A stretch of 44,847 nt of DNA from Candidatus Wolfebacteria bacterium RIFCSPLOWO2_01_FULL_47_17b (lineage in GTDB: Bacteria > Patescibacteriota > Minisyncoccia > UBA6257 > JAGOQP01), in NCBI GenBank assembly GCA_001793865.1, contig MGIS01000025.1, positions 29,178 through 74,024 of the forward strand, in the 5' to 3' direction. Shown here piece after piece: positions 1-44,847 of this stretch (positions within the stretch are counted from its first letter, which is position 1; each line of letters opens with the position of its first letter). The notes beneath the pieces were generated by a model. That model was not told the origin of the DNA, searched no databases, and saw only the letters and a list, made by a program, of their open reading frames with translations. The position numbers and the translations under genes were made by a program.

Positions 1-1642
1 TGCCGTCCCCTATCATCGCCACCTTTTTGCCTCCTTTTTGTAGCTCGTGCACTTTTTGTACTTTTTCTTCAGGAAGCACGCGCGCGAAATACGTATCCAG
101 TCCGAGTTCATCGGCAACTTGTTTTGCGGTTTGTTCGCTGTCGCCTGTTATCATAGCGGATGTGATACCCAGCTGACGGAGTGAGTCAATTGCCTGTTTT
201 GATTCGGCACGAATGGTGTCGGCTATGCCGATCGTGCCCAGCTCCTTGCCATCGGACATAATAACGATGTCATCGCCTCCTCGGTTGCCGACAAATACCG
301 TTTTGCCGTCTATTGTTCCTTCGGCTCCTCTGCCCGGCACTCGTTTGAAGTCGCGTACTTCACGCAGACGCAGATTTCGTTTCGTGGCTTCGGCAAGGAT
401 CGCTTTTCCTATGGGGTGCTCCGAATGAGCGTTGACGGATGCTGCGAGTACCAATACTTCATCAGACGTTGCATGCGTTACAGCGAACGATCCTTGTGTG
501 AGAGTTCCTGTTTTATCAAACAAAACCGTGTCCACACCCCGCGCCGCTTCCAGCGCCAGCCGCTGTTTGATGAGAAATCCGTTTTGCGCCGCCTTGGTAG
601 TGGATATGGATGCGACCAGCGGCACGGCAAGCCCGAGTGCATGCGGACACGCGATGACCAGCACCGCTACGAGGCGCGCGACCGCGTAGCCGACTTCGGC
701 TCCCGCGGCGAGCCACGCGATAAACGTGATGATACCGCCGCCCACGGCCACGACCGTTAGGTATAGCGCGGCACGGTCCGAGAGCACCTGCAGGCGTGAT
801 TTGGACGCCTGTGCTTCTGCAACAAGCCGCATAACTCCGGCGAGGAATGTTTTTTTCCCGATGTGTGATACTCGCACGGTCAGCGAACCATCGCCGTTTA
901 TGGTTCCGGCGATGACCGGATCTCCTTTCTTTTTTGATACCGGGTTTGATTCGCCGGTTACCATGGATTCGTTTATGTCCGATTCACCCTCCATAACCGT
1001 GCCGTCTGCGGGGATCTTCGCGCCCGGCCGTACGAGCATCAGATCGTTTTCTTTGAGTTCGGAGAGTGGAATCGTTCGCATGTTTCCGTTATGTATGATT
1101 TCAGCTGTGTCAGGAAGGAGTTTTGAAAGCTCTTTCAGCGCGCCCTGCGCGCCCGAAACCGCCCGCATTTCGATCCAATGACCCAACAGCATAATGGTAA
1201 TAAGCGTGGTGAGTTCCCAAAACAGGGCTTCCGCGCCCGCAAACACCGCGTACACGCTCCACAGGTATGCCGCGCTGATGGCGATGGCTATGAGCGTCAT
1301 CATACCGGGCATACGTCCGCGAATCTCCCGCCACGCGCCCATAAGAAATACCCATCCGCCGTAGAAAAAGACGGCCGTTCCCAGCACCAACGGCGCGTAC
1401 TCGGATCCCGAAAAGGAAAGTGGTGTCCAGTGGAGCAGTACGACCGGAACGGTCAGTATCAAACTCACCCAAAATTTCCGCATAAACATCTTCGTGCTGT
1501 GTCCCGCATGCTTGCCCCGAGCTCCGTCGAAGGGCTTATCATGTGCCTTTTCTTTTATCAGCCCCATCCCGCATTCCGGACACATGCCGGGTTTGTCTTG
1601 TTTGATCTCTGGATGCATGGGGCAGGTGTATATATGTTCCAT
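1..1642 (-). CDS. copB: Copper-type heavy-metal P1B ATPase (CopB-like), C-terminus cut by window edge
   Basis: Own translation of minus frame from ATG 1640-1642: MEHIYTCPMHPEIKQDKPGMCPECGMGL (heavy-metal binding domain), TGES, VIACPHALGLAVP (CPH motif), DKTGTLTQG all in one frame. Absent from the ORF track because there is no stop inside the window. Confidence 0.93.
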   Translation of the reverse strand, partial: MEHIYTCPMHPEIKQDKPGMCPECGMGLIKEKAHDKPFDGARGKHAGHSTKMFMRKFWVSLILTVPVVLLHWTPLSFSGSEYAPLVLGTAVFFYGGWVFLMGAWREIRGRMPGMMTLIAIAISAAYLWSVYAVFAGAEALFWELTTLITIMLLGHWIEMRAVSGAQGALKELSKLLPDTAEIIHNGNMRTIPLSELKENDLMLVRPGAKIPADGTVMEGESDINESMVTGESNPVSKKKGDPVIAGTINGDGSLTVRVSHIGKKTFLAGVMRLVAEAQASKSRLQVLSDRAALYLTVVAVGGGIITFIAWLAAGAEVGYAVARLVAVLVIACPHALGLAVPLVASISTTKAAQNGFLIKQRLALEAARGVDTVLFDKTGTLTQGSFAVTHATSDEVLVLAASVNAHSEHPIGKAILAEATKRNLRLREVRDFKRVPGRGAEGTIDGKTVFVGNRGGDDIVIMSDGKELGTIGIADTIRAESKQAIDSLRQLGITSAMITGDSEQTAKQVADELGLDTYFARVLPEEKVQKVHELQKGGKKVAMIGDG

Positions 1643-1661
1643 AATGTGATGTGTAGTTATA

Positions 1662-2054
1662 TTACCATACGAAGCTGCGCGCGATGTCGCCGATTCCCAC
1701 GATTCTTAATTCAAAGGATTGTGGTCGAGGACGTATCGGGCTGAACACGAGCGATCCTCCGCGATGATGCCCTCCCGCAGGCCCTTCCCATCTGATCGGC
1801 TTGTATTCGTTTCCGCCGCTGTCCACGAGAGCCGCCACCTCCGTCATATCCTGCTCCAGTTCAACCGAATGTGTGTCCATAACGACTTCAAACGTCCATT
1901 CTGCTGATCCCTCCGATACATCAAGCGGCGTTACCGCTATCGTTACGGATGCCTGTTTGTCCGTTTTTGTTTCCCAGATTTCGGGTGCCGGAGGCCGTAT
2001 GTATGCCGCTGCCGCGATGATGAGTGCGATGAGTATGTATTTAAGATACCGCAT
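1662..2054 (-). CDS. Small exported/membrane-anchored hypothetical protein in the copper operon
   Basis: 130 aa ORF with N-terminal hydrophobic segment; overlaps the neighbouring ORF, co-directional with csoR/copB. Confidence 0.7.
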   Translation of the reverse strand: MRYLKYILIALIIAAAAYIRPPAPEIWETKTDKQASVTIAVTPLDVSEGSAEWTFEVVMDTHSVELEQDMTEVAALVDSGGNEYKPIRWEGPAGGHHRGGSLVFSPIRPRPQSFELRIVGIGDIARSFVW

Positions 2055-2472
2055 GTTTTTTAAATCGTATGATTTTATTTCCTATGAACGCAATTCCCGC
2101 GGCATTAAACAGAATACCAACCCAGAACAATTCCGCTTGGTATTGCGTCACGAATGTCACGATGCCGACGGCGCCGAGCACGGGAAGGATATTTGCCAGG
2201 TAGTGCGCACAACAGGAGATCATGGCGGCTGTTGATGTTGTGCCTGTGACCCCCAGCGCTTTCCCTCCCCCGCCCATACCCGCAATGCCTTTACGCAGGT
2301 ATGTATACAATCCGATCTGTACGCCGAAACCCGCGGCTAAACCGGCAATGAAATACCAGTAATGCGAGAATTGGCCTATCGCGTAATCCCAGTTCGAGAC
2401 AAGCGACAGCACCAGAAAATATATACCAAGCAGTACAACGGCCGCGCATGTTCCATACAGAAGGGCTTTCAT
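2041..2472 (-). CDS. Multi-pass membrane protein, conserved CCAHYLANILPVLG segment
   Basis: ORF from MKALLYGTCAAVVLLG; ATGA overlap with YHS ORF; several hydrophobic segments. Confidence 0.75.
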   Translation of the reverse strand: MKALLYGTCAAVVLLGIYFLVLSLVSNWDYAIGQFSHYWYFIAGLAAGFGVQIGLYTYLRKGIAGMGGGGKALGVTGTTSTAAMISCCAHYLANILPVLGAVGIVTFVTQYQAELFWVGILFNAAGIAFIGNKIIRFKKHAVS

Positions 2473-2645
2473 ATGTATTTTTCCGGCTGGTTTGCGAATT
2501 GCCTTTGGCAATGATCCGAGCAGAAGTGGTACGTCTTTCCGTCGTGTTCGTACGTGATGCCGTCGGCCGACGGCATTCCGCACACGGGGTCTTTTGGAAG
2601 TTTTTTATCCACTTCCTCTCTTTTCTTTGTGAGGAATTTAAACAT
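2469..2645 (-). CDS. YHS-domain protein
   Basis: MFKFLTKKREEVDKKLPKDPVCGMPSADGITYEHDGKTYHFCSDHCQRQFANQPEKYI: DPVCGM..YHFCS..C typical YHS. Confidence 0.9.
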   Translation of the reverse strand: MFKFLTKKREEVDKKLPKDPVCGMPSADGITYEHDGKTYHFCSDHCQRQFANQPEKYI

Positions 2646-2763
2646 CTTTATGATCGTGCGTATCGTTGTTGCTTTCGTGACCTTTGTGTTTCTTGTGCAT
2701 GAAGACATGCATCAGCGGGCAGAGCAGAAGCAGTGTGATGAACATTATTGTTTCAAGTTTCAT
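2638..2763 (-). CDS. DUF2933-like small membrane protein (41 aa)
   Basis: MKLETIMFITLLLLCPLMHVFMHKKHKGHESNNDTHDHKDV*; LLCPLMH.FMHKKH signature; 8-nt overlap with YHS start; below ORF-track length limit. Confidence 0.75.
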   Translation of the reverse strand: MKLETIMFITLLLLCPLMHVFMHKKHKGHESNNDTHDHKDV

Positions 2764-2769
2764 GCCTAA

Positions 2770-3042
2770 TTACTTATTTGACAGCGTATAAATCCTAATT
2801 AATTCTCCAACAGCTTTTTTCACTTTTTTACTGTCTCGCATCTGTTCCCGGACATGGGAAATAAGATGGTTTTCCAGCAAAAAAGCATCAAGGCTTTTAA
2901 GCGACCTTTGGATTGAAAGCGACTGTTCGAGAAGTTCGGGGCAGTACTCTTCGCGCTCGATCGCCTTTATGAGGCCGTCCAGCTGGCCTCTAATAATCTT
3001 GGCGCGATGGACAGACCGTTTTTTTAGTTGTTGTGTAAGCAT
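2770..3042 (-). CDS. csoR: CsoR/RcnR/FrmR-family metal-sensing repressor
   Basis: KIIRGQLDGLIKAIEREEYCPELLEQSLSIQRSLKSLDAFLLENHLISHV, DUF156 fold signature. Confidence 0.92.
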   Translation of the reverse strand: MLTQQLKKRSVHRAKIIRGQLDGLIKAIEREEYCPELLEQSLSIQRSLKSLDAFLLENHLISHVREQMRDSKKVKKAVGELIRIYTLSNK

Positions 3043-3048
3043 GCTAAT

Positions 3049-3077
3049 AGGATATACCCCTATACGGTATATGGCAA
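3049..3077 (-). promoter_or_regulatory. csoR promoter with overlapping CsoR-type operator
   Basis: Minus strand TTGCCA (3072-3077) N17 TATCCT (3049-3054); inverted repeat ATATACC-CCTATAC-GGTATAT at 3052-3072. Confidence 0.7.
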
Positions 3078-3096
3078 GCCGGTTGCTGTGGATAAC

Positions 3097-3903
3097 CTAC
3101 ACACCGCATCCGCTTCCCGAATTCTGCTGTTTCGGCACAACAATTTGCTGTGCGATTTTCCGGTATCCGCTTGCACTTGAATAAGCGGCTCCCAGTATGT
3201 TTTTTGGTTCTGTATCCGGAGCGTATGCTCTGATGGTTTCGTAGGAGTCCGAAAACCAAAATGTATTGACCGCGAGAGCCGCTTCCCACATATCATTTTC
3301 ACTCACGCCCTGTGATGCCATAAGCTCCAAAAGCCCCAGCATCGCCATGCCGTGGTTGCAGTCGGGGAAATGTGTGGAGTTGTCGCAGCACGGGCGGTAT
3401 ATGCCTTTGGAGACCTTGTCCACCAGTGCTTGTTGTTCATTCGTAAGTATCATAAATGTATGCCTGCTGTAATGGCTCATGGGATCCCCTTGCGCGATCG
3501 TCCAGCCCGCGGTTGACGCGAACCTGCCCGCTCCGCCATAGCGCGGATCCATCATCTCCCCCTCTTCGAGTATGGGATTTTTATTGCCCAGCCCTAGTGC
3601 CCAAAATGAGTTCAGGATAACGCCTGCGTTTTCGCGAGTAATGACAAGCTGTTTACTGCTGTTCGGCAGCGGTGTAAATTTCGAAGCGTCTATAACTTCC
3701 GTTTCCATAAGCTGTGTTCCCAGATCTTGCCATATGACCGGCAATACAACTCCATCGGGCGGAACAACCAATTGCTCCAGTTCAGACATTTGTATTGGTT
3801 CGGGTTGTATCGTGTGCGGCCTCTTTGATTCCACGTATACAACCGTTCCTGCGATAAGCAGCGCTCCGAGCAATATAGCCGCTGGTGTTCGATCTTTAAT
3901 CAT
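3097..3903 (-). CDS. Exported Cys/His-rich hypothetical protein (PCCDNSTHFPDCNHGMAMLGL motif)
   Basis: 268 aa with N-terminal TM/signal; CC...H..C.H and C-terminal SGSGCG. Confidence 0.7.
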   Translation of the reverse strand: MIKDRTPAAILLGALLIAGTVVYVESKRPHTIQPEPIQMSELEQLVVPPDGVVLPVIWQDLGTQLMETEVIDASKFTPLPNSSKQLVITRENAGVILNSFWALGLGNKNPILEEGEMMDPRYGGAGRFASTAGWTIAQGDPMSHYSRHTFMILTNEQQALVDKVSKGIYRPCCDNSTHFPDCNHGMAMLGLLELMASQGVSENDMWEAALAVNTFWFSDSYETIRAYAPDTEPKNILGAAYSSASGYRKIAQQIVVPKQQNSGSGCGV

Positions 3904-4063
3904 GGCAACAATCTTTTAATTTTTTCATAGTATCTTTGATCGACCATGACTTGCCGTTTCCTATTTCGTTCAGAATGCGCCGCCGTTCCTCACATTCCGC
4001 GCAGTGTGGTATGTGCAGAAACTTCGTGATCGCGGCGATCATATCGCCCAATTTGATTTTCAT
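3896..4063 (-). CDS. Small HCAECEERR protein (55 aa)
   Basis: MKIKLGDMIAAITKFLHIPHCAECEERRRILNEIGNGKSWSIKDTMKKLKDCCHD; ATG overlaps ccdA stop. Confidence 0.6.
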   Translation of the reverse strand: MKIKLGDMIAAITKFLHIPHCAECEERRRILNEIGNGKSWSIKDTMKKLKDCCHD

Positions 4064-4761
4064 AGAAAGAGTATAAGAATTCCGAGCGCGACCATGGCGA
4101 TGCCCGTCCATAACTTCATATGCTTCATTTCCTTCTTTTTCCATGTCTGCACTTTTTCTATCAGCTTTGCGTTGCTCGTTAATAGCAGTACGACGACAAG
4201 CGGGAGAACGAATATAACGTTGTATAGCAGGAGGTAACCGACCCCTTTCAAGTATGTGCCTGTATCATGCAAAAGCCCCACCACCATGAGGTATGGCCCT
4301 CCGGTGCAGGGAAATTCGCACAACCCCACCAGCGCGCCCAGCAAGAAAACGGCCGGCAGGGATGATTTGTGCATGAGTGCGGCAATCTTTTCGTGCGCCA
4401 CGCGCGGGATTCTGAATCGTATCGGAAACGATGGGAAAAATTCCCCTAGCAGATTTATAATTCCGAATGCGATCAGAATGCCTGCTCCGAGTTTTGCCAT
4501 AAAATGAGGCGTATTGAACAGGTGCAGTGCCTCCAGCAATCCGAGCCCGATGAGCAGATACACCGCAAAGAGCCCCAGTATGTACGCACTCCCTATTCTG
4601 AGGACTCCCCGTCGTGTGGTACCGATACTAAACAGAAATCCTATCGTGATGAGCAGTATGGAGAACGCGCAAGGATTGATGCTGTCTATGAGCGCCGACG
4701 CGCTTACCAGCGGAAGAAGAAGCGTGCCTCCGTTGCTGATGTTCCAAATAAATTCGGTCAT
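4060..4761 (-). CDS. ccdA: Cytochrome c biogenesis CcdA/DsbD-family transmembrane thiol transporter
   Basis: SINPCAFSILLITIGF and GLCEFPCTGGPYL, six-TM pattern. Confidence 0.88.
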   Translation of the reverse strand: MTEFIWNISNGGTLLLPLVSASALIDSINPCAFSILLITIGFLFSIGTTRRGVLRIGSAYILGLFAVYLLIGLGLLEALHLFNTPHFMAKLGAGILIAFGIINLLGEFFPSFPIRFRIPRVAHEKIAALMHKSSLPAVFLLGALVGLCEFPCTGGPYLMVVGLLHDTGTYLKGVGYLLLYNVIFVLPLVVVLLLTSNAKLIEKVQTWKKKEMKHMKLWTGIAMVALGILILFL

Positions 4762-4763
4762 AG

Positions 4764-5258
4764 TTATGGAATTACGGTTGCCGCAATAAAGAACTCGACG
4801 GGCTCCTTATCTGTTTCAATCCGAATGGTGCGTTCGATGCGGCCGATGCCCGCAGGGCCGTGCGCCGCGGGGTCGAATTCAACATCAATTGTCGCTTCTT
4901 CTTGTGGCCGCAGTACGGCATCTATGCTTGGGATAAATCCGTGTCCCGGCATGCCGAACGGGCCAAATTCCCCCCCTGGGTCCGCCGAAGTATTTGTTCT
5001 CAATGTCGCGACTGTACACATGCATGAGGTGTACATTTTTTGTATCGTGAGCGGCTCGGTGCCGTCATTGCGCAGGGTGAACGACGTTTGTACGATCCCT
5101 TCGGCCATTGAGATTTTTCCGAAGTCGTAGCTATTTTCAGTGGTTTGTGGAGATGCTGTCTGTCCGGTCTCGTTTTGGTTGTTTGGCTGAGCAAGTGTGA
5201 TTGCTGTTCCGAGTGCGATAATTCCTACCGCGATGCCTATATATGTTTTTTTGGTCAT
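4764..5258 (-). CDS. DUF1573-domain exported protein
   Basis: YDFGKISMAEGIVQTSFTLRNDGTEPLTIQKMYTSCMCT...ATIDVEFDP. Confidence 0.85.
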   Translation of the reverse strand: MTKKTYIGIAVGIIALGTAITLAQPNNQNETGQTASPQTTENSYDFGKISMAEGIVQTSFTLRNDGTEPLTIQKMYTSCMCTVATLRTNTSADPGGEFGPFGMPGHGFIPSIDAVLRPQEEATIDVEFDPAAHGPAGIGRIERTIRIETDKEPVEFFIAATVIP

Positions 5259-5312
5259 AATTGCATAACAAAAATACGCGTTTCCTTTCGACAAAAGGAA
5301 TGTGCGTTGATG

Positions 5313-5750
5313 TTATGCGAGGGTGGGGCTGTTTTCGTGGAGCGAAAGCCAGTGCAACACGCGATCTTTGTAGGTTCGGGCGCCGTACCCCGTAGCGAGC
5401 TGTACTCTACTCGCTCTGCTAGGGGGAATAAGTCCCAAGAGAGATACGGCTAAAAGTGCCAGTACTAAAAACAGCGCGATTGAAAAGATTTCAAAAAGCG
5501 AGAAGTGTTCGGATATGGTGGTGAATGATGAGACCGCCGCAGGACAATTGCTGTTTTGCATGGCAGAAACCATGCAGCTGCCATGTCCGGTCGAATGGTT
5601 CACCCCGTTAGAGACAAGCGCTTTCGACATCGCTGTATTTGTGTCTTCGGTTGAGTTGTCTCTAACGGGGTTCATCTGCATCGTTACGATGCCGAACGTG
5701 CCAACGCCCAAGAATATGACAAGCATTGCAATGGCGGCTGTGGATTTCAT
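5313..5750 (-). CDS. Small membrane protein carrying two repeat-derived peptide segments
   Basis: 145 aa ORF; NPVRDNS...LVSNGV and GLIPPSRASRVQLATGYGARTYK segments coincide with palindromic repeats at 5603-5670 and ~5371-5435. Confidence 0.7.
   Translation of the reverse strand: MKSTAAIAMLVIFLGVGTFGIVTMQMNPVRDNSTEDTNTAMSKALVSNGVNHSTGHGSCMVSAMQNSNCPAAVSSFTTISEHFSLFEIFSIALFLVLALLAVSLLGLIPPSRASRVQLATGYGARTYKDRVLHWLSLHENSPTLA
5371..5435. repeat. Family-2 palindromic element (GAATAAGTCC end; CCCCGTAGCGAG..CTCGCT core) inside CDS
   Basis: Similar to 12120-12184: shared CGCCGT..CCCCGTAG, CTACT and GGGGAATAAGTCC. Confidence 0.65.
5603..5670. repeat. Family-1 palindromic element copy A with TTCA direct repeats
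   Basis: Perfect 15-bp IR CCCCGTTAGAGACAA/TTGTCTCTAACGGGG; TTCA at 5599-5602 and 5671-5674. Confidence 0.85.
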
Positions 5751-5771
5751 ATCCCATTAAGTATACAAAAA

Positions 5772-5793
5772 GCGTCTTGATAATTCAAGACGC
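5772..5793 (-). terminator. Intrinsic terminator
   Basis: GCGTCTTGA-taat-TCAAGACGC followed on the minus strand by TTTTTG. Confidence 0.8.
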
Positions 5794-5803
5794 GAAAAAC
5801 GAT

Positions 5804-5935
5804 TTAACCGAATATTCCGAATATCGAAAGGGCCATCATTCCTATCATAATCCCAATGAAGCCCAGCAAGAGAAGTGCCGGAGTCCATAATTCAAGCCAT
5901 TCTGAGAACGTTAGTTTTCTTGAATACTCTATCAT
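5804..5935 (-). CDS. 43-aa single-TM small protein
   Basis: Own translation: MIEYSRKLTFSEWLELWTPALLLLGFIGIMIGMMALSIFGIFG*; AGGAG upstream; terminator directly downstream. Confidence 0.65.
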   Translation of the reverse strand: MIEYSRKLTFSEWLELWTPALLLLGFIGIMIGMMALSIFGIFG

Positions 5936-5985
5936 GTGATCTCCTGAAATTATGATGAAAAAGCTGTGCGTACTATAACACAACT

Positions 5986-7239
5986 CTATTCCAATTTCAA
6001 GAAGAGGCGTTTGCCTATTTTTATGATGCCGGGAGCGGCGAGATCGGACTTTTGGAGTGTGGCATTGGTGCCCGTATTATGGATTGCCTGTTGCTCAAAC
6101 AAGCGGGTAAGCTCCGATTTGCTTGTAATAAGTTTTGAACGGACGATTGCGTCAAAATATGTTTCCCCTCCTTCAATCTTGAGTGATGGCATTTTAGCGC
6201 CGGAAAGATTTTTTTGTGAAAATTTCTTTTCGAATTTTTCACGCTCTTTTTGTCCTGCTTTGAGCGAGTCCTCATCTATCGCCACGATAAATTGCCCGAG
6301 CTGCTTCTTGGCTTCCAGCGGATTGTGTTCAGCAATAAGCCTGAGGTTCTGCAGTTCGGATTTTTTGATGTCGGCAAAAGCCGTAAAGTATGGCACGATG
6401 AGATTGTCGGGAATGGACATAATTTTGCCGAATTTTTCTTCCGCGCTTTCGCGCACGGCAATGTAGTTATTGTACGATTTGCTCATTTTTCGGCCGTCTC
6501 CGGCGGTTCCCTTAAGCACTGGGGTCGTAACCGCTACTTCAGGCGCTTGATTTCGCGCACGCATAATGGTTCGCGCGTGCGCGAAATTAAGCAACTGATC
6601 GCGGCCGCCCACTTCAATGTCGGGGGTTATAATGACAGAATCAACTCCCTGCGCATAGCTGTATATGAGCTCGGCGAGCGTGATTCCCTGTCCTTGCTCG
6701 ATGCGCTTACGGAAATCCTCGCGCTGGAGAATTTCGGTAAGCGAAAGCTGCTGGAAGTCGGCTATGATATGCGCAAGTGAGAGTTTACCGAGCCATTCGG
6801 AGTTGTAGTGGACTTTTGCTTTTCTAATATCCAGGTATGGACCGATCTGCTTGAGGTACGTTCTCATATTTTTCTGCACGTCCGCTTTGGAAAGCCGGCT
6901 ACGGCCGCTGTCGCGTCCGCTTGGGTCCCCTATCATTGCAGTAAAGTCGCCAATAATGAGTTGAATGATGTGCCCGGCTTTTTGGAATTGGCGAAGCATA
7001 AATATGGGCAACAAGTGTCCCACATGCACGTCCGGCCCCGTAGGATCTATGCCGAATTTTATGGTTAATTTATGTCTTGATTTAATGAGCTTTTCCAACT
7101 CATCGAATGTTATGCACTGGTCTATTTTTGCGCGCAAAAAATCCAGAAATTGCTCCGGTTCTAGTGTTTTCCAATCGTCGGTATATCGTTTGAAAAAAGT
7201 TTCCGAGAGCGCGCCTGCTGTCAGTTCGGTCTGGTTCAT
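5986..7239 (-). CDS. tyrS: Tyrosyl-tRNA synthetase
   Basis: KFGIDPTGPDVHVGHLLPIF, GRDQLLNFAHA, KMSKSYNNYI; S4-like C-terminus. Confidence 0.95.
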   Translation of the reverse strand: MNQTELTAGALSETFFKRYTDDWKTLEPEQFLDFLRAKIDQCITFDELEKLIKSRHKLTIKFGIDPTGPDVHVGHLLPIFMLRQFQKAGHIIQLIIGDFTAMIGDPSGRDSGRSRLSKADVQKNMRTYLKQIGPYLDIRKAKVHYNSEWLGKLSLAHIIADFQQLSLTEILQREDFRKRIEQGQGITLAELIYSYAQGVDSVIITPDIEVGGRDQLLNFAHARTIMRARNQAPEVAVTTPVLKGTAGDGRKMSKSYNNYIAVRESAEEKFGKIMSIPDNLIVPYFTAFADIKKSELQNLRLIAEHNPLEAKKQLGQFIVAIDEDSLKAGQKEREKFEKKFSQKNLSGAKMPSLKIEGGETYFDAIVRSKLITSKSELTRLFEQQAIHNTGTNATLQKSDLAAPGIIKIGKRLFLKLE

Positions 7240-7254
7240 ATTTATTGAAGTATA

Positions 7255-7641
7255 CTATGATTTCAGCCCTTCGTCTATTTCGGCGAGGATGGACTCCGGG
7301 AGCGGCGCACGTGGTTTGGTGACTCCGGGATATCTCCAGGCGGATATGATGCGGAGTTTAGATTCTGAATCAAGTTCAGGATGACGGGCGGAAGATTCTG
7401 TAAACATCACCCAGATCTCCTGGCTCCATGACTTCTTGCCGTCTTTGAACTTATATGATGCGGGTTGCATGCACGCGCCGGTGCGCTCAGCTATGCCCTC
7501 TTCTACGCGCAAAGGCGTATTGAGCACCCGCCGGACGCGGCTTTCGGAAAGCCCGTAGAAGGCCATTTTGAATTTTGCATGGGAGGTCCACTGAATTTTT
7601 GATGGCGAAAGAAGCTGTTTGAGGTTTTTTGTAAACGTCAT
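7255..7641 (-). CDS. DUF4258/RelE-like small protein with repeat-derived insert (SSARHPELDSES)
   Basis: 128 aa; insert bounded by AGATTCTG direct repeats. Confidence 0.6.
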   Translation of the reverse strand: MTFTKNLKQLLSPSKIQWTSHAKFKMAFYGLSESRVRRVLNTPLRVEEGIAERTGACMQPASYKFKDGKKSWSQEIWVMFTESSARHPELDSESKLRIISAWRYPGVTKPRAPLPESILAEIDEGLKS

Positions 7642-7670
7642 GCTATACTTACAGTATACTTAAAAAAACT

Positions 7671-9500
7671 ATGTTTAAAAACTGTTCCTGGTGTGTTCCG
7701 CATGTGCTGTTGATGGTCATATTGTTCGTTTCGGTCGGATTAATGCTTGGCAGTTCTTTGCAGGAAGCGGCGATTATGGACGAGTTGGCGCATATACCAG
7801 CCGGTTACGGGTATGTGAAATACCTGGATTTTCGGCTGAATCCTGAACATCCGCCACTCATTAAAGCTGCCGCCGCTCTACCGCTTTTGTTTATGAAGCT
7901 AAACTTCCCCACCGATTTGGATCCGTGGACGACTGCGCTTAATGGCCAGTGGGACGCGGGGAGGCAGTTTCTGTATGAGGTAAACGACGGCCGCGCCGAC
8001 GAAATACTCTTTATGTCCCGGTTGTTCCCGATCGTGTTTACCATACTTCTGGTGGTGCTCGTGTATGCGTGGTCAAAAAAACTTTTTGGTCCATGGTGGG
8101 CGCTTGTGCCCGCGCTTCTGACCGCTTTTTCGCCACACATACTCGCGCACGGGCATTACGTGACGACGGATATTGCGGCATCGCTTGGATTCTTTCTGGG
8201 TCTTCTGGGCTTTTGGATCGCGTTTGGTCAAGGCTCGGCCTTGACCGCAAGGCCGGGCCTTGATATGCGTGGGAAGCTGATCGTGGCGGGGCTTTTGTTC
8301 GGCATCGCTCAACTTTTGAAGTTTTCGCTTGTCCTTTTGATTCCGCTGTATATCTTTTTTATATTCGCGCTGTGGCTTACCGGTCAGCGAACGTGGAAGC
8401 ATGCGTGGAAACTTTTCCGCTCGCTTGCGTATGTTTTTGCGGTGGGATTTGCGCTCGTGTGGGCGGTATACATTGTTTTTACATGGAATTATCCTCTGGA
8501 TAAGCAAATTTCAGATACGACCATTCTTTTGCAGGAGCAGGTATCCAAGGGTTCGGTTGTCGCCAAGATGATTGTTGGTATGTCGGGTGTCCCGATATTC
8601 CGTGCAATCGCTCATTACGGTCTTGGGGTCATTATGGTGAGCCAGCGGTCCGCGGGGGGCAATACCGCGTACTTTCTTGGTGAAGACGGCAACGGCGGCT
8701 GGTGGCATTATTTCCCTGTGGTATTTCTTTTGAAAGAAAGCTTGCCCGCGCTTTTGATTTTGTTGGGCGGCATATTCTTTTGGATCGGCAGGTTTTTCAA
8801 AAACTGGGTTGGGGTGTGGAAGCGGATGTGCTCGTTTGTGCAGGAGCATACGGCGCTCTTCATTATGTTTGTATTTGTCGTGTTTTATTGGGCGTACAGC
8901 ATTCAGAGTCCGTTGAATATCGGTTTTCGGCACGTGCTTCCCACAGTTCCGTTTCTGTACATTCTGGGCGTGTCTTCGATTAAAAAGTGGTTTGATGCGG
9001 CTGTAGTTCAGAGCGGGCTGCGTCATATAGCGCGCAGTGCGCTCAAACATGGTTTGTTGGGCATCATGCTGTTGTGGGTGTTGGTGGAGGCGGCCATGGC
9101 ATATCCCCACTTCATTTCGTATTACAATGAAGCCGGTGGCGGGAAATGGGGCGGATATGTACATGCCGTGGACTCAAATTACGACTGGGGGCAGGATCTG
9201 AAGCGGTTGCAGGAATATGTGCAGGAGCAGAATATACGAAAGATTGCCGTCGATTACTTTGGCGGCGGGCATGTGCCGTACTATGTCCCCAATGCGATCC
9301 CGTGGGAAGAATCGAAGGGAAATCCGCTCTCGGAAAATGCGGAGTGGCTCGCGGTCTCTATAAACGAACTTATATACGACATTCATGCGATCGATCCGGA
9401 GGGTGCGCAGTATGGGCATCGCAGGTATCGGTGGCTGCAAACCCCGCTCCAGCCGTATGCGCGTATTGGCACCAGTATTTTTGTCTATCGACTTCGATAG
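7671..9500 (+). CDS. GT39/ArnT-like membrane glycosyltransferase
   Basis: MDELAHIPAGYGYVKYLDFRLNPEHPPLIK; many TM segments; only substantial plus-strand gene. Confidence 0.8.
   Translation: MFKNCSWCVPHVLLMVILFVSVGLMLGSSLQEAAIMDELAHIPAGYGYVKYLDFRLNPEHPPLIKAAAALPLLFMKLNFPTDLDPWTTALNGQWDAGRQFLYEVNDGRADEILFMSRLFPIVFTILLVVLVYAWSKKLFGPWWALVPALLTAFSPHILAHGHYVTTDIAASLGFFLGLLGFWIAFGQGSALTARPGLDMRGKLIVAGLLFGIAQLLKFSLVLLIPLYIFFIFALWLTGQRTWKHAWKLFRSLAYVFAVGFALVWAVYIVFTWNYPLDKQISDTTILLQEQVSKGSVVAKMIVGMSGVPIFRAIAHYGLGVIMVSQRSAGGNTAYFLGEDGNGGWWHYFPVVFLLKESLPALLILLGGIFFWIGRFFKNWVGVWKRMCSFVQEHTALFIMFVFVVFYWAYSIQSPLNIGFRHVLPTVPFLYILGVSSIKKWFDAAVVQSGLRHIARSALKHGLLGIMLLWVLVEAAMAYPHFISYYNEAGGGKWGGYVHAVDSNYDWGQDLKRLQEYVQEQNIRKIAVDYFGGGHVPYYVPNAIPWEESKGNPLSENAEWLAVSINELIYDIHAIDPEGAQYGHRRYRWLQTPLQPYARIGTSIFVYRLR
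8228..8263. repeat. 36-bp palindrome inside the GT39-like CDS
   Basis: TCAAGGCTCGGCCTTG-accg-CAAGGCCGGGCCTTGA, one mismatch across 16-bp arms. Confidence 0.85.
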
Positions 9501-10283
9501 TTATTTGTAGTAAATTCGGCTCTCCACGCGCAGGTCTATATACTCAGTGACGCTGGTTTGTATATCCCGCACCGAGTCAACTGCATAGAGCGGGTTGTTT
9601 GTGAGATTGAAATAGATGACCGGACTTCCTTGAATAGACGGCGTTCTGAGCTCTTCGAGTATTTCGTTTTCGAGTATTAGAGTCTTGGTTGTCCAGTTGA
9701 TTTGTTCCAAAAAATCGTATATATGGAACAGATTTTGCAGACCGTATTCGGGAAATATGTGCGTTCCAAGTTGTACGGCTTTGCCGCTTAGGTCGTGTAT
9801 ACGGTAGATAAGGTTTCCTTCCGTTTGGAGGCCGTCCTGGAATGCGATGCCGTTTTCGTCAAACCAGACGCACGAGGTTGCACACCATAGTCCGAACTTC
9901 TCCCGTTCGGTTATGTTAATAGACAGACTCCGATCCCTGATCCCCTTTTCAATTTGAACGTCTTTTATCGGCGGGAATGTTTCCAATAGCGATGCGGAAA
10001 GTTTTTCGGATTTTAACGCGAATATATTGCGGTTGCCGAATAGCCATGTGGTGAAGGCGGACTGCTTAGCAAAAAACTCTTCCACGTGGCGTTGTACGTC
10101 CGATTGCGCGATGGAATGTGTATCGGGCAGACGTATATCCTGTATTTGGAATGCCGTGCTATGCATCAGAAAAAAGAAACCCACCACGAGTACGATGAGT
10201 GTAAGTATCCCGACGTAGAAAAACACCTTGCGGCGCTTTTTTGCGCGGACTGCCTCACTTTTCGATGCGACGTAGTCCAACAT
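9501..10283 (-). CDS. ftsQ: FtsQ/POTRA-like cell-division protein
   Basis: N-terminal basic segment plus single TM, POTRA-like region, ...YIDLRVESRIYYK; overlaps serS stop. Confidence 0.65.
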   Translation of the reverse strand: MLDYVASKSEAVRAKKRRKVFFYVGILTLIVLVVGFFFLMHSTAFQIQDIRLPDTHSIAQSDVQRHVEEFFAKQSAFTTWLFGNRNIFALKSEKLSASLLETFPPIKDVQIEKGIRDRSLSINITEREKFGLWCATSCVWFDENGIAFQDGLQTEGNLIYRIHDLSGKAVQLGTHIFPEYGLQNLFHIYDFLEQINWTTKTLILENEILEELRTPSIQGSPVIYFNLTNNPLYAVDSVRDIQTSVTEYIDLRVESRIYYK

Positions 10284-11484
10284 AAGAGCGCAGGGCTTTA
10301 GGGATGCGTATTGATCCGTCTTCTTCTTGGTTGTTTTCGAGTATGGCCATGATGGTGCGGCTCATGGCGATCGCGGTGGCGTTCAGCGCGTGTGCAAACA
10401 TGCTACTTTCACCTTTCACCTTTATTCTCATCCCTCTTGTCTGATAATCCGTCGTGTTGGAGCAGGAACCGACCTCGCGGTAGGTCTGCTGGCTTGGGAT
10501 CCAGGCATTGATGTCGAACTGCCGCGCGTCGGTGGAACCCATATCGCCGGTGCATATGGCGGTTATCTGGTACGGCATCTCCAATGCCTGCCAGAGCTTT
10601 TCCTGCATGCTCAGCAAAAATCGGTGTTCTTCCTCGGATTTTTCCGGATGCGCGAACGAATACATTTCCACTTTATCGAATTGGTGTACGCGGAACATCC
10701 CGCGGGTGTCCCTGCCGTAGCTGCCGGCCTCGCGTCTGAATGAAGGCGAGAATCCCACATACCGTTTTGGAAGCTCGGTCTCTGAAAATGTTTCCTGCAT
10801 ATGCAGTGGTCCCAGCGTGTGCTCGGCGCTTCCGATGAGGTATAGATCGTCCTTTTGGATATAAAAGGCATCATCGTCCTGTATAAAACGATGCTTGCCC
10901 ATAGCGCGCATAATGTCTGGCCGTGCCATGACGGGCGGTATAACGGGCGTAAACTCCTCTTTAGTGAGTGTTTCGATTGCGAATTGCGTGAGCGCGAATT
11001 CCAACATAGCCCCCGCGCCTTTGAGGTAATAAAACCGTGCTCCGGCAACCTCTGCCGCTTTTTGTGTGTCTATAATGCCCAACCGTTCGCCGAGCTCTAA
11101 ATGATCTTTGGGGGTGAAGTCAAACTTTGGTATGTTGCCCCATGTTTTGACGACTACATTTTCGGATTCGTCTTTACCCATGGGTACGTCATCGAATGGG
11201 ATGTTTGGAAATTCCAGCAGAAGATCATTGCGATCCGATTCCAGTTTTTCCAGCTCTGCTTCAATTTTTTTCACTTCTTCCTTTAACCTTGTCCCTCGTT
11301 CCTTGTCCCTTGCCGCTGCTGCCTTTTTCTGCTCTGCGCGCAGCTGCTCTACCAGCTGTGTTTTTTCTCTCCAGGCGTTATCTGCGTTCTGGAACTGCTT
11401 GAGCAGAGAGTCGTCTTTGTTTCGCTTTTTAAGCGCTTCGGCTACCTTTTCGGGCGATTTTCGTATGAGTTCTATGTCTAGCAT
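10255..11484 (-). CDS. serS: Seryl-tRNA synthetase
   Basis: MLDIELIRKSPEKVAEALKKR, FRREAGSYGRDTRGMFRVHQFDKVEM, GSCSNTTDYQTRGM. Confidence 0.97.
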   Translation of the reverse strand: MLDIELIRKSPEKVAEALKKRNKDDSLLKQFQNADNAWREKTQLVEQLRAEQKKAAAARDKERGTRLKEEVKKIEAELEKLESDRNDLLLEFPNIPFDDVPMGKDESENVVVKTWGNIPKFDFTPKDHLELGERLGIIDTQKAAEVAGARFYYLKGAGAMLEFALTQFAIETLTKEEFTPVIPPVMARPDIMRAMGKHRFIQDDDAFYIQKDDLYLIGSAEHTLGPLHMQETFSETELPKRYVGFSPSFRREAGSYGRDTRGMFRVHQFDKVEMYSFAHPEKSEEEHRFLLSMQEKLWQALEMPYQITAICTGDMGSTDARQFDINAWIPSQQTYREVGSCSNTTDYQTRGMRIKVKGESSMFAHALNATAIAMSRTIMAILENNQEEDGSIRIPKALRSYVGLRRIEK

Positions 11485-11620
11485 ATTTTTTTGTCATTCC
11501 GTGCTCCGACACGGAATCCATTTGTTTTCAGTATATCGCCTTTGTCATTCTGAGTGCAAGCGAAAGAACCCCCTCTAAAAAAAACATCCTTAAATTCTCA
11601 AGTATTTAAGGATGTTATTA

Positions 11621-11648
11621 TAGGACTTATTCGGCCGAATAGGTCCTA
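11621..11648. repeat. 28-bp palindrome TAGGACTTATTCGGCCGAATAGGTCCTA
   Basis: One mismatch; termini match family-2 ends (GGACTTATTC). Confidence 0.8.
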
Positions 11649-11657
11649 CTACAAATA

Positions 11658-11974
11658 TCAACCAAGAAGTTCGTCTGCTTTGGATTCAATCATCTCTTTG
11701 ATTTTATCCTCATCAATTATAGCGTTTATAATTGAACTTGATGGGCGTGCTGAAAGAATGATTTCTTTATCTCCGACCTCAATCATTCCTTCAATTCTTG
11801 CTCCCATGAGTCCCTTCTTTACTTTAAAAGAAAAGGTCATGGTATTTCCATGCCAGTTTTTTTCTGGATCTTTTATTTTTATTCCATAAGGCTTTTTATG
11901 AGCTCCGAGAGGAAGGAGTCAATTCTTTTTTTTGCTTCAGATGCCCCCAACGTGTGTCTTTTTGCTATCTTCAA
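11658..11974 (-). pseudogene. PHA_gran_rgn-like protein split by a 1-nt frameshift
   Basis: TTG start 11972-11974 with AAGGAG; frame 1 MKIAKRHTLGASEAKKRIDSFLSELIK then, after +1 nt in the A5 run (plus T5 at 11893-11897), KPYGIKIKDPEKNWHGNTMTFSFKVKKGLMGARIEGMIEVGDKEII...ADELLG*. Confidence 0.7.
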
Positions 11975-12119
11975 TGTTATCTCCTTGATTATTAAATGGA
12001 TATATATGGTTCAAATTTCTGTTCCTGATTATACACTACTTTTTATAAAACACAAATGCACATTCTTCGGCGATCGGTGGAAAACACGTAATTCAGAAAT
12101 CAGCATCGTCTCTCTTCTT

Positions 12120-12184
12120 AGGACTTATTCGCGCGCCGTGGTGCCCCGTAGTGAATTTTGTTCTACTACTGGGGAATAAGTCCT
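12120..12184. repeat. Family-2 palindromic element
   Basis: AGGACTTATTC ... GAATAAGTCCT terminal IR (11 bp) with inner CCCC.GTAGT / ACTACTGGGG. Confidence 0.8.
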
Positions 12185-12195
12185 GGGCAAGGAAT

Positions 12196-12224
12196 AGTCC
12201 TACGAGGCTCAGCCTCGTAGGACT
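12196..12224. repeat. Perfect 14-bp inverted repeat AGTCCTACGAGGCT-c-AGCCTCGTAGGACT
   Basis: Direct reading. Confidence 0.9.
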
Positions 12225-12324
12225 TGGGATTCACCAAGGGCTTCGGCGGGCAGGCAAGTGCGGAATGACAAAAATCTCTCCCCCTTTGGGTACTCTCTTT
12301 AGAAAAGAGAGAATTCAGTGTGAG

Positions 12325-13749
12325 TCAGCGTCTTCTCTTCATCGGAGGAAAAAAGACGGTTTCGCGGATGGGGCGGCCGGCAATGACGCTAAACAGGCGT
12401 TCGGAGACGCCGAAACCGGTAGCCGGCGGCATGCCGTAGGAGAGCGCTTCGATAAATTCTTCATCCAACCGTTGGGCTTCTGTATCCCCTTTTTCGCGTA
12501 GCTTCATTTGTTCCTCAAATCGGGCGCGCTGGTCGGCAGGATCGTTGAGTTCGGAAAATCCTTTGCCCAACTCGGTGCCGTACGCCATCACCTGGAATCG
12601 TTCCACGATGAGCGGATTTTTAGACGAGCGTTTGGCAAGCGACTCCACGAATACGGGCGGATCTATGAGGAATGAGGGCGCGGTGAGCTTGGGGCGAACC
12701 GTTTTTTTAAAAATAAGGTCTATGAGGCGGCCCTTTTCAGCATATGGTTCAAATTTTAATCCAAGTTCCCGTGCCCGCTTGCGCAGATCGTCGACTGAGC
12801 ACGTGAGCGGATCAAGCTTGTTCTCTTTTTTGAATGCATCGCAGTAAGACACCTTTTTCCATGGCTTCGTCCACTCGGGGCGGTTGCCGAATGTTTGTTT
12901 GATAACGTGTAGATACATTTTACGAACGAATTTCATAAGCTCGTTATAATCGGCGTATGCCCAGTAGAATTCAAGTTGGGTGTAATCCTGGAGATGTTCG
13001 GCGTCCATGCCTTCGTTTCTGAATATCCGGCCGATCTCAAATACCCGCTCATATCCGCCGACGAGCAGTTTTTTAAGCGTTATTTCGAGCGATATGCGGA
13101 GATAAAAGTCCTCATCCAGCGCGTTGTGGTGCGTTTTGAAGGGCTCCGCCTCGGCTCCTCCGGGGGTTGCTTCCAGCACAGGAGTTTCAACCTCCAAGAA
13201 ATTTTCTTTAATCAGGAATTCGCGGAACGATTGCCAGAATACCGATTTTTTAATAAAAAGGTCGCGAATTTCATCGCTGAGCGTGAGGTCCAGATACCGT
13301 TTGCGCAAGATTGTTTCCGGATCTTCCACTCCATAATATTCCGATGGTAGCGGAAGTATTGCTTTCACGATGATGCGAGCCGATGCCGATTGCACGCTTT
13401 TTTCTCCCTTTTTGGTCTTCAGGACGCCGCCACCCGCTTCAATAAAATCGCCGATATCAAGAGTTTTTTTGAGGTCTGCAAACCCTTTTGTTTCCTTCTT
13501 AGAAAGGATGACTTGCAGTTTGCCTGACCCGTCCTTAACGTCCGCGAATATAATATTTCCCTGATCGCGAAGGGACATAACCCGACCGACTATAGATATT
13601 CTTTTCCTGCTTGTCGAAAGTTTTCCAAAATCCTTCAGCACCTCTGCGGTCGTGTGGGTGCGCTTTACGACAGCCGGATAAGGATTATGACCGCCGGCAA
13701 CAATCTTGTTGAGTTTTTGTTTCCTCTCGTTGATGATCTCTTCGAGCAT
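12325..13749 (-). CDS. lysS: Lysyl-tRNA synthetase (class II)
   Basis: NPYPAVVKRTHT, GRVMSLRDQGNIIFADVKDGSGKLQVI, FEIGRIFRNEGMDAEHLQDYTQLEFYWAY. Confidence 0.97.
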   Translation of the reverse strand: MLEEIINERKQKLNKIVAGGHNPYPAVVKRTHTTAEVLKDFGKLSTSRKRISIVGRVMSLRDQGNIIFADVKDGSGKLQVILSKKETKGFADLKKTLDIGDFIEAGGGVLKTKKGEKSVQSASARIIVKAILPLPSEYYGVEDPETILRKRYLDLTLSDEIRDLFIKKSVFWQSFREFLIKENFLEVETPVLEATPGGAEAEPFKTHHNALDEDFYLRISLEITLKKLLVGGYERVFEIGRIFRNEGMDAEHLQDYTQLEFYWAYADYNELMKFVRKMYLHVIKQTFGNRPEWTKPWKKVSYCDAFKKENKLDPLTCSVDDLRKRARELGLKFEPYAEKGRLIDLIFKKTVRPKLTAPSFLIDPPVFVESLAKRSSKNPLIVERFQVMAYGTELGKGFSELNDPADQRARFEEQMKLREKGDTEAQRLDEEFIEALSYGMPPATGFGVSERLFSVIAGRPIRETVFFPPMKRRR

Positions 13750-13752
13750 ATG

Positions 13753-14214
13753 TTAGTCAATGGAAAGGATTCTGTATTCCATTATACCCTTGGGGGTTCT
13801 GACGGTTACAGAGTCGGTTATTTTTCTCCCCAAAAGCTCTTTGCCCAGCGGCGAGATGTTTGAAATCTTGCTGTTGAGCGGGTCGGCCTCTTCTGAGCCG
13901 ACAATGGTAAAGGTGTGACTTTTGCCGTCTTTAGCTTCTACGGTGACGGTGTGGCCTACGTGCACGATATCCTTTGTCTTTGCTTTCGTGATGATCTGGG
14001 CGTTTTTTATAAGTTCTTCAAGCTGTGCGATCTCACGCTCAAGCTGTTCTTGGTCTTCTTTGACGGTCGCATACTCAAAGTTCTCGGAGAGATCTCCATA
14101 TTCCTTCGCTTTTTTGAGGCGTTCCGCTATCTCAAATCGCTTTTCGGTCTTGAGTGTTTGGAGTTTTGTTTTCAGTTCCTCGATTTTTTCCTTGCTTAGA
14201 TATGCTTCTTTCAT
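13753..14214 (-). CDS. greA: Transcription elongation factor GreA
   Basis: RLKKAKEYGDLSENFEYATVKEDQ..., PLGKELLGRKITDSVTVRTPKG. Confidence 0.95.
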   Translation of the reverse strand: MKEAYLSKEKIEELKTKLQTLKTEKRFEIAERLKKAKEYGDLSENFEYATVKEDQEQLEREIAQLEELIKNAQIITKAKTKDIVHVGHTVTVEAKDGKSHTFTIVGSEEADPLNSKISNISPLGKELLGRKITDSVTVRTPKGIMEYRILSID

Positions 14215-14340
14215 CCCGTTAGAAGCCGATCTTTATATACTAACAAAGTATTTTCAGATGGCTTGATTTTTTATATTCCCGCTTTTGCTATGCAATAAAT
14301 TTTTTTGTAAAAAATTTATTGCCCAAGGCTTCTAACGGGA
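14214..14340. repeat. Family-1 palindromic element copy B with TTCA direct repeats and inner hairpin
   Basis: 14-bp IR TCCCGTTAGAAGCC/GGCTTCTAACGGGA; inner GCAATAAATTTTTT-tgt-AAAAAATTTATTGC (14292-14322); TTCA at 14210-14213 and 14341-14344. Confidence 0.88.
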
Positions 14341-14341
14341 T

Positions 14342-15064
14342 TCATACTTTATATAATCCTCTTATTTGTTTGATTTTTATTTTAAAAACTTCTAGAAAAA
14401 ATTTTATATAGTCAAGTGGTCTCACAAGGGACCGGATATCATTTACCCATGTAACTGGAATTTCTTTTACACGAAACCCGCGTTCCTTGGCGATGACAAG
14501 CGCCTCTACATCGAAGCTCCATTTTAGGCAAGTTATTTTTGAAAAAATTTCCAACGCTACTTTTTCGGTAAACGCCTTGAATCCGCATTGGGTATCAGGC
14601 ACGCCTCGCAATAAAAGAACTTGTATAACCAGATTTCCTGTGTCTCCTAAGAGCCGTTTGTACCATGGCTGAGGCGGCACCATTTTTGCTCCTTCCACGT
14701 CGCGTGATCCGATAACGATGTCGAAGTCCGAAAAATGCTGCTCCATAAGAAAGAAGTGTTCGATGCTCGTGGAATTGTCGGCATCCGTGAAAAGGCGGAT
14801 CTTGCCGGTTGCTTCGAGCATTCCTTTCTGTACCGCGGCCCCTTTGCCCTGCGTTCGGCATTCTATGACGCGCACGTTCTTTACGAATTGCGCGAAGCGC
14901 TTGGCTATCTCGCGGGTGGCATCTTTGGAATTATTATCCACCACAATGATCTCGTACGGGAATGAGACGTGCGACAAGTGCTTGTCTATGTCCAGAAGCG
15001 TGTCGGGCAGGCGCTTTGCTTCGTTATAGCACGGAATGATAACCGACAAATACGGCTGTTTCAT
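14342..15064 (-). CDS. GT2 glycosyltransferase (dolichyl-phosphate-glucose synthase-like)
   Basis: YLSVIIPCYNEAKRLPDTL, IVVDNNSKDATREIA, LFTDADNSTS, DTQCGFKAFT. Confidence 0.9.
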   Translation of the reverse strand: MKQPYLSVIIPCYNEAKRLPDTLLDIDKHLSHVSFPYEIIVVDNNSKDATREIAKRFAQFVKNVRVIECRTQGKGAAVQKGMLEATGKIRLFTDADNSTSIEHFFLMEQHFSDFDIVIGSRDVEGAKMVPPQPWYKRLLGDTGNLVIQVLLLRGVPDTQCGFKAFTEKVALEIFSKITCLKWSFDVEALVIAKERGFRVKEIPVTWVNDIRSLVRPLDYIKFFLEVFKIKIKQIRGLYKV

Positions 15065-15085
15065 ATTGAAAAAAGTGTATCGTAT

Positions 15086-15844
15086 TTATGCCGTCAGTAC
15101 AACTGTGCTATTTGCCAAAATCGCTACTGTGTGTTCAAAATGAGCGGCCAGGCTTCCGTCAGCCGAGGTGTAGCTTTCGTCGCCTTTTTGCACAACGCGC
15201 TCCGTGCTGATACTGAACATCGGCTCGATGGCGAGCACCATCCCCTCTTTTATTTTACTGCCGGTTCCTTTTGTGCCGAAATTGAATATGACCGGATCTT
15301 CATGTAGCTCGTAGCCGACGCCGTGTCCGGTGAGTTCTTTGAGCACGTGCATACCGTGTTTTTTTGCCGTACGCTCTATTTCGTAGCCAATGTCGCCTAT
15401 GTATTTTCCTTTTTTTGTGGCGGCAATCGCCTTGTCGAGCGCTTCTTTTGTCGCGGACAGAAGCGCGCGTGCTTTCGGCGATATCCGGCCGATGCCGACG
15501 CTAAGAGCTGAATCGGTTATGAATCCTTCGTACGAAATTCCCATATCGATCTTTAGGACGTCCCCTTCTTGCAGGAGTCGATTGGATGGGATACCGTGCA
15601 CGACGGTTTCATTGAGCGATGCGCATATCGCGGCAGGAAACGCGCGTTTGGCTCCCTCGGGTTGGTAGCCCAGAAATGCTGGACGCGCCCCGTGTTCTTT
15701 ACATAGCTTGATCGCCTGTTCGTTCAGTGCCGAGAGAGGCACGTCTTTTTTTGCCATCCGCGCGAGATTACGCAGTATGGCGGCAAGAATCTTGCCTGAT
15801 TGCGCAAGGTACTCGATTTCGGATGATTTCTTGAGTAATATCAT
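15086..15844 (-). CDS. map: Methionine aminopeptidase type I
   Basis: FPAAICASLNETVVHGIPS, LKIDMGISYEGFITDSALSVGIG, LTGHGVGYELHEDPVIFNFG. Confidence 0.95.
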   Translation of the reverse strand: MILLKKSSEIEYLAQSGKILAAILRNLARMAKKDVPLSALNEQAIKLCKEHGARPAFLGYQPEGAKRAFPAAICASLNETVVHGIPSNRLLQEGDVLKIDMGISYEGFITDSALSVGIGRISPKARALLSATKEALDKAIAATKKGKYIGDIGYEIERTAKKHGMHVLKELTGHGVGYELHEDPVIFNFGTKGTGSKIKEGMVLAIEPMFSISTERVVQKGDESYTSADGSLAAHFEHTVAILANSTVVLTA

Positions 15845-15898
15845 AGATATCTAATGCGAATGATACGAATGCAAAGTGCGAATGCCGCGAATAAACTC

Positions 15899-16609
15899 TC
15901 AATCAAGAAGCGAATCTATTTTTTTTGAGATATGCGTGAATATTTTGTATGGAAGCGGTTTGGCTGAGATGGTTCGGATTGTAAAGCCCTTTTTACGCAA
16001 ACCTGCGAATATGGGAAGTGTCCGGTTTTCATACTCTTTAAAGCGTTCACGAATAATTTTTTCAGTATCGAGCGATCGTTTGTAGAGCTTTCCGCCGCAA
16101 AACGGGCATTTTTTTAGTTTCAGGTTCATAGCTGCGCCCAGAAGCGGCATCTTGCATACACTGCATACGACTCTTTTTTTATTGCGCTCAGCCGCCGTTT
16201 TTTCTGGCAAATCTAGCTTGAATATGAGTACGCGGTTTTTGCCGTATGTTTTGGTCAGCATATCTGCAACTCCTTTTTTAGACTTCGTGCCGAATGTCTC
16301 ATACTCGGTGCGTGGAGAACCGCTGAATATAATTGATTCCTTTTGACGCGCGAGTCGGTTGATCTGTGCGGTTGTGATATTAAGCACAACGGACGGATCC
16401 ACAAGAAGTCCGGTTTCAAACTCATGACGTGCTTTTTTAGCACCCGCGCTGTTTCGTGTGATTGGGTCGTAAATATAGCGTTCAATATACTTGCCGGTAT
16501 TGAAATGCACCATGCCATATTTTTGCGCGATCAATTCGGCTTGGGTGCTTTTCCCTGAGCCCGGTGATCCGAAGATGATGACAGCAAATGGTTTATTCGA
16601 AGCCTTCAT
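15899..16609 (-). CDS. adk: Adenylate kinase with Cys4-type LID zinc finger
   Basis: IFGSPGSGKSTQAELIAQKYGMVHFNTG; CSVCKM...KKCPFCGGKL. Confidence 0.88.
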   Translation of the reverse strand: MKASNKPFAVIIFGSPGSGKSTQAELIAQKYGMVHFNTGKYIERYIYDPITRNSAGAKKARHEFETGLLVDPSVVLNITTAQINRLARQKESIIFSGSPRTEYETFGTKSKKGVADMLTKTYGKNRVLIFKLDLPEKTAAERNKKRVVCSVCKMPLLGAAMNLKLKKCPFCGGKLYKRSLDTEKIIRERFKEYENRTLPIFAGLRKKGFTIRTISAKPLPYKIFTHISKKIDSLLD

Positions 16610-17864
16610 ACTCCCTCATGATAAGCTGGGAATTGATTTGGCGCAAGACTTCGAGGGCTACTGAAACCACGATGAGCAGTGCCGTGCCTCCGAGTGAGAG
16701 GAACGTAATGCCGGTCACGATGGTGGTTATATTTGGAAGAATCGCGATGAATCCAAGGAACAGAGCTCCCCAGAGGGTGATGCGAGTAATAATTTTTGAA
16801 AGATATCCCGCAGTTTGTTCGCCGGGCCGTATGCCCAGCACCACTCCTCCCGAGCGCTGGAGATTTTTGGATATTTCTTTTGGATCGAATGTAATAGCGG
16901 TATAGAAGTATGTGAACACGACCACAAGCACGAAGTATGCCGCCGCGTAGATATATTGGTTATTAAATATATCCTGCACGAAATCGTTAAGGGTTTTTGA
17001 AAGGTCCGATGAAAAGAACGCGATTGCCTGCGCGAAAAATTGCGGGAACAGCAATACCGAGATGGCGAAGATGATTGGAATCACGCCCGCCTGGTTTACT
17101 TTGAGCGGAAGATAACTGGAAACTCCCCCATACATTTTGTTTCCCCGCACGCGCTTTGCATAGGTAATGGGCACTTTGCGTTCGGCTTCGTTTACGAATA
17201 CAACTCCTGCGATGACCACCACCGCGATGGCAATGAACGCGATGTAGGTGGTAAGGACGGTGGGATCAAATGTGGCGATGGCGTTCTGTATGGTGCCAGG
17301 AATGCTCGCGACGATGCCAGCGAAGATGATTAGTGACACGCCGTTTCCAATTTTCTTTTCGGTGATGAGGTCCCCGATCCAGACGAGTATCATGGAGCCG
17401 GCGGTTATGATGATGGTATCACCCGCTAATTGGGCAAATCCGACGTTTGGGATGACCTGTTGGGATATTAAAAGTTGCAAAAATCCATAGCCGGACAGGA
17501 ATGCCAGCGGCACAGTGAGATACTTTGACCATCGGCTGAACTTCGCGCGACCGGCGCTTCCCTCTTCATAATACATTTGTTTCAGCCGGGGAAAGATCAT
17601 AGTCAGAAGCTGCATAATGATGGTAGCCGTAATATACGGGCCGACACCAAGCATGGCGATGGACAAGTTTGAAAGGCCGCCTCCGGAAAATATGTTAAAA
17701 AAGCCAAACAGCTGGTTGCCGGCAAAGAAGCCCTGCAACTGACTTGTGTCCACATCGGGGATCGGAATCGCAGCCATTATGCGGAAGACGATTAACAAGC
17801 CGAGCACGATAAAAATGCGTTTTCGGAGGTCTTCGATTTTGAAAATTTGTAGAAATTTTGACAT
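16593..17864 (-). CDS. secY: Preprotein translocase SecY
   Basis: IPIPDVDTSQL, GGGLSNLSIAMLGVGPYITATIIMQLL, GGVVLGIRPGEQTAGYL; start set at MSKFLQ. Confidence 0.96.
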   Translation of the reverse strand: MSKFLQIFKIEDLRKRIFIVLGLLIVFRIMAAIPIPDVDTSQLQGFFAGNQLFGFFNIFSGGGLSNLSIAMLGVGPYITATIIMQLLTMIFPRLKQMYYEEGSAGRAKFSRWSKYLTVPLAFLSGYGFLQLLISQQVIPNVGFAQLAGDTIIITAGSMILVWIGDLITEKKIGNGVSLIIFAGIVASIPGTIQNAIATFDPTVLTTYIAFIAIAVVVIAGVVFVNEAERKVPITYAKRVRGNKMYGGVSSYLPLKVNQAGVIPIIFAISVLLFPQFFAQAIAFFSSDLSKTLNDFVQDIFNNQYIYAAAYFVLVVVFTYFYTAITFDPKEISKNLQRSGGVVLGIRPGEQTAGYLSKIITRITLWGALFLGFIAILPNITTIVTGITFLSLGGTALLIVVSVALEVLRQINSQLIMREYEGFE

Positions 17865-17874
17865 GGTTTTCTCT

Positions 17875-17939
17875 GTCATTCTGAACGCAGTGAAGAATCT
17901 ATTGGTTTCTTTGGGATCCTTCGCTTCGCTCAGGATGAC
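17875..17939. repeat. GTCATTCTGAACGCAGTGAAGAATCT... repeat, copy 1
   Basis: Near-identical to 20362-20427; inverted-repeat ends; supplies the rplO stop codon. Confidence 0.9.
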
Positions 17940-18367
17940 CCCTTTGGGGTCACTTTGCCGCCCGCTTGTTCTATTTTAGCACGAGCAGCCGCGGATGCCG
18001 AGATGCCTTCAATTTCTTTTGCCGCGGTTATAGTTCCGGTTGCAACAATTTTTACCTGTCTACGGGGATCGCGAAGCAGGCGCTTTTCAATAAGCAATGC
18101 GGGTGTAATTTTGGTCTCCTGCATCTTCTGTAGCGTATCCAAAGAAATCGCGAACGCGGGAAGTGACTTAGGTTTGTTTTTGTTTTTGCCGTGTCCGCGT
18201 TTCTTTGGTATGCGCAGAACGAGGTCTCGGGTTGCCGGACGGATGCGGTGTCCTGCCCTGGATTTCTGCCCTTTTTGGCCTTTGCCTGACGTGGTACCGC
18301 GCTTACCTCCGCGTCCAACACGCTTTTTATTTTTTCTGTTCTTATTTTTTAGCGTATGTAGTTGCAT
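17930..18367 (-). CDS. rplO: Ribosomal protein uL15
   Basis: KRVGRGGKRGTTSGKGQKGQKSRAG; order within spc cluster. Confidence 0.94.
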   Translation of the reverse strand: MQLHTLKNKNRKNKKRVGRGGKRGTTSGKGQKGQKSRAGHRIRPATRDLVLRIPKKRGHGKNKNKPKSLPAFAISLDTLQKMQETKITPALLIEKRLLRDPRRQVKIVATGTITAAKEIEGISASAAARAKIEQAGGKVTPKGSS

Positions 18368-18371
18368 AATC

Positions 18372-18845
18372 TTATGATTTAATGCTCTTTAGCGCTTCTA
18401 TGGTTGCAAACGCGTTGGTCAGCTTGTTTTTTGTTCTGCCGATGCATTTTGCGGTCGCGTCACGAACGCCTGCCATTAATAGCACGGTGCGAACCGCTCC
18501 TCCCGCTTTGAGTCCCGAGCCTTTCTTCGCGGGCTTGAGAAGCACTCGGGCGGCGCTTGATTTGGCAAGGGTTTCGTGGGCAATGGTCGTATCTTTCATA
18601 GGCACTTTAAACAGCTTCTTTTTTGCCTGATTGCGGGCTTTTTCAATAGATTTGGCGACGTCGGCCGCCTTGCCCATGCCGATACCCACCAGTCCTTTTT
18701 CGTTTCCAAGCACAATGGTGGTCCGGAATGAGAAGCGCTTGCCGCCCTTAACCACGCGGGTTACGCGCCGGATGTCTATTGTTTTTTCCTTATATTCACT
18801 CTTTATTTCAGGGCGCTTTGCACGATGCTGTCTACGTTGTTCCAT
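18372..18845 (-). CDS. rpsE: Ribosomal protein uS5
   Basis: RRVTRVVKGGKRFSFRTTIVLGNEKGLVGIGMGKA. Confidence 0.96.
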   Translation of the reverse strand: MEQRRQHRAKRPEIKSEYKEKTIDIRRVTRVVKGGKRFSFRTTIVLGNEKGLVGIGMGKAADVAKSIEKARNQAKKKLFKVPMKDTTIAHETLAKSSAARVLLKPAKKGSGLKAGGAVRTVLLMAGVRDATAKCIGRTKNKLTNAFATIEALKSIKS

Positions 18846-18875
18846 GTTTTTGTTTTGAGTTGTGAGATACTCACG

Positions 18876-19190
18876 TTATATTTTAATGCCGTTTTTTCGG
18901 ATTTCATCCGCTATTTTTTTAATGCCGCCGTGGTACTGGTATGCTCCTCTGTCGAAGATCGCCAATTCGACTTTCATTTTCTTAAGCTTCGCGGCGAGGG
19001 CTGAGGCCGTTTTGCCGAATGCGATCGTGTTATGTGCTGAATCATCGATTGCCTGCAGATATACGTATTTGTTGCTCTTAAAAACCGAGATACGAGGCCG
19101 CGCGGAAGTACCGAACAATTTTGATCGTGTTCTCTCTTTTCGCCTTGTTTCTTTTTTATTCTCTTCTTTGTGTTTGTTCATATCTTTCAT
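18876..19190 (-). CDS. rplR: Ribosomal protein uL18
   Basis: FGTSARPRISVFKSNKYVYLQAIDD. Confidence 0.93.
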   Translation of the reverse strand: MKDMNKHKEENKKETRRKERTRSKLFGTSARPRISVFKSNKYVYLQAIDDSAHNTIAFGKTASALAAKLKKMKVELAIFDRGAYQYHGGIKKIADEIRKNGIKI

Positions 19191-19222
19191 ACGGTATACC
19201 GTATACTGTATACCGAATACCG

Positions 19223-19765
19223 TTATTTTGTTGTTGCCGCTTTCTTGCCTGCTTTGCGGCGAATAATCTCCCCTTCGTACCGAATGCCTTTTCCGAGGTA
19301 CGGCTCCGGCTTTTTGATCTTACGAATATTTGCGGCGGTTTGTCCTACTTTTTCTTTATTGATGCCGGTTACGGTTATTTTATTCTTCTCAACGGTTATG
19401 GTGATGCCTTCGGGTATCGGAAATACAACCGGATGCGAAAAACCCACCCGGAGCTCAAGATTCTGTCCCTGTACTGCCGCGCGGAATCCTACTCCCTCCA
19501 TTTCGAGCGTTTTGGTATAGCCTTCGGTTACGCCGATGATCGCTCCCTGCAGAAGTGAGCGCTGCGTGCCCCAGTTCATGCGCGCCTGCTTGTCGGATGA
19601 TGAAGTCTGGAAAGTTATAGCGTTCCCCGACTGCGTTACCTCAACACCGCGCATTTTAGGCACGTGTAGGGTCCCTTTTGCGGCCGTGACCTCGTAACTT
19701 TCATCCGCGAACTCCACGTGTACGCCCTCTGGTATTTCAATTGGTTTTTTTCCGATTTTAGACAT
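19223..19765 (-). CDS. rplF: Ribosomal protein uL6
   Basis: SKIGKKPIEIPEGV...KPEPYLGKGIRYEGEIIRRKAGK. Confidence 0.96.
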   Translation of the reverse strand: MSKIGKKPIEIPEGVHVEFADESYEVTAAKGTLHVPKMRGVEVTQSGNAITFQTSSSDKQARMNWGTQRSLLQGAIIGVTEGYTKTLEMEGVGFRAAVQGQNLELRVGFSHPVVFPIPEGITITVEKNKITVTGINKEKVGQTAANIRKIKKPEPYLGKGIRYEGEIIRRKAGKKAATTK

Positions 19766-19766
19766 A

Positions 19767-20150
19767 TTACCAAATGTTAAACAGAATTTGTCCGCCGATT
19801 TTTTTTGTTCTCGATTCCTTTCCGGTCATAATTCCCTGTGAAGTGGATACGACCGAAGTTCCGTAACCCTGCCGGATGGGCCTGATTTCGTCTTTCTTTA
19901 CGTACAGGCGACGGGATGGGGTGCTCACAAATTTTACGTCTTGGATCGCGGGCTGCCCGTTTTTGTATTTTAGCTGTATATCAAAAAACTTTTTTGGGTT
20001 CTTCCCTTTCTTTTCGAACGAATCGATGAACTCTGATGTGGAAAGCACCGTAAGCACTGCTTCGTTCAGTTTGGAATACGGAAATCGCACCGTTTCTTTG
20101 TGCAGTGCGGAAGCATTTTTTATTTTTGTCAGAAGTTGAATGTAGCTCAT
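19767..20150 (-). CDS. rpsH: Ribosomal protein uS8
   Basis: STPSRRLYVKKDEIRPIRQGYGTSVVSTSQGIMTGKESR. Confidence 0.95.
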   Translation of the reverse strand: MSYIQLLTKIKNASALHKETVRFPYSKLNEAVLTVLSTSEFIDSFEKKGKNPKKFFDIQLKYKNGQPAIQDVKFVSTPSRRLYVKKDEIRPIRQGYGTSVVSTSQGIMTGKESRTKKIGGQILFNIW

Positions 20151-20151
20151 A

Positions 20152-20337
20152 TTACCATGATGATTTCTTTATTCCCGGTATTTCGCCGCGTGATGCCATT
20201 TCTCTGAAGCAGATTCTGCACAGTCCGAAATCACGCATAAAGCCGTGCTTTCTACCGCAGCGGAAACATCGACGGACTGATCGCGTCGTGTATTTCGGCT
20301 TTTTATCCGATCGTGCGATTGTTGATTTCTTTGCCAT
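20152..20337 (-). CDS. rpsN: Ribosomal protein uS14 (zinc-binding type Z)
   Basis: [39 protein letters not shown]. Confidence 0.96.
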
Positions 20338-20361
20338 GATTGTGTTGCGTGTTATGTATCT

Positions 20362-20427
20362 GTCATTCTGAACGCAGTGAAGAATCTTCTTGATTTCTTT
20401 GGGATCCTTCGCTTCGCTCAGGATGAC
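20362..20427. repeat. GTCATTCTGAACGCAGTGAAGAATCT... repeat, copy 2
   Basis: Near-identical to 17875-17939. Confidence 0.9.
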
Positions 20428-20437
20428 AACTACATTG

Positions 20438-20926
20438 TCATTTTTTGAATCTAAACCCTAATTTCTTATACACTTCAATCGCTTCGTCGCGATTTTTCGC
20501 ATTCCGCATTGCGCAGGTTATTTGCAGGCCGAAATTCGCCGCGGACGTTTCCTGGCTTATTTCCGGGAAAACCACATGCTCTTTCAGGCCGATGTTCAAA
20601 CTACCCTGCGCGTCTATATTTTTCAAGTCCAATCCTTTAAAGTCACGCACGCGCGGGAATACTACTTTGTTCAGCTTGTCCAAAAACGCTTGCATACGCT
20701 TACCGCGCAGGGTGGTTTTAAGCCCGATAGTTTGGCCTTGGCGCAGCTTGAATCCAGCGATGGACATTCGTGCCGGACGGCGCGACGGTTTTTGGCCCGT
20801 AAGTGATGCAAGCTCTTTTTCGATTTCGGGTAGTGTTTTTTCGAATGACGGATGCTGTGATGCCCGCCCCAGCCCGACGTTAACGACCACTTTTTCGATA
20901 TATGGAAGTGAATGAGGATTTGCCAT
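20438..20926 (-). CDS. rplE: Ribosomal protein uL5
   Basis: [37 protein letters not shown]. Confidence 0.96.
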
Positions 20927-20928
20927 AG

Positions 20929-21147
20929 TTATGCTTTCATTACGTTTGAAATGTGTATTGAACGTGCCGCTTCAATGACCTGGCCTTTTTCCTGCTGCGT
21001 CTTGGGGCGTACGTGTTTTTTATACACGTTAATTCCCTCCACGAGCACGCGATCGTTTTTGCGATCTACGCGCAAAACTTTGCCGGTCTTGTTGCGGTCT
21101 TTTCCGGTGATTACTTTGACTGTGTCTCCTTTTTTTATCTTGTATTT
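20929..21147 (-). CDS. rplX: Ribosomal protein uL24
   Basis: MKYKIKKGDTVKVITGKDRNKTGKVL; start corrected to 21147 (upstream 26 codons are repeat sequence). Confidence 0.93.
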   Translation of the reverse strand, partial: KYKIKKGDTVKVITGKDRNKTGKVLRVDRKNDRVLVEGINVYKKHVRPKTQQEKGQVIEAARSIHISNVMKA

Positions 21148-21221
21148 CATATTACGTGTTGTGAGTAGTGAGTATTGAGTAGTGAGATTCGCCCCACTAC
21201 GCATAACCCACAACTCATTTT

Positions 21222-21590
21222 TCATACAATATCCTTTGCCATGGTAACGATCTTTTCAAACCCACGATCGCGTATTTCGCGCGGGATCGGGCCGAAGATG
21301 CGTGTCGCGCGGGGTTCATTTTTTGCGTCAATGAGGACCGCGGCATTTTCATCAAATCGGATGTACGATCCGTCCTTGCGGCGGAGGGCATTTTTTTGAC
21401 GTACGATGACTGCCCGAACCTTATCTTTTTTTAAAATTTGTTTGCGGGGCTCGGCGACCTGAACCGAAGCGATTATTACGTCACCGATTTGCGCGTAGCG
21501 GCGGCGGGTTGCTCCAAGTACGCGGAAACAGCGAATAATTTTCGCTCCTGAGTTGTCGGCTGTTTTTAGAATGGATCGTTCTTGAATCAT
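21222..21590 (-). CDS. rplN: Ribosomal protein uL14
   Basis: MIQERSILKTADNSGAKIIRCFRVLG. Confidence 0.97.
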   Translation of the reverse strand: MIQERSILKTADNSGAKIIRCFRVLGATRRRYAQIGDVIIASVQVAEPRKQILKKDKVRAVIVRQKNALRRKDGSYIRFDENAAVLIDAKNEPRATRIFGPIPREIRDRGFEKIVTMAKDIV

Positions 21591-21605
21591 GATAATAAAT
21601 AAGAT

Positions 21606-21917
21606 TTACAGTTCGCTTTCGGTATCGTTTTTCGGTTCTTTTTCTCCGTGTGTTATATCCTGTTTCTTGGATAGCAATTTCACTATTTTCCATCGTTTAT
21701 CTCTGGACATAGGCCGAATCTGCATAATTTCCACGATGTCTCCCGTGTGATAGGCATTTTCTTCGTCGTGCGCTTTGTATTTTTTTGTTACGGCAAAATA
21801 CTTTTTGTACACGGGGTGCTTTTTCTGGCGCGTGACGGCAACTACACGTGTTTTGTGCATTTTGTCGGAAACCACCGTACCCTCCAATGTTCGTTGTATC
21901 GTTTTATTATTTTCCAT
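21606..21917 (-). CDS. rpsQ: Ribosomal protein uS17
   Basis: RTLEGTVVSDKMHKTRVVAVTRQKKHPVYKKYF. Confidence 0.94.
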   Translation of the reverse strand: MENNKTIQRTLEGTVVSDKMHKTRVVAVTRQKKHPVYKKYFAVTKKYKAHDEENAYHTGDIVEIMQIRPMSRDKRWKIVKLLSKKQDITHGEKEPKNDTESEL

Positions 21918-22119
21918 TTTGAGATTTTAACTTGTCACTTATTGTCGTCAGATGTGTCGCGATATCCTTACGCAATGCCCGCAGTTCTTTTACGTTTGCC
22001 GTCTTGCCTGATTTCAGGTCGAAGCGAAGCCGCGATGATTTTTCTTTCATATCCGCGACTGCCTGCTGAAGTTCGTGCACGTCCTTTTTTTTGATTTGTT
22101 CCAATGCGTCCTTTTTCAT
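21907..22119 (-). CDS. rpmC: Ribosomal protein uL29
   Basis: Short ORF ELQQAVADMKEKSSRLRFDLKSGKTANVKELRALRKDIA; position between rplP and rpsQ. Confidence 0.9.
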   Translation of the reverse strand: MKKDALEQIKKKDVHELQQAVADMKEKSSRLRFDLKSGKTANVKELRALRKDIATHLTTISDKLKSQNGK

Positions 22120-22121
22120 AT

Positions 22122-22532
22122 TTATTTGGTTACGATGCGGGTTTTGACCGGCAACTTGAATCCTGCCTTGCGGAGCGCTTCGCCTGCCGTTTCGTTCGGA
22201 ATGCCGTCTATTTCAAAAAGCATTCTGCCCGGCTTGACCGGAAACACATAATGATCAACAGATCCTTTTCCGCCTCCCATAGTCAGTTCCGGAGGGCGCT
22301 GGGTAATAGGCTTGTCCGGAAATATGCGTATCCATACTTTGCCTCCCCGCTTCGTGTAATTATTTATTGCTTTACGAGCCGCCTCAATCTGTTTCGAACT
22401 TACATATGCTGCGCTTACCGCTTGCAAGCCCATGCTTCCAAAATCCAACTTCGTACCGCGCGTTTCAGTGGTTCGCTTGCGCGACCGTCCTTTCTGCCAT
22501 TTTCGATGTTTTGTTTTTTTAGGCTGTAACAT
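22122..22532 (-). CDS. rplP: Ribosomal protein uL16
   Basis: [38 protein letters not shown]. Confidence 0.96.
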
Positions 22533-22586
22533 AATAGTAGTTGTTAGTTATCAGGTTATAAAGTCTAAAGCTGGTATACTAAATAA

Positions 22587-23258
22587 CTATTTTTTTTGAA
22601 ATACTTCTCCTTTATATATCCATACCTTAATGCCGATGGTGCCGAAGGTGGTGAATGCAGTTCCTTGTGCGTAATCGATGTCGGCGCGCAACGTTTGTAG
22701 CGGCAAGCTTCCGAACGCAACCTGTTCTGTACGCGCGATTTCTGCGCCATCAAGCCGACCGCCTACCTTTATCTTTGCTCCCTTTACGTCTCGGTTTTGT
22801 GATATGCGTTCAAGGTACTTTTTAACGGTTCTACGAAAGGGCAATCGTCTTTCGAAATCGGTTGCTATCTGCTGGGCGATGATGGCGCTGGATACTTCAT
22901 TACGCTTTATTTCTTCTATGGAAAGCTGTAGTACAACCGCTTCAGTATTCCCTTGGGTTCCTCGCAGGTTATTTAATTTCTGCTCGATTTCTTTGGTCAG
23001 CTCTTCGATTCCCTTTCCGCCACGCCCGATAATAAGCCCCGGTTTTGCCGCGCGAATAAGCACACGGATATTGTTGGCCGTTTTTTCGATAGTGATTGAA
23101 TCGATTCCCGCTACGCCGATCTTTTTCTGGACGATGGTGCGGATCAGATGGTCTTCCCGCAGAGCTCCTTCAAACTTGAACTTCTTGGGAAGCCATCGGG
23201 ATGCGTACTCTTTTGTGATTCCTGTTCGGAATGATGTGGGGTTAATTTTTTGTCCCAT
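22587..23258 (-). CDS. rpsC: Ribosomal protein uS3
   Basis: MGQKINPTSFRTG, GLIIGRGGKGIEEL, GRLDGAEIARTE. Confidence 0.96.
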   Translation of the reverse strand: MGQKINPTSFRTGITKEYASRWLPKKFKFEGALREDHLIRTIVQKKIGVAGIDSITIEKTANNIRVLIRAAKPGLIIGRGGKGIEELTKEIEQKLNNLRGTQGNTEAVVLQLSIEEIKRNEVSSAIIAQQIATDFERRLPFRRTVKKYLERISQNRDVKGAKIKVGGRLDGAEIARTEQVAFGSLPLQTLRADIDYAQGTAFTTFGTIGIKVWIYKGEVFQKK

Positions 23259-23384
23259 GATTGCAAATTTGTTTAATGGTTATGGGTGTGGATGCTGGTA
23301 TGGTTTGTTGGTTCAGTTTATAGTCTTTACTCTGCCCCTGACTCTAAACCATACTAGCTTCTATACCTTTTACCTATATGTTAC

Positions 23385-23912
23385 CTATATGCTTTTTCTA
23401 CGGAATGTTCGCTTCAAAAATCCTCCTTTTTGCGACTTTTGCTCTACTTTTGTTTCTGTTTTTGCCTCCTGTTCTTTTTCTTCCTGCACATCCATCTTCT
23501 TTTTCGGCTTGTCGGTTTTTATTTTATCTTTTTGTGCTTTCTCTTTTTTAGTAACCACAAAGCCCGATTGTACACTTTTTTCGGTCTCTTGCAATACGAG
23601 CGTTACATGGCTGGTCTTTTTTTGGATAGGCGTTGCACGGCCCTGGGCGCGGGGTATCCAGCGCTTGAGCATGGGGCCACCATCTACCCTAATATCGCGT
23701 ACGATAAGCTTAGTTTCATCCAGATTCTTGCTTTTTGCGTTCGCAATCGCCGATTTTAGAAGTTTTAAAAGAGGACCCGCCGCTCTGCGCTCATGGCTAA
23801 ACAGCTGAGCTGCAGCACGTGAAACGTCCATTTTCTTTATGGAATGGGCGACGAGGCGCATTTTGCGCGGCGCGATACGAACGTGATTCAGTTTTGCCGT
23901 TGCTGTTTTCAT
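23385..23912 (-). CDS. rplV: Ribosomal protein uL22 with ~60-aa Lys/Glu-rich C-terminal extension
   Basis: LNHVRIAPRKMRLVAHSIKKM...PMLKRWIPRAQGRATPIQKKTSHVTLVL. Confidence 0.94.
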   Translation of the reverse strand: MKTATAKLNHVRIAPRKMRLVAHSIKKMDVSRAAAQLFSHERRAAGPLLKLLKSAIANAKSKNLDETKLIVRDIRVDGGPMLKRWIPRAQGRATPIQKKTSHVTLVLQETEKSVQSGFVVTKKEKAQKDKIKTDKPKKKMDVQEEKEQEAKTETKVEQKSQKGGFLKRTFRRKSI

Positions 23913-23915
23913 AGG

Positions 23916-24221
23916 TTATTTTTTTGCCGCAGGCGCGGGAGCCGCTCCTTTTTCTATCTCCTTTTGCATCTTTCCTCCGTGGCGAACGAATTTTCTCGTC
24001 GGCGAGAATTCACCGAGTTTGTGCCCGATCATTTCTTCACTCACGCGCACGGGAATAAAGTTTTTGCCGTTGTGCACTTCGAATGTATAGCCAACCATTT
24101 CAGGTGAAATATCGCATGCCCGCGCCCATGTTTTAATGGGGCCTTCGTCCGGCTTCTGCTTGCTTATTTTTTTTGCGATATTTTGGTCGATGTATGGACC
24201 TTTTTTGATACTCCTTGTCAT
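23916..24221 (-). CDS. rpsS: Ribosomal protein uS19
   Basis: MTRSIKKGPYID...VHNGKNFIPVRVSEEMIGHKLGEFSPTRKFVRHG. Confidence 0.96.
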   Translation of the reverse strand: MTRSIKKGPYIDQNIAKKISKQKPDEGPIKTWARACDISPEMVGYTFEVHNGKNFIPVRVSEEMIGHKLGEFSPTRKFVRHGGKMQKEIEKGAAPAPAAKK

Positions 24222-24267
24222 AGTTTTATTCCGGTATTCCGTATACGGTATACCGTATACCGCATGA

Positions 24268-25092
24268 TTATTTACGTCTTTTAATAATCATGCTATTCGA
24301 CCACTTGCCTTTTTTCCTTGTTTTTCGGCCTCCAGTAATATTGCCCCAGATATCTTTGGGCCGTTTTGTGCCGCGTTTCTGTTTTCCTTCTCCTCCTCCG
24401 TATTTATGATCCACCGGATTCATGGCGCTTCCGCGTACAGTCGGACGTATGCCGAGCCAGCGTGAGCGGCCTGCCTTGCCGATTGTGGTTAGCGAATGAT
24501 CCATGTTAGCGATCTGGCCGATGCTTGCCATGCAGGTCCACAATACTTTGCGCACTTCGCCGGATGGAAGCTTGAGTGTGGTATAACCTTCGTCGTTTGC
24601 GAGTACTTGAGCGTACGCGCCCGCGGATTTTATAAGTTGTCCTCCTTTGCCCGGATTAAGCTCCACGTTATGCACTTGGTAGCCGACCGGAATATTTTTC
24701 ATGGCCATACGGTTTCCTTCTTTCAGGGGCGCTTTATCCTTCGTGATGACCTGGTGTCCCGGACGCATGGTCGCAGTTGCAAGAATGTAGGCGCGCACGC
24801 CATTTTCATATACGACGCGTGCGATGAAGGCGGTGCGATACGGATCGTATTCTATCCCCTCGACGCGTCCTTGTACACCAAGCATTTGCTGCTTGAAGTC
24901 GATTATGCGGTAAAGCTTTTTGTTTCCGCCGCCTTGGTGGCGCATGGTGATCCGCCCGGCGCTGTTGCGCCCCGCACGTTCTTTTAACTTCTTTGTGAGC
25001 TTCTTGAGCGGCTTTGAGTGCGTCAAAACTTCCCCGTATGAAACGGATGTCATGTGCCTGCGTGATGGGGTTGTTGGTTTAAATTTTTTCAT
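24268..25092 (-). CDS. rplB: Ribosomal protein uL2
   Basis: GRNSAGRITMRHQGGGNKKLYRIIDF; RPTVRGSAMNPVDHKYGGGEGKQKRG. Confidence 0.97.
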   Translation of the reverse strand: MKKFKPTTPSRRHMTSVSYGEVLTHSKPLKKLTKKLKERAGRNSAGRITMRHQGGGNKKLYRIIDFKQQMLGVQGRVEGIEYDPYRTAFIARVVYENGVRAYILATATMRPGHQVITKDKAPLKEGNRMAMKNIPVGYQVHNVELNPGKGGQLIKSAGAYAQVLANDEGYTTLKLPSGEVRKVLWTCMASIGQIANMDHSLTTIGKAGRSRWLGIRPTVRGSAMNPVDHKYGGGEGKQKRGTKRPKDIWGNITGGRKTRKKGKWSNSMIIKRRK

Positions 25093-25184
25093 GAAAATTT
25101 ACATAATCCTAATTTACAAATGCATTCGAATGCTTCAAATATTCGGATGAGCATAATTCGAATGATCGCATGCTTTCGGATACT

Positions 25185-25589
25185 TTATGTTTGTCCTGTT
25201 AATTCGATTTTCTGGCCTTCTTTAAGGGTTACGACGATCTTTTTGTACAGTCCGGTACGACCGATCTTGCCGCGCCAACGTCGCATTTTTGAAGTTCCCG
25301 CAAGTGCCCGTGCGTTCGTGCACGTTACGTCGTACAATTTTTCGATCTGTTTGACCGCTTCTGTCTTAGACATTTTTTTTGGCGCTATGAATACGTATGT
25401 GTTTTCCTCGGACATTCGGAGCGTTTTTTCGGTCACGTGAGGTTTGGTGATTGAGGAGTGGGACGTAGTCGTCATTCCATGTGAGCTTGTCATCCCGTGC
25501 TCGCCACGCGATCCACTCTGTCTCCCCGCCTTCGCGGGGACTTCGCTTCGCTTCGCTTTTTCTTCAGTTTTCTTTTTAAAAATACTCAT
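25185..25589 (-). CDS. rplW: Ribosomal protein uL23 with repeat-derived N-terminal extension
   Basis: ITKPHVTEKTLRMSEENTYVFIAPKKMSKTEAVKQIEKLYDVTC; preceded by SEVPAKAGRQSGSRGEHGMTSSHGMTTTSHSS. Confidence 0.93.
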   Translation of the reverse strand: MSIFKKKTEEKAKRSEVPAKAGRQSGSRGEHGMTSSHGMTTTSHSSITKPHVTEKTLRMSEENTYVFIAPKKMSKTEAVKQIEKLYDVTCTNARALAGTSKMRRWRGKIGRTGLYKKIVVTLKEGQKIELTGQT

Positions 25590-26245
25590 TTTGTTTCTTT
25601 AAGTGATTTTTCCTTGACGATAAAGTGACTCGTAAGCTCTGGAATTGCCTGCTTGGTTATGAACAGTGCGTTTGGGCGTGCCACGTCCACGATGCTCAGC
25701 GATTTTGCCGCGACACAGGTTAGCTTGGGAACATTTCGAGCCGCAAGGAAAACTTTCTTGTCTTTGGACGATGTAACGACCATTATGCTTCCAAACTCTG
25801 TTCGAAGATTCTTTGTTTTGGTCGAAAGCTCCTTTGTTTTTGAAAATGTTTCAGGCGTAATACCTTCCAGTACGAGCACCTTTCCGTCGCTGAATTTTTT
25901 TGACATAAGCGAAAGCAAGGCTGCAACTCTCATCTTTTTATTGATCTTTTTTTCGTACGATTTTTCGGCTATCGGGCCGTGTGTTACACCTCCGCCAATC
26001 CATATCGGTGAACGAATGGATCCATGGCGAGCGCGTCCGGTTCCTTTCTGGCGCCAGGGTTTCTTCCCTCCCCCTCGCACTTCGCTGCGATCCTTTGTTT
26101 TTGCCGTCTTTTGTCTGTTGTTGGCCAACTGTGTCACGATCGCCTGCTGTACAAGCGCCGGCTTCCAAGCCACATTAAACAATCCGTCTGAAACGGTTAT
26201 TTCTTCTGTTTGTTTCTTTTCTAAATTATATATGGGGACTTTCAT
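25586..26245 (-). CDS. rplD: Ribosomal protein uL4
   Basis: RGGGKKPWRQKGTGRARHGSIRSPIWIGGGVTHGP. Confidence 0.96.
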   Translation of the reverse strand: MKVPIYNLEKKQTEEITVSDGLFNVAWKPALVQQAIVTQLANNRQKTAKTKDRSEVRGGGKKPWRQKGTGRARHGSIRSPIWIGGGVTHGPIAEKSYEKKINKKMRVAALLSLMSKKFSDGKVLVLEGITPETFSKTKELSTKTKNLRTEFGSIMVVTSSKDKKVFLAARNVPKLTCVAAKSLSIVDVARPNALFITKQAIPELTSHFIVKEKSLKETK

Positions 26246-26367
26246 GATAAAAATAATTTTGAATTTTGAATTTCTAATTTCGACTCAATTTTGAATGACC
26301 GAAATTTCGAAATTAATATATTAGGATTTGATTCGAAATTCGGAACTCGAAATTCTAAATTTATATT

Positions 26368-26994
26368 CTACATCTTCTGTATATACACGACCGTTCTCTT
26401 ATTTCCCGGCACTCCTCCTTTTACGTAGAGCAGGTTCTTTTCGGCATCAATCTGCACGATAGGTATATTTCTCAGGGTGACGGTCTCGTTTCCCATTCGG
26501 CCCGCCATTGGCTTATTCGGCATTACGCGCTGCGGAGCGGTTGCTCCAAGTGAACCCGGCGCTCGATGTCTGTTCTTTTGTCCGTGCGTTTTTGGTCCGC
26601 CGTGGAAACCATGGCGTTTCACGACACCTTGGAATCCGCGTCCTTTTTCGATTCCTGTGATACGGAGCTTGTCTCCTGTTTGAAATTCGGATACAGTCAC
26701 AATCTTCCCAACCTCATACGCATCTTGTGTTCGGAATTCGTGAATGTATCTGAACTTGAGAGGTGAGTTTTGAGTTGTGGGTTGTGGAATTTTCTTTAGA
26801 TGACCCGCCATTGGCTTATTTACTTTTTTAATGGACGAGTCAAATCCCACCTGCACGGCAGCATACGTGTCTTTCTCGGGTGTACGCACTTGCGTTACGG
26901 TCACCGGTCCGGCTTGGAGGACAGTGACGGGGACGACTTTTCCCTTTTCGTCCCACACCTGATCCATCTTCACTTTTTTTCCGATTAAGAACAT
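26368..26994 (-). CDS. rplC: Ribosomal protein uL3
   Basis: GKGRGFQGVVKRHGFHGGPKTHGQKNRHRAPGSLGA. Confidence 0.96.
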   Translation of the reverse strand: MFLIGKKVKMDQVWDEKGKVVPVTVLQAGPVTVTQVRTPEKDTYAAVQVGFDSSIKKVNKPMAGHLKKIPQPTTQNSPLKFRYIHEFRTQDAYEVGKIVTVSEFQTGDKLRITGIEKGRGFQGVVKRHGFHGGPKTHGQKNRHRAPGSLGATAPQRVMPNKPMAGRMGNETVTLRNIPIVQIDAEKNLLYVKGGVPGNKRTVVYIQKM

Positions 26995-27097
26995 AATCGT
27001 AAATATAATTCTAATCTACAAATCTATTCGAATGTCCCAAATGATATTCGGATGAGCGGAATTCGGATGAATGTACGCCATTCGGATACCAAATAAA

Positions 27098-27197
27098 AGC
27101 TCCAGGCGTGAGTCCCGTTAGAGAACGCCCTGCTCCTGGCACGGCTCCAGCCGCCTTGGGGCGACTTTTCTCTAACGGGACGTGAGCTTGGAGCTCT
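27098..27197 (-). other. Leader hairpin of the rplC operon, invaded by a family-1 element
   Basis: AGCTCCAGGC/GCTTGGAGCT outer stem around the element; minus-strand TTTTATTT follows. Confidence 0.6.
27113..27180. repeat. Family-1 palindromic element copy C with CGTGAG direct repeats
   Basis: 13-bp IR TCCCGTTAGAGAA/TTCTCTAACGGGA; CGTGAG at 27107-27112 and 27181-27186. Confidence 0.85.
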
Positions 27198-27222
27198 ATA
27201 ACGCTTGATGAATGGTAGATAA

Positions 27223-27251
27223 AATCTAGCAAAACCGCTGTCCTATGTCAA
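27223..27251 (-). promoter_or_regulatory. Predicted sigma70 promoter of the rplC operon
   Basis: TTGACA (27246-27251) N17 TAGATT (27223-27228). Confidence 0.7.
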
Positions 27252-27319
27252 CAGGGTGGTCGGGGGTTATCCACAGGTGTCAAAATTTCCTACGATAATT
27301 TTCTCTGTCATCGCGAGCA

Positions 27320-27374
27320 AAGTCCGTAAGGTTTGGCCTCGGTTTGGGGAGGCCGAACCTTGGTCCGCGGACTT
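27320..27374. repeat. Family-7 inverted repeat AAGTCCGTAAGGTTTGGCCTC..GAGGCCGAACCTTGGTCCGCGGACTT
   Basis: Second copy at 41401-41463. Confidence 0.85.
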
Positions 27375-27386
27375 TGTGAGGTGGTC

Positions 27387-28607
27387 TCATCGAGTAGAAT
27401 TATAAATCGCTTGAATTTCAGCAGCCGACAATGCCCTATTGTAGATGCGGACGTCGTCGATGATACCGGTGAAATTTGATCCCCAAAAACTTCCAATTAT
27501 GAGGTCGTATGCATCAGTTGATCCTATGCCGTATGACCATGGATTTGTACTTGCTAATAATCCATTGGTGTATCCTCTAAATGCTGTTCCGTCATATGTT
27601 ACAACTGTAAATTTCCATCCTGTACCACGCATGTCATTGGCACCAAATGTATTATCAAGATCGAATCCATGTGTAGATCCGTCCCCTCCTTCCAATCGTC
27701 CATTTATGCCATGGATTGTAAAACCTGGACTTGGACCATAAAGACCTTTGTTAAATTGAGGATAATAACCAGCAGAACCAATTAGATTCACCCATTCGAT
27801 TACCGAGAAAGAATTTGTTGTATTAAAGGTGCTGTTTAAAATTTCAGGTGCTCCCACCATCACATAATCATTACTCCCATCAAAACTCAAACACCCTCTC
27901 ACTTTGCAGTTAGAATCACTCTGCCACGTGGGTCCATTGGTCAGCGTCCCCGTATTCCCATTCCCACTACTATCCGCCGCTGTGGTACCTGTCCCCTCAT
28001 CAAACGTCCAGTAGCCCACCAGGCCATCATCATTGAACGGCAGGAGGTCTTTGTCATTGCCCCGCTCATAGATAGAAAAGGAATCTCCCCCATCAGAGGC
28101 CGTCTGGGCTCGGTATTTATCGGATTCCATCAGGGCATTCAATTCAAAACTCCCTCCCATCACTAACGTATAGTATTGTCCCGTGGAGGTGCTATTCACC
28201 GGATCGAGAGGCAGTGTCGCAAGGCCTGAAAAAGATGTATTGAAATTGATGGGTATCCAGCCATCACTATCCGTATCCCGCATGGTTGCTTCATCTGTGG
28301 CACAGGCGTAGGTATAGGGACTGGGAAGGGTTGGAAGGCCCAAATCACTGCAATCTGCCTGTGTTGCCAGCAATGAGGTATATACCACGGTATTTGCAAT
28401 GCCATTGAATACATCCGGATCCTGCGTTTCCAACAGATAGAGCGCTTTTTCCACCGCGGTGAGATCCTGAATACGCTGGCTATCTCTGGCTTGGCGCAGA
28501 AGTTCAGCTGGATTGAGTACGACGACCACTGCGGCGGTGAGGATGGCGAGGATGCCGATGACTATCAGTAGTTCAACCAAGGTGAAGCTTTTGGAATCTC
28601 TGTGCAT
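27387..28607 (-). CDS. Type IV pilin-like prepilin with C-terminal LamG/ConA-like domain
   Basis: KSFTLVELLIVIGILAILTAAVVVVLNP; GYWTFDEGTGTTAADSSGNGNTGTL...GIIDDVRIYNRALSAAEIQAIYN. Confidence 0.93.
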   Translation of the reverse strand: MHRDSKSFTLVELLIVIGILAILTAAVVVVLNPAELLRQARDSQRIQDLTAVEKALYLLETQDPDVFNGIANTVVYTSLLATQADCSDLGLPTLPSPYTYACATDEATMRDTDSDGWIPINFNTSFSGLATLPLDPVNSTSTGQYYTLVMGGSFELNALMESDKYRAQTASDGGDSFSIYERGNDKDLLPFNDDGLVGYWTFDEGTGTTAADSSGNGNTGTLTNGPTWQSDSNCKVRGCLSFDGSNDYVMVGAPEILNSTFNTTNSFSVIEWVNLIGSAGYYPQFNKGLYGPSPGFTIHGINGRLEGGDGSTHGFDLDNTFGANDMRGTGWKFTVVTYDGTAFRGYTNGLLASTNPWSYGIGSTDAYDLIIGSFWGSNFTGIIDDVRIYNRALSAAEIQAIYNSTR

Positions 28608-28642
28608 ATTGTCCTAAGTGTAACACACCACAAACGTAATAC

Positions 28643-28668
28643 AAAAATCCCCGAGTGCGGGGATTTTT
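28643..28668. terminator. Bidirectional-type intrinsic terminator after tuf-rpsJ
   Basis: AAAAATCCCC-gagtgc-GGGGATTTTT. Confidence 0.88.
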
Positions 28669-28677
28669 GATGACTGG

Positions 28678-29004
28678 CTACATAAGTTTTACTTCGATGT
28701 CTATGCCGGCGGGAAGGTTCAGATTGCTTAAAGATTCAACAATCTTTTGGCTTGGATTTATGATTTCTATGAGCCGCTTGTGCATCTTCATTTCAAACTG
28801 TTCGCGGGAATCTTTATGCACGAAGGTGGATCGGTTGACCGTATATTTCCGCAGTTCGGTCGGCAGTGGAATCGGGCCAATAATTTCGGCTCCATTGCGC
28901 ACCGCCGTATCCATAATCTGTTTGGTGGACGTGTCGATCAGGCGGTGGTCGTAGGATTTTATCTTCAGCCGTATTTTATTTTTAACGTCTTCCTTTTTAG
29001 CCAT
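28678..29004 (-). CDS. rpsJ: Ribosomal protein uS10
   Basis: KIRLKIKSYDHRLIDTSTKQIMDTAVRNGAEIIGPIPLPT. Confidence 0.96.
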   Translation of the reverse strand: MAKKEDVKNKIRLKIKSYDHRLIDTSTKQIMDTAVRNGAEIIGPIPLPTELRKYTVNRSTFVHKDSREQFEMKMHKRLIEIINPSQKIVESLSNLNLPAGIDIEVKLM

Positions 29005-29011
29005 GAAGCTC

Positions 29012-30211
29012 TTATTTGAGAATCTTTGTGATTGATCCCGCTCCTACCGTGTGGCCTCCTTCGCGAATAGCGAACTTCTGCTGCTCTTCGAGCGCGACCG
29101 GCGCGATAAGCTTCACGTTAATGTTTACCGTATCGCCCGGCATAACCATCTCGGTTCCTTCTGGCAAAATAACTTCTCCTGTTACATCGGTTGTGCGGAG
29201 GTAGAACTGCGGCTTGTAGCCCTTGAAGAACGGCGTGTGACGCCCTCCTTCCTCTTTGCTCAGCACGTAGATTTGCGCTTCGAAGTCGGTGTGCGGAGTA
29301 ATGGATCCGGTCTTCGCAAGTACCTGTCCGCGCTCAAGATCTTCTTTTTTGACACCGCGCAGAAGGATTCCGGCATTGTCACCGGCTCGCGCTTCGTCCA
29401 GGGTTTTATTGAACATTTCGATTCCGGTCACAACCACTTTGCTGGTCGGTTTGAGTCCGACGAGTTCAACTTCTTCGTTTACCTTCACAATACCGCGCTC
29501 CACTTTTCCGGTAGCCACGGTTCCGCGACCTTCAATCGAGAAGATATCTTCAATCGGCATCAGGAACGGCTTGTCGGTTTCGCGTACCGGCTCGGGAATG
29601 TATTCATCCATTGCTTGCACGAGCTTCAAAATCGGTTCAATTTCGGCACTGTTGGCATCTTTGGATTCAAGCGCCTTAAGAGCTGATCCCCGGATGATCG
29701 GGGTTTCGTCTCCGGGAAATTCGTATTTTTTAAGCAGTTCGCGGACTTCCGATTCAACGAGGTCGATGAGTTCGGGGTCGCTTACCATATCTACTTTGTT
29801 CAAAAACACGATAATTTTCGGCACGCCCACCTGGCGTGCAAGCAGAATGTGTTCGCGCGTCTGAGGCATCGGGCCGTCGGTTGCCGCTACTACCAGTACG
29901 GCTCCGTCCATCTGTGCGGCTCCCGTAATCATGTTTTTGATGTAGTCGGCGTGTCCCGGCGCGTCGATGTGCGCGTAGTGGCGCTTTTCCGTCTCGTATT
30001 CCGAGTGGTGCAATGCGATCGTAATCCCGCGCTGCTTTTCTTCCGGCGCGTTGTCGATCTGGTCGACCGCTTCTTCTTTGCTAATAAGCCCCTTCAAAAA
30101 CAGCGCGTGCATAATCGCCGCGGTCAGGGTCGTTTTGCCGTGGTCAACGTGGCCGATGGTTCCGACATTGAGGTGCGGCTTCGAACGTTCGAATTTTGCT
30201 TTTTCTGCCAT
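29012..30211 (-). CDS. tuf: Elongation factor Tu
   Basis: [44 protein letters not shown]. Confidence 0.98.
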
Positions 30212-30245
30212 ATGATTTTATTACTATTAATTGATTTGGTTAATA

Positions 30246-30458
30246 TTATAGCGGGATTTTGTTAATGTCAATATCGTACTCTCCTTCTTTGACTTCCTCT
30301 TCCAGTTCCTTTTGTATTTCGTCCATTTTTTTGAGCTTGTCCATAAGCTGCTGGTACTTTTCATACGTGACCACCGTATAGAGCGGTATGCCTTCCTTTG
30401 ATATGACGCAGGCGTCTTCGGATTCAAGTGTTTTTTTTATTTTTGAAAAAATTGTCAT
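30246..30458 (-). CDS. Phd/YefM antitoxin-like small protein
   Basis: ACVISKEGIPLYTVVTYEKYQQLMDKLKKMDEIQKELEEE; no adjacent toxin ORF. Confidence 0.5.
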   Translation of the reverse strand: MTIFSKIKKTLESEDACVISKEGIPLYTVVTYEKYQQLMDKLKKMDEIQKELEEEVKEGEYDIDINKIPL

Positions 30459-30474
30459 AGTAATGAATATAAAG

Positions 30475-30825
30475 TTACACAAATTCTACCATCGATGTCA
30501 TGGCAGCATCTCCAATGCGTCGTTTCCCCTGCTTAATTACTCGTATATACCCTCCTTTTCGCTCGGCATAACGCGGAGCTATTTCGTAGTACAGCTTTTG
30601 CGCCGATTTTCTCGGCAGGCGCGCGATAAGCAGGCGCAATGAAGCGGTGTTTTGCTTTTTCGCGAGCGTGATCATTTTTTCCGCCTCTGTCTTGAGTGTC
30701 TTGGCGCGTACGTCGGTGGTTTGTATCTTTTCTTTTTGAATCAAATTCGATACGAGCCCCTGTATAAATGCCTCGCGCTGTCCCTTGGTTCTATGAAATT
30801 TTTTACCTTTTTTCTGATGCTTCAT
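30475..30825 (-). CDS. rplQ: Ribosomal protein bL17
   Basis: KFHRTKGQREAFIQGLVSNLIQKEKIQTTDVRAKTLK. Confidence 0.95.
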   Translation of the reverse strand: MKHQKKGKKFHRTKGQREAFIQGLVSNLIQKEKIQTTDVRAKTLKTEAEKMITLAKKQNTASLRLLIARLPRKSAQKLYYEIAPRYAERKGGYIRVIKQGKRRIGDAAMTSMVEFV

Positions 30826-31595
30826 TTCTTTGCTTTCTTTGTTGTGGTTTTTTTGGCAGCCGTCTTTTTTGGTTTTGCCTCCGCTTCCTGTTCAAAATCT
30901 TTTGTCTCAATCGCTGATACGATTTCAAGGTGATCTTTAAGTATGTTTGACGCTTTATGCAGCGCGCGGGATGGGCTCATAGTTGAGTCGGTTTGTATGC
31001 GGAGCGTAAGGCGATTGAAGTCGGTGCGGTCTCCTACGCGCATATTTTCCACGTCGAACTGCACATTGATGACCGGTGAAAACAGCGCGTCGAGCGCGAT
31101 GGATCCGACCTGGAGTTTTTCCATCTTTCTGCTTTCCGCCGGCGAATATCCCAGTCCTTTTTCGGCGACAAGCTCCATTTCAAATTCCCCCGATTTGGAG
31201 GTGATGGTTGCTATATGGAGATCGGGATTTACGATTTGTACCTGCGAGGGCGCGTGTATATCTCCTGCAGTCACCGCTCCCGCCCCTTTCTTCTTAATGG
31301 TAAGAGTTTGGGGTTCGTCCGCAAAAAACATCATGCGGACTTTCTTCAGGTTCAGAAGCACGTCAACCGCGTCTTCGAGCACGTCGGGAATGGCAGTGAA
31401 TTCGTGCTTTACGCCTTTTATTTTTATTTGCGTGATAGCAGCGCCGGGCAGTGAAGAGAGCAGTATGCGGCGTATCGCGTTGCCGAGGGTAATGCCGTAG
31501 CCGGTATAGAGATTCTGTATCTCAAATATGCCTTCGGATGGCGTTTCCGACATTTTTTTTATTACGACGTTTTTGCTTAAAAATGTGTATTCCAT
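30822..31595 (-). CDS. rpoA: RNA polymerase alpha subunit, N-terminal domain only
   Basis: YTGYGITLGNAIRRILLSSLPGAAITQIKIKGVKHEFTAIPDVLEDAVDVLLNLKK; 257 aa ending in a K/A/T tail. Confidence 0.95.
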   Translation of the reverse strand: MEYTFLSKNVVIKKMSETPSEGIFEIQNLYTGYGITLGNAIRRILLSSLPGAAITQIKIKGVKHEFTAIPDVLEDAVDVLLNLKKVRMMFFADEPQTLTIKKKGAGAVTAGDIHAPSQVQIVNPDLHIATITSKSGEFEMELVAEKGLGYSPAESRKMEKLQVGSIALDALFSPVINVQFDVENMRVGDRTDFNRLTLRIQTDSTMSPSRALHKASNILKDHLEIVSAIETKDFEQEAEAKPKKTAAKKTTTKKAKK

Positions 31596-31677
31596 AATTG
31601 TGTTATGTGTTGTGAGTTATGAGTTGTTGGTTTTGAGTTGTCCCACTACTCATAACCCACTACTCACTTCTCAAGTG

Positions 31678-32298
31678 TTAACGACTGTAGTAGTCTACGA
31701 CCAAATTAATATCGCATGGCAGTTCCACATCTTGGGGAATTGCCGTTACTTTGCCTGTGTATTTTGCTCCATCCACCGCGAACCACGACTCCTGATGTTT
31801 GGTTTTCAGTATATTCGCGAGGTCTCTAAAAAGCGGGCTGGTTCGCTTCGATTCCTTGATGCGGATTTCGTCACCGACACGTACGACATACGATGGGATT
31901 GTCACTTTACGTCCCTGCACTTCGATATGACCATGGCTGATGATTTGGCGCGCAACGATCCGTGAGGGCGCAAGTGACATGCGGTATACGACGTTGTCCA
32001 GACGGGTTTCGAGCTGTTCAATAACGGATTCCGTTACCGATTTTTTACCTGAGGCTGCTTTGGCAAAAAGTTTTTCCATCTGGCGTTCAGTGAGCCCGTA
32101 CGAGATCTTCACTTTCTGTTTTTCCATAAGCTGCTGTTTGAATTCCGAAAATGCGCGGGTGCGCTTTTTGCCGTGCATACCGGGGCGTTCCGGACGGCGT
32201 AGCATGGCGGATTTGGGCGATTGCGAACGGTATGCCTTCAACCCGAGGCGGGTGCCAAGTGCTCGTTCTTTTTTCTCTTTTGCTCGCAGTAGTCTCAT
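31678..32298 (-). CDS. rpsD: Ribosomal protein uS4
   Basis: MRLLRAKEKKERALGTRLGLKAYRSQSPKSAMLRRPERPGMHG; start corrected to 32298. Confidence 0.94.
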   Translation of the reverse strand: MRLLRAKEKKERALGTRLGLKAYRSQSPKSAMLRRPERPGMHGKKRTRAFSEFKQQLMEKQKVKISYGLTERQMEKLFAKAASGKKSVTESVIEQLETRLDNVVYRMSLAPSRIVARQIISHGHIEVQGRKVTIPSYVVRVGDEIRIKESKRTSPLFRDLANILKTKHQESWFAVDGAKYTGKVTAIPQDVELPCDINLVVDYYSR

Positions 32299-32308
32299 AA
32301 ATGTGTTG

Positions 32309-32758
32309 CTATACCCTTCTTGGTTTGGGTGGGCGGGGGCCGTTATGCGGGATCGGTGTCGCGTCTCGCAGGGATGCGACTGTAAATCCCTGCGCTCCCG
32401 AGAGCGTGCGGATGACCGAATCACGGCCAGATCCTACTCCTTTTACCACCACGTGCAGCTGGAATGGTCCGGTTTTTTGGATTTTTTCAAGCACGACTGC
32501 CGTCACTTTCTGCGCCGCGAAGGGCGTTGCTTTTTTCGGTCCCGAAAATCCGAGTGATCCCGCGGATGCCCATGTGATCACGTTTCCCGATGCGTCGGTA
32601 ACGGTGATAAGTGTGTTGTTATATGACGCCTGCACGTATACATGCCCGCTCTCCACCTTCTTGGATGACTGTTTGGCTGCCGTTTTTGCAACTGTTTCCG
32701 CCGCTTTTTCTTCGACTCGCGTGTCTGCCGATTGTTGTACTACTTTCTTTTTGCCCAT
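32309..32758 (-). CDS. rpsK: Ribosomal protein uS11
   Basis: GHVYVQASYNNTLITVTDASGNVITWASAGSLGFSGPKKATPFAAQ. Confidence 0.96.
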   Translation of the reverse strand: MGKKKVVQQSADTRVEEKAAETVAKTAAKQSSKKVESGHVYVQASYNNTLITVTDASGNVITWASAGSLGFSGPKKATPFAAQKVTAVVLEKIQKTGPFQLHVVVKGVGSGRDSVIRTLSGAQGFTVASLRDATPIPHNGPRPPKPRRV

Positions 32759-32760
32759 GG

Positions 32761-33144
32761 TTATTTAAGCTCTACTTTCCTCTTACCGCTCCCCGCAGTC
32801 TTACGAACATTACTTCGCACGGTTCGGGAATTTGTTTTTGTCCGCTGACCTCGTACCGGAAGCTTTTTAGCGTGCCGAGCTCCGCGATACGACTGGATGT
32901 CTTTAAGGCGTGCGATATTTCCGCGTACAATCTGGCGAAGCTCCCCTTCTATTTTGAATCTTTTCTCAATGTACTCTTTTATGCCGTTCAGGTCTTCAGG
33001 CGAAAGGTCTTTAGCGCGCTTTGCGGGGTCTATCTTTGTTTCGCGTACGATATCCTGTGCGCGCGTGCGTCCGACGCCGTATATGTAGCTCAGCGCTATG
33101 CCTACTCTTTTTTCGTCTGGAATTGTGATACCGAATAATCTCAT
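32761..33144 (-). CDS. rpsM: Ribosomal protein uS13
   Basis: IPDEKRVGIALSYIYGVGRTRAQDIV...RGQRTKTNSRT. Confidence 0.96.
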   Translation of the reverse strand: MRLFGITIPDEKRVGIALSYIYGVGRTRAQDIVRETKIDPAKRAKDLSPEDLNGIKEYIEKRFKIEGELRQIVRGNIARLKDIQSYRGARHAKKLPVRGQRTKTNSRTVRSNVRKTAGSGKRKVELK

Positions 33145-33231
33145 AAATGATAAAATCCTAATCTACAAATCTATCCTAATGCTTCCAATACTCGGATGAG
33201 CATAATTTGGATGATTCCATGCTTTCGGATA

Positions 33232-33345
33232 CTAGCCTTGGCGTTGTTTGTGCTTGGGATTCTTGCAAATAACGTATACGTGCCCGCCTCGGCGGACCGT
33301 TTTGCAATTTTTACAAATTTTTTTTACAGATGCTCTGACTTTCAT
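33232..33345 (-). CDS. rpmJ: Ribosomal protein bL36 (37 aa)
   Basis: Own translation [37 protein letters not shown]; below ORF-track length limit. Confidence 0.95.
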
Positions 33346-33398
33346 GTTGTGTTATGGGTTGTGGGTTTTGAGTCATCTCACTACTCACTACTCATTAC

Positions 33399-33611
33399 TC
33401 AAATCCTACGCATTATAATACCTCGATTTCCATCGGGGCTTATTTTTACAAGAACCGTATCGCCCGGCAATACTTTTATGTAGTGGATACGCATTTTACC
33501 GGACAGGTGTGCCAAGACCTCTTTGTTGTCTATCTGCACACGGAACATGGTTGAAGGCAATGTTTCGGTGACGATGCCCTGCACCAGGTTTTCCAATTTT
33601 TCTCGTGCCAT
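33399..33611 (-). CDS. infA: Translation initiation factor IF-1
   Basis: VQGIVTETLPSTMFRVQIDNKEVLAHLSGKMRIHYIKVLPGDTVLVKISP. Confidence 0.95.
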   Translation of the reverse strand: MAREKLENLVQGIVTETLPSTMFRVQIDNKEVLAHLSGKMRIHYIKVLPGDTVLVKISPDGNRGIIMRRI

Positions 33612-33656
33612 GCTTAAGTGGCTATGATAGTAAATGAGCCGTTTAAAGTCAAGTCA

Positions 33657-35006
33657 CTACTCAATGTTGACCGATATGCGGTTTATATTTTTCGGGGCAT
33701 GTGAAACCCAGAACGGCCAGAACGAAACCGAAAGCTTGTCCACGCCATCCTTGGACAGGAGCGCCGATTTTACTTCGAGCTCCCGCATATTCGCAACCTC
33801 ACGCTTGATTTCGTCCGGCTGCAGTTTTTTCCAGTAGGTCGCTTGGACCTTGATGGGTAGGGTCATTATTCCGGATCCGAACTGCGGCGAAGGTTTGGTG
33901 TATGTTACGGTGAAATCTTTTTCGGTGCTTTGTTCATCCGTCGCTTCGGCCTCCAGTGCGAGTTCGCGTATGAATGTATGCACGTCCTGTTCATGGAATA
34001 CGAATGCTTCCAACTCCCCTTCGAACACGACGCTGAATTTCCCGTCTGCCGTGAGCGAGCGATCAACATTCTTCGAGATAAGCGTAAACCGTTCCGCTCC
34101 ATCCACGAGCATGACATCCTTTGGTATTTGCAGAAGCACAAGCGATTTCAGATCCCCTCGAAGCTGTTCTTCTGCTTGCCGCTCGGCCGCTTCTATGTCG
34201 GCATCGGTGGGGTAGGGCGTCAGGCCTCGTGTTCCTCCACGAACCGGTTGCGTGATCTCTCCGTAGAATTTTCCGTAGCGCGATCCGCCTTCGAAGCCCG
34301 GGATTTCCAGGCGGGCGATGCCATCGGTATTGTATTCGGGTCCAGCTTTATCGGCGATAATGTCGGCTTCAATACTGCCGGGCGCTCCCGGCACGGTTAC
34401 GCGGTTTGCGAGTCGGTAAATTTTCCCGTCCGGCGCCTCGAATCGCGTTGTGGCGACAAGCACTTGCGTCGCCGGACCGAATTCGTTGTGAATGATTATT
34501 TTCCCGGTCGCCTTTTGCTCTTCGTTCGTCTGACCCGTCGGATTAAAGGTGAATACTTTGCTTACTTCCTTGGCGATGATCTCACCGGGTATTTCTTTGG
34601 CGGATGTATTTGGTTCTCCGATCGATGTTTTAATAAACACGGACTCATCGTACGCAACCGCGTCCTTCTTCATTACTATATGTATGTCCACTTTCGGCAG
34701 TTTTGCGGCACCGAACGCAAGCAGTGCTATAACGATGATTCCCGCGATTACGTATCGTCGAATGCGGCGTGGTTTGCGCTCCTTCATAGGCGGGCTCGCC
34801 TCGCCGAAGTCTTCGGCGTAGCGCGGATCGGCGGAACCAAACGTTTCCTCACGCGATTCCTCGCGCGATGTAAACAAGTCGAAATCCTGTAGTGGTTTGG
34901 GTTGCAAAAGCGTTTCCTCCTGCGCTGCAGTTGGAGCACTCGCCTTTCGGCGAGGTTTCGCTGGGACGATATCCATCACTTTTACGATTTTTTTCTTCTT
35001 AGGCAT
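33657..35006 (-). CDS. Membrane protein with large extracytoplasmic domain (Baseplate J-like annotation is common for such CPR proteins)
   Basis: 449 aa; basic N-terminus, single TM, beta-rich C-terminal region. Confidence 0.5.
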   Translation of the reverse strand: MPKKKKIVKVMDIVPAKPRRKASAPTAAQEETLLQPKPLQDFDLFTSREESREETFGSADPRYAEDFGEASPPMKERKPRRIRRYVIAGIIVIALLAFGAAKLPKVDIHIVMKKDAVAYDESVFIKTSIGEPNTSAKEIPGEIIAKEVSKVFTFNPTGQTNEEQKATGKIIIHNEFGPATQVLVATTRFEAPDGKIYRLANRVTVPGAPGSIEADIIADKAGPEYNTDGIARLEIPGFEGGSRYGKFYGEITQPVRGGTRGLTPYPTDADIEAAERQAEEQLRGDLKSLVLLQIPKDVMLVDGAERFTLISKNVDRSLTADGKFSVVFEGELEAFVFHEQDVHTFIRELALEAEATDEQSTEKDFTVTYTKPSPQFGSGIMTLPIKVQATYWKKLQPDEIKREVANMRELEVKSALLSKDGVDKLSVSFWPFWVSHAPKNINRISVNIE

Positions 35007-35021
35007 ATGGTGAATTATACA

Positions 35022-36158
35022 TCATTCAATTATATTTGGTAATAACCAGCGAAACAATTTCTTCATAAGGTGTCGCATATAACTTTTTTCTTCAAGCGAT
35101 AGCGCGTACTGCAGCGCGCTGGTCGCGTGAGAGTCGGTGTCGCCTGCTTTAAATGGTATGAGTCGCGCCGGAAATTTTTTTTGCTCGGAAATAAAATAAT
35201 TGAGCATTCCCGCCTCCACATACGCGTCTTTTACTCCTGTCTCTTTTTTGAACGACAGAATCCCCTTTTGTAGGCGTGAAAGCTCGTCATGCAGGATTTT
35301 TTCAATAAATTTTCGTGCGGCGGGAGAAATACCATCATGCACGTATCTTTGAAGTACTGCACGGTAGGCGTCCTTTCCTATGCCCAGCATATTGTTGCAT
35401 GCTTCGTATAAGCTGTGCGCACCGAAGTTAAAGCTTCCTGCGTGCGCCACTTCCTGAGCCGAACTCAAAAATACGTTCGTGCGGCTTCGTTCCACGATGC
35501 ACACAAGCGTCGGTGAAGCGCTCCGCAGGCCGTATGCTACCGCGAACCCGTTTTCGAGGGCCGACTGTATCCGAGCGCGCTTGGGAAGTATTTTTGCAAG
35601 TTCGGTGTAGATGGGCCGGTACAAATGCGTTTGCACGATTCCGACACGCATATCCGGACCGGTTATTGATGTAATCGAATCTTCCTGGATGTGCAGAATA
35701 TCTTTCGTGCCTATCGCCGCGGATACGAGCGAGTTCTGCGCAAGGAGCGTATTTACGTCATCATATTTGCGGCTAGCCATAAAGAGCTTTTTATTCTTCT
35801 CCACCAGTTTCCACACCGCGTGCGTAAGGAACGAATTGAGCTCTTGGGCGCGCGCCTGCTCGGAAGACTTTTCGCGCTTTGAGACAACCGCTTCGTAGCG
35901 GCTCTGGCAAAACTGATGTGGGATTTGCAGCAGCAGCCGATAGTGGAACGGAAAATATATTATTTTCAGAATGAAACGCAGGATCTTGTTCTGGGAAAGC
36001 TGTTTTTCCTGCACGCCGCGCAAGGTAAACGACCGTGACTCGGTTATTTTTTTTGTTTGGGCGTTGTACGTGAATCGGTGTACCGCCAGGCCGTCGTCAC
36101 TGAATGTGAGCATGAGGTAGTATTGTATGCGGCGTATGTTTTTTAGCAGTGATAACAT
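35022..36158 (-). CDS. Hypothetical protein, possibly actin-like ATPase fold
   Basis: 378 aa; weak resemblance only. Confidence 0.35.
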   Translation of the reverse strand: MLSLLKNIRRIQYYLMLTFSDDGLAVHRFTYNAQTKKITESRSFTLRGVQEKQLSQNKILRFILKIIYFPFHYRLLLQIPHQFCQSRYEAVVSKREKSSEQARAQELNSFLTHAVWKLVEKNKKLFMASRKYDDVNTLLAQNSLVSAAIGTKDILHIQEDSITSITGPDMRVGIVQTHLYRPIYTELAKILPKRARIQSALENGFAVAYGLRSASPTLVCIVERSRTNVFLSSAQEVAHAGSFNFGAHSLYEACNNMLGIGKDAYRAVLQRYVHDGISPAARKFIEKILHDELSRLQKGILSFKKETGVKDAYVEAGMLNYFISEQKKFPARLIPFKAGDTDSHATSALQYALSLEEKSYMRHLMKKLFRWLLPNIIE

Positions 36159-36164
36159 TATATT

Positions 36165-37931
36165 TTATTCTATTATAGCTCTGATTCGCTTCGTGTTTTT
36201 GCCAAGCGATTCCTGCTTTATGATTTTAAATGTACCTATTTCTCCGGTATTTTGCACGTGTGGTCCGTTGCAAAACTCCGCGCTTACGACGGCACCTTCG
36301 GTCCCTATGTAATATACCTTCACAATGTCGGGATATTTTTCTTTAAAGAAGTGCAGCGCTCCGCTTTCTTCGGCTTCTTCTTTGGACATTTCTTTAAAAT
36401 ATACGGGAAGGTCCCTTTGTATAATTTCCTGCACGTCTTGCTGGATTGCGGCAATTTCTTCATTGGTCAGCCGGCGATCGAAGTTAAAATCAAACCGTAG
36501 GCGCTCGGGTGTTATATCCGATCCCATCTGCTGGACGCTTTCTTCGAGTGTTTTGCGCAGTGCTCGGTGCAGGAGGTGTGTGGCGGTATGCATGCGTATG
36601 ACACGCTTTAGTTCTTCCTCGCTTCCGGCTTTCAATTCTCCGGTGTCCAACAGTAGCCCGTGACCGCCGAATTTCTTTCCCGCCCCCGCTCGCGAAGTTT
36701 TCTGATGTTTTCTGAACGCTTCGTCGAATTCCGATTTGGATATTTTGCTGTAGACGTCGTCTTCAACGACTTCTCTAAGCAATTCAAACGGAAGCCCGAA
36801 TGATTCATACAGGTGGAACGCGTCTGTTCCGGTTATCTTTTTTTCTTTCTCAACGATTCGTGAGACCTCCAGGAGCCCCCGTTGAATGCTTGTGCCGAAT
36901 TTTTCCGACTCTTCCTGCCAGACGTGGATAACAGATTTCGGAGATCGAATTTCTGCGTATAGTGGTCCGTATTGTTTTGAGATAACCCCGGCGCCGAGCG
37001 CGAACGGGTCGGTGTGTATGTCGTTTTTCATTTTCAGCCCAATGATCTTTCGCAGGATCCTGCGCAATACGTATCCCGCATCTTTATTGCTGGGGGTAAT
37101 ACCATCGGCGATCATAAAAACGCCTGCGCGGATATGGTCGGCGAGTATACGGATATCACGGGTTGATGCTTCCGGCGCTTCCTGCGTGAGCATGTCTATA
37201 AGTGGCTTGAACGCGGATGTTTCGTATACGCTCTTTTTTCCCTCCGGCATGCATAACAGCCGTTCAAATCCCATGCCTGTATCCACTCCTGGGGTTTCAA
37301 GTTTTTTGTATTCAAAATGGTTTTGAGGTTCAACATTTTTTGTCACCGCGTAATATTCGTTAAACACAATATTCCATACCTCTATGTTGTCCACATAGAT
37401 TTCGGTCGTGGGGCCGCAAGGACCTTCGCTTCCGGTTGGCCCCCAGAAATTATCCGCACGGTTGCCAAATGCTATTTTTTCTTTCGGGAGTCCCATAATG
37501 TTGTGCCAGATTCTGAACGATTCCTCATCTTTCGGCGTGTTGGCATCACCTTCGAACACTGATACATGTATGCGCTGGGGATCTATGTGCAGGCGCTCGG
37601 TCAAAAATTCATATCCCCATCTGATCGCGTCTTCCTTCCAGTATCCGCCGAACGAAAAATTACCCATCATTTCGAAGAATGTGAGGTGCGTTTCGTCGCC
37701 TACCTCATCTATGTCGCTCGTGCGCACGCACTTTTGTATGGATACGGCGTTCTTTAATCCAAAATCCTTTTCGGCGTTGAGCTCGCCGGTGTAGTAGCGT
37801 TTGAATTGCTGCATCCCCGCGGTCGTAAAAAGCACCGACGGATCGGTCGGCACGAGCGATGACGAGGGCACGATGGCGTGGTCTCTTTCTTTAAAAAAGT
37901 CGAAAAATTTTTTCCTAACCTCCAAAAACAT
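36165..37931 (-). CDS. alaS: Alanyl-tRNA synthetase, short form without C-Ala domain
   Basis: MFLEVRKKFFDFFKERDHAIVPSSSLVP, TTAGMQQFKRYYTGE; editing motifs HTATH and CNGPH; ends just after editing domain; start corrected to 37931. Confidence 0.95.
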   Translation of the reverse strand: MFLEVRKKFFDFFKERDHAIVPSSSLVPTDPSVLFTTAGMQQFKRYYTGELNAEKDFGLKNAVSIQKCVRTSDIDEVGDETHLTFFEMMGNFSFGGYWKEDAIRWGYEFLTERLHIDPQRIHVSVFEGDANTPKDEESFRIWHNIMGLPKEKIAFGNRADNFWGPTGSEGPCGPTTEIYVDNIEVWNIVFNEYYAVTKNVEPQNHFEYKKLETPGVDTGMGFERLLCMPEGKKSVYETSAFKPLIDMLTQEAPEASTRDIRILADHIRAGVFMIADGITPSNKDAGYVLRRILRKIIGLKMKNDIHTDPFALGAGVISKQYGPLYAEIRSPKSVIHVWQEESEKFGTSIQRGLLEVSRIVEKEKKITGTDAFHLYESFGLPFELLREVVEDDVYSKISKSEFDEAFRKHQKTSRAGAGKKFGGHGLLLDTGELKAGSEEELKRVIRMHTATHLLHRALRKTLEESVQQMGSDITPERLRFDFNFDRRLTNEEIAAIQQDVQEIIQRDLPVYFKEMSKEEAEESGALHFFKEKYPDIVKVYYIGTEGAVVSAEFCNGPHVQNTGEIGTFKIIKQESLGKNTKRIRAIIE

Positions 37932-37953
37932 GATAGTAGTATAAAGTAACAGC

Positions 37954-37995
37954 GTCCGAGGTTCAACCTTGATCTGGGAAGGTTGAACCTCGGAC
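37954..37995. repeat. Perfect 17-bp inverted repeat GTCCGAGGTTCAACCTT-gatctggg-AAGGTTGAACCTCGGAC
   Basis: Direct reading. Confidence 0.92.
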
Positions 37996-38014
37996 ACAAT
38001 GATTCTTACCAGCA

Positions 38015-38361
38015 CAAAAAAACCGGTCAATCGTTGCGATTGAACCGGTTAAAAATTCACAAGGACCCGCCGAGATTTATATTCCAACCCGTAGGTAAAA
38101 TATAAACTTTCGAATCTAAGGCTGTGGTATCTCACTGTCGGCTCGACGATACCCAGGAGTATCGTTTCATTGCCTCCCACCTATGCTGCGTCCAAAAATC
38201 CTATCTTTGGGCCAGAATCTCGGGATCGAACCGAGTTACAGACATAAAAACGTGTGGTACATGCACCAGTGTGCTGTACGGCACATTCTTATCCTCACTT
38301 ATGGGCGTCTATAAGGCCACCTCCATCCTGTTCCTCGTGAATGTAATTTATTCAAAATTCT
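38015..38361 (-). ncRNA. Stand-alone structured RNA gene (~345 nt) with tRNA T-arm-like and 23S L1-stalk-like modules
   Basis: Own promoter (TTGACA 38391-38396, N17, TATTAT 38368-38373), own terminator, no ORF; T-arm CTCGGTTCGATCCCGAG (38219-38235); ATAGGTGGGAGGC...GAGCCGAC...TGAGATACCAC (38124-38184). Confidence 0.8.
38021..38050 (-). terminator. Intrinsic terminator of the RNA gene
   Basis: Minus strand AACCGGTTCAATCG-caa-CGATTGACCGGTT then TTTTT. Confidence 0.88.
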
Positions 38362-38367
38362 GTTTGG

Positions 38368-38396
38368 ATAATATTCCTCTTTGCAAAAAATGTCAA
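38368..38396 (-). promoter_or_regulatory. Sigma70 promoter of the RNA gene
   Basis: TTGACA-N17-TATTAT (6/6 and 5/6 to consensus). Confidence 0.88.
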
Positions 38397-38452
38397 ATCT
38401 CGTGGCGTCCAAAACAAACGCCATGGCGTGAAGTGAGGGTTTGTAGTTCGCC

Positions 38453-39670
38453 TCAGTATTCCTCCAACGCTTTTGATTTTTCGTGCAAACGCATGCGTTC
38501 CAATGCTTTTGCTTCGATCTGGCGGATCCGCTCGCGGGTGACGCCGAATTTTTTGCCCACTTCTTCAAGCGTGTGAGTGACGCCATCGGCAAGCCCGAAC
38601 CGCAGCGCAAGTATCTCCTGTTCGCGGGGTGTAAGGTCGTCCATAATTTCTTCTATCTTCTCGCGTAGCAATGTGTGCGAGGTGAGTTGGTCGGGAGTGA
38701 GCCCCTTCTCGTCTCTCACGAATTCGGAAAGAGTTGTCGCGTCCTCATCCTCCCCCACCGGCAGCTCCAGCGAAAGCACCTCCTGCGAGATTTCCTGAAT
38801 GTGGCGTACTTTTTCCACCGATGTACCCATTTCAATCGCGATTTCTTCGGCAAGCGGATCGCGCCCGAGTTCCTGCGAGAGACGGCTTTTGACCTGCGTG
38901 TATTTCGATATCGTTTCCACCATATGTACCGGTATGCGGATGGTGCGCGATTGGTCGGCAAGCGCGCGGGCGATAGCTTGGCGAATCCACCAGGTGGCAT
39001 ACGTTGAGAACTTGAATCCTCTGCGGTAGTCGAACTTATCCACCGCTTTGGAAAGGCCGATATTCCCTTCCTGGATAAGGTCCAGAATACTCATATTATT
39101 ACTGCGATTCACGTAATGCTTGGCAATGGACACGACCAAACGCAGGTTCGCCTGTATGAGCCGCTGGCGGGCTTCCTCGTCCCCTCCTTCGGATCGTTTT
39201 GCGAGATCCTTTTCTTCTTGCGCGGTGAGAAGCGCGGTTCTTCCAATCGCCTTCAGATAGAGCTGCACGGCGTCAGGCAGGTCTGCCCGTTCCAGCTCTG
39301 CCATTTCTTTTTCAAAATTTGTTGCCTTGCGTGGAGCGGTGTCTATGAGCTGGTCTACTTCGATGACCTTGATGTTTTCCGCGTCCAGTCGCTTATAGAT
39401 ATCATCCAAAAAATCGACGTCTTCCTCAATAGTGGGAAAAACCACTAAAATTTCGGAGTCGGTTAAAAACCCCCTGTTTTTGCCGCGAGTGATAAGTTCC
39501 TGCATCTGCTCTTCGGAAAACCTGGGCGCGTGCTTCTTTCGCGCGTTCAGTTTCTTCTTCGGGGTCCTTTTTGTCTTTCTTGCAACCTTTTTTGTTTTTT
39601 TCTTTGGCCGGACAGCTTTCTTCTTCGCCTTAGGTTTTTTACGGACGTTTTTTCTTTTGTGTTTTGGCAT
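38453..39670 (-). CDS. rpoD: RNA polymerase primary sigma factor RpoD
   Basis: [65 protein letters not shown]; lysine-rich N-terminus. Confidence 0.96.
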
Positions 39671-39693
39671 GCTAAAAAAATAACAGCGCTATT

Positions 39694-41367
39694 CTAATCA
39701 TTTTCCCTTAATTTTGTTAATTCGTCAAATTCCTTAAGGAGACGGGATGACTCTTCGGGTTTTCCTTCGGTCTGCGCCTCTTTCATACGTATGACTAGTT
39801 TTTGCTGTTTTGCTTTCAAATATTCGCTTTTCAGCTCGTGTAGAAGAAATTTGATTTCGTTGGAACTCGTTTCTTCGTCTCCGGTCACTTCGAGCGATGA
39901 CTGCATTTCCAGAAGATCCTTCGTCTTCTGGTCGAAGGCGCTTTTGGGAAAGTATGCCGTGTATGGCTCGATTTCATTACGCAGCGACGGGTAGGCGGTG
40001 CATACGAGCGCGATCCTGCGTGCTATTTTTTCGATGCGGGATGTAGGCGCCTCTTCCACTGCCTGAGCCGTTTGCGGTTCCGTTTTGCCGCTGCGGGTTT
40101 TTTTTATAAGTTGCAGCTCTTCGTAGAGCACCTGTTCGGGTATGCGGGTTTTTGCGGCAAGCTGTTGGATCCATGTATTTTGATCTATGGGGCTTGCGAG
40201 CATGAGTGTTTTTTGCAGGAACGCGCGGGTTGCCCGTTTGATATCGTTTTTGAACTGGTCAAGAAAAAAACGGTCGTGATAGAACTGGAACGGAGTCAAC
40301 TGCATGCGTTCAATAACACCTTTAATCTTCCCGGGATTTTTTGCGATGTATTCGGACGCGTCTTTCCCGTCGGGCACAAAAAAAAGCCGTGCCGTGAAAT
40401 CAAGCATATGCGCCATATCGAGCGTGCGTTCCGCCGCGAGCTTGCCCGCTTCGTCGGTATCAAACGCGAGCACGATGCGATCGGTTATTTTGCGGAGTGT
40501 CTGTAGGTGTGTGTTGGTGAGCGCGGTTCCCGATGTCGCCACTACGTTTCGCACTCCTTCCTGATATAGTGTTACTAAGTCCATCTGCCCTTCCACGATT
40601 GCCGCGTATTCCAGCTTCTTTATTTCCTGCTTCGCTTTGTCCAATGCGTACAGAATGCGCGATTTGCTGAATATGGGCGTTTCGGGTCCGTTTATGTATT
40701 TGCCCACATTATCGGTTTCGAGATTTGGCAGAATGCGTCCGGAAAAGGAAACGGTCTTACCGAATGTATTTTTGAGCGGGAACATAACGCGCCCGCGGAA
40801 CCGATCCATATATGTGCCTCGATCGGTTTTGAACGCGAGTCCGGCTCGCTCAATATCCGTAGCTGCGTAGCCGGTGTTTATAAGATGCACCATGAGCGCA
40901 TCCTTGGCGTTGGGCGCGAATCCGATGCTGAACTCCTCGCGCGTGTCGTCGTGGATACCCCGCTGTTTCAGGTAGAATTTCGCTTCTTCGGATTGCGCGA
41001 GCTGGTCTTCATAAAATTTCACGGCGGCTTCGTGGATGTCATACAACACGCCGAATTCTTTTTCCTGCTGAGGATTGAATTGCTTCAGTTCGACGCCGGC
41101 TTTCTCGGCAAGCGCTTTGAGCGCTTCGTAAAATTCCACCTGCTCGTACTTCATCACAAAGCTGATCACGTCCCCTCCCTCGTTGCATGATCCGAAGCAG
41201 TGCCAGCTTTGGCGATCGGGAGACACAATAAAAGACGGGGTCTTTTCCTTGTGGAATGGACACACCGCCTTGAAGTTCTTCCCAGCCGGCATAAGCGGAA
41301 TATAGGAGCGGATTATCTCCACGATATCCAGTTTATCCTTTATTTCTTGCACGGCATCGTTAGGCAT
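39694..41367 (-). CDS. dnaG: DNA primase
   Basis: VCPFHKEKTPSFIVSPDRQSWHCFG zinc finger, TOPRIM EGQMDLVTLYQEGVRNVVATSGTALT; start corrected to MPNDAVQEIK. Confidence 0.95.
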   Translation of the reverse strand: MPNDAVQEIKDKLDIVEIIRSYIPLMPAGKNFKAVCPFHKEKTPSFIVSPDRQSWHCFGSCNEGGDVISFVMKYEQVEFYEALKALAEKAGVELKQFNPQQEKEFGVLYDIHEAAVKFYEDQLAQSEEAKFYLKQRGIHDDTREEFSIGFAPNAKDALMVHLINTGYAATDIERAGLAFKTDRGTYMDRFRGRVMFPLKNTFGKTVSFSGRILPNLETDNVGKYINGPETPIFSKSRILYALDKAKQEIKKLEYAAIVEGQMDLVTLYQEGVRNVVATSGTALTNTHLQTLRKITDRIVLAFDTDEAGKLAAERTLDMAHMLDFTARLFFVPDGKDASEYIAKNPGKIKGVIERMQLTPFQFYHDRFFLDQFKNDIKRATRAFLQKTLMLASPIDQNTWIQQLAAKTRIPEQVLYEELQLIKKTRSGKTEPQTAQAVEEAPTSRIEKIARRIALVCTAYPSLRNEIEPYTAYFPKSAFDQKTKDLLEMQSSLEVTGDEETSSNEIKFLLHELKSEYLKAKQQKLVIRMKEAQTEGKPEESSRLLKEFDELTKLREND

Positions 41368-41400
41368 AAAGTTCAGTATACGCCCATTCCTTCTTTCGTA

Positions 41401-41463
41401 AAGTGCGGAGTTCGTAAGGTTTGGCCTCGGTCTCGTGAGGCCGAACCTTGGTTTCACGGACTT
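41401..41463. repeat. Family-7 inverted repeat, second copy
   Basis: GTAAGGTTTGGCCTCGGT....GAGGCCGAACCTTGG shared with 27320-27374. Confidence 0.85.
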
Positions 41464-41495
41464 CACATTGAATGTGCGAGTCCGGGCCTCGTGCA

Positions 41496-42548
41496 TTACG
41501 GTTGGAGGATGTCGTCCACGTTGCCGTTGATGGAGATAACCACGTTGCGGACGGTCGGGAATTGTTTGAGCGTTCGGTCGATCTGCGCTCGGATAGCTGC
41601 AATGCGGCACGATCCCCCACCCGGCTCCAATTCCTTGCTGAAATCCGCGTACGCGGTGCCCTGTTCTATGCGCAATGAGTTCAGTTTTGTGCCGGTCGGA
41701 ATGTTCGTGTAGTAGTCGAGTCCCGGCTCTTTATCGATGGGGCCTAACAGCAGCTCCCCAATCGCGGCGGTTCCAACCGATTGCGTATAGGGAATAACCC
41801 GCTGTACTTCGAATACGGCACTGCACGTTACCTGTGGATCGTATCGGTCATTATTGAAAAAAACTTTTACGTTCGTGGTTTGGCGGTGCGTAACGTATAT
41901 GGTGACGGTCGCGGTGTTTATCTGCGATCCGTCCCGTGCCGAATATTCGAAGGCGTCTATAAACACTCGTTCGCTTGGAAGTGTGTTTTTAGAAAGCGTG
42001 AATGTGTAATTAAATTCACCGAATTCTCCCATGCCTCCGGTTTCATTCATAACCGGCTCTTCAAAAAGAGTTGTGGTGGTGGATGTGCGCACGCGAATCA
42101 TAAATGAATTTTCAAATACGCGCGCCACGCCGCTTACCGTTATAACGGCATCGCTTACTACCTGTTGGTCAGTGGGTGTATATATGATGATGGCGGGCGC
42201 TTTCGTGACTCGAATTACCGAAGCCAGTAATGAATTACTGGTTGTCCAGGTGCCCTCTACCGATACATCAAATCCCTTTTTGAGGTATGAAAAGTCCGCT
42301 TCACCGCCGCTTTCATTGAAGACGCGCGTATTGCGATCTATCGCGACGGGATATATGTGTTCTTCTTGCTCTACGGTAAGTACGCGTGCTGACGCGGCTA
42401 CGTTTGTGATGGTGCCCTGTATGGTTGTAGGCTGCTGCGAGTCGGGCGAAAGCGGCGTCTGCGCCGTGTCCGAAAATCCCCATATAACGGAGCCGATGAC
42501 GACGAGTGCGACTATTATTATACCCGCTACGATCCAGTTTTTACTCAT
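41496..42548 (-). CDS. Gmad2 plus GerMN domain exported protein
   Basis: IIIYTPTDQQVVSDAVITVSGVARVFE; AIGELLLGPIDKEPGLDYYTNIPTGTKLNSLRIEQGTAYADFSKEL. Confidence 0.8.
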   Translation of the reverse strand: MSKNWIVAGIIIVALVVIGSVIWGFSDTAQTPLSPDSQQPTTIQGTITNVAASARVLTVEQEEHIYPVAIDRNTRVFNESGGEADFSYLKKGFDVSVEGTWTTSNSLLASVIRVTKAPAIIIYTPTDQQVVSDAVITVSGVARVFENSFMIRVRTSTTTTLFEEPVMNETGGMGEFGEFNYTFTLSKNTLPSERVFIDAFEYSARDGSQINTATVTIYVTHRQTTNVKVFFNNDRYDPQVTCSAVFEVQRVIPYTQSVGTAAIGELLLGPIDKEPGLDYYTNIPTGTKLNSLRIEQGTAYADFSKELEPGGGSCRIAAIRAQIDRTLKQFPTVRNVVISINGNVDDILQP

Positions 42549-42786
42549 GGTATTTTGTATACAACATATCAATCACCTTCGCAAGTTCGTGATCTTTTTC
42601 GGTAATCTTTCCTTCGTCGTGAGTAGTCAGCGTCATAGTGACCTTTGTATATGATACGTGGATATCGGGATGATGTTGCAGACGCTCGGCTTCCGCCGCC
42701 ACAACGCTCACAAAAGCTATGGCTTGCTTGAAGTCAGGGAAATTAAAATCTTTTGTGAGTAAATTATTTTGTTCCGCCCAGTTCAT
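42541..42786 (-). CDS. Pterin-4a-carbinolamine dehydratase
   Basis: ERLQHHPDIHVSYTKVTMTLTTHDEGKITEKDHELA. Confidence 0.9.
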   Translation of the reverse strand: MNWAEQNNLLTKDFNFPDFKQAIAFVSVVAAEAERLQHHPDIHVSYTKVTMTLTTHDEGKITEKDHELAKVIDMLYTKYHE

Positions 42787-43378
42787 AGTTTTTCTCCGCC
42801 GCCGCCCAATCCAGCACCTGCCACCATGCATTGACATAGTCGGCGCGTCTATTTTGATATTTTAGATAGTATGCGTGCTCCCATACATCAAGTCCGATAA
42901 TCGGAATCCGTTTCTCCATCAGCGGCGAATCCTGGTTTGGCGTGCTGTGCACCCGCAAATTCTTTTCAGCATCCATAGTCAGCCATGCCCAGCCGCTACC
43001 GAACCTTCCCGTGGCTTTTTCTTCGAATTTTTTCTTAAAATCATCCATCGATCCGAATGCTTCTTCAAGGGCAGTCTTTAGGTCTCCTTCGGGCTCTTTT
43101 CTTGGATGTGGGCTCATACTAGTCCAAAAAAAAGAGTGATTTGCGTGTCCTCCGCCGTTGTTTTGCACTGCAGTGTGGATGTCTTCGGGAATGGTGTGGA
43201 TATTTTCCAGCATGCCCTCAAGATTGCCGGTATCCACTTCAGGATGTTTTTCTAGAGCGGCATTGAGCTTGTCTATGTATGCTTGGTGATGCTTCGTGTG
43301 ATGAATCTCCATCGTTTTGGCATCAATGTGCGGCTCGAGAGCATCGTAAGAATATTTCAGTTGAGGTAATGTATACAT
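42764..43378 (-). CDS. sodA/B: Fe/Mn superoxide dismutase
   Basis: LPQLKYSYDALEPHIDAKTMEIHHTKHHQAYI; GGGHANHSFFW; DVWEHAYYLKYQNRRADYV. Confidence 0.95.
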   Translation of the reverse strand: MYTLPQLKYSYDALEPHIDAKTMEIHHTKHHQAYIDKLNAALEKHPEVDTGNLEGMLENIHTIPEDIHTAVQNNGGGHANHSFFWTSMSPHPRKEPEGDLKTALEEAFGSMDDFKKKFEEKATGRFGSGWAWLTMDAEKNLRVHSTPNQDSPLMEKRIPIIGLDVWEHAYYLKYQNRRADYVNAWWQVLDWAAAEKNYELGGTK

Positions 43379-43399
43379 GGTATTTGAATAATTTTGAAT

Positions 43400-43663
43400 T
43401 TATATTCTCACTCCTTCGGATCGGAGTTTTTTTATTTTGCCTTTTATTCCGCCGGGGCCGCTATAGTGCCCTGCTGTCCCGTCACTACGTATGACGCGAT
43501 GGCACGGCACTCGTTTCATATCCTCGTTATGCTTCATCAATGTTCCTACCGCACGAAATGCCCGCGGGCTTCCCGCTTTTTGCGCAACTTGCTTGTATGT
43601 CATTACTTTGCCCTTTGGAATGGAGGCTACTATTTTTAAGACTTTTTCTTTGAATGTTTTCAT
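43400..43663 (-). CDS. Methylated-DNA-[protein]-cysteine methyltransferase-like (MGMT domain, PCHR active site)
   Basis: IPKGKVMTYKQVAQKAGSPRAFRAVGTLMKHNE...VPCHRVIRSDGTAGHYSGPGG. Confidence 0.92.
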   Translation of the reverse strand: MKTFKEKVLKIVASIPKGKVMTYKQVAQKAGSPRAFRAVGTLMKHNEDMKRVPCHRVIRSDGTAGHYSGPGGIKGKIKKLRSEGVRI

Positions 43664-43676
43664 AATTAAATAAAAA

Positions 43677-43702
43677 CCCCTCGGGTCCTCACAACCCAGG
43701 GG
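43677..43702 (-). terminator. Terminator downstream of pilin-LamG gene 2
   Basis: CCCCTcGGGT..ACCCAGGGG, minus strand followed by TTTTTATT. Confidence 0.75.
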
Positions 43703-43828
43703 CTTCCTACTAACAATTTGATTATACACCTATTTTTTCAAAAATCCAGCTATCTGTGGATAAATGGAATTGGGTTGTGGGTAGTGGGTTTTGAGTTGCG
43801 AGAAGTCTCGCTACTCATAACTCACTTC

Positions 43829-44847
43829 TCATCTCGTGGCATTGTAAATCGCTTGAATTTCAGCAGCCGACAATGCCCTATTGTAGATGCGGACGTCGTC
43901 GATGAGACCATCAAAATATCTTGCGGACTCAGCATAATTTCCCCCTATAGAAAGATGAAAAATCCCCACCGAGTTAGGAATGCTTCCTGGGGGAATGGTT
44001 CCTATAGGATCCAGTTTCTCACCGTTCAAAAAAACCCCACTAAGATCTCCGTTTAAATCATAAGAGGCTGTAGCGTGATGCCATTGTGCTAAAGATACGG
44101 CCTGTGTTGTATTAATACTTTTCCAGGTGTTTGCGGTTGTTGAATATATTCCAAACTTAAACTCAAGAGTTGAATTAATTTCAAAATAATAATTATGTTT
44201 CCATGGATAGTCTTCCGTTCTATGAACAATCGCATACACACTATCCAATGGTGGATAAGAATCCAAATATACCCACGCGCTTATTGTCAAAAAGTCCAAA
44301 TAATTTCCTGTGCCCAAAGGAACAACGTCATCTTCCCCATCAAATTCTAGACACCCTCCAACTTTGCAGTTAGCGGAAGTTTGCCACGTCGGTCCATTGG
44401 TCAGGGTTCCGGTATTGTTGTTGCCTGAATGATCATAGGCAGACGTGCCGGTCCCTTCATCAAACGTCCAATAGCCCACTAAGGAGGTATCGCCATAATC
44501 AAGAGGAATCAATGCTTTGTCGGTTCCTTTTTCAATAAGTCCGGTAAAACTGCCTCCATCGGTCGATACCGCATCACTACTTCCTCCCAGGCCATATTTG
44601 TCAGATTCAGTTGCTCCTGCCAGATGAAAGGATCCTCCGCTCATATACGTATAATACAGGCCTGTAGAGGTGGCATTGGTGGGATCAATCGGAAGGGTGG
44701 GTAGGCTGATGATGCCACTGCCCTGGGTAAAATCGATGGGTATCCAGCCTAATCCGTCTATATTGCGATAATTAGCTTCTGTACTGCAGGCATAGGTGTA
44801 GCCACTGGGAAGGGTGGGAAGGCCGAGATTAGCACACTGGGCATCAC
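43829..44847 (-). CDS. Pilin-LamG paralogue 2 (5' part beyond window edge)
   Basis: ORF stays open to 44847 (DAQCANLGLPTLPSGYTYACSTEANYRNIDGLGWIPIDF...); LamG GYWTFDEGTGTSAYDHSGNNNTGTL; RIYNRALSAAEIQAIYNATR. Confidence 0.9.
   Translation of the reverse strand, partial: DAQCANLGLPTLPSGYTYACSTEANYRNIDGLGWIPIDFTQGSGIISLPTLPIDPTNATSTGLYYTYMSGGSFHLAGATESDKYGLGGSSDAVSTDGGSFTGLIEKGTDKALIPLDYGDTSLVGYWTFDEGTGTSAYDHSGNNNTGTLTNGPTWQTSANCKVGGCLEFDGEDDVVPLGTGNYLDFLTISAWVYLDSYPPLDSVYAIVHRTEDYPWKHNYYFEINSTLEFKFGIYSTTANTWKSINTTQAVSLAQWHHATASYDLNGDLSGVFLNGEKLDPIGTIPPGSIPNSVGIFHLSIGGNYAESARYFDGLIDDVRIYNRALSAAEIQAIYNATR

Follow-up and report, generated by a model that had tools for sequence, protein, structure and literature searches.

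The minus strand between rpoD and alaS of a Patescibacteria genome carries the gene of a structured RNA in which a tRNA-like elbow and an L1-stalk head of the 23S rRNA type are held in one molecule, and comparison with homologous genes in 21 other genomes indicates that this is a real, conserved RNA class of unexpected composition. The L1 stalk is a flexible arm of the ribosome whose paired T-loops grip the elbows of tRNAs in the E site. In this RNA a piece of 23S rRNA appears to have been reused as an independent gene. The composite architecture is well supported, and we hold it with high confidence. A fuller reading is evenly poised: the class may represent an L1 stalk that moved out of the ribosome and became joined to a tRNA elbow, and the resulting self-clamped mimic of the E site would regulate or protect ribosomes or tRNAs in bacteria lacking uL1.

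The window, i.e. the whole stretch of DNA analysed, is 44.8 kb long (G000:C25:29178-74024) and belongs to a genome of 730 kb. The RNA gene is flanked by rpoD (Pfam sigma-70 regions) on one side and by alaS (tRNA-synt_2c) on the other, and its features are listed in Table 1. The initial annotation had described an RNA that combines a tRNA T-arm with a 23S-type L1 stalk and is bounded by a promoter and a terminator, and all the elements it named are present on the minus strand between the two genes. The promoter hexamers (TTGACA at 38391-38396 and TATTAT at 38368-38373) and the terminator read as described. In 20 of 21 members the region 5' of P1 (or of its counterpart) carries a promoter-like site scoring higher than the average of its shuffles, with a mean of 10.3 compared with 8.5. 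The strand of the window RNA folds better than its shuffles (z = -4.7). The minimum free energy (MFE) structure of this single sequence pairs the T-arm with strands of the stalk, unlike the comparative fold. ARAGORN found neither a tRNA nor a tmRNA in the window, and the T-arm 17-mer CTCGGTTCGATCCCGAG occurs only once in the 730-kb genome. The terminators of this RNA and of the RNase P locus (L009, G000:C3) both carry CGATTGACCGG..TTTTTTG, with 22/26 agreement, which is perhaps a favoured terminator sequence.

Table 1. Features of the RNA gene and of the adjoining alaS promoter region, in window positions
Feature	Positions	Strand	Basis or remark
RNA gene	38016..38362	-	predicted transcript from ~38362 to the terminator; promoter, terminator and homologous genes in 21 other genomes
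RNA promoter, sigma-70 type TTGACA-N17-TATTAT	38368..38396	-	sequence
P1 5' strand ATTCACGAGGA	38332..38342	-	11 bp with 38055-38065
Acceptor-like A-stem 5' strand CAGGAT	38325..38330	-	6 bp with ATTCTG
D-loop-like segment GGAGGTGGCCTT with GG	38313..38324	-	GG near the A-stem in most members
Inserted long hairpin between D-loop and T-arm	38241..38293	-	MFE fold
T-arm CTCGG-TTCGATC-CCGAG	38219..38235	-	sequence CTCGGTTCGATCCCGAG; invariant T-loop residues in the family
A-stem 3' strand ATTCTG	38213..38218	-	runs on from the T-arm without a break, as in tRNA; next base G, no conserved CCA
L1-stalk module: stalk base H76, H77, H78, two T-loops	38113..38201	-	23S alignment, covariation, E. coli 23S numbering
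First stalk T-loop strand CGCAGCATAG	38181..38190	-	E. coli 2111-2120 region, includes G2112 equivalent
Second stalk T-loop strand AGTGAGATAC	38127..38136	-	E. coli 2165-2174 region, includes A2169 equivalent
P1 3' strand TCCTTGTGAAT	38055..38065	-	pairs with ATTCACGAGGA
Intrinsic terminator AACCGGTTCAATCG-CAA-CGATTGACCGGTTTTTTT	38016..38050	-	sequence
alaS promoter-like site TTGAAC-N17-TATACT	37938..37966	-	sequence; separate, 3' of the RNA's terminator

Searching the order (244 genomes) at the DNA level yielded four weak matches to the stalk, of which two are 23S and two (L081 and L083) are not; each of the latter has a promoter upstream, and L083 also has a T-arm at equal distance. A covariance model built from these loci (R1) and its successors (R2 and R3) were run over the order, a draw of the class and a draw of the phylum, amounting to ~930 distinct Patescibacteria genomes. 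The top-scoring matches and the second matches of genomes with two matches were inspected and sorted by flanking 23S sequence. Most proved to be true 23S stalks and were set aside because 23S sequence flanks them. Outside 23S there are 22 loci, the window's and 21 more, and this prevalence is a lower bound because weaker matches were inspected in part only. The members are distributed over the order (G000, which is the window's genome, G031, at a contig end, G066, G070, G126, G144, G150, G219, G226 and G229), the class (G276, G317, G336, G343, G514, G539 and G549) and the phylum (G591, G720, G768, G880 and G897). R3 gave 79.9-85.5 bits for six members on which it had not been trained and 74.9 for a seventh, and 58-77 for the 23S stalks of member genomes; since the score ranges of 23S and of divergent members overlap, only the flanks decide. 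The flanks of 23S domain V are absent around all 22 loci, so that none qualifies as a 23S gene or fragment, and a separate 23S stalk was found in 11 of the 22 member genomes.

The distribution is sporadic, with the RNA in 10 of the 244 genomes of the order and, within the window's family, in the window's own genome alone out of 13. A DNA search in that family returned two chance matches, L012 lying within an rmuC-like gene, and a strict 23S-like pattern run over the order matched the window alone. A GTDB-wide pattern scan, which was too strict, had its sole match in Candidatus Wolfebacteria RIFOXYD12_FULL_48_21, with the sequence of the G229 locus. A pattern match in a viral contig (L261) was rejected, being located in a phage coding region and drawing no match from the covariance model, and phage records gave no match to the RNA.

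Read from 5' to 3', the family order is the promoter, the 5' strand of P1, an 'AACA' motif (to which the AA preceding CAGGAT in the window corresponds), an acceptor-like stem of 4-7 bp, a D-loop-like segment, usually with GG, an insert of variable length, the T-arm, the acceptor-like 3' strand (often ..UGG), a 12-17-nt linker to the stalk base, H76, T-loop 1, H77, H78, T-loop 2, H76', a variable piece, P1' and the terminator. There are exceptions to this order: G336 has no recognisable A-stem, the T-arms of G219 and G150 are atypical or unaligned, and P1 was looked for and not found in G126 and G144. In two members, G066 and G070, the terminator stem and the 3' strand of P1 overlap. The RNA of G539 is ~215 nt long. 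Three loci from different families (L166, L201 and L142) have a TCGAAGTC or TTGAAGTC string just 5' of P1'.

Covariation among the members carries the structural assignment. In 15 aligned members, 92.7% of the cells are paired compared with 67.0% after shuffling, and 88 cells compared with 26 have changed on both sides. The covariation score is 0.741 compared with 0.207 for shuffled alignments, none of 500 shuffles reaches the observed value, and sliding the partners by 1-3 columns lowers the score to 0.21 or less. MAFFT aligned the members by sequence, without fitting to structure, and the helices were placed by hand. For P1, the A-stem and the stalk base, the strands were annotated by hand and the partners swapped between members 2000 times, and none of the 2000 swaps was as high as the observed pairing. 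P1, identifiable in 13 of 17 annotated members, is 98% paired compared with 47% after swapping, the A-stem of 14 members 100% compared with 48%, and the stalk base 97% compared with 48%, all three being upper estimates because hand-picked strands favour complementarity. This bias is counterweighed by the length of P1, usually 8-11 bp, and by the position of the A-stem 3' strand, which is fixed after the T-arm; the T, H77 and H78 helices of the 15-member test are less exposed to it.

The elbow half begins inside P1 with the A-stem. Where its 3' strand adjoins the T-arm, the gap is 0-1 nt in all 14 members with an A-stem, as in tRNA. On the other side the insert between the D-loop-like segment and the T-arm is variable and nearly absent from the shortest members, so that the distance from A-stem to T-arm ranges from 11 to 106 nt. 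As a candidate counterpart of the D-loop G18G19 of tRNA, a GG is present no more than 12 nt from the A-stem in 13 of 14 members, weakly above chance (shuffled mean 9.1, P ~0.01). The equivalents of T54, C56 and A58 in the T-loop are invariant in 15 of 15 members, the T-stem is 98.7% paired, and each of its five pairs has changed on both sides in some member; with these T-loop residues and a paired T-stem, the half has the sequence hallmarks of a tRNA-like elbow. The initial annotation had the T-arm right, and comparison corrects three of its other details: the closing helix is P1 rather than GGACGC/GCGGGTCC, ATTCTG pairs with CAGGAT, which comes right after P1 as in the relatives, rather than with an AGAAT at the 5' end, and the CCA after the T-arm is not supported as a tRNA 3' end and probably stands there by chance, the sequences after the A-stem being variable with no CCA common to the relatives. 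At one locus (L202, G066), two T-arm-like hairpins (CAGGGTTTGAATCCCTG and CGGGGTTCGAATCCCCG) are found within ~100 nt 5' of the stalk.

The stalk half resembles the ribosomal stalk in sequence as well as in helix order. The best non-self blastn match of the RNA in the window's genome is the L1 stalk of that genome's own 23S rRNA, with 54 of 78 positions identical, no gap and E = 5.5e-6. The stalk core is 59 nt long in most members, as in 23S. Because of this ungapped identity and equal length, the stalk looks derived from 23S rRNA; the word 'mimic' used earlier understates the relation. The helices H76, H77 and H78 are present with covariation, as expected of a homologous L1-stalk module. When the members are mapped on E. 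coli 23S, the G2112 equivalent is G in 17 of 22 and the A2169 equivalent is A in 18 and G in 3. Within the first T-loop strand, A2114, G2115 and A2119 are each kept in 21 of 22 members and U2118 in 22, and within the second A2171 is kept in 22 and A2173 in 21. The UUU that precedes GAA in H78 of 23S varies freely. In the ribosome, the tRNA pair G19-C56 stacks on the 23S pair G2112-A2169 (PMC5309774). These stalk residues are largely kept in the RNA.

Several side observations concern the linker and the 23S genes themselves. Most members have a loose unpaired motif GG(A/C)NAGNA (e.g. GGAGAG or GGCAAGA) in the linker between A-stem and stalk base, about 5-10 nt 3' of the A-stem. The 23S rRNA gene of the window's genome (L015, G000:C12:18351-22636) is ~4.3 kb long, with an insertion a short way 3' of the L1-stalk region that bears a LAGLIDADG-like reading frame, and the 23S gene of a second genome (L016, G007) is over-long too. 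Insertions of the LAGLIDADG type are common in rRNA introns of these bacteria.

Both partners of an elbow-stalk contact are, by alignment, kept in one molecule at almost constant spacing, the length from T-arm to stalk base being nearly fixed at 115-127 nt across members. The explanation that we favour overall, by a modest degree, is a stand-alone, trans-acting RNA that forms a self-clamped elbow-stalk particle acting on translation. In it, P1 encloses two neighbouring modules: a minimal tRNA-like elbow, made of a short acceptor-like stem, a D-loop-like segment with GG and the T-arm, and a 23S-derived L1-stalk head 12-17 nt downstream. The stalk head would stack, through G2112-A2169, on G19-C56 of the elbow in the same RNA, and the outcome would be a compact copy of a tRNA gripped by the L1 stalk in the E site. 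Such a particle may compete for or titrate factors or deacylated tRNAs that engage the interface between elbow and stalk. Docking of the stalk on its own elbow in cis is somewhat probable, and the translation-related role is more tentative. Alternatively, the RNA could be a sponge or sensor of tRNA in trans, in which a free stalk head captures deacylated tRNAs by the elbow and the elbow of the RNA itself acts as an autoinhibitory lid or as a dimerisation partner. The conserved elbow-binding residues agree with this alternative, as does the use of the double T-loop motif on tRNA in trans by RNase P, by T-boxes and by the L1 stalk (PMC4810234). However, the nearly fixed spacing and the presence of an elbow mimic within one molecule speak more for docking in cis, and neither an anticodon-reading nor a CCA-reading element was found, which makes capture in trans rather unlikely.

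The genomic contexts bear on a quite different possibility, namely that the RNA is a cis leader of alaS, e.g. an unusual T-box that reads tRNA to control termination. The RNA is located 5' of alaS, from which a terminator separates it, and Stem I of T-boxes has the same double T-loop motif (PMC4810234). However, the RNA's terminator is followed by a promoter-like site of alaS itself, ~7 nt upstream of its ATG at 37931. Elsewhere in the family, rpoD has mostly stayed next to alaS, and this RNA is absent from the interval. Among the members the flanking genes, named by eye from their translations, vary: uvrA/uvrB (in two species of one genus, with uvrB also beside the G066 copy), argS, rplU, trmD, a DEAD-box helicase with a TypA-like gene, a ribonucleotide-reductase-like gene, an mltG-like gene and others. 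In over half of the cases the longest downstream frame found runs on the opposite strand. The T-box model (RF00230) does not match the RNA, and the homologs of the RNA have no constant aminoacyl-tRNA synthetase or amino-acid gene downstream. Because the neighbouring genes differ and a leader of a single gene would keep its gene, the RNA is, judging from these contexts, trans-acting, and an alaS leader is highly improbable. Two features of the alaS region are recorded here as well. A near-perfect hairpin GTCCGAGGTTCAACCTT...AAGGTTGAACCTCGGAC before alaS (37954-37995) overlaps the alaS -35 element, and similar AGGTTNAACCT hairpins occur at ~10 other places in the genome, which marks it as a dispersed repeat or a type of terminator. 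The alaS product (36165-37931) is a short AlaRS of 588 aa that matches the catalytic and SAD domains only and is devoid of the usual C-terminal extension.

H77 and H78, both contained in the stalk, are the place where uL1 binds in other bacteria, and this would favour a uL1 decoy or a uL1-binding regulatory RNA. However, the uL1 profile (PF00687) matched none of the 17 member genomes inside the class (of 22 in all), and it matched all 14 control genomes. Consistently, a survey of ribosome biogenesis reports that the class Paceibacteria keep H78 without rplA (PMC12641178). Barring a uL1 so divergent that PF00687 would miss it, a uL1 decoy is refuted for the window's genome, and we regard it as barely credible for the RNA. 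Since the absence of uL1 is reported as a trait of the whole class, it gives no evidence that the RNA replaces uL1. The initial annotation had proposed binding to uL1 or to the tRNA elbow; the conserved residues fit the second partner, and the first falls, for these 17 genomes, with the absence of uL1.

A decayed, functionless fragment of 23S and tRNA would account for the true similarity to the organism's own 23S stalk, but is contradicted by compensatory changes in every helix, conserved promoters, a single composite architecture in 22 genomes and the lack of 23S flanks, and can be practically dismissed. The same applies to a divergent tmRNA or RNase P RNA, which the size, the closure by P1 and the T-arm recall: the models of tmRNA (RF00023) and RNase P RNA (RNaseP_bact_a and RNaseP_bact_b) do not match the RNA, whereas the genome has both true genes over the cut-off (tmRNA at G000:C4, 102.8 bits; RNase P RNA at G000:C3, 111.2 bits), so that those jobs are taken. 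No Rfam 15 family reaches its gathering score anywhere in the window, nothing relevant appears at the locus at E values up to 10, and 20 member loci gave nothing in Rfam except one unrelated tRNA. Together with its conservation and covariation in other genomes, this bears out the earlier view of an undescribed structured RNA. Within the open part of PubMed Central (subscription journals may differ) and Rfam 15, the class has apparently not been described so far.

Compared with known systems, the RNA is closest to the 23S L1 stalk (H76-H78), with which it has in common the sequence, the order of helices, the stalk length, the T-loop strands and mostly the G2112 and A2169 equivalents. Unlike that stalk, it is a separate gene with a promoter and a terminator, joined to an elbow and closed by P1, and the UUU of H78 is not conserved. 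Its occurrence in Patescibacteria without uL1 makes the action of stalk RNA without the protein testable on the short G539 RNA. With the tRNA-like domain of tmRNA it has in common a T-arm continuous with an acceptor-like stem, a reduced D-arm and a stand-alone gene; however, it has no CCA end and no Rfam match, no tag frame was seen in it, and its chain runs on into the stalk. T-box Stem I and the specificity domain of RNase P likewise stack interdigitated T-loops on the tRNA elbow, and three RNA classes with this grip have been listed (23S, RNase P and T-box), with more expected (PMC4810234). The present RNA has no sequence or architectural match to the T-box and RNase P modules and no conserved target gene beside it. 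Those modules are convergent, whereas the module of this RNA would add a further elbow-gripping RNA class that is homologous to the ribosomal stalk.
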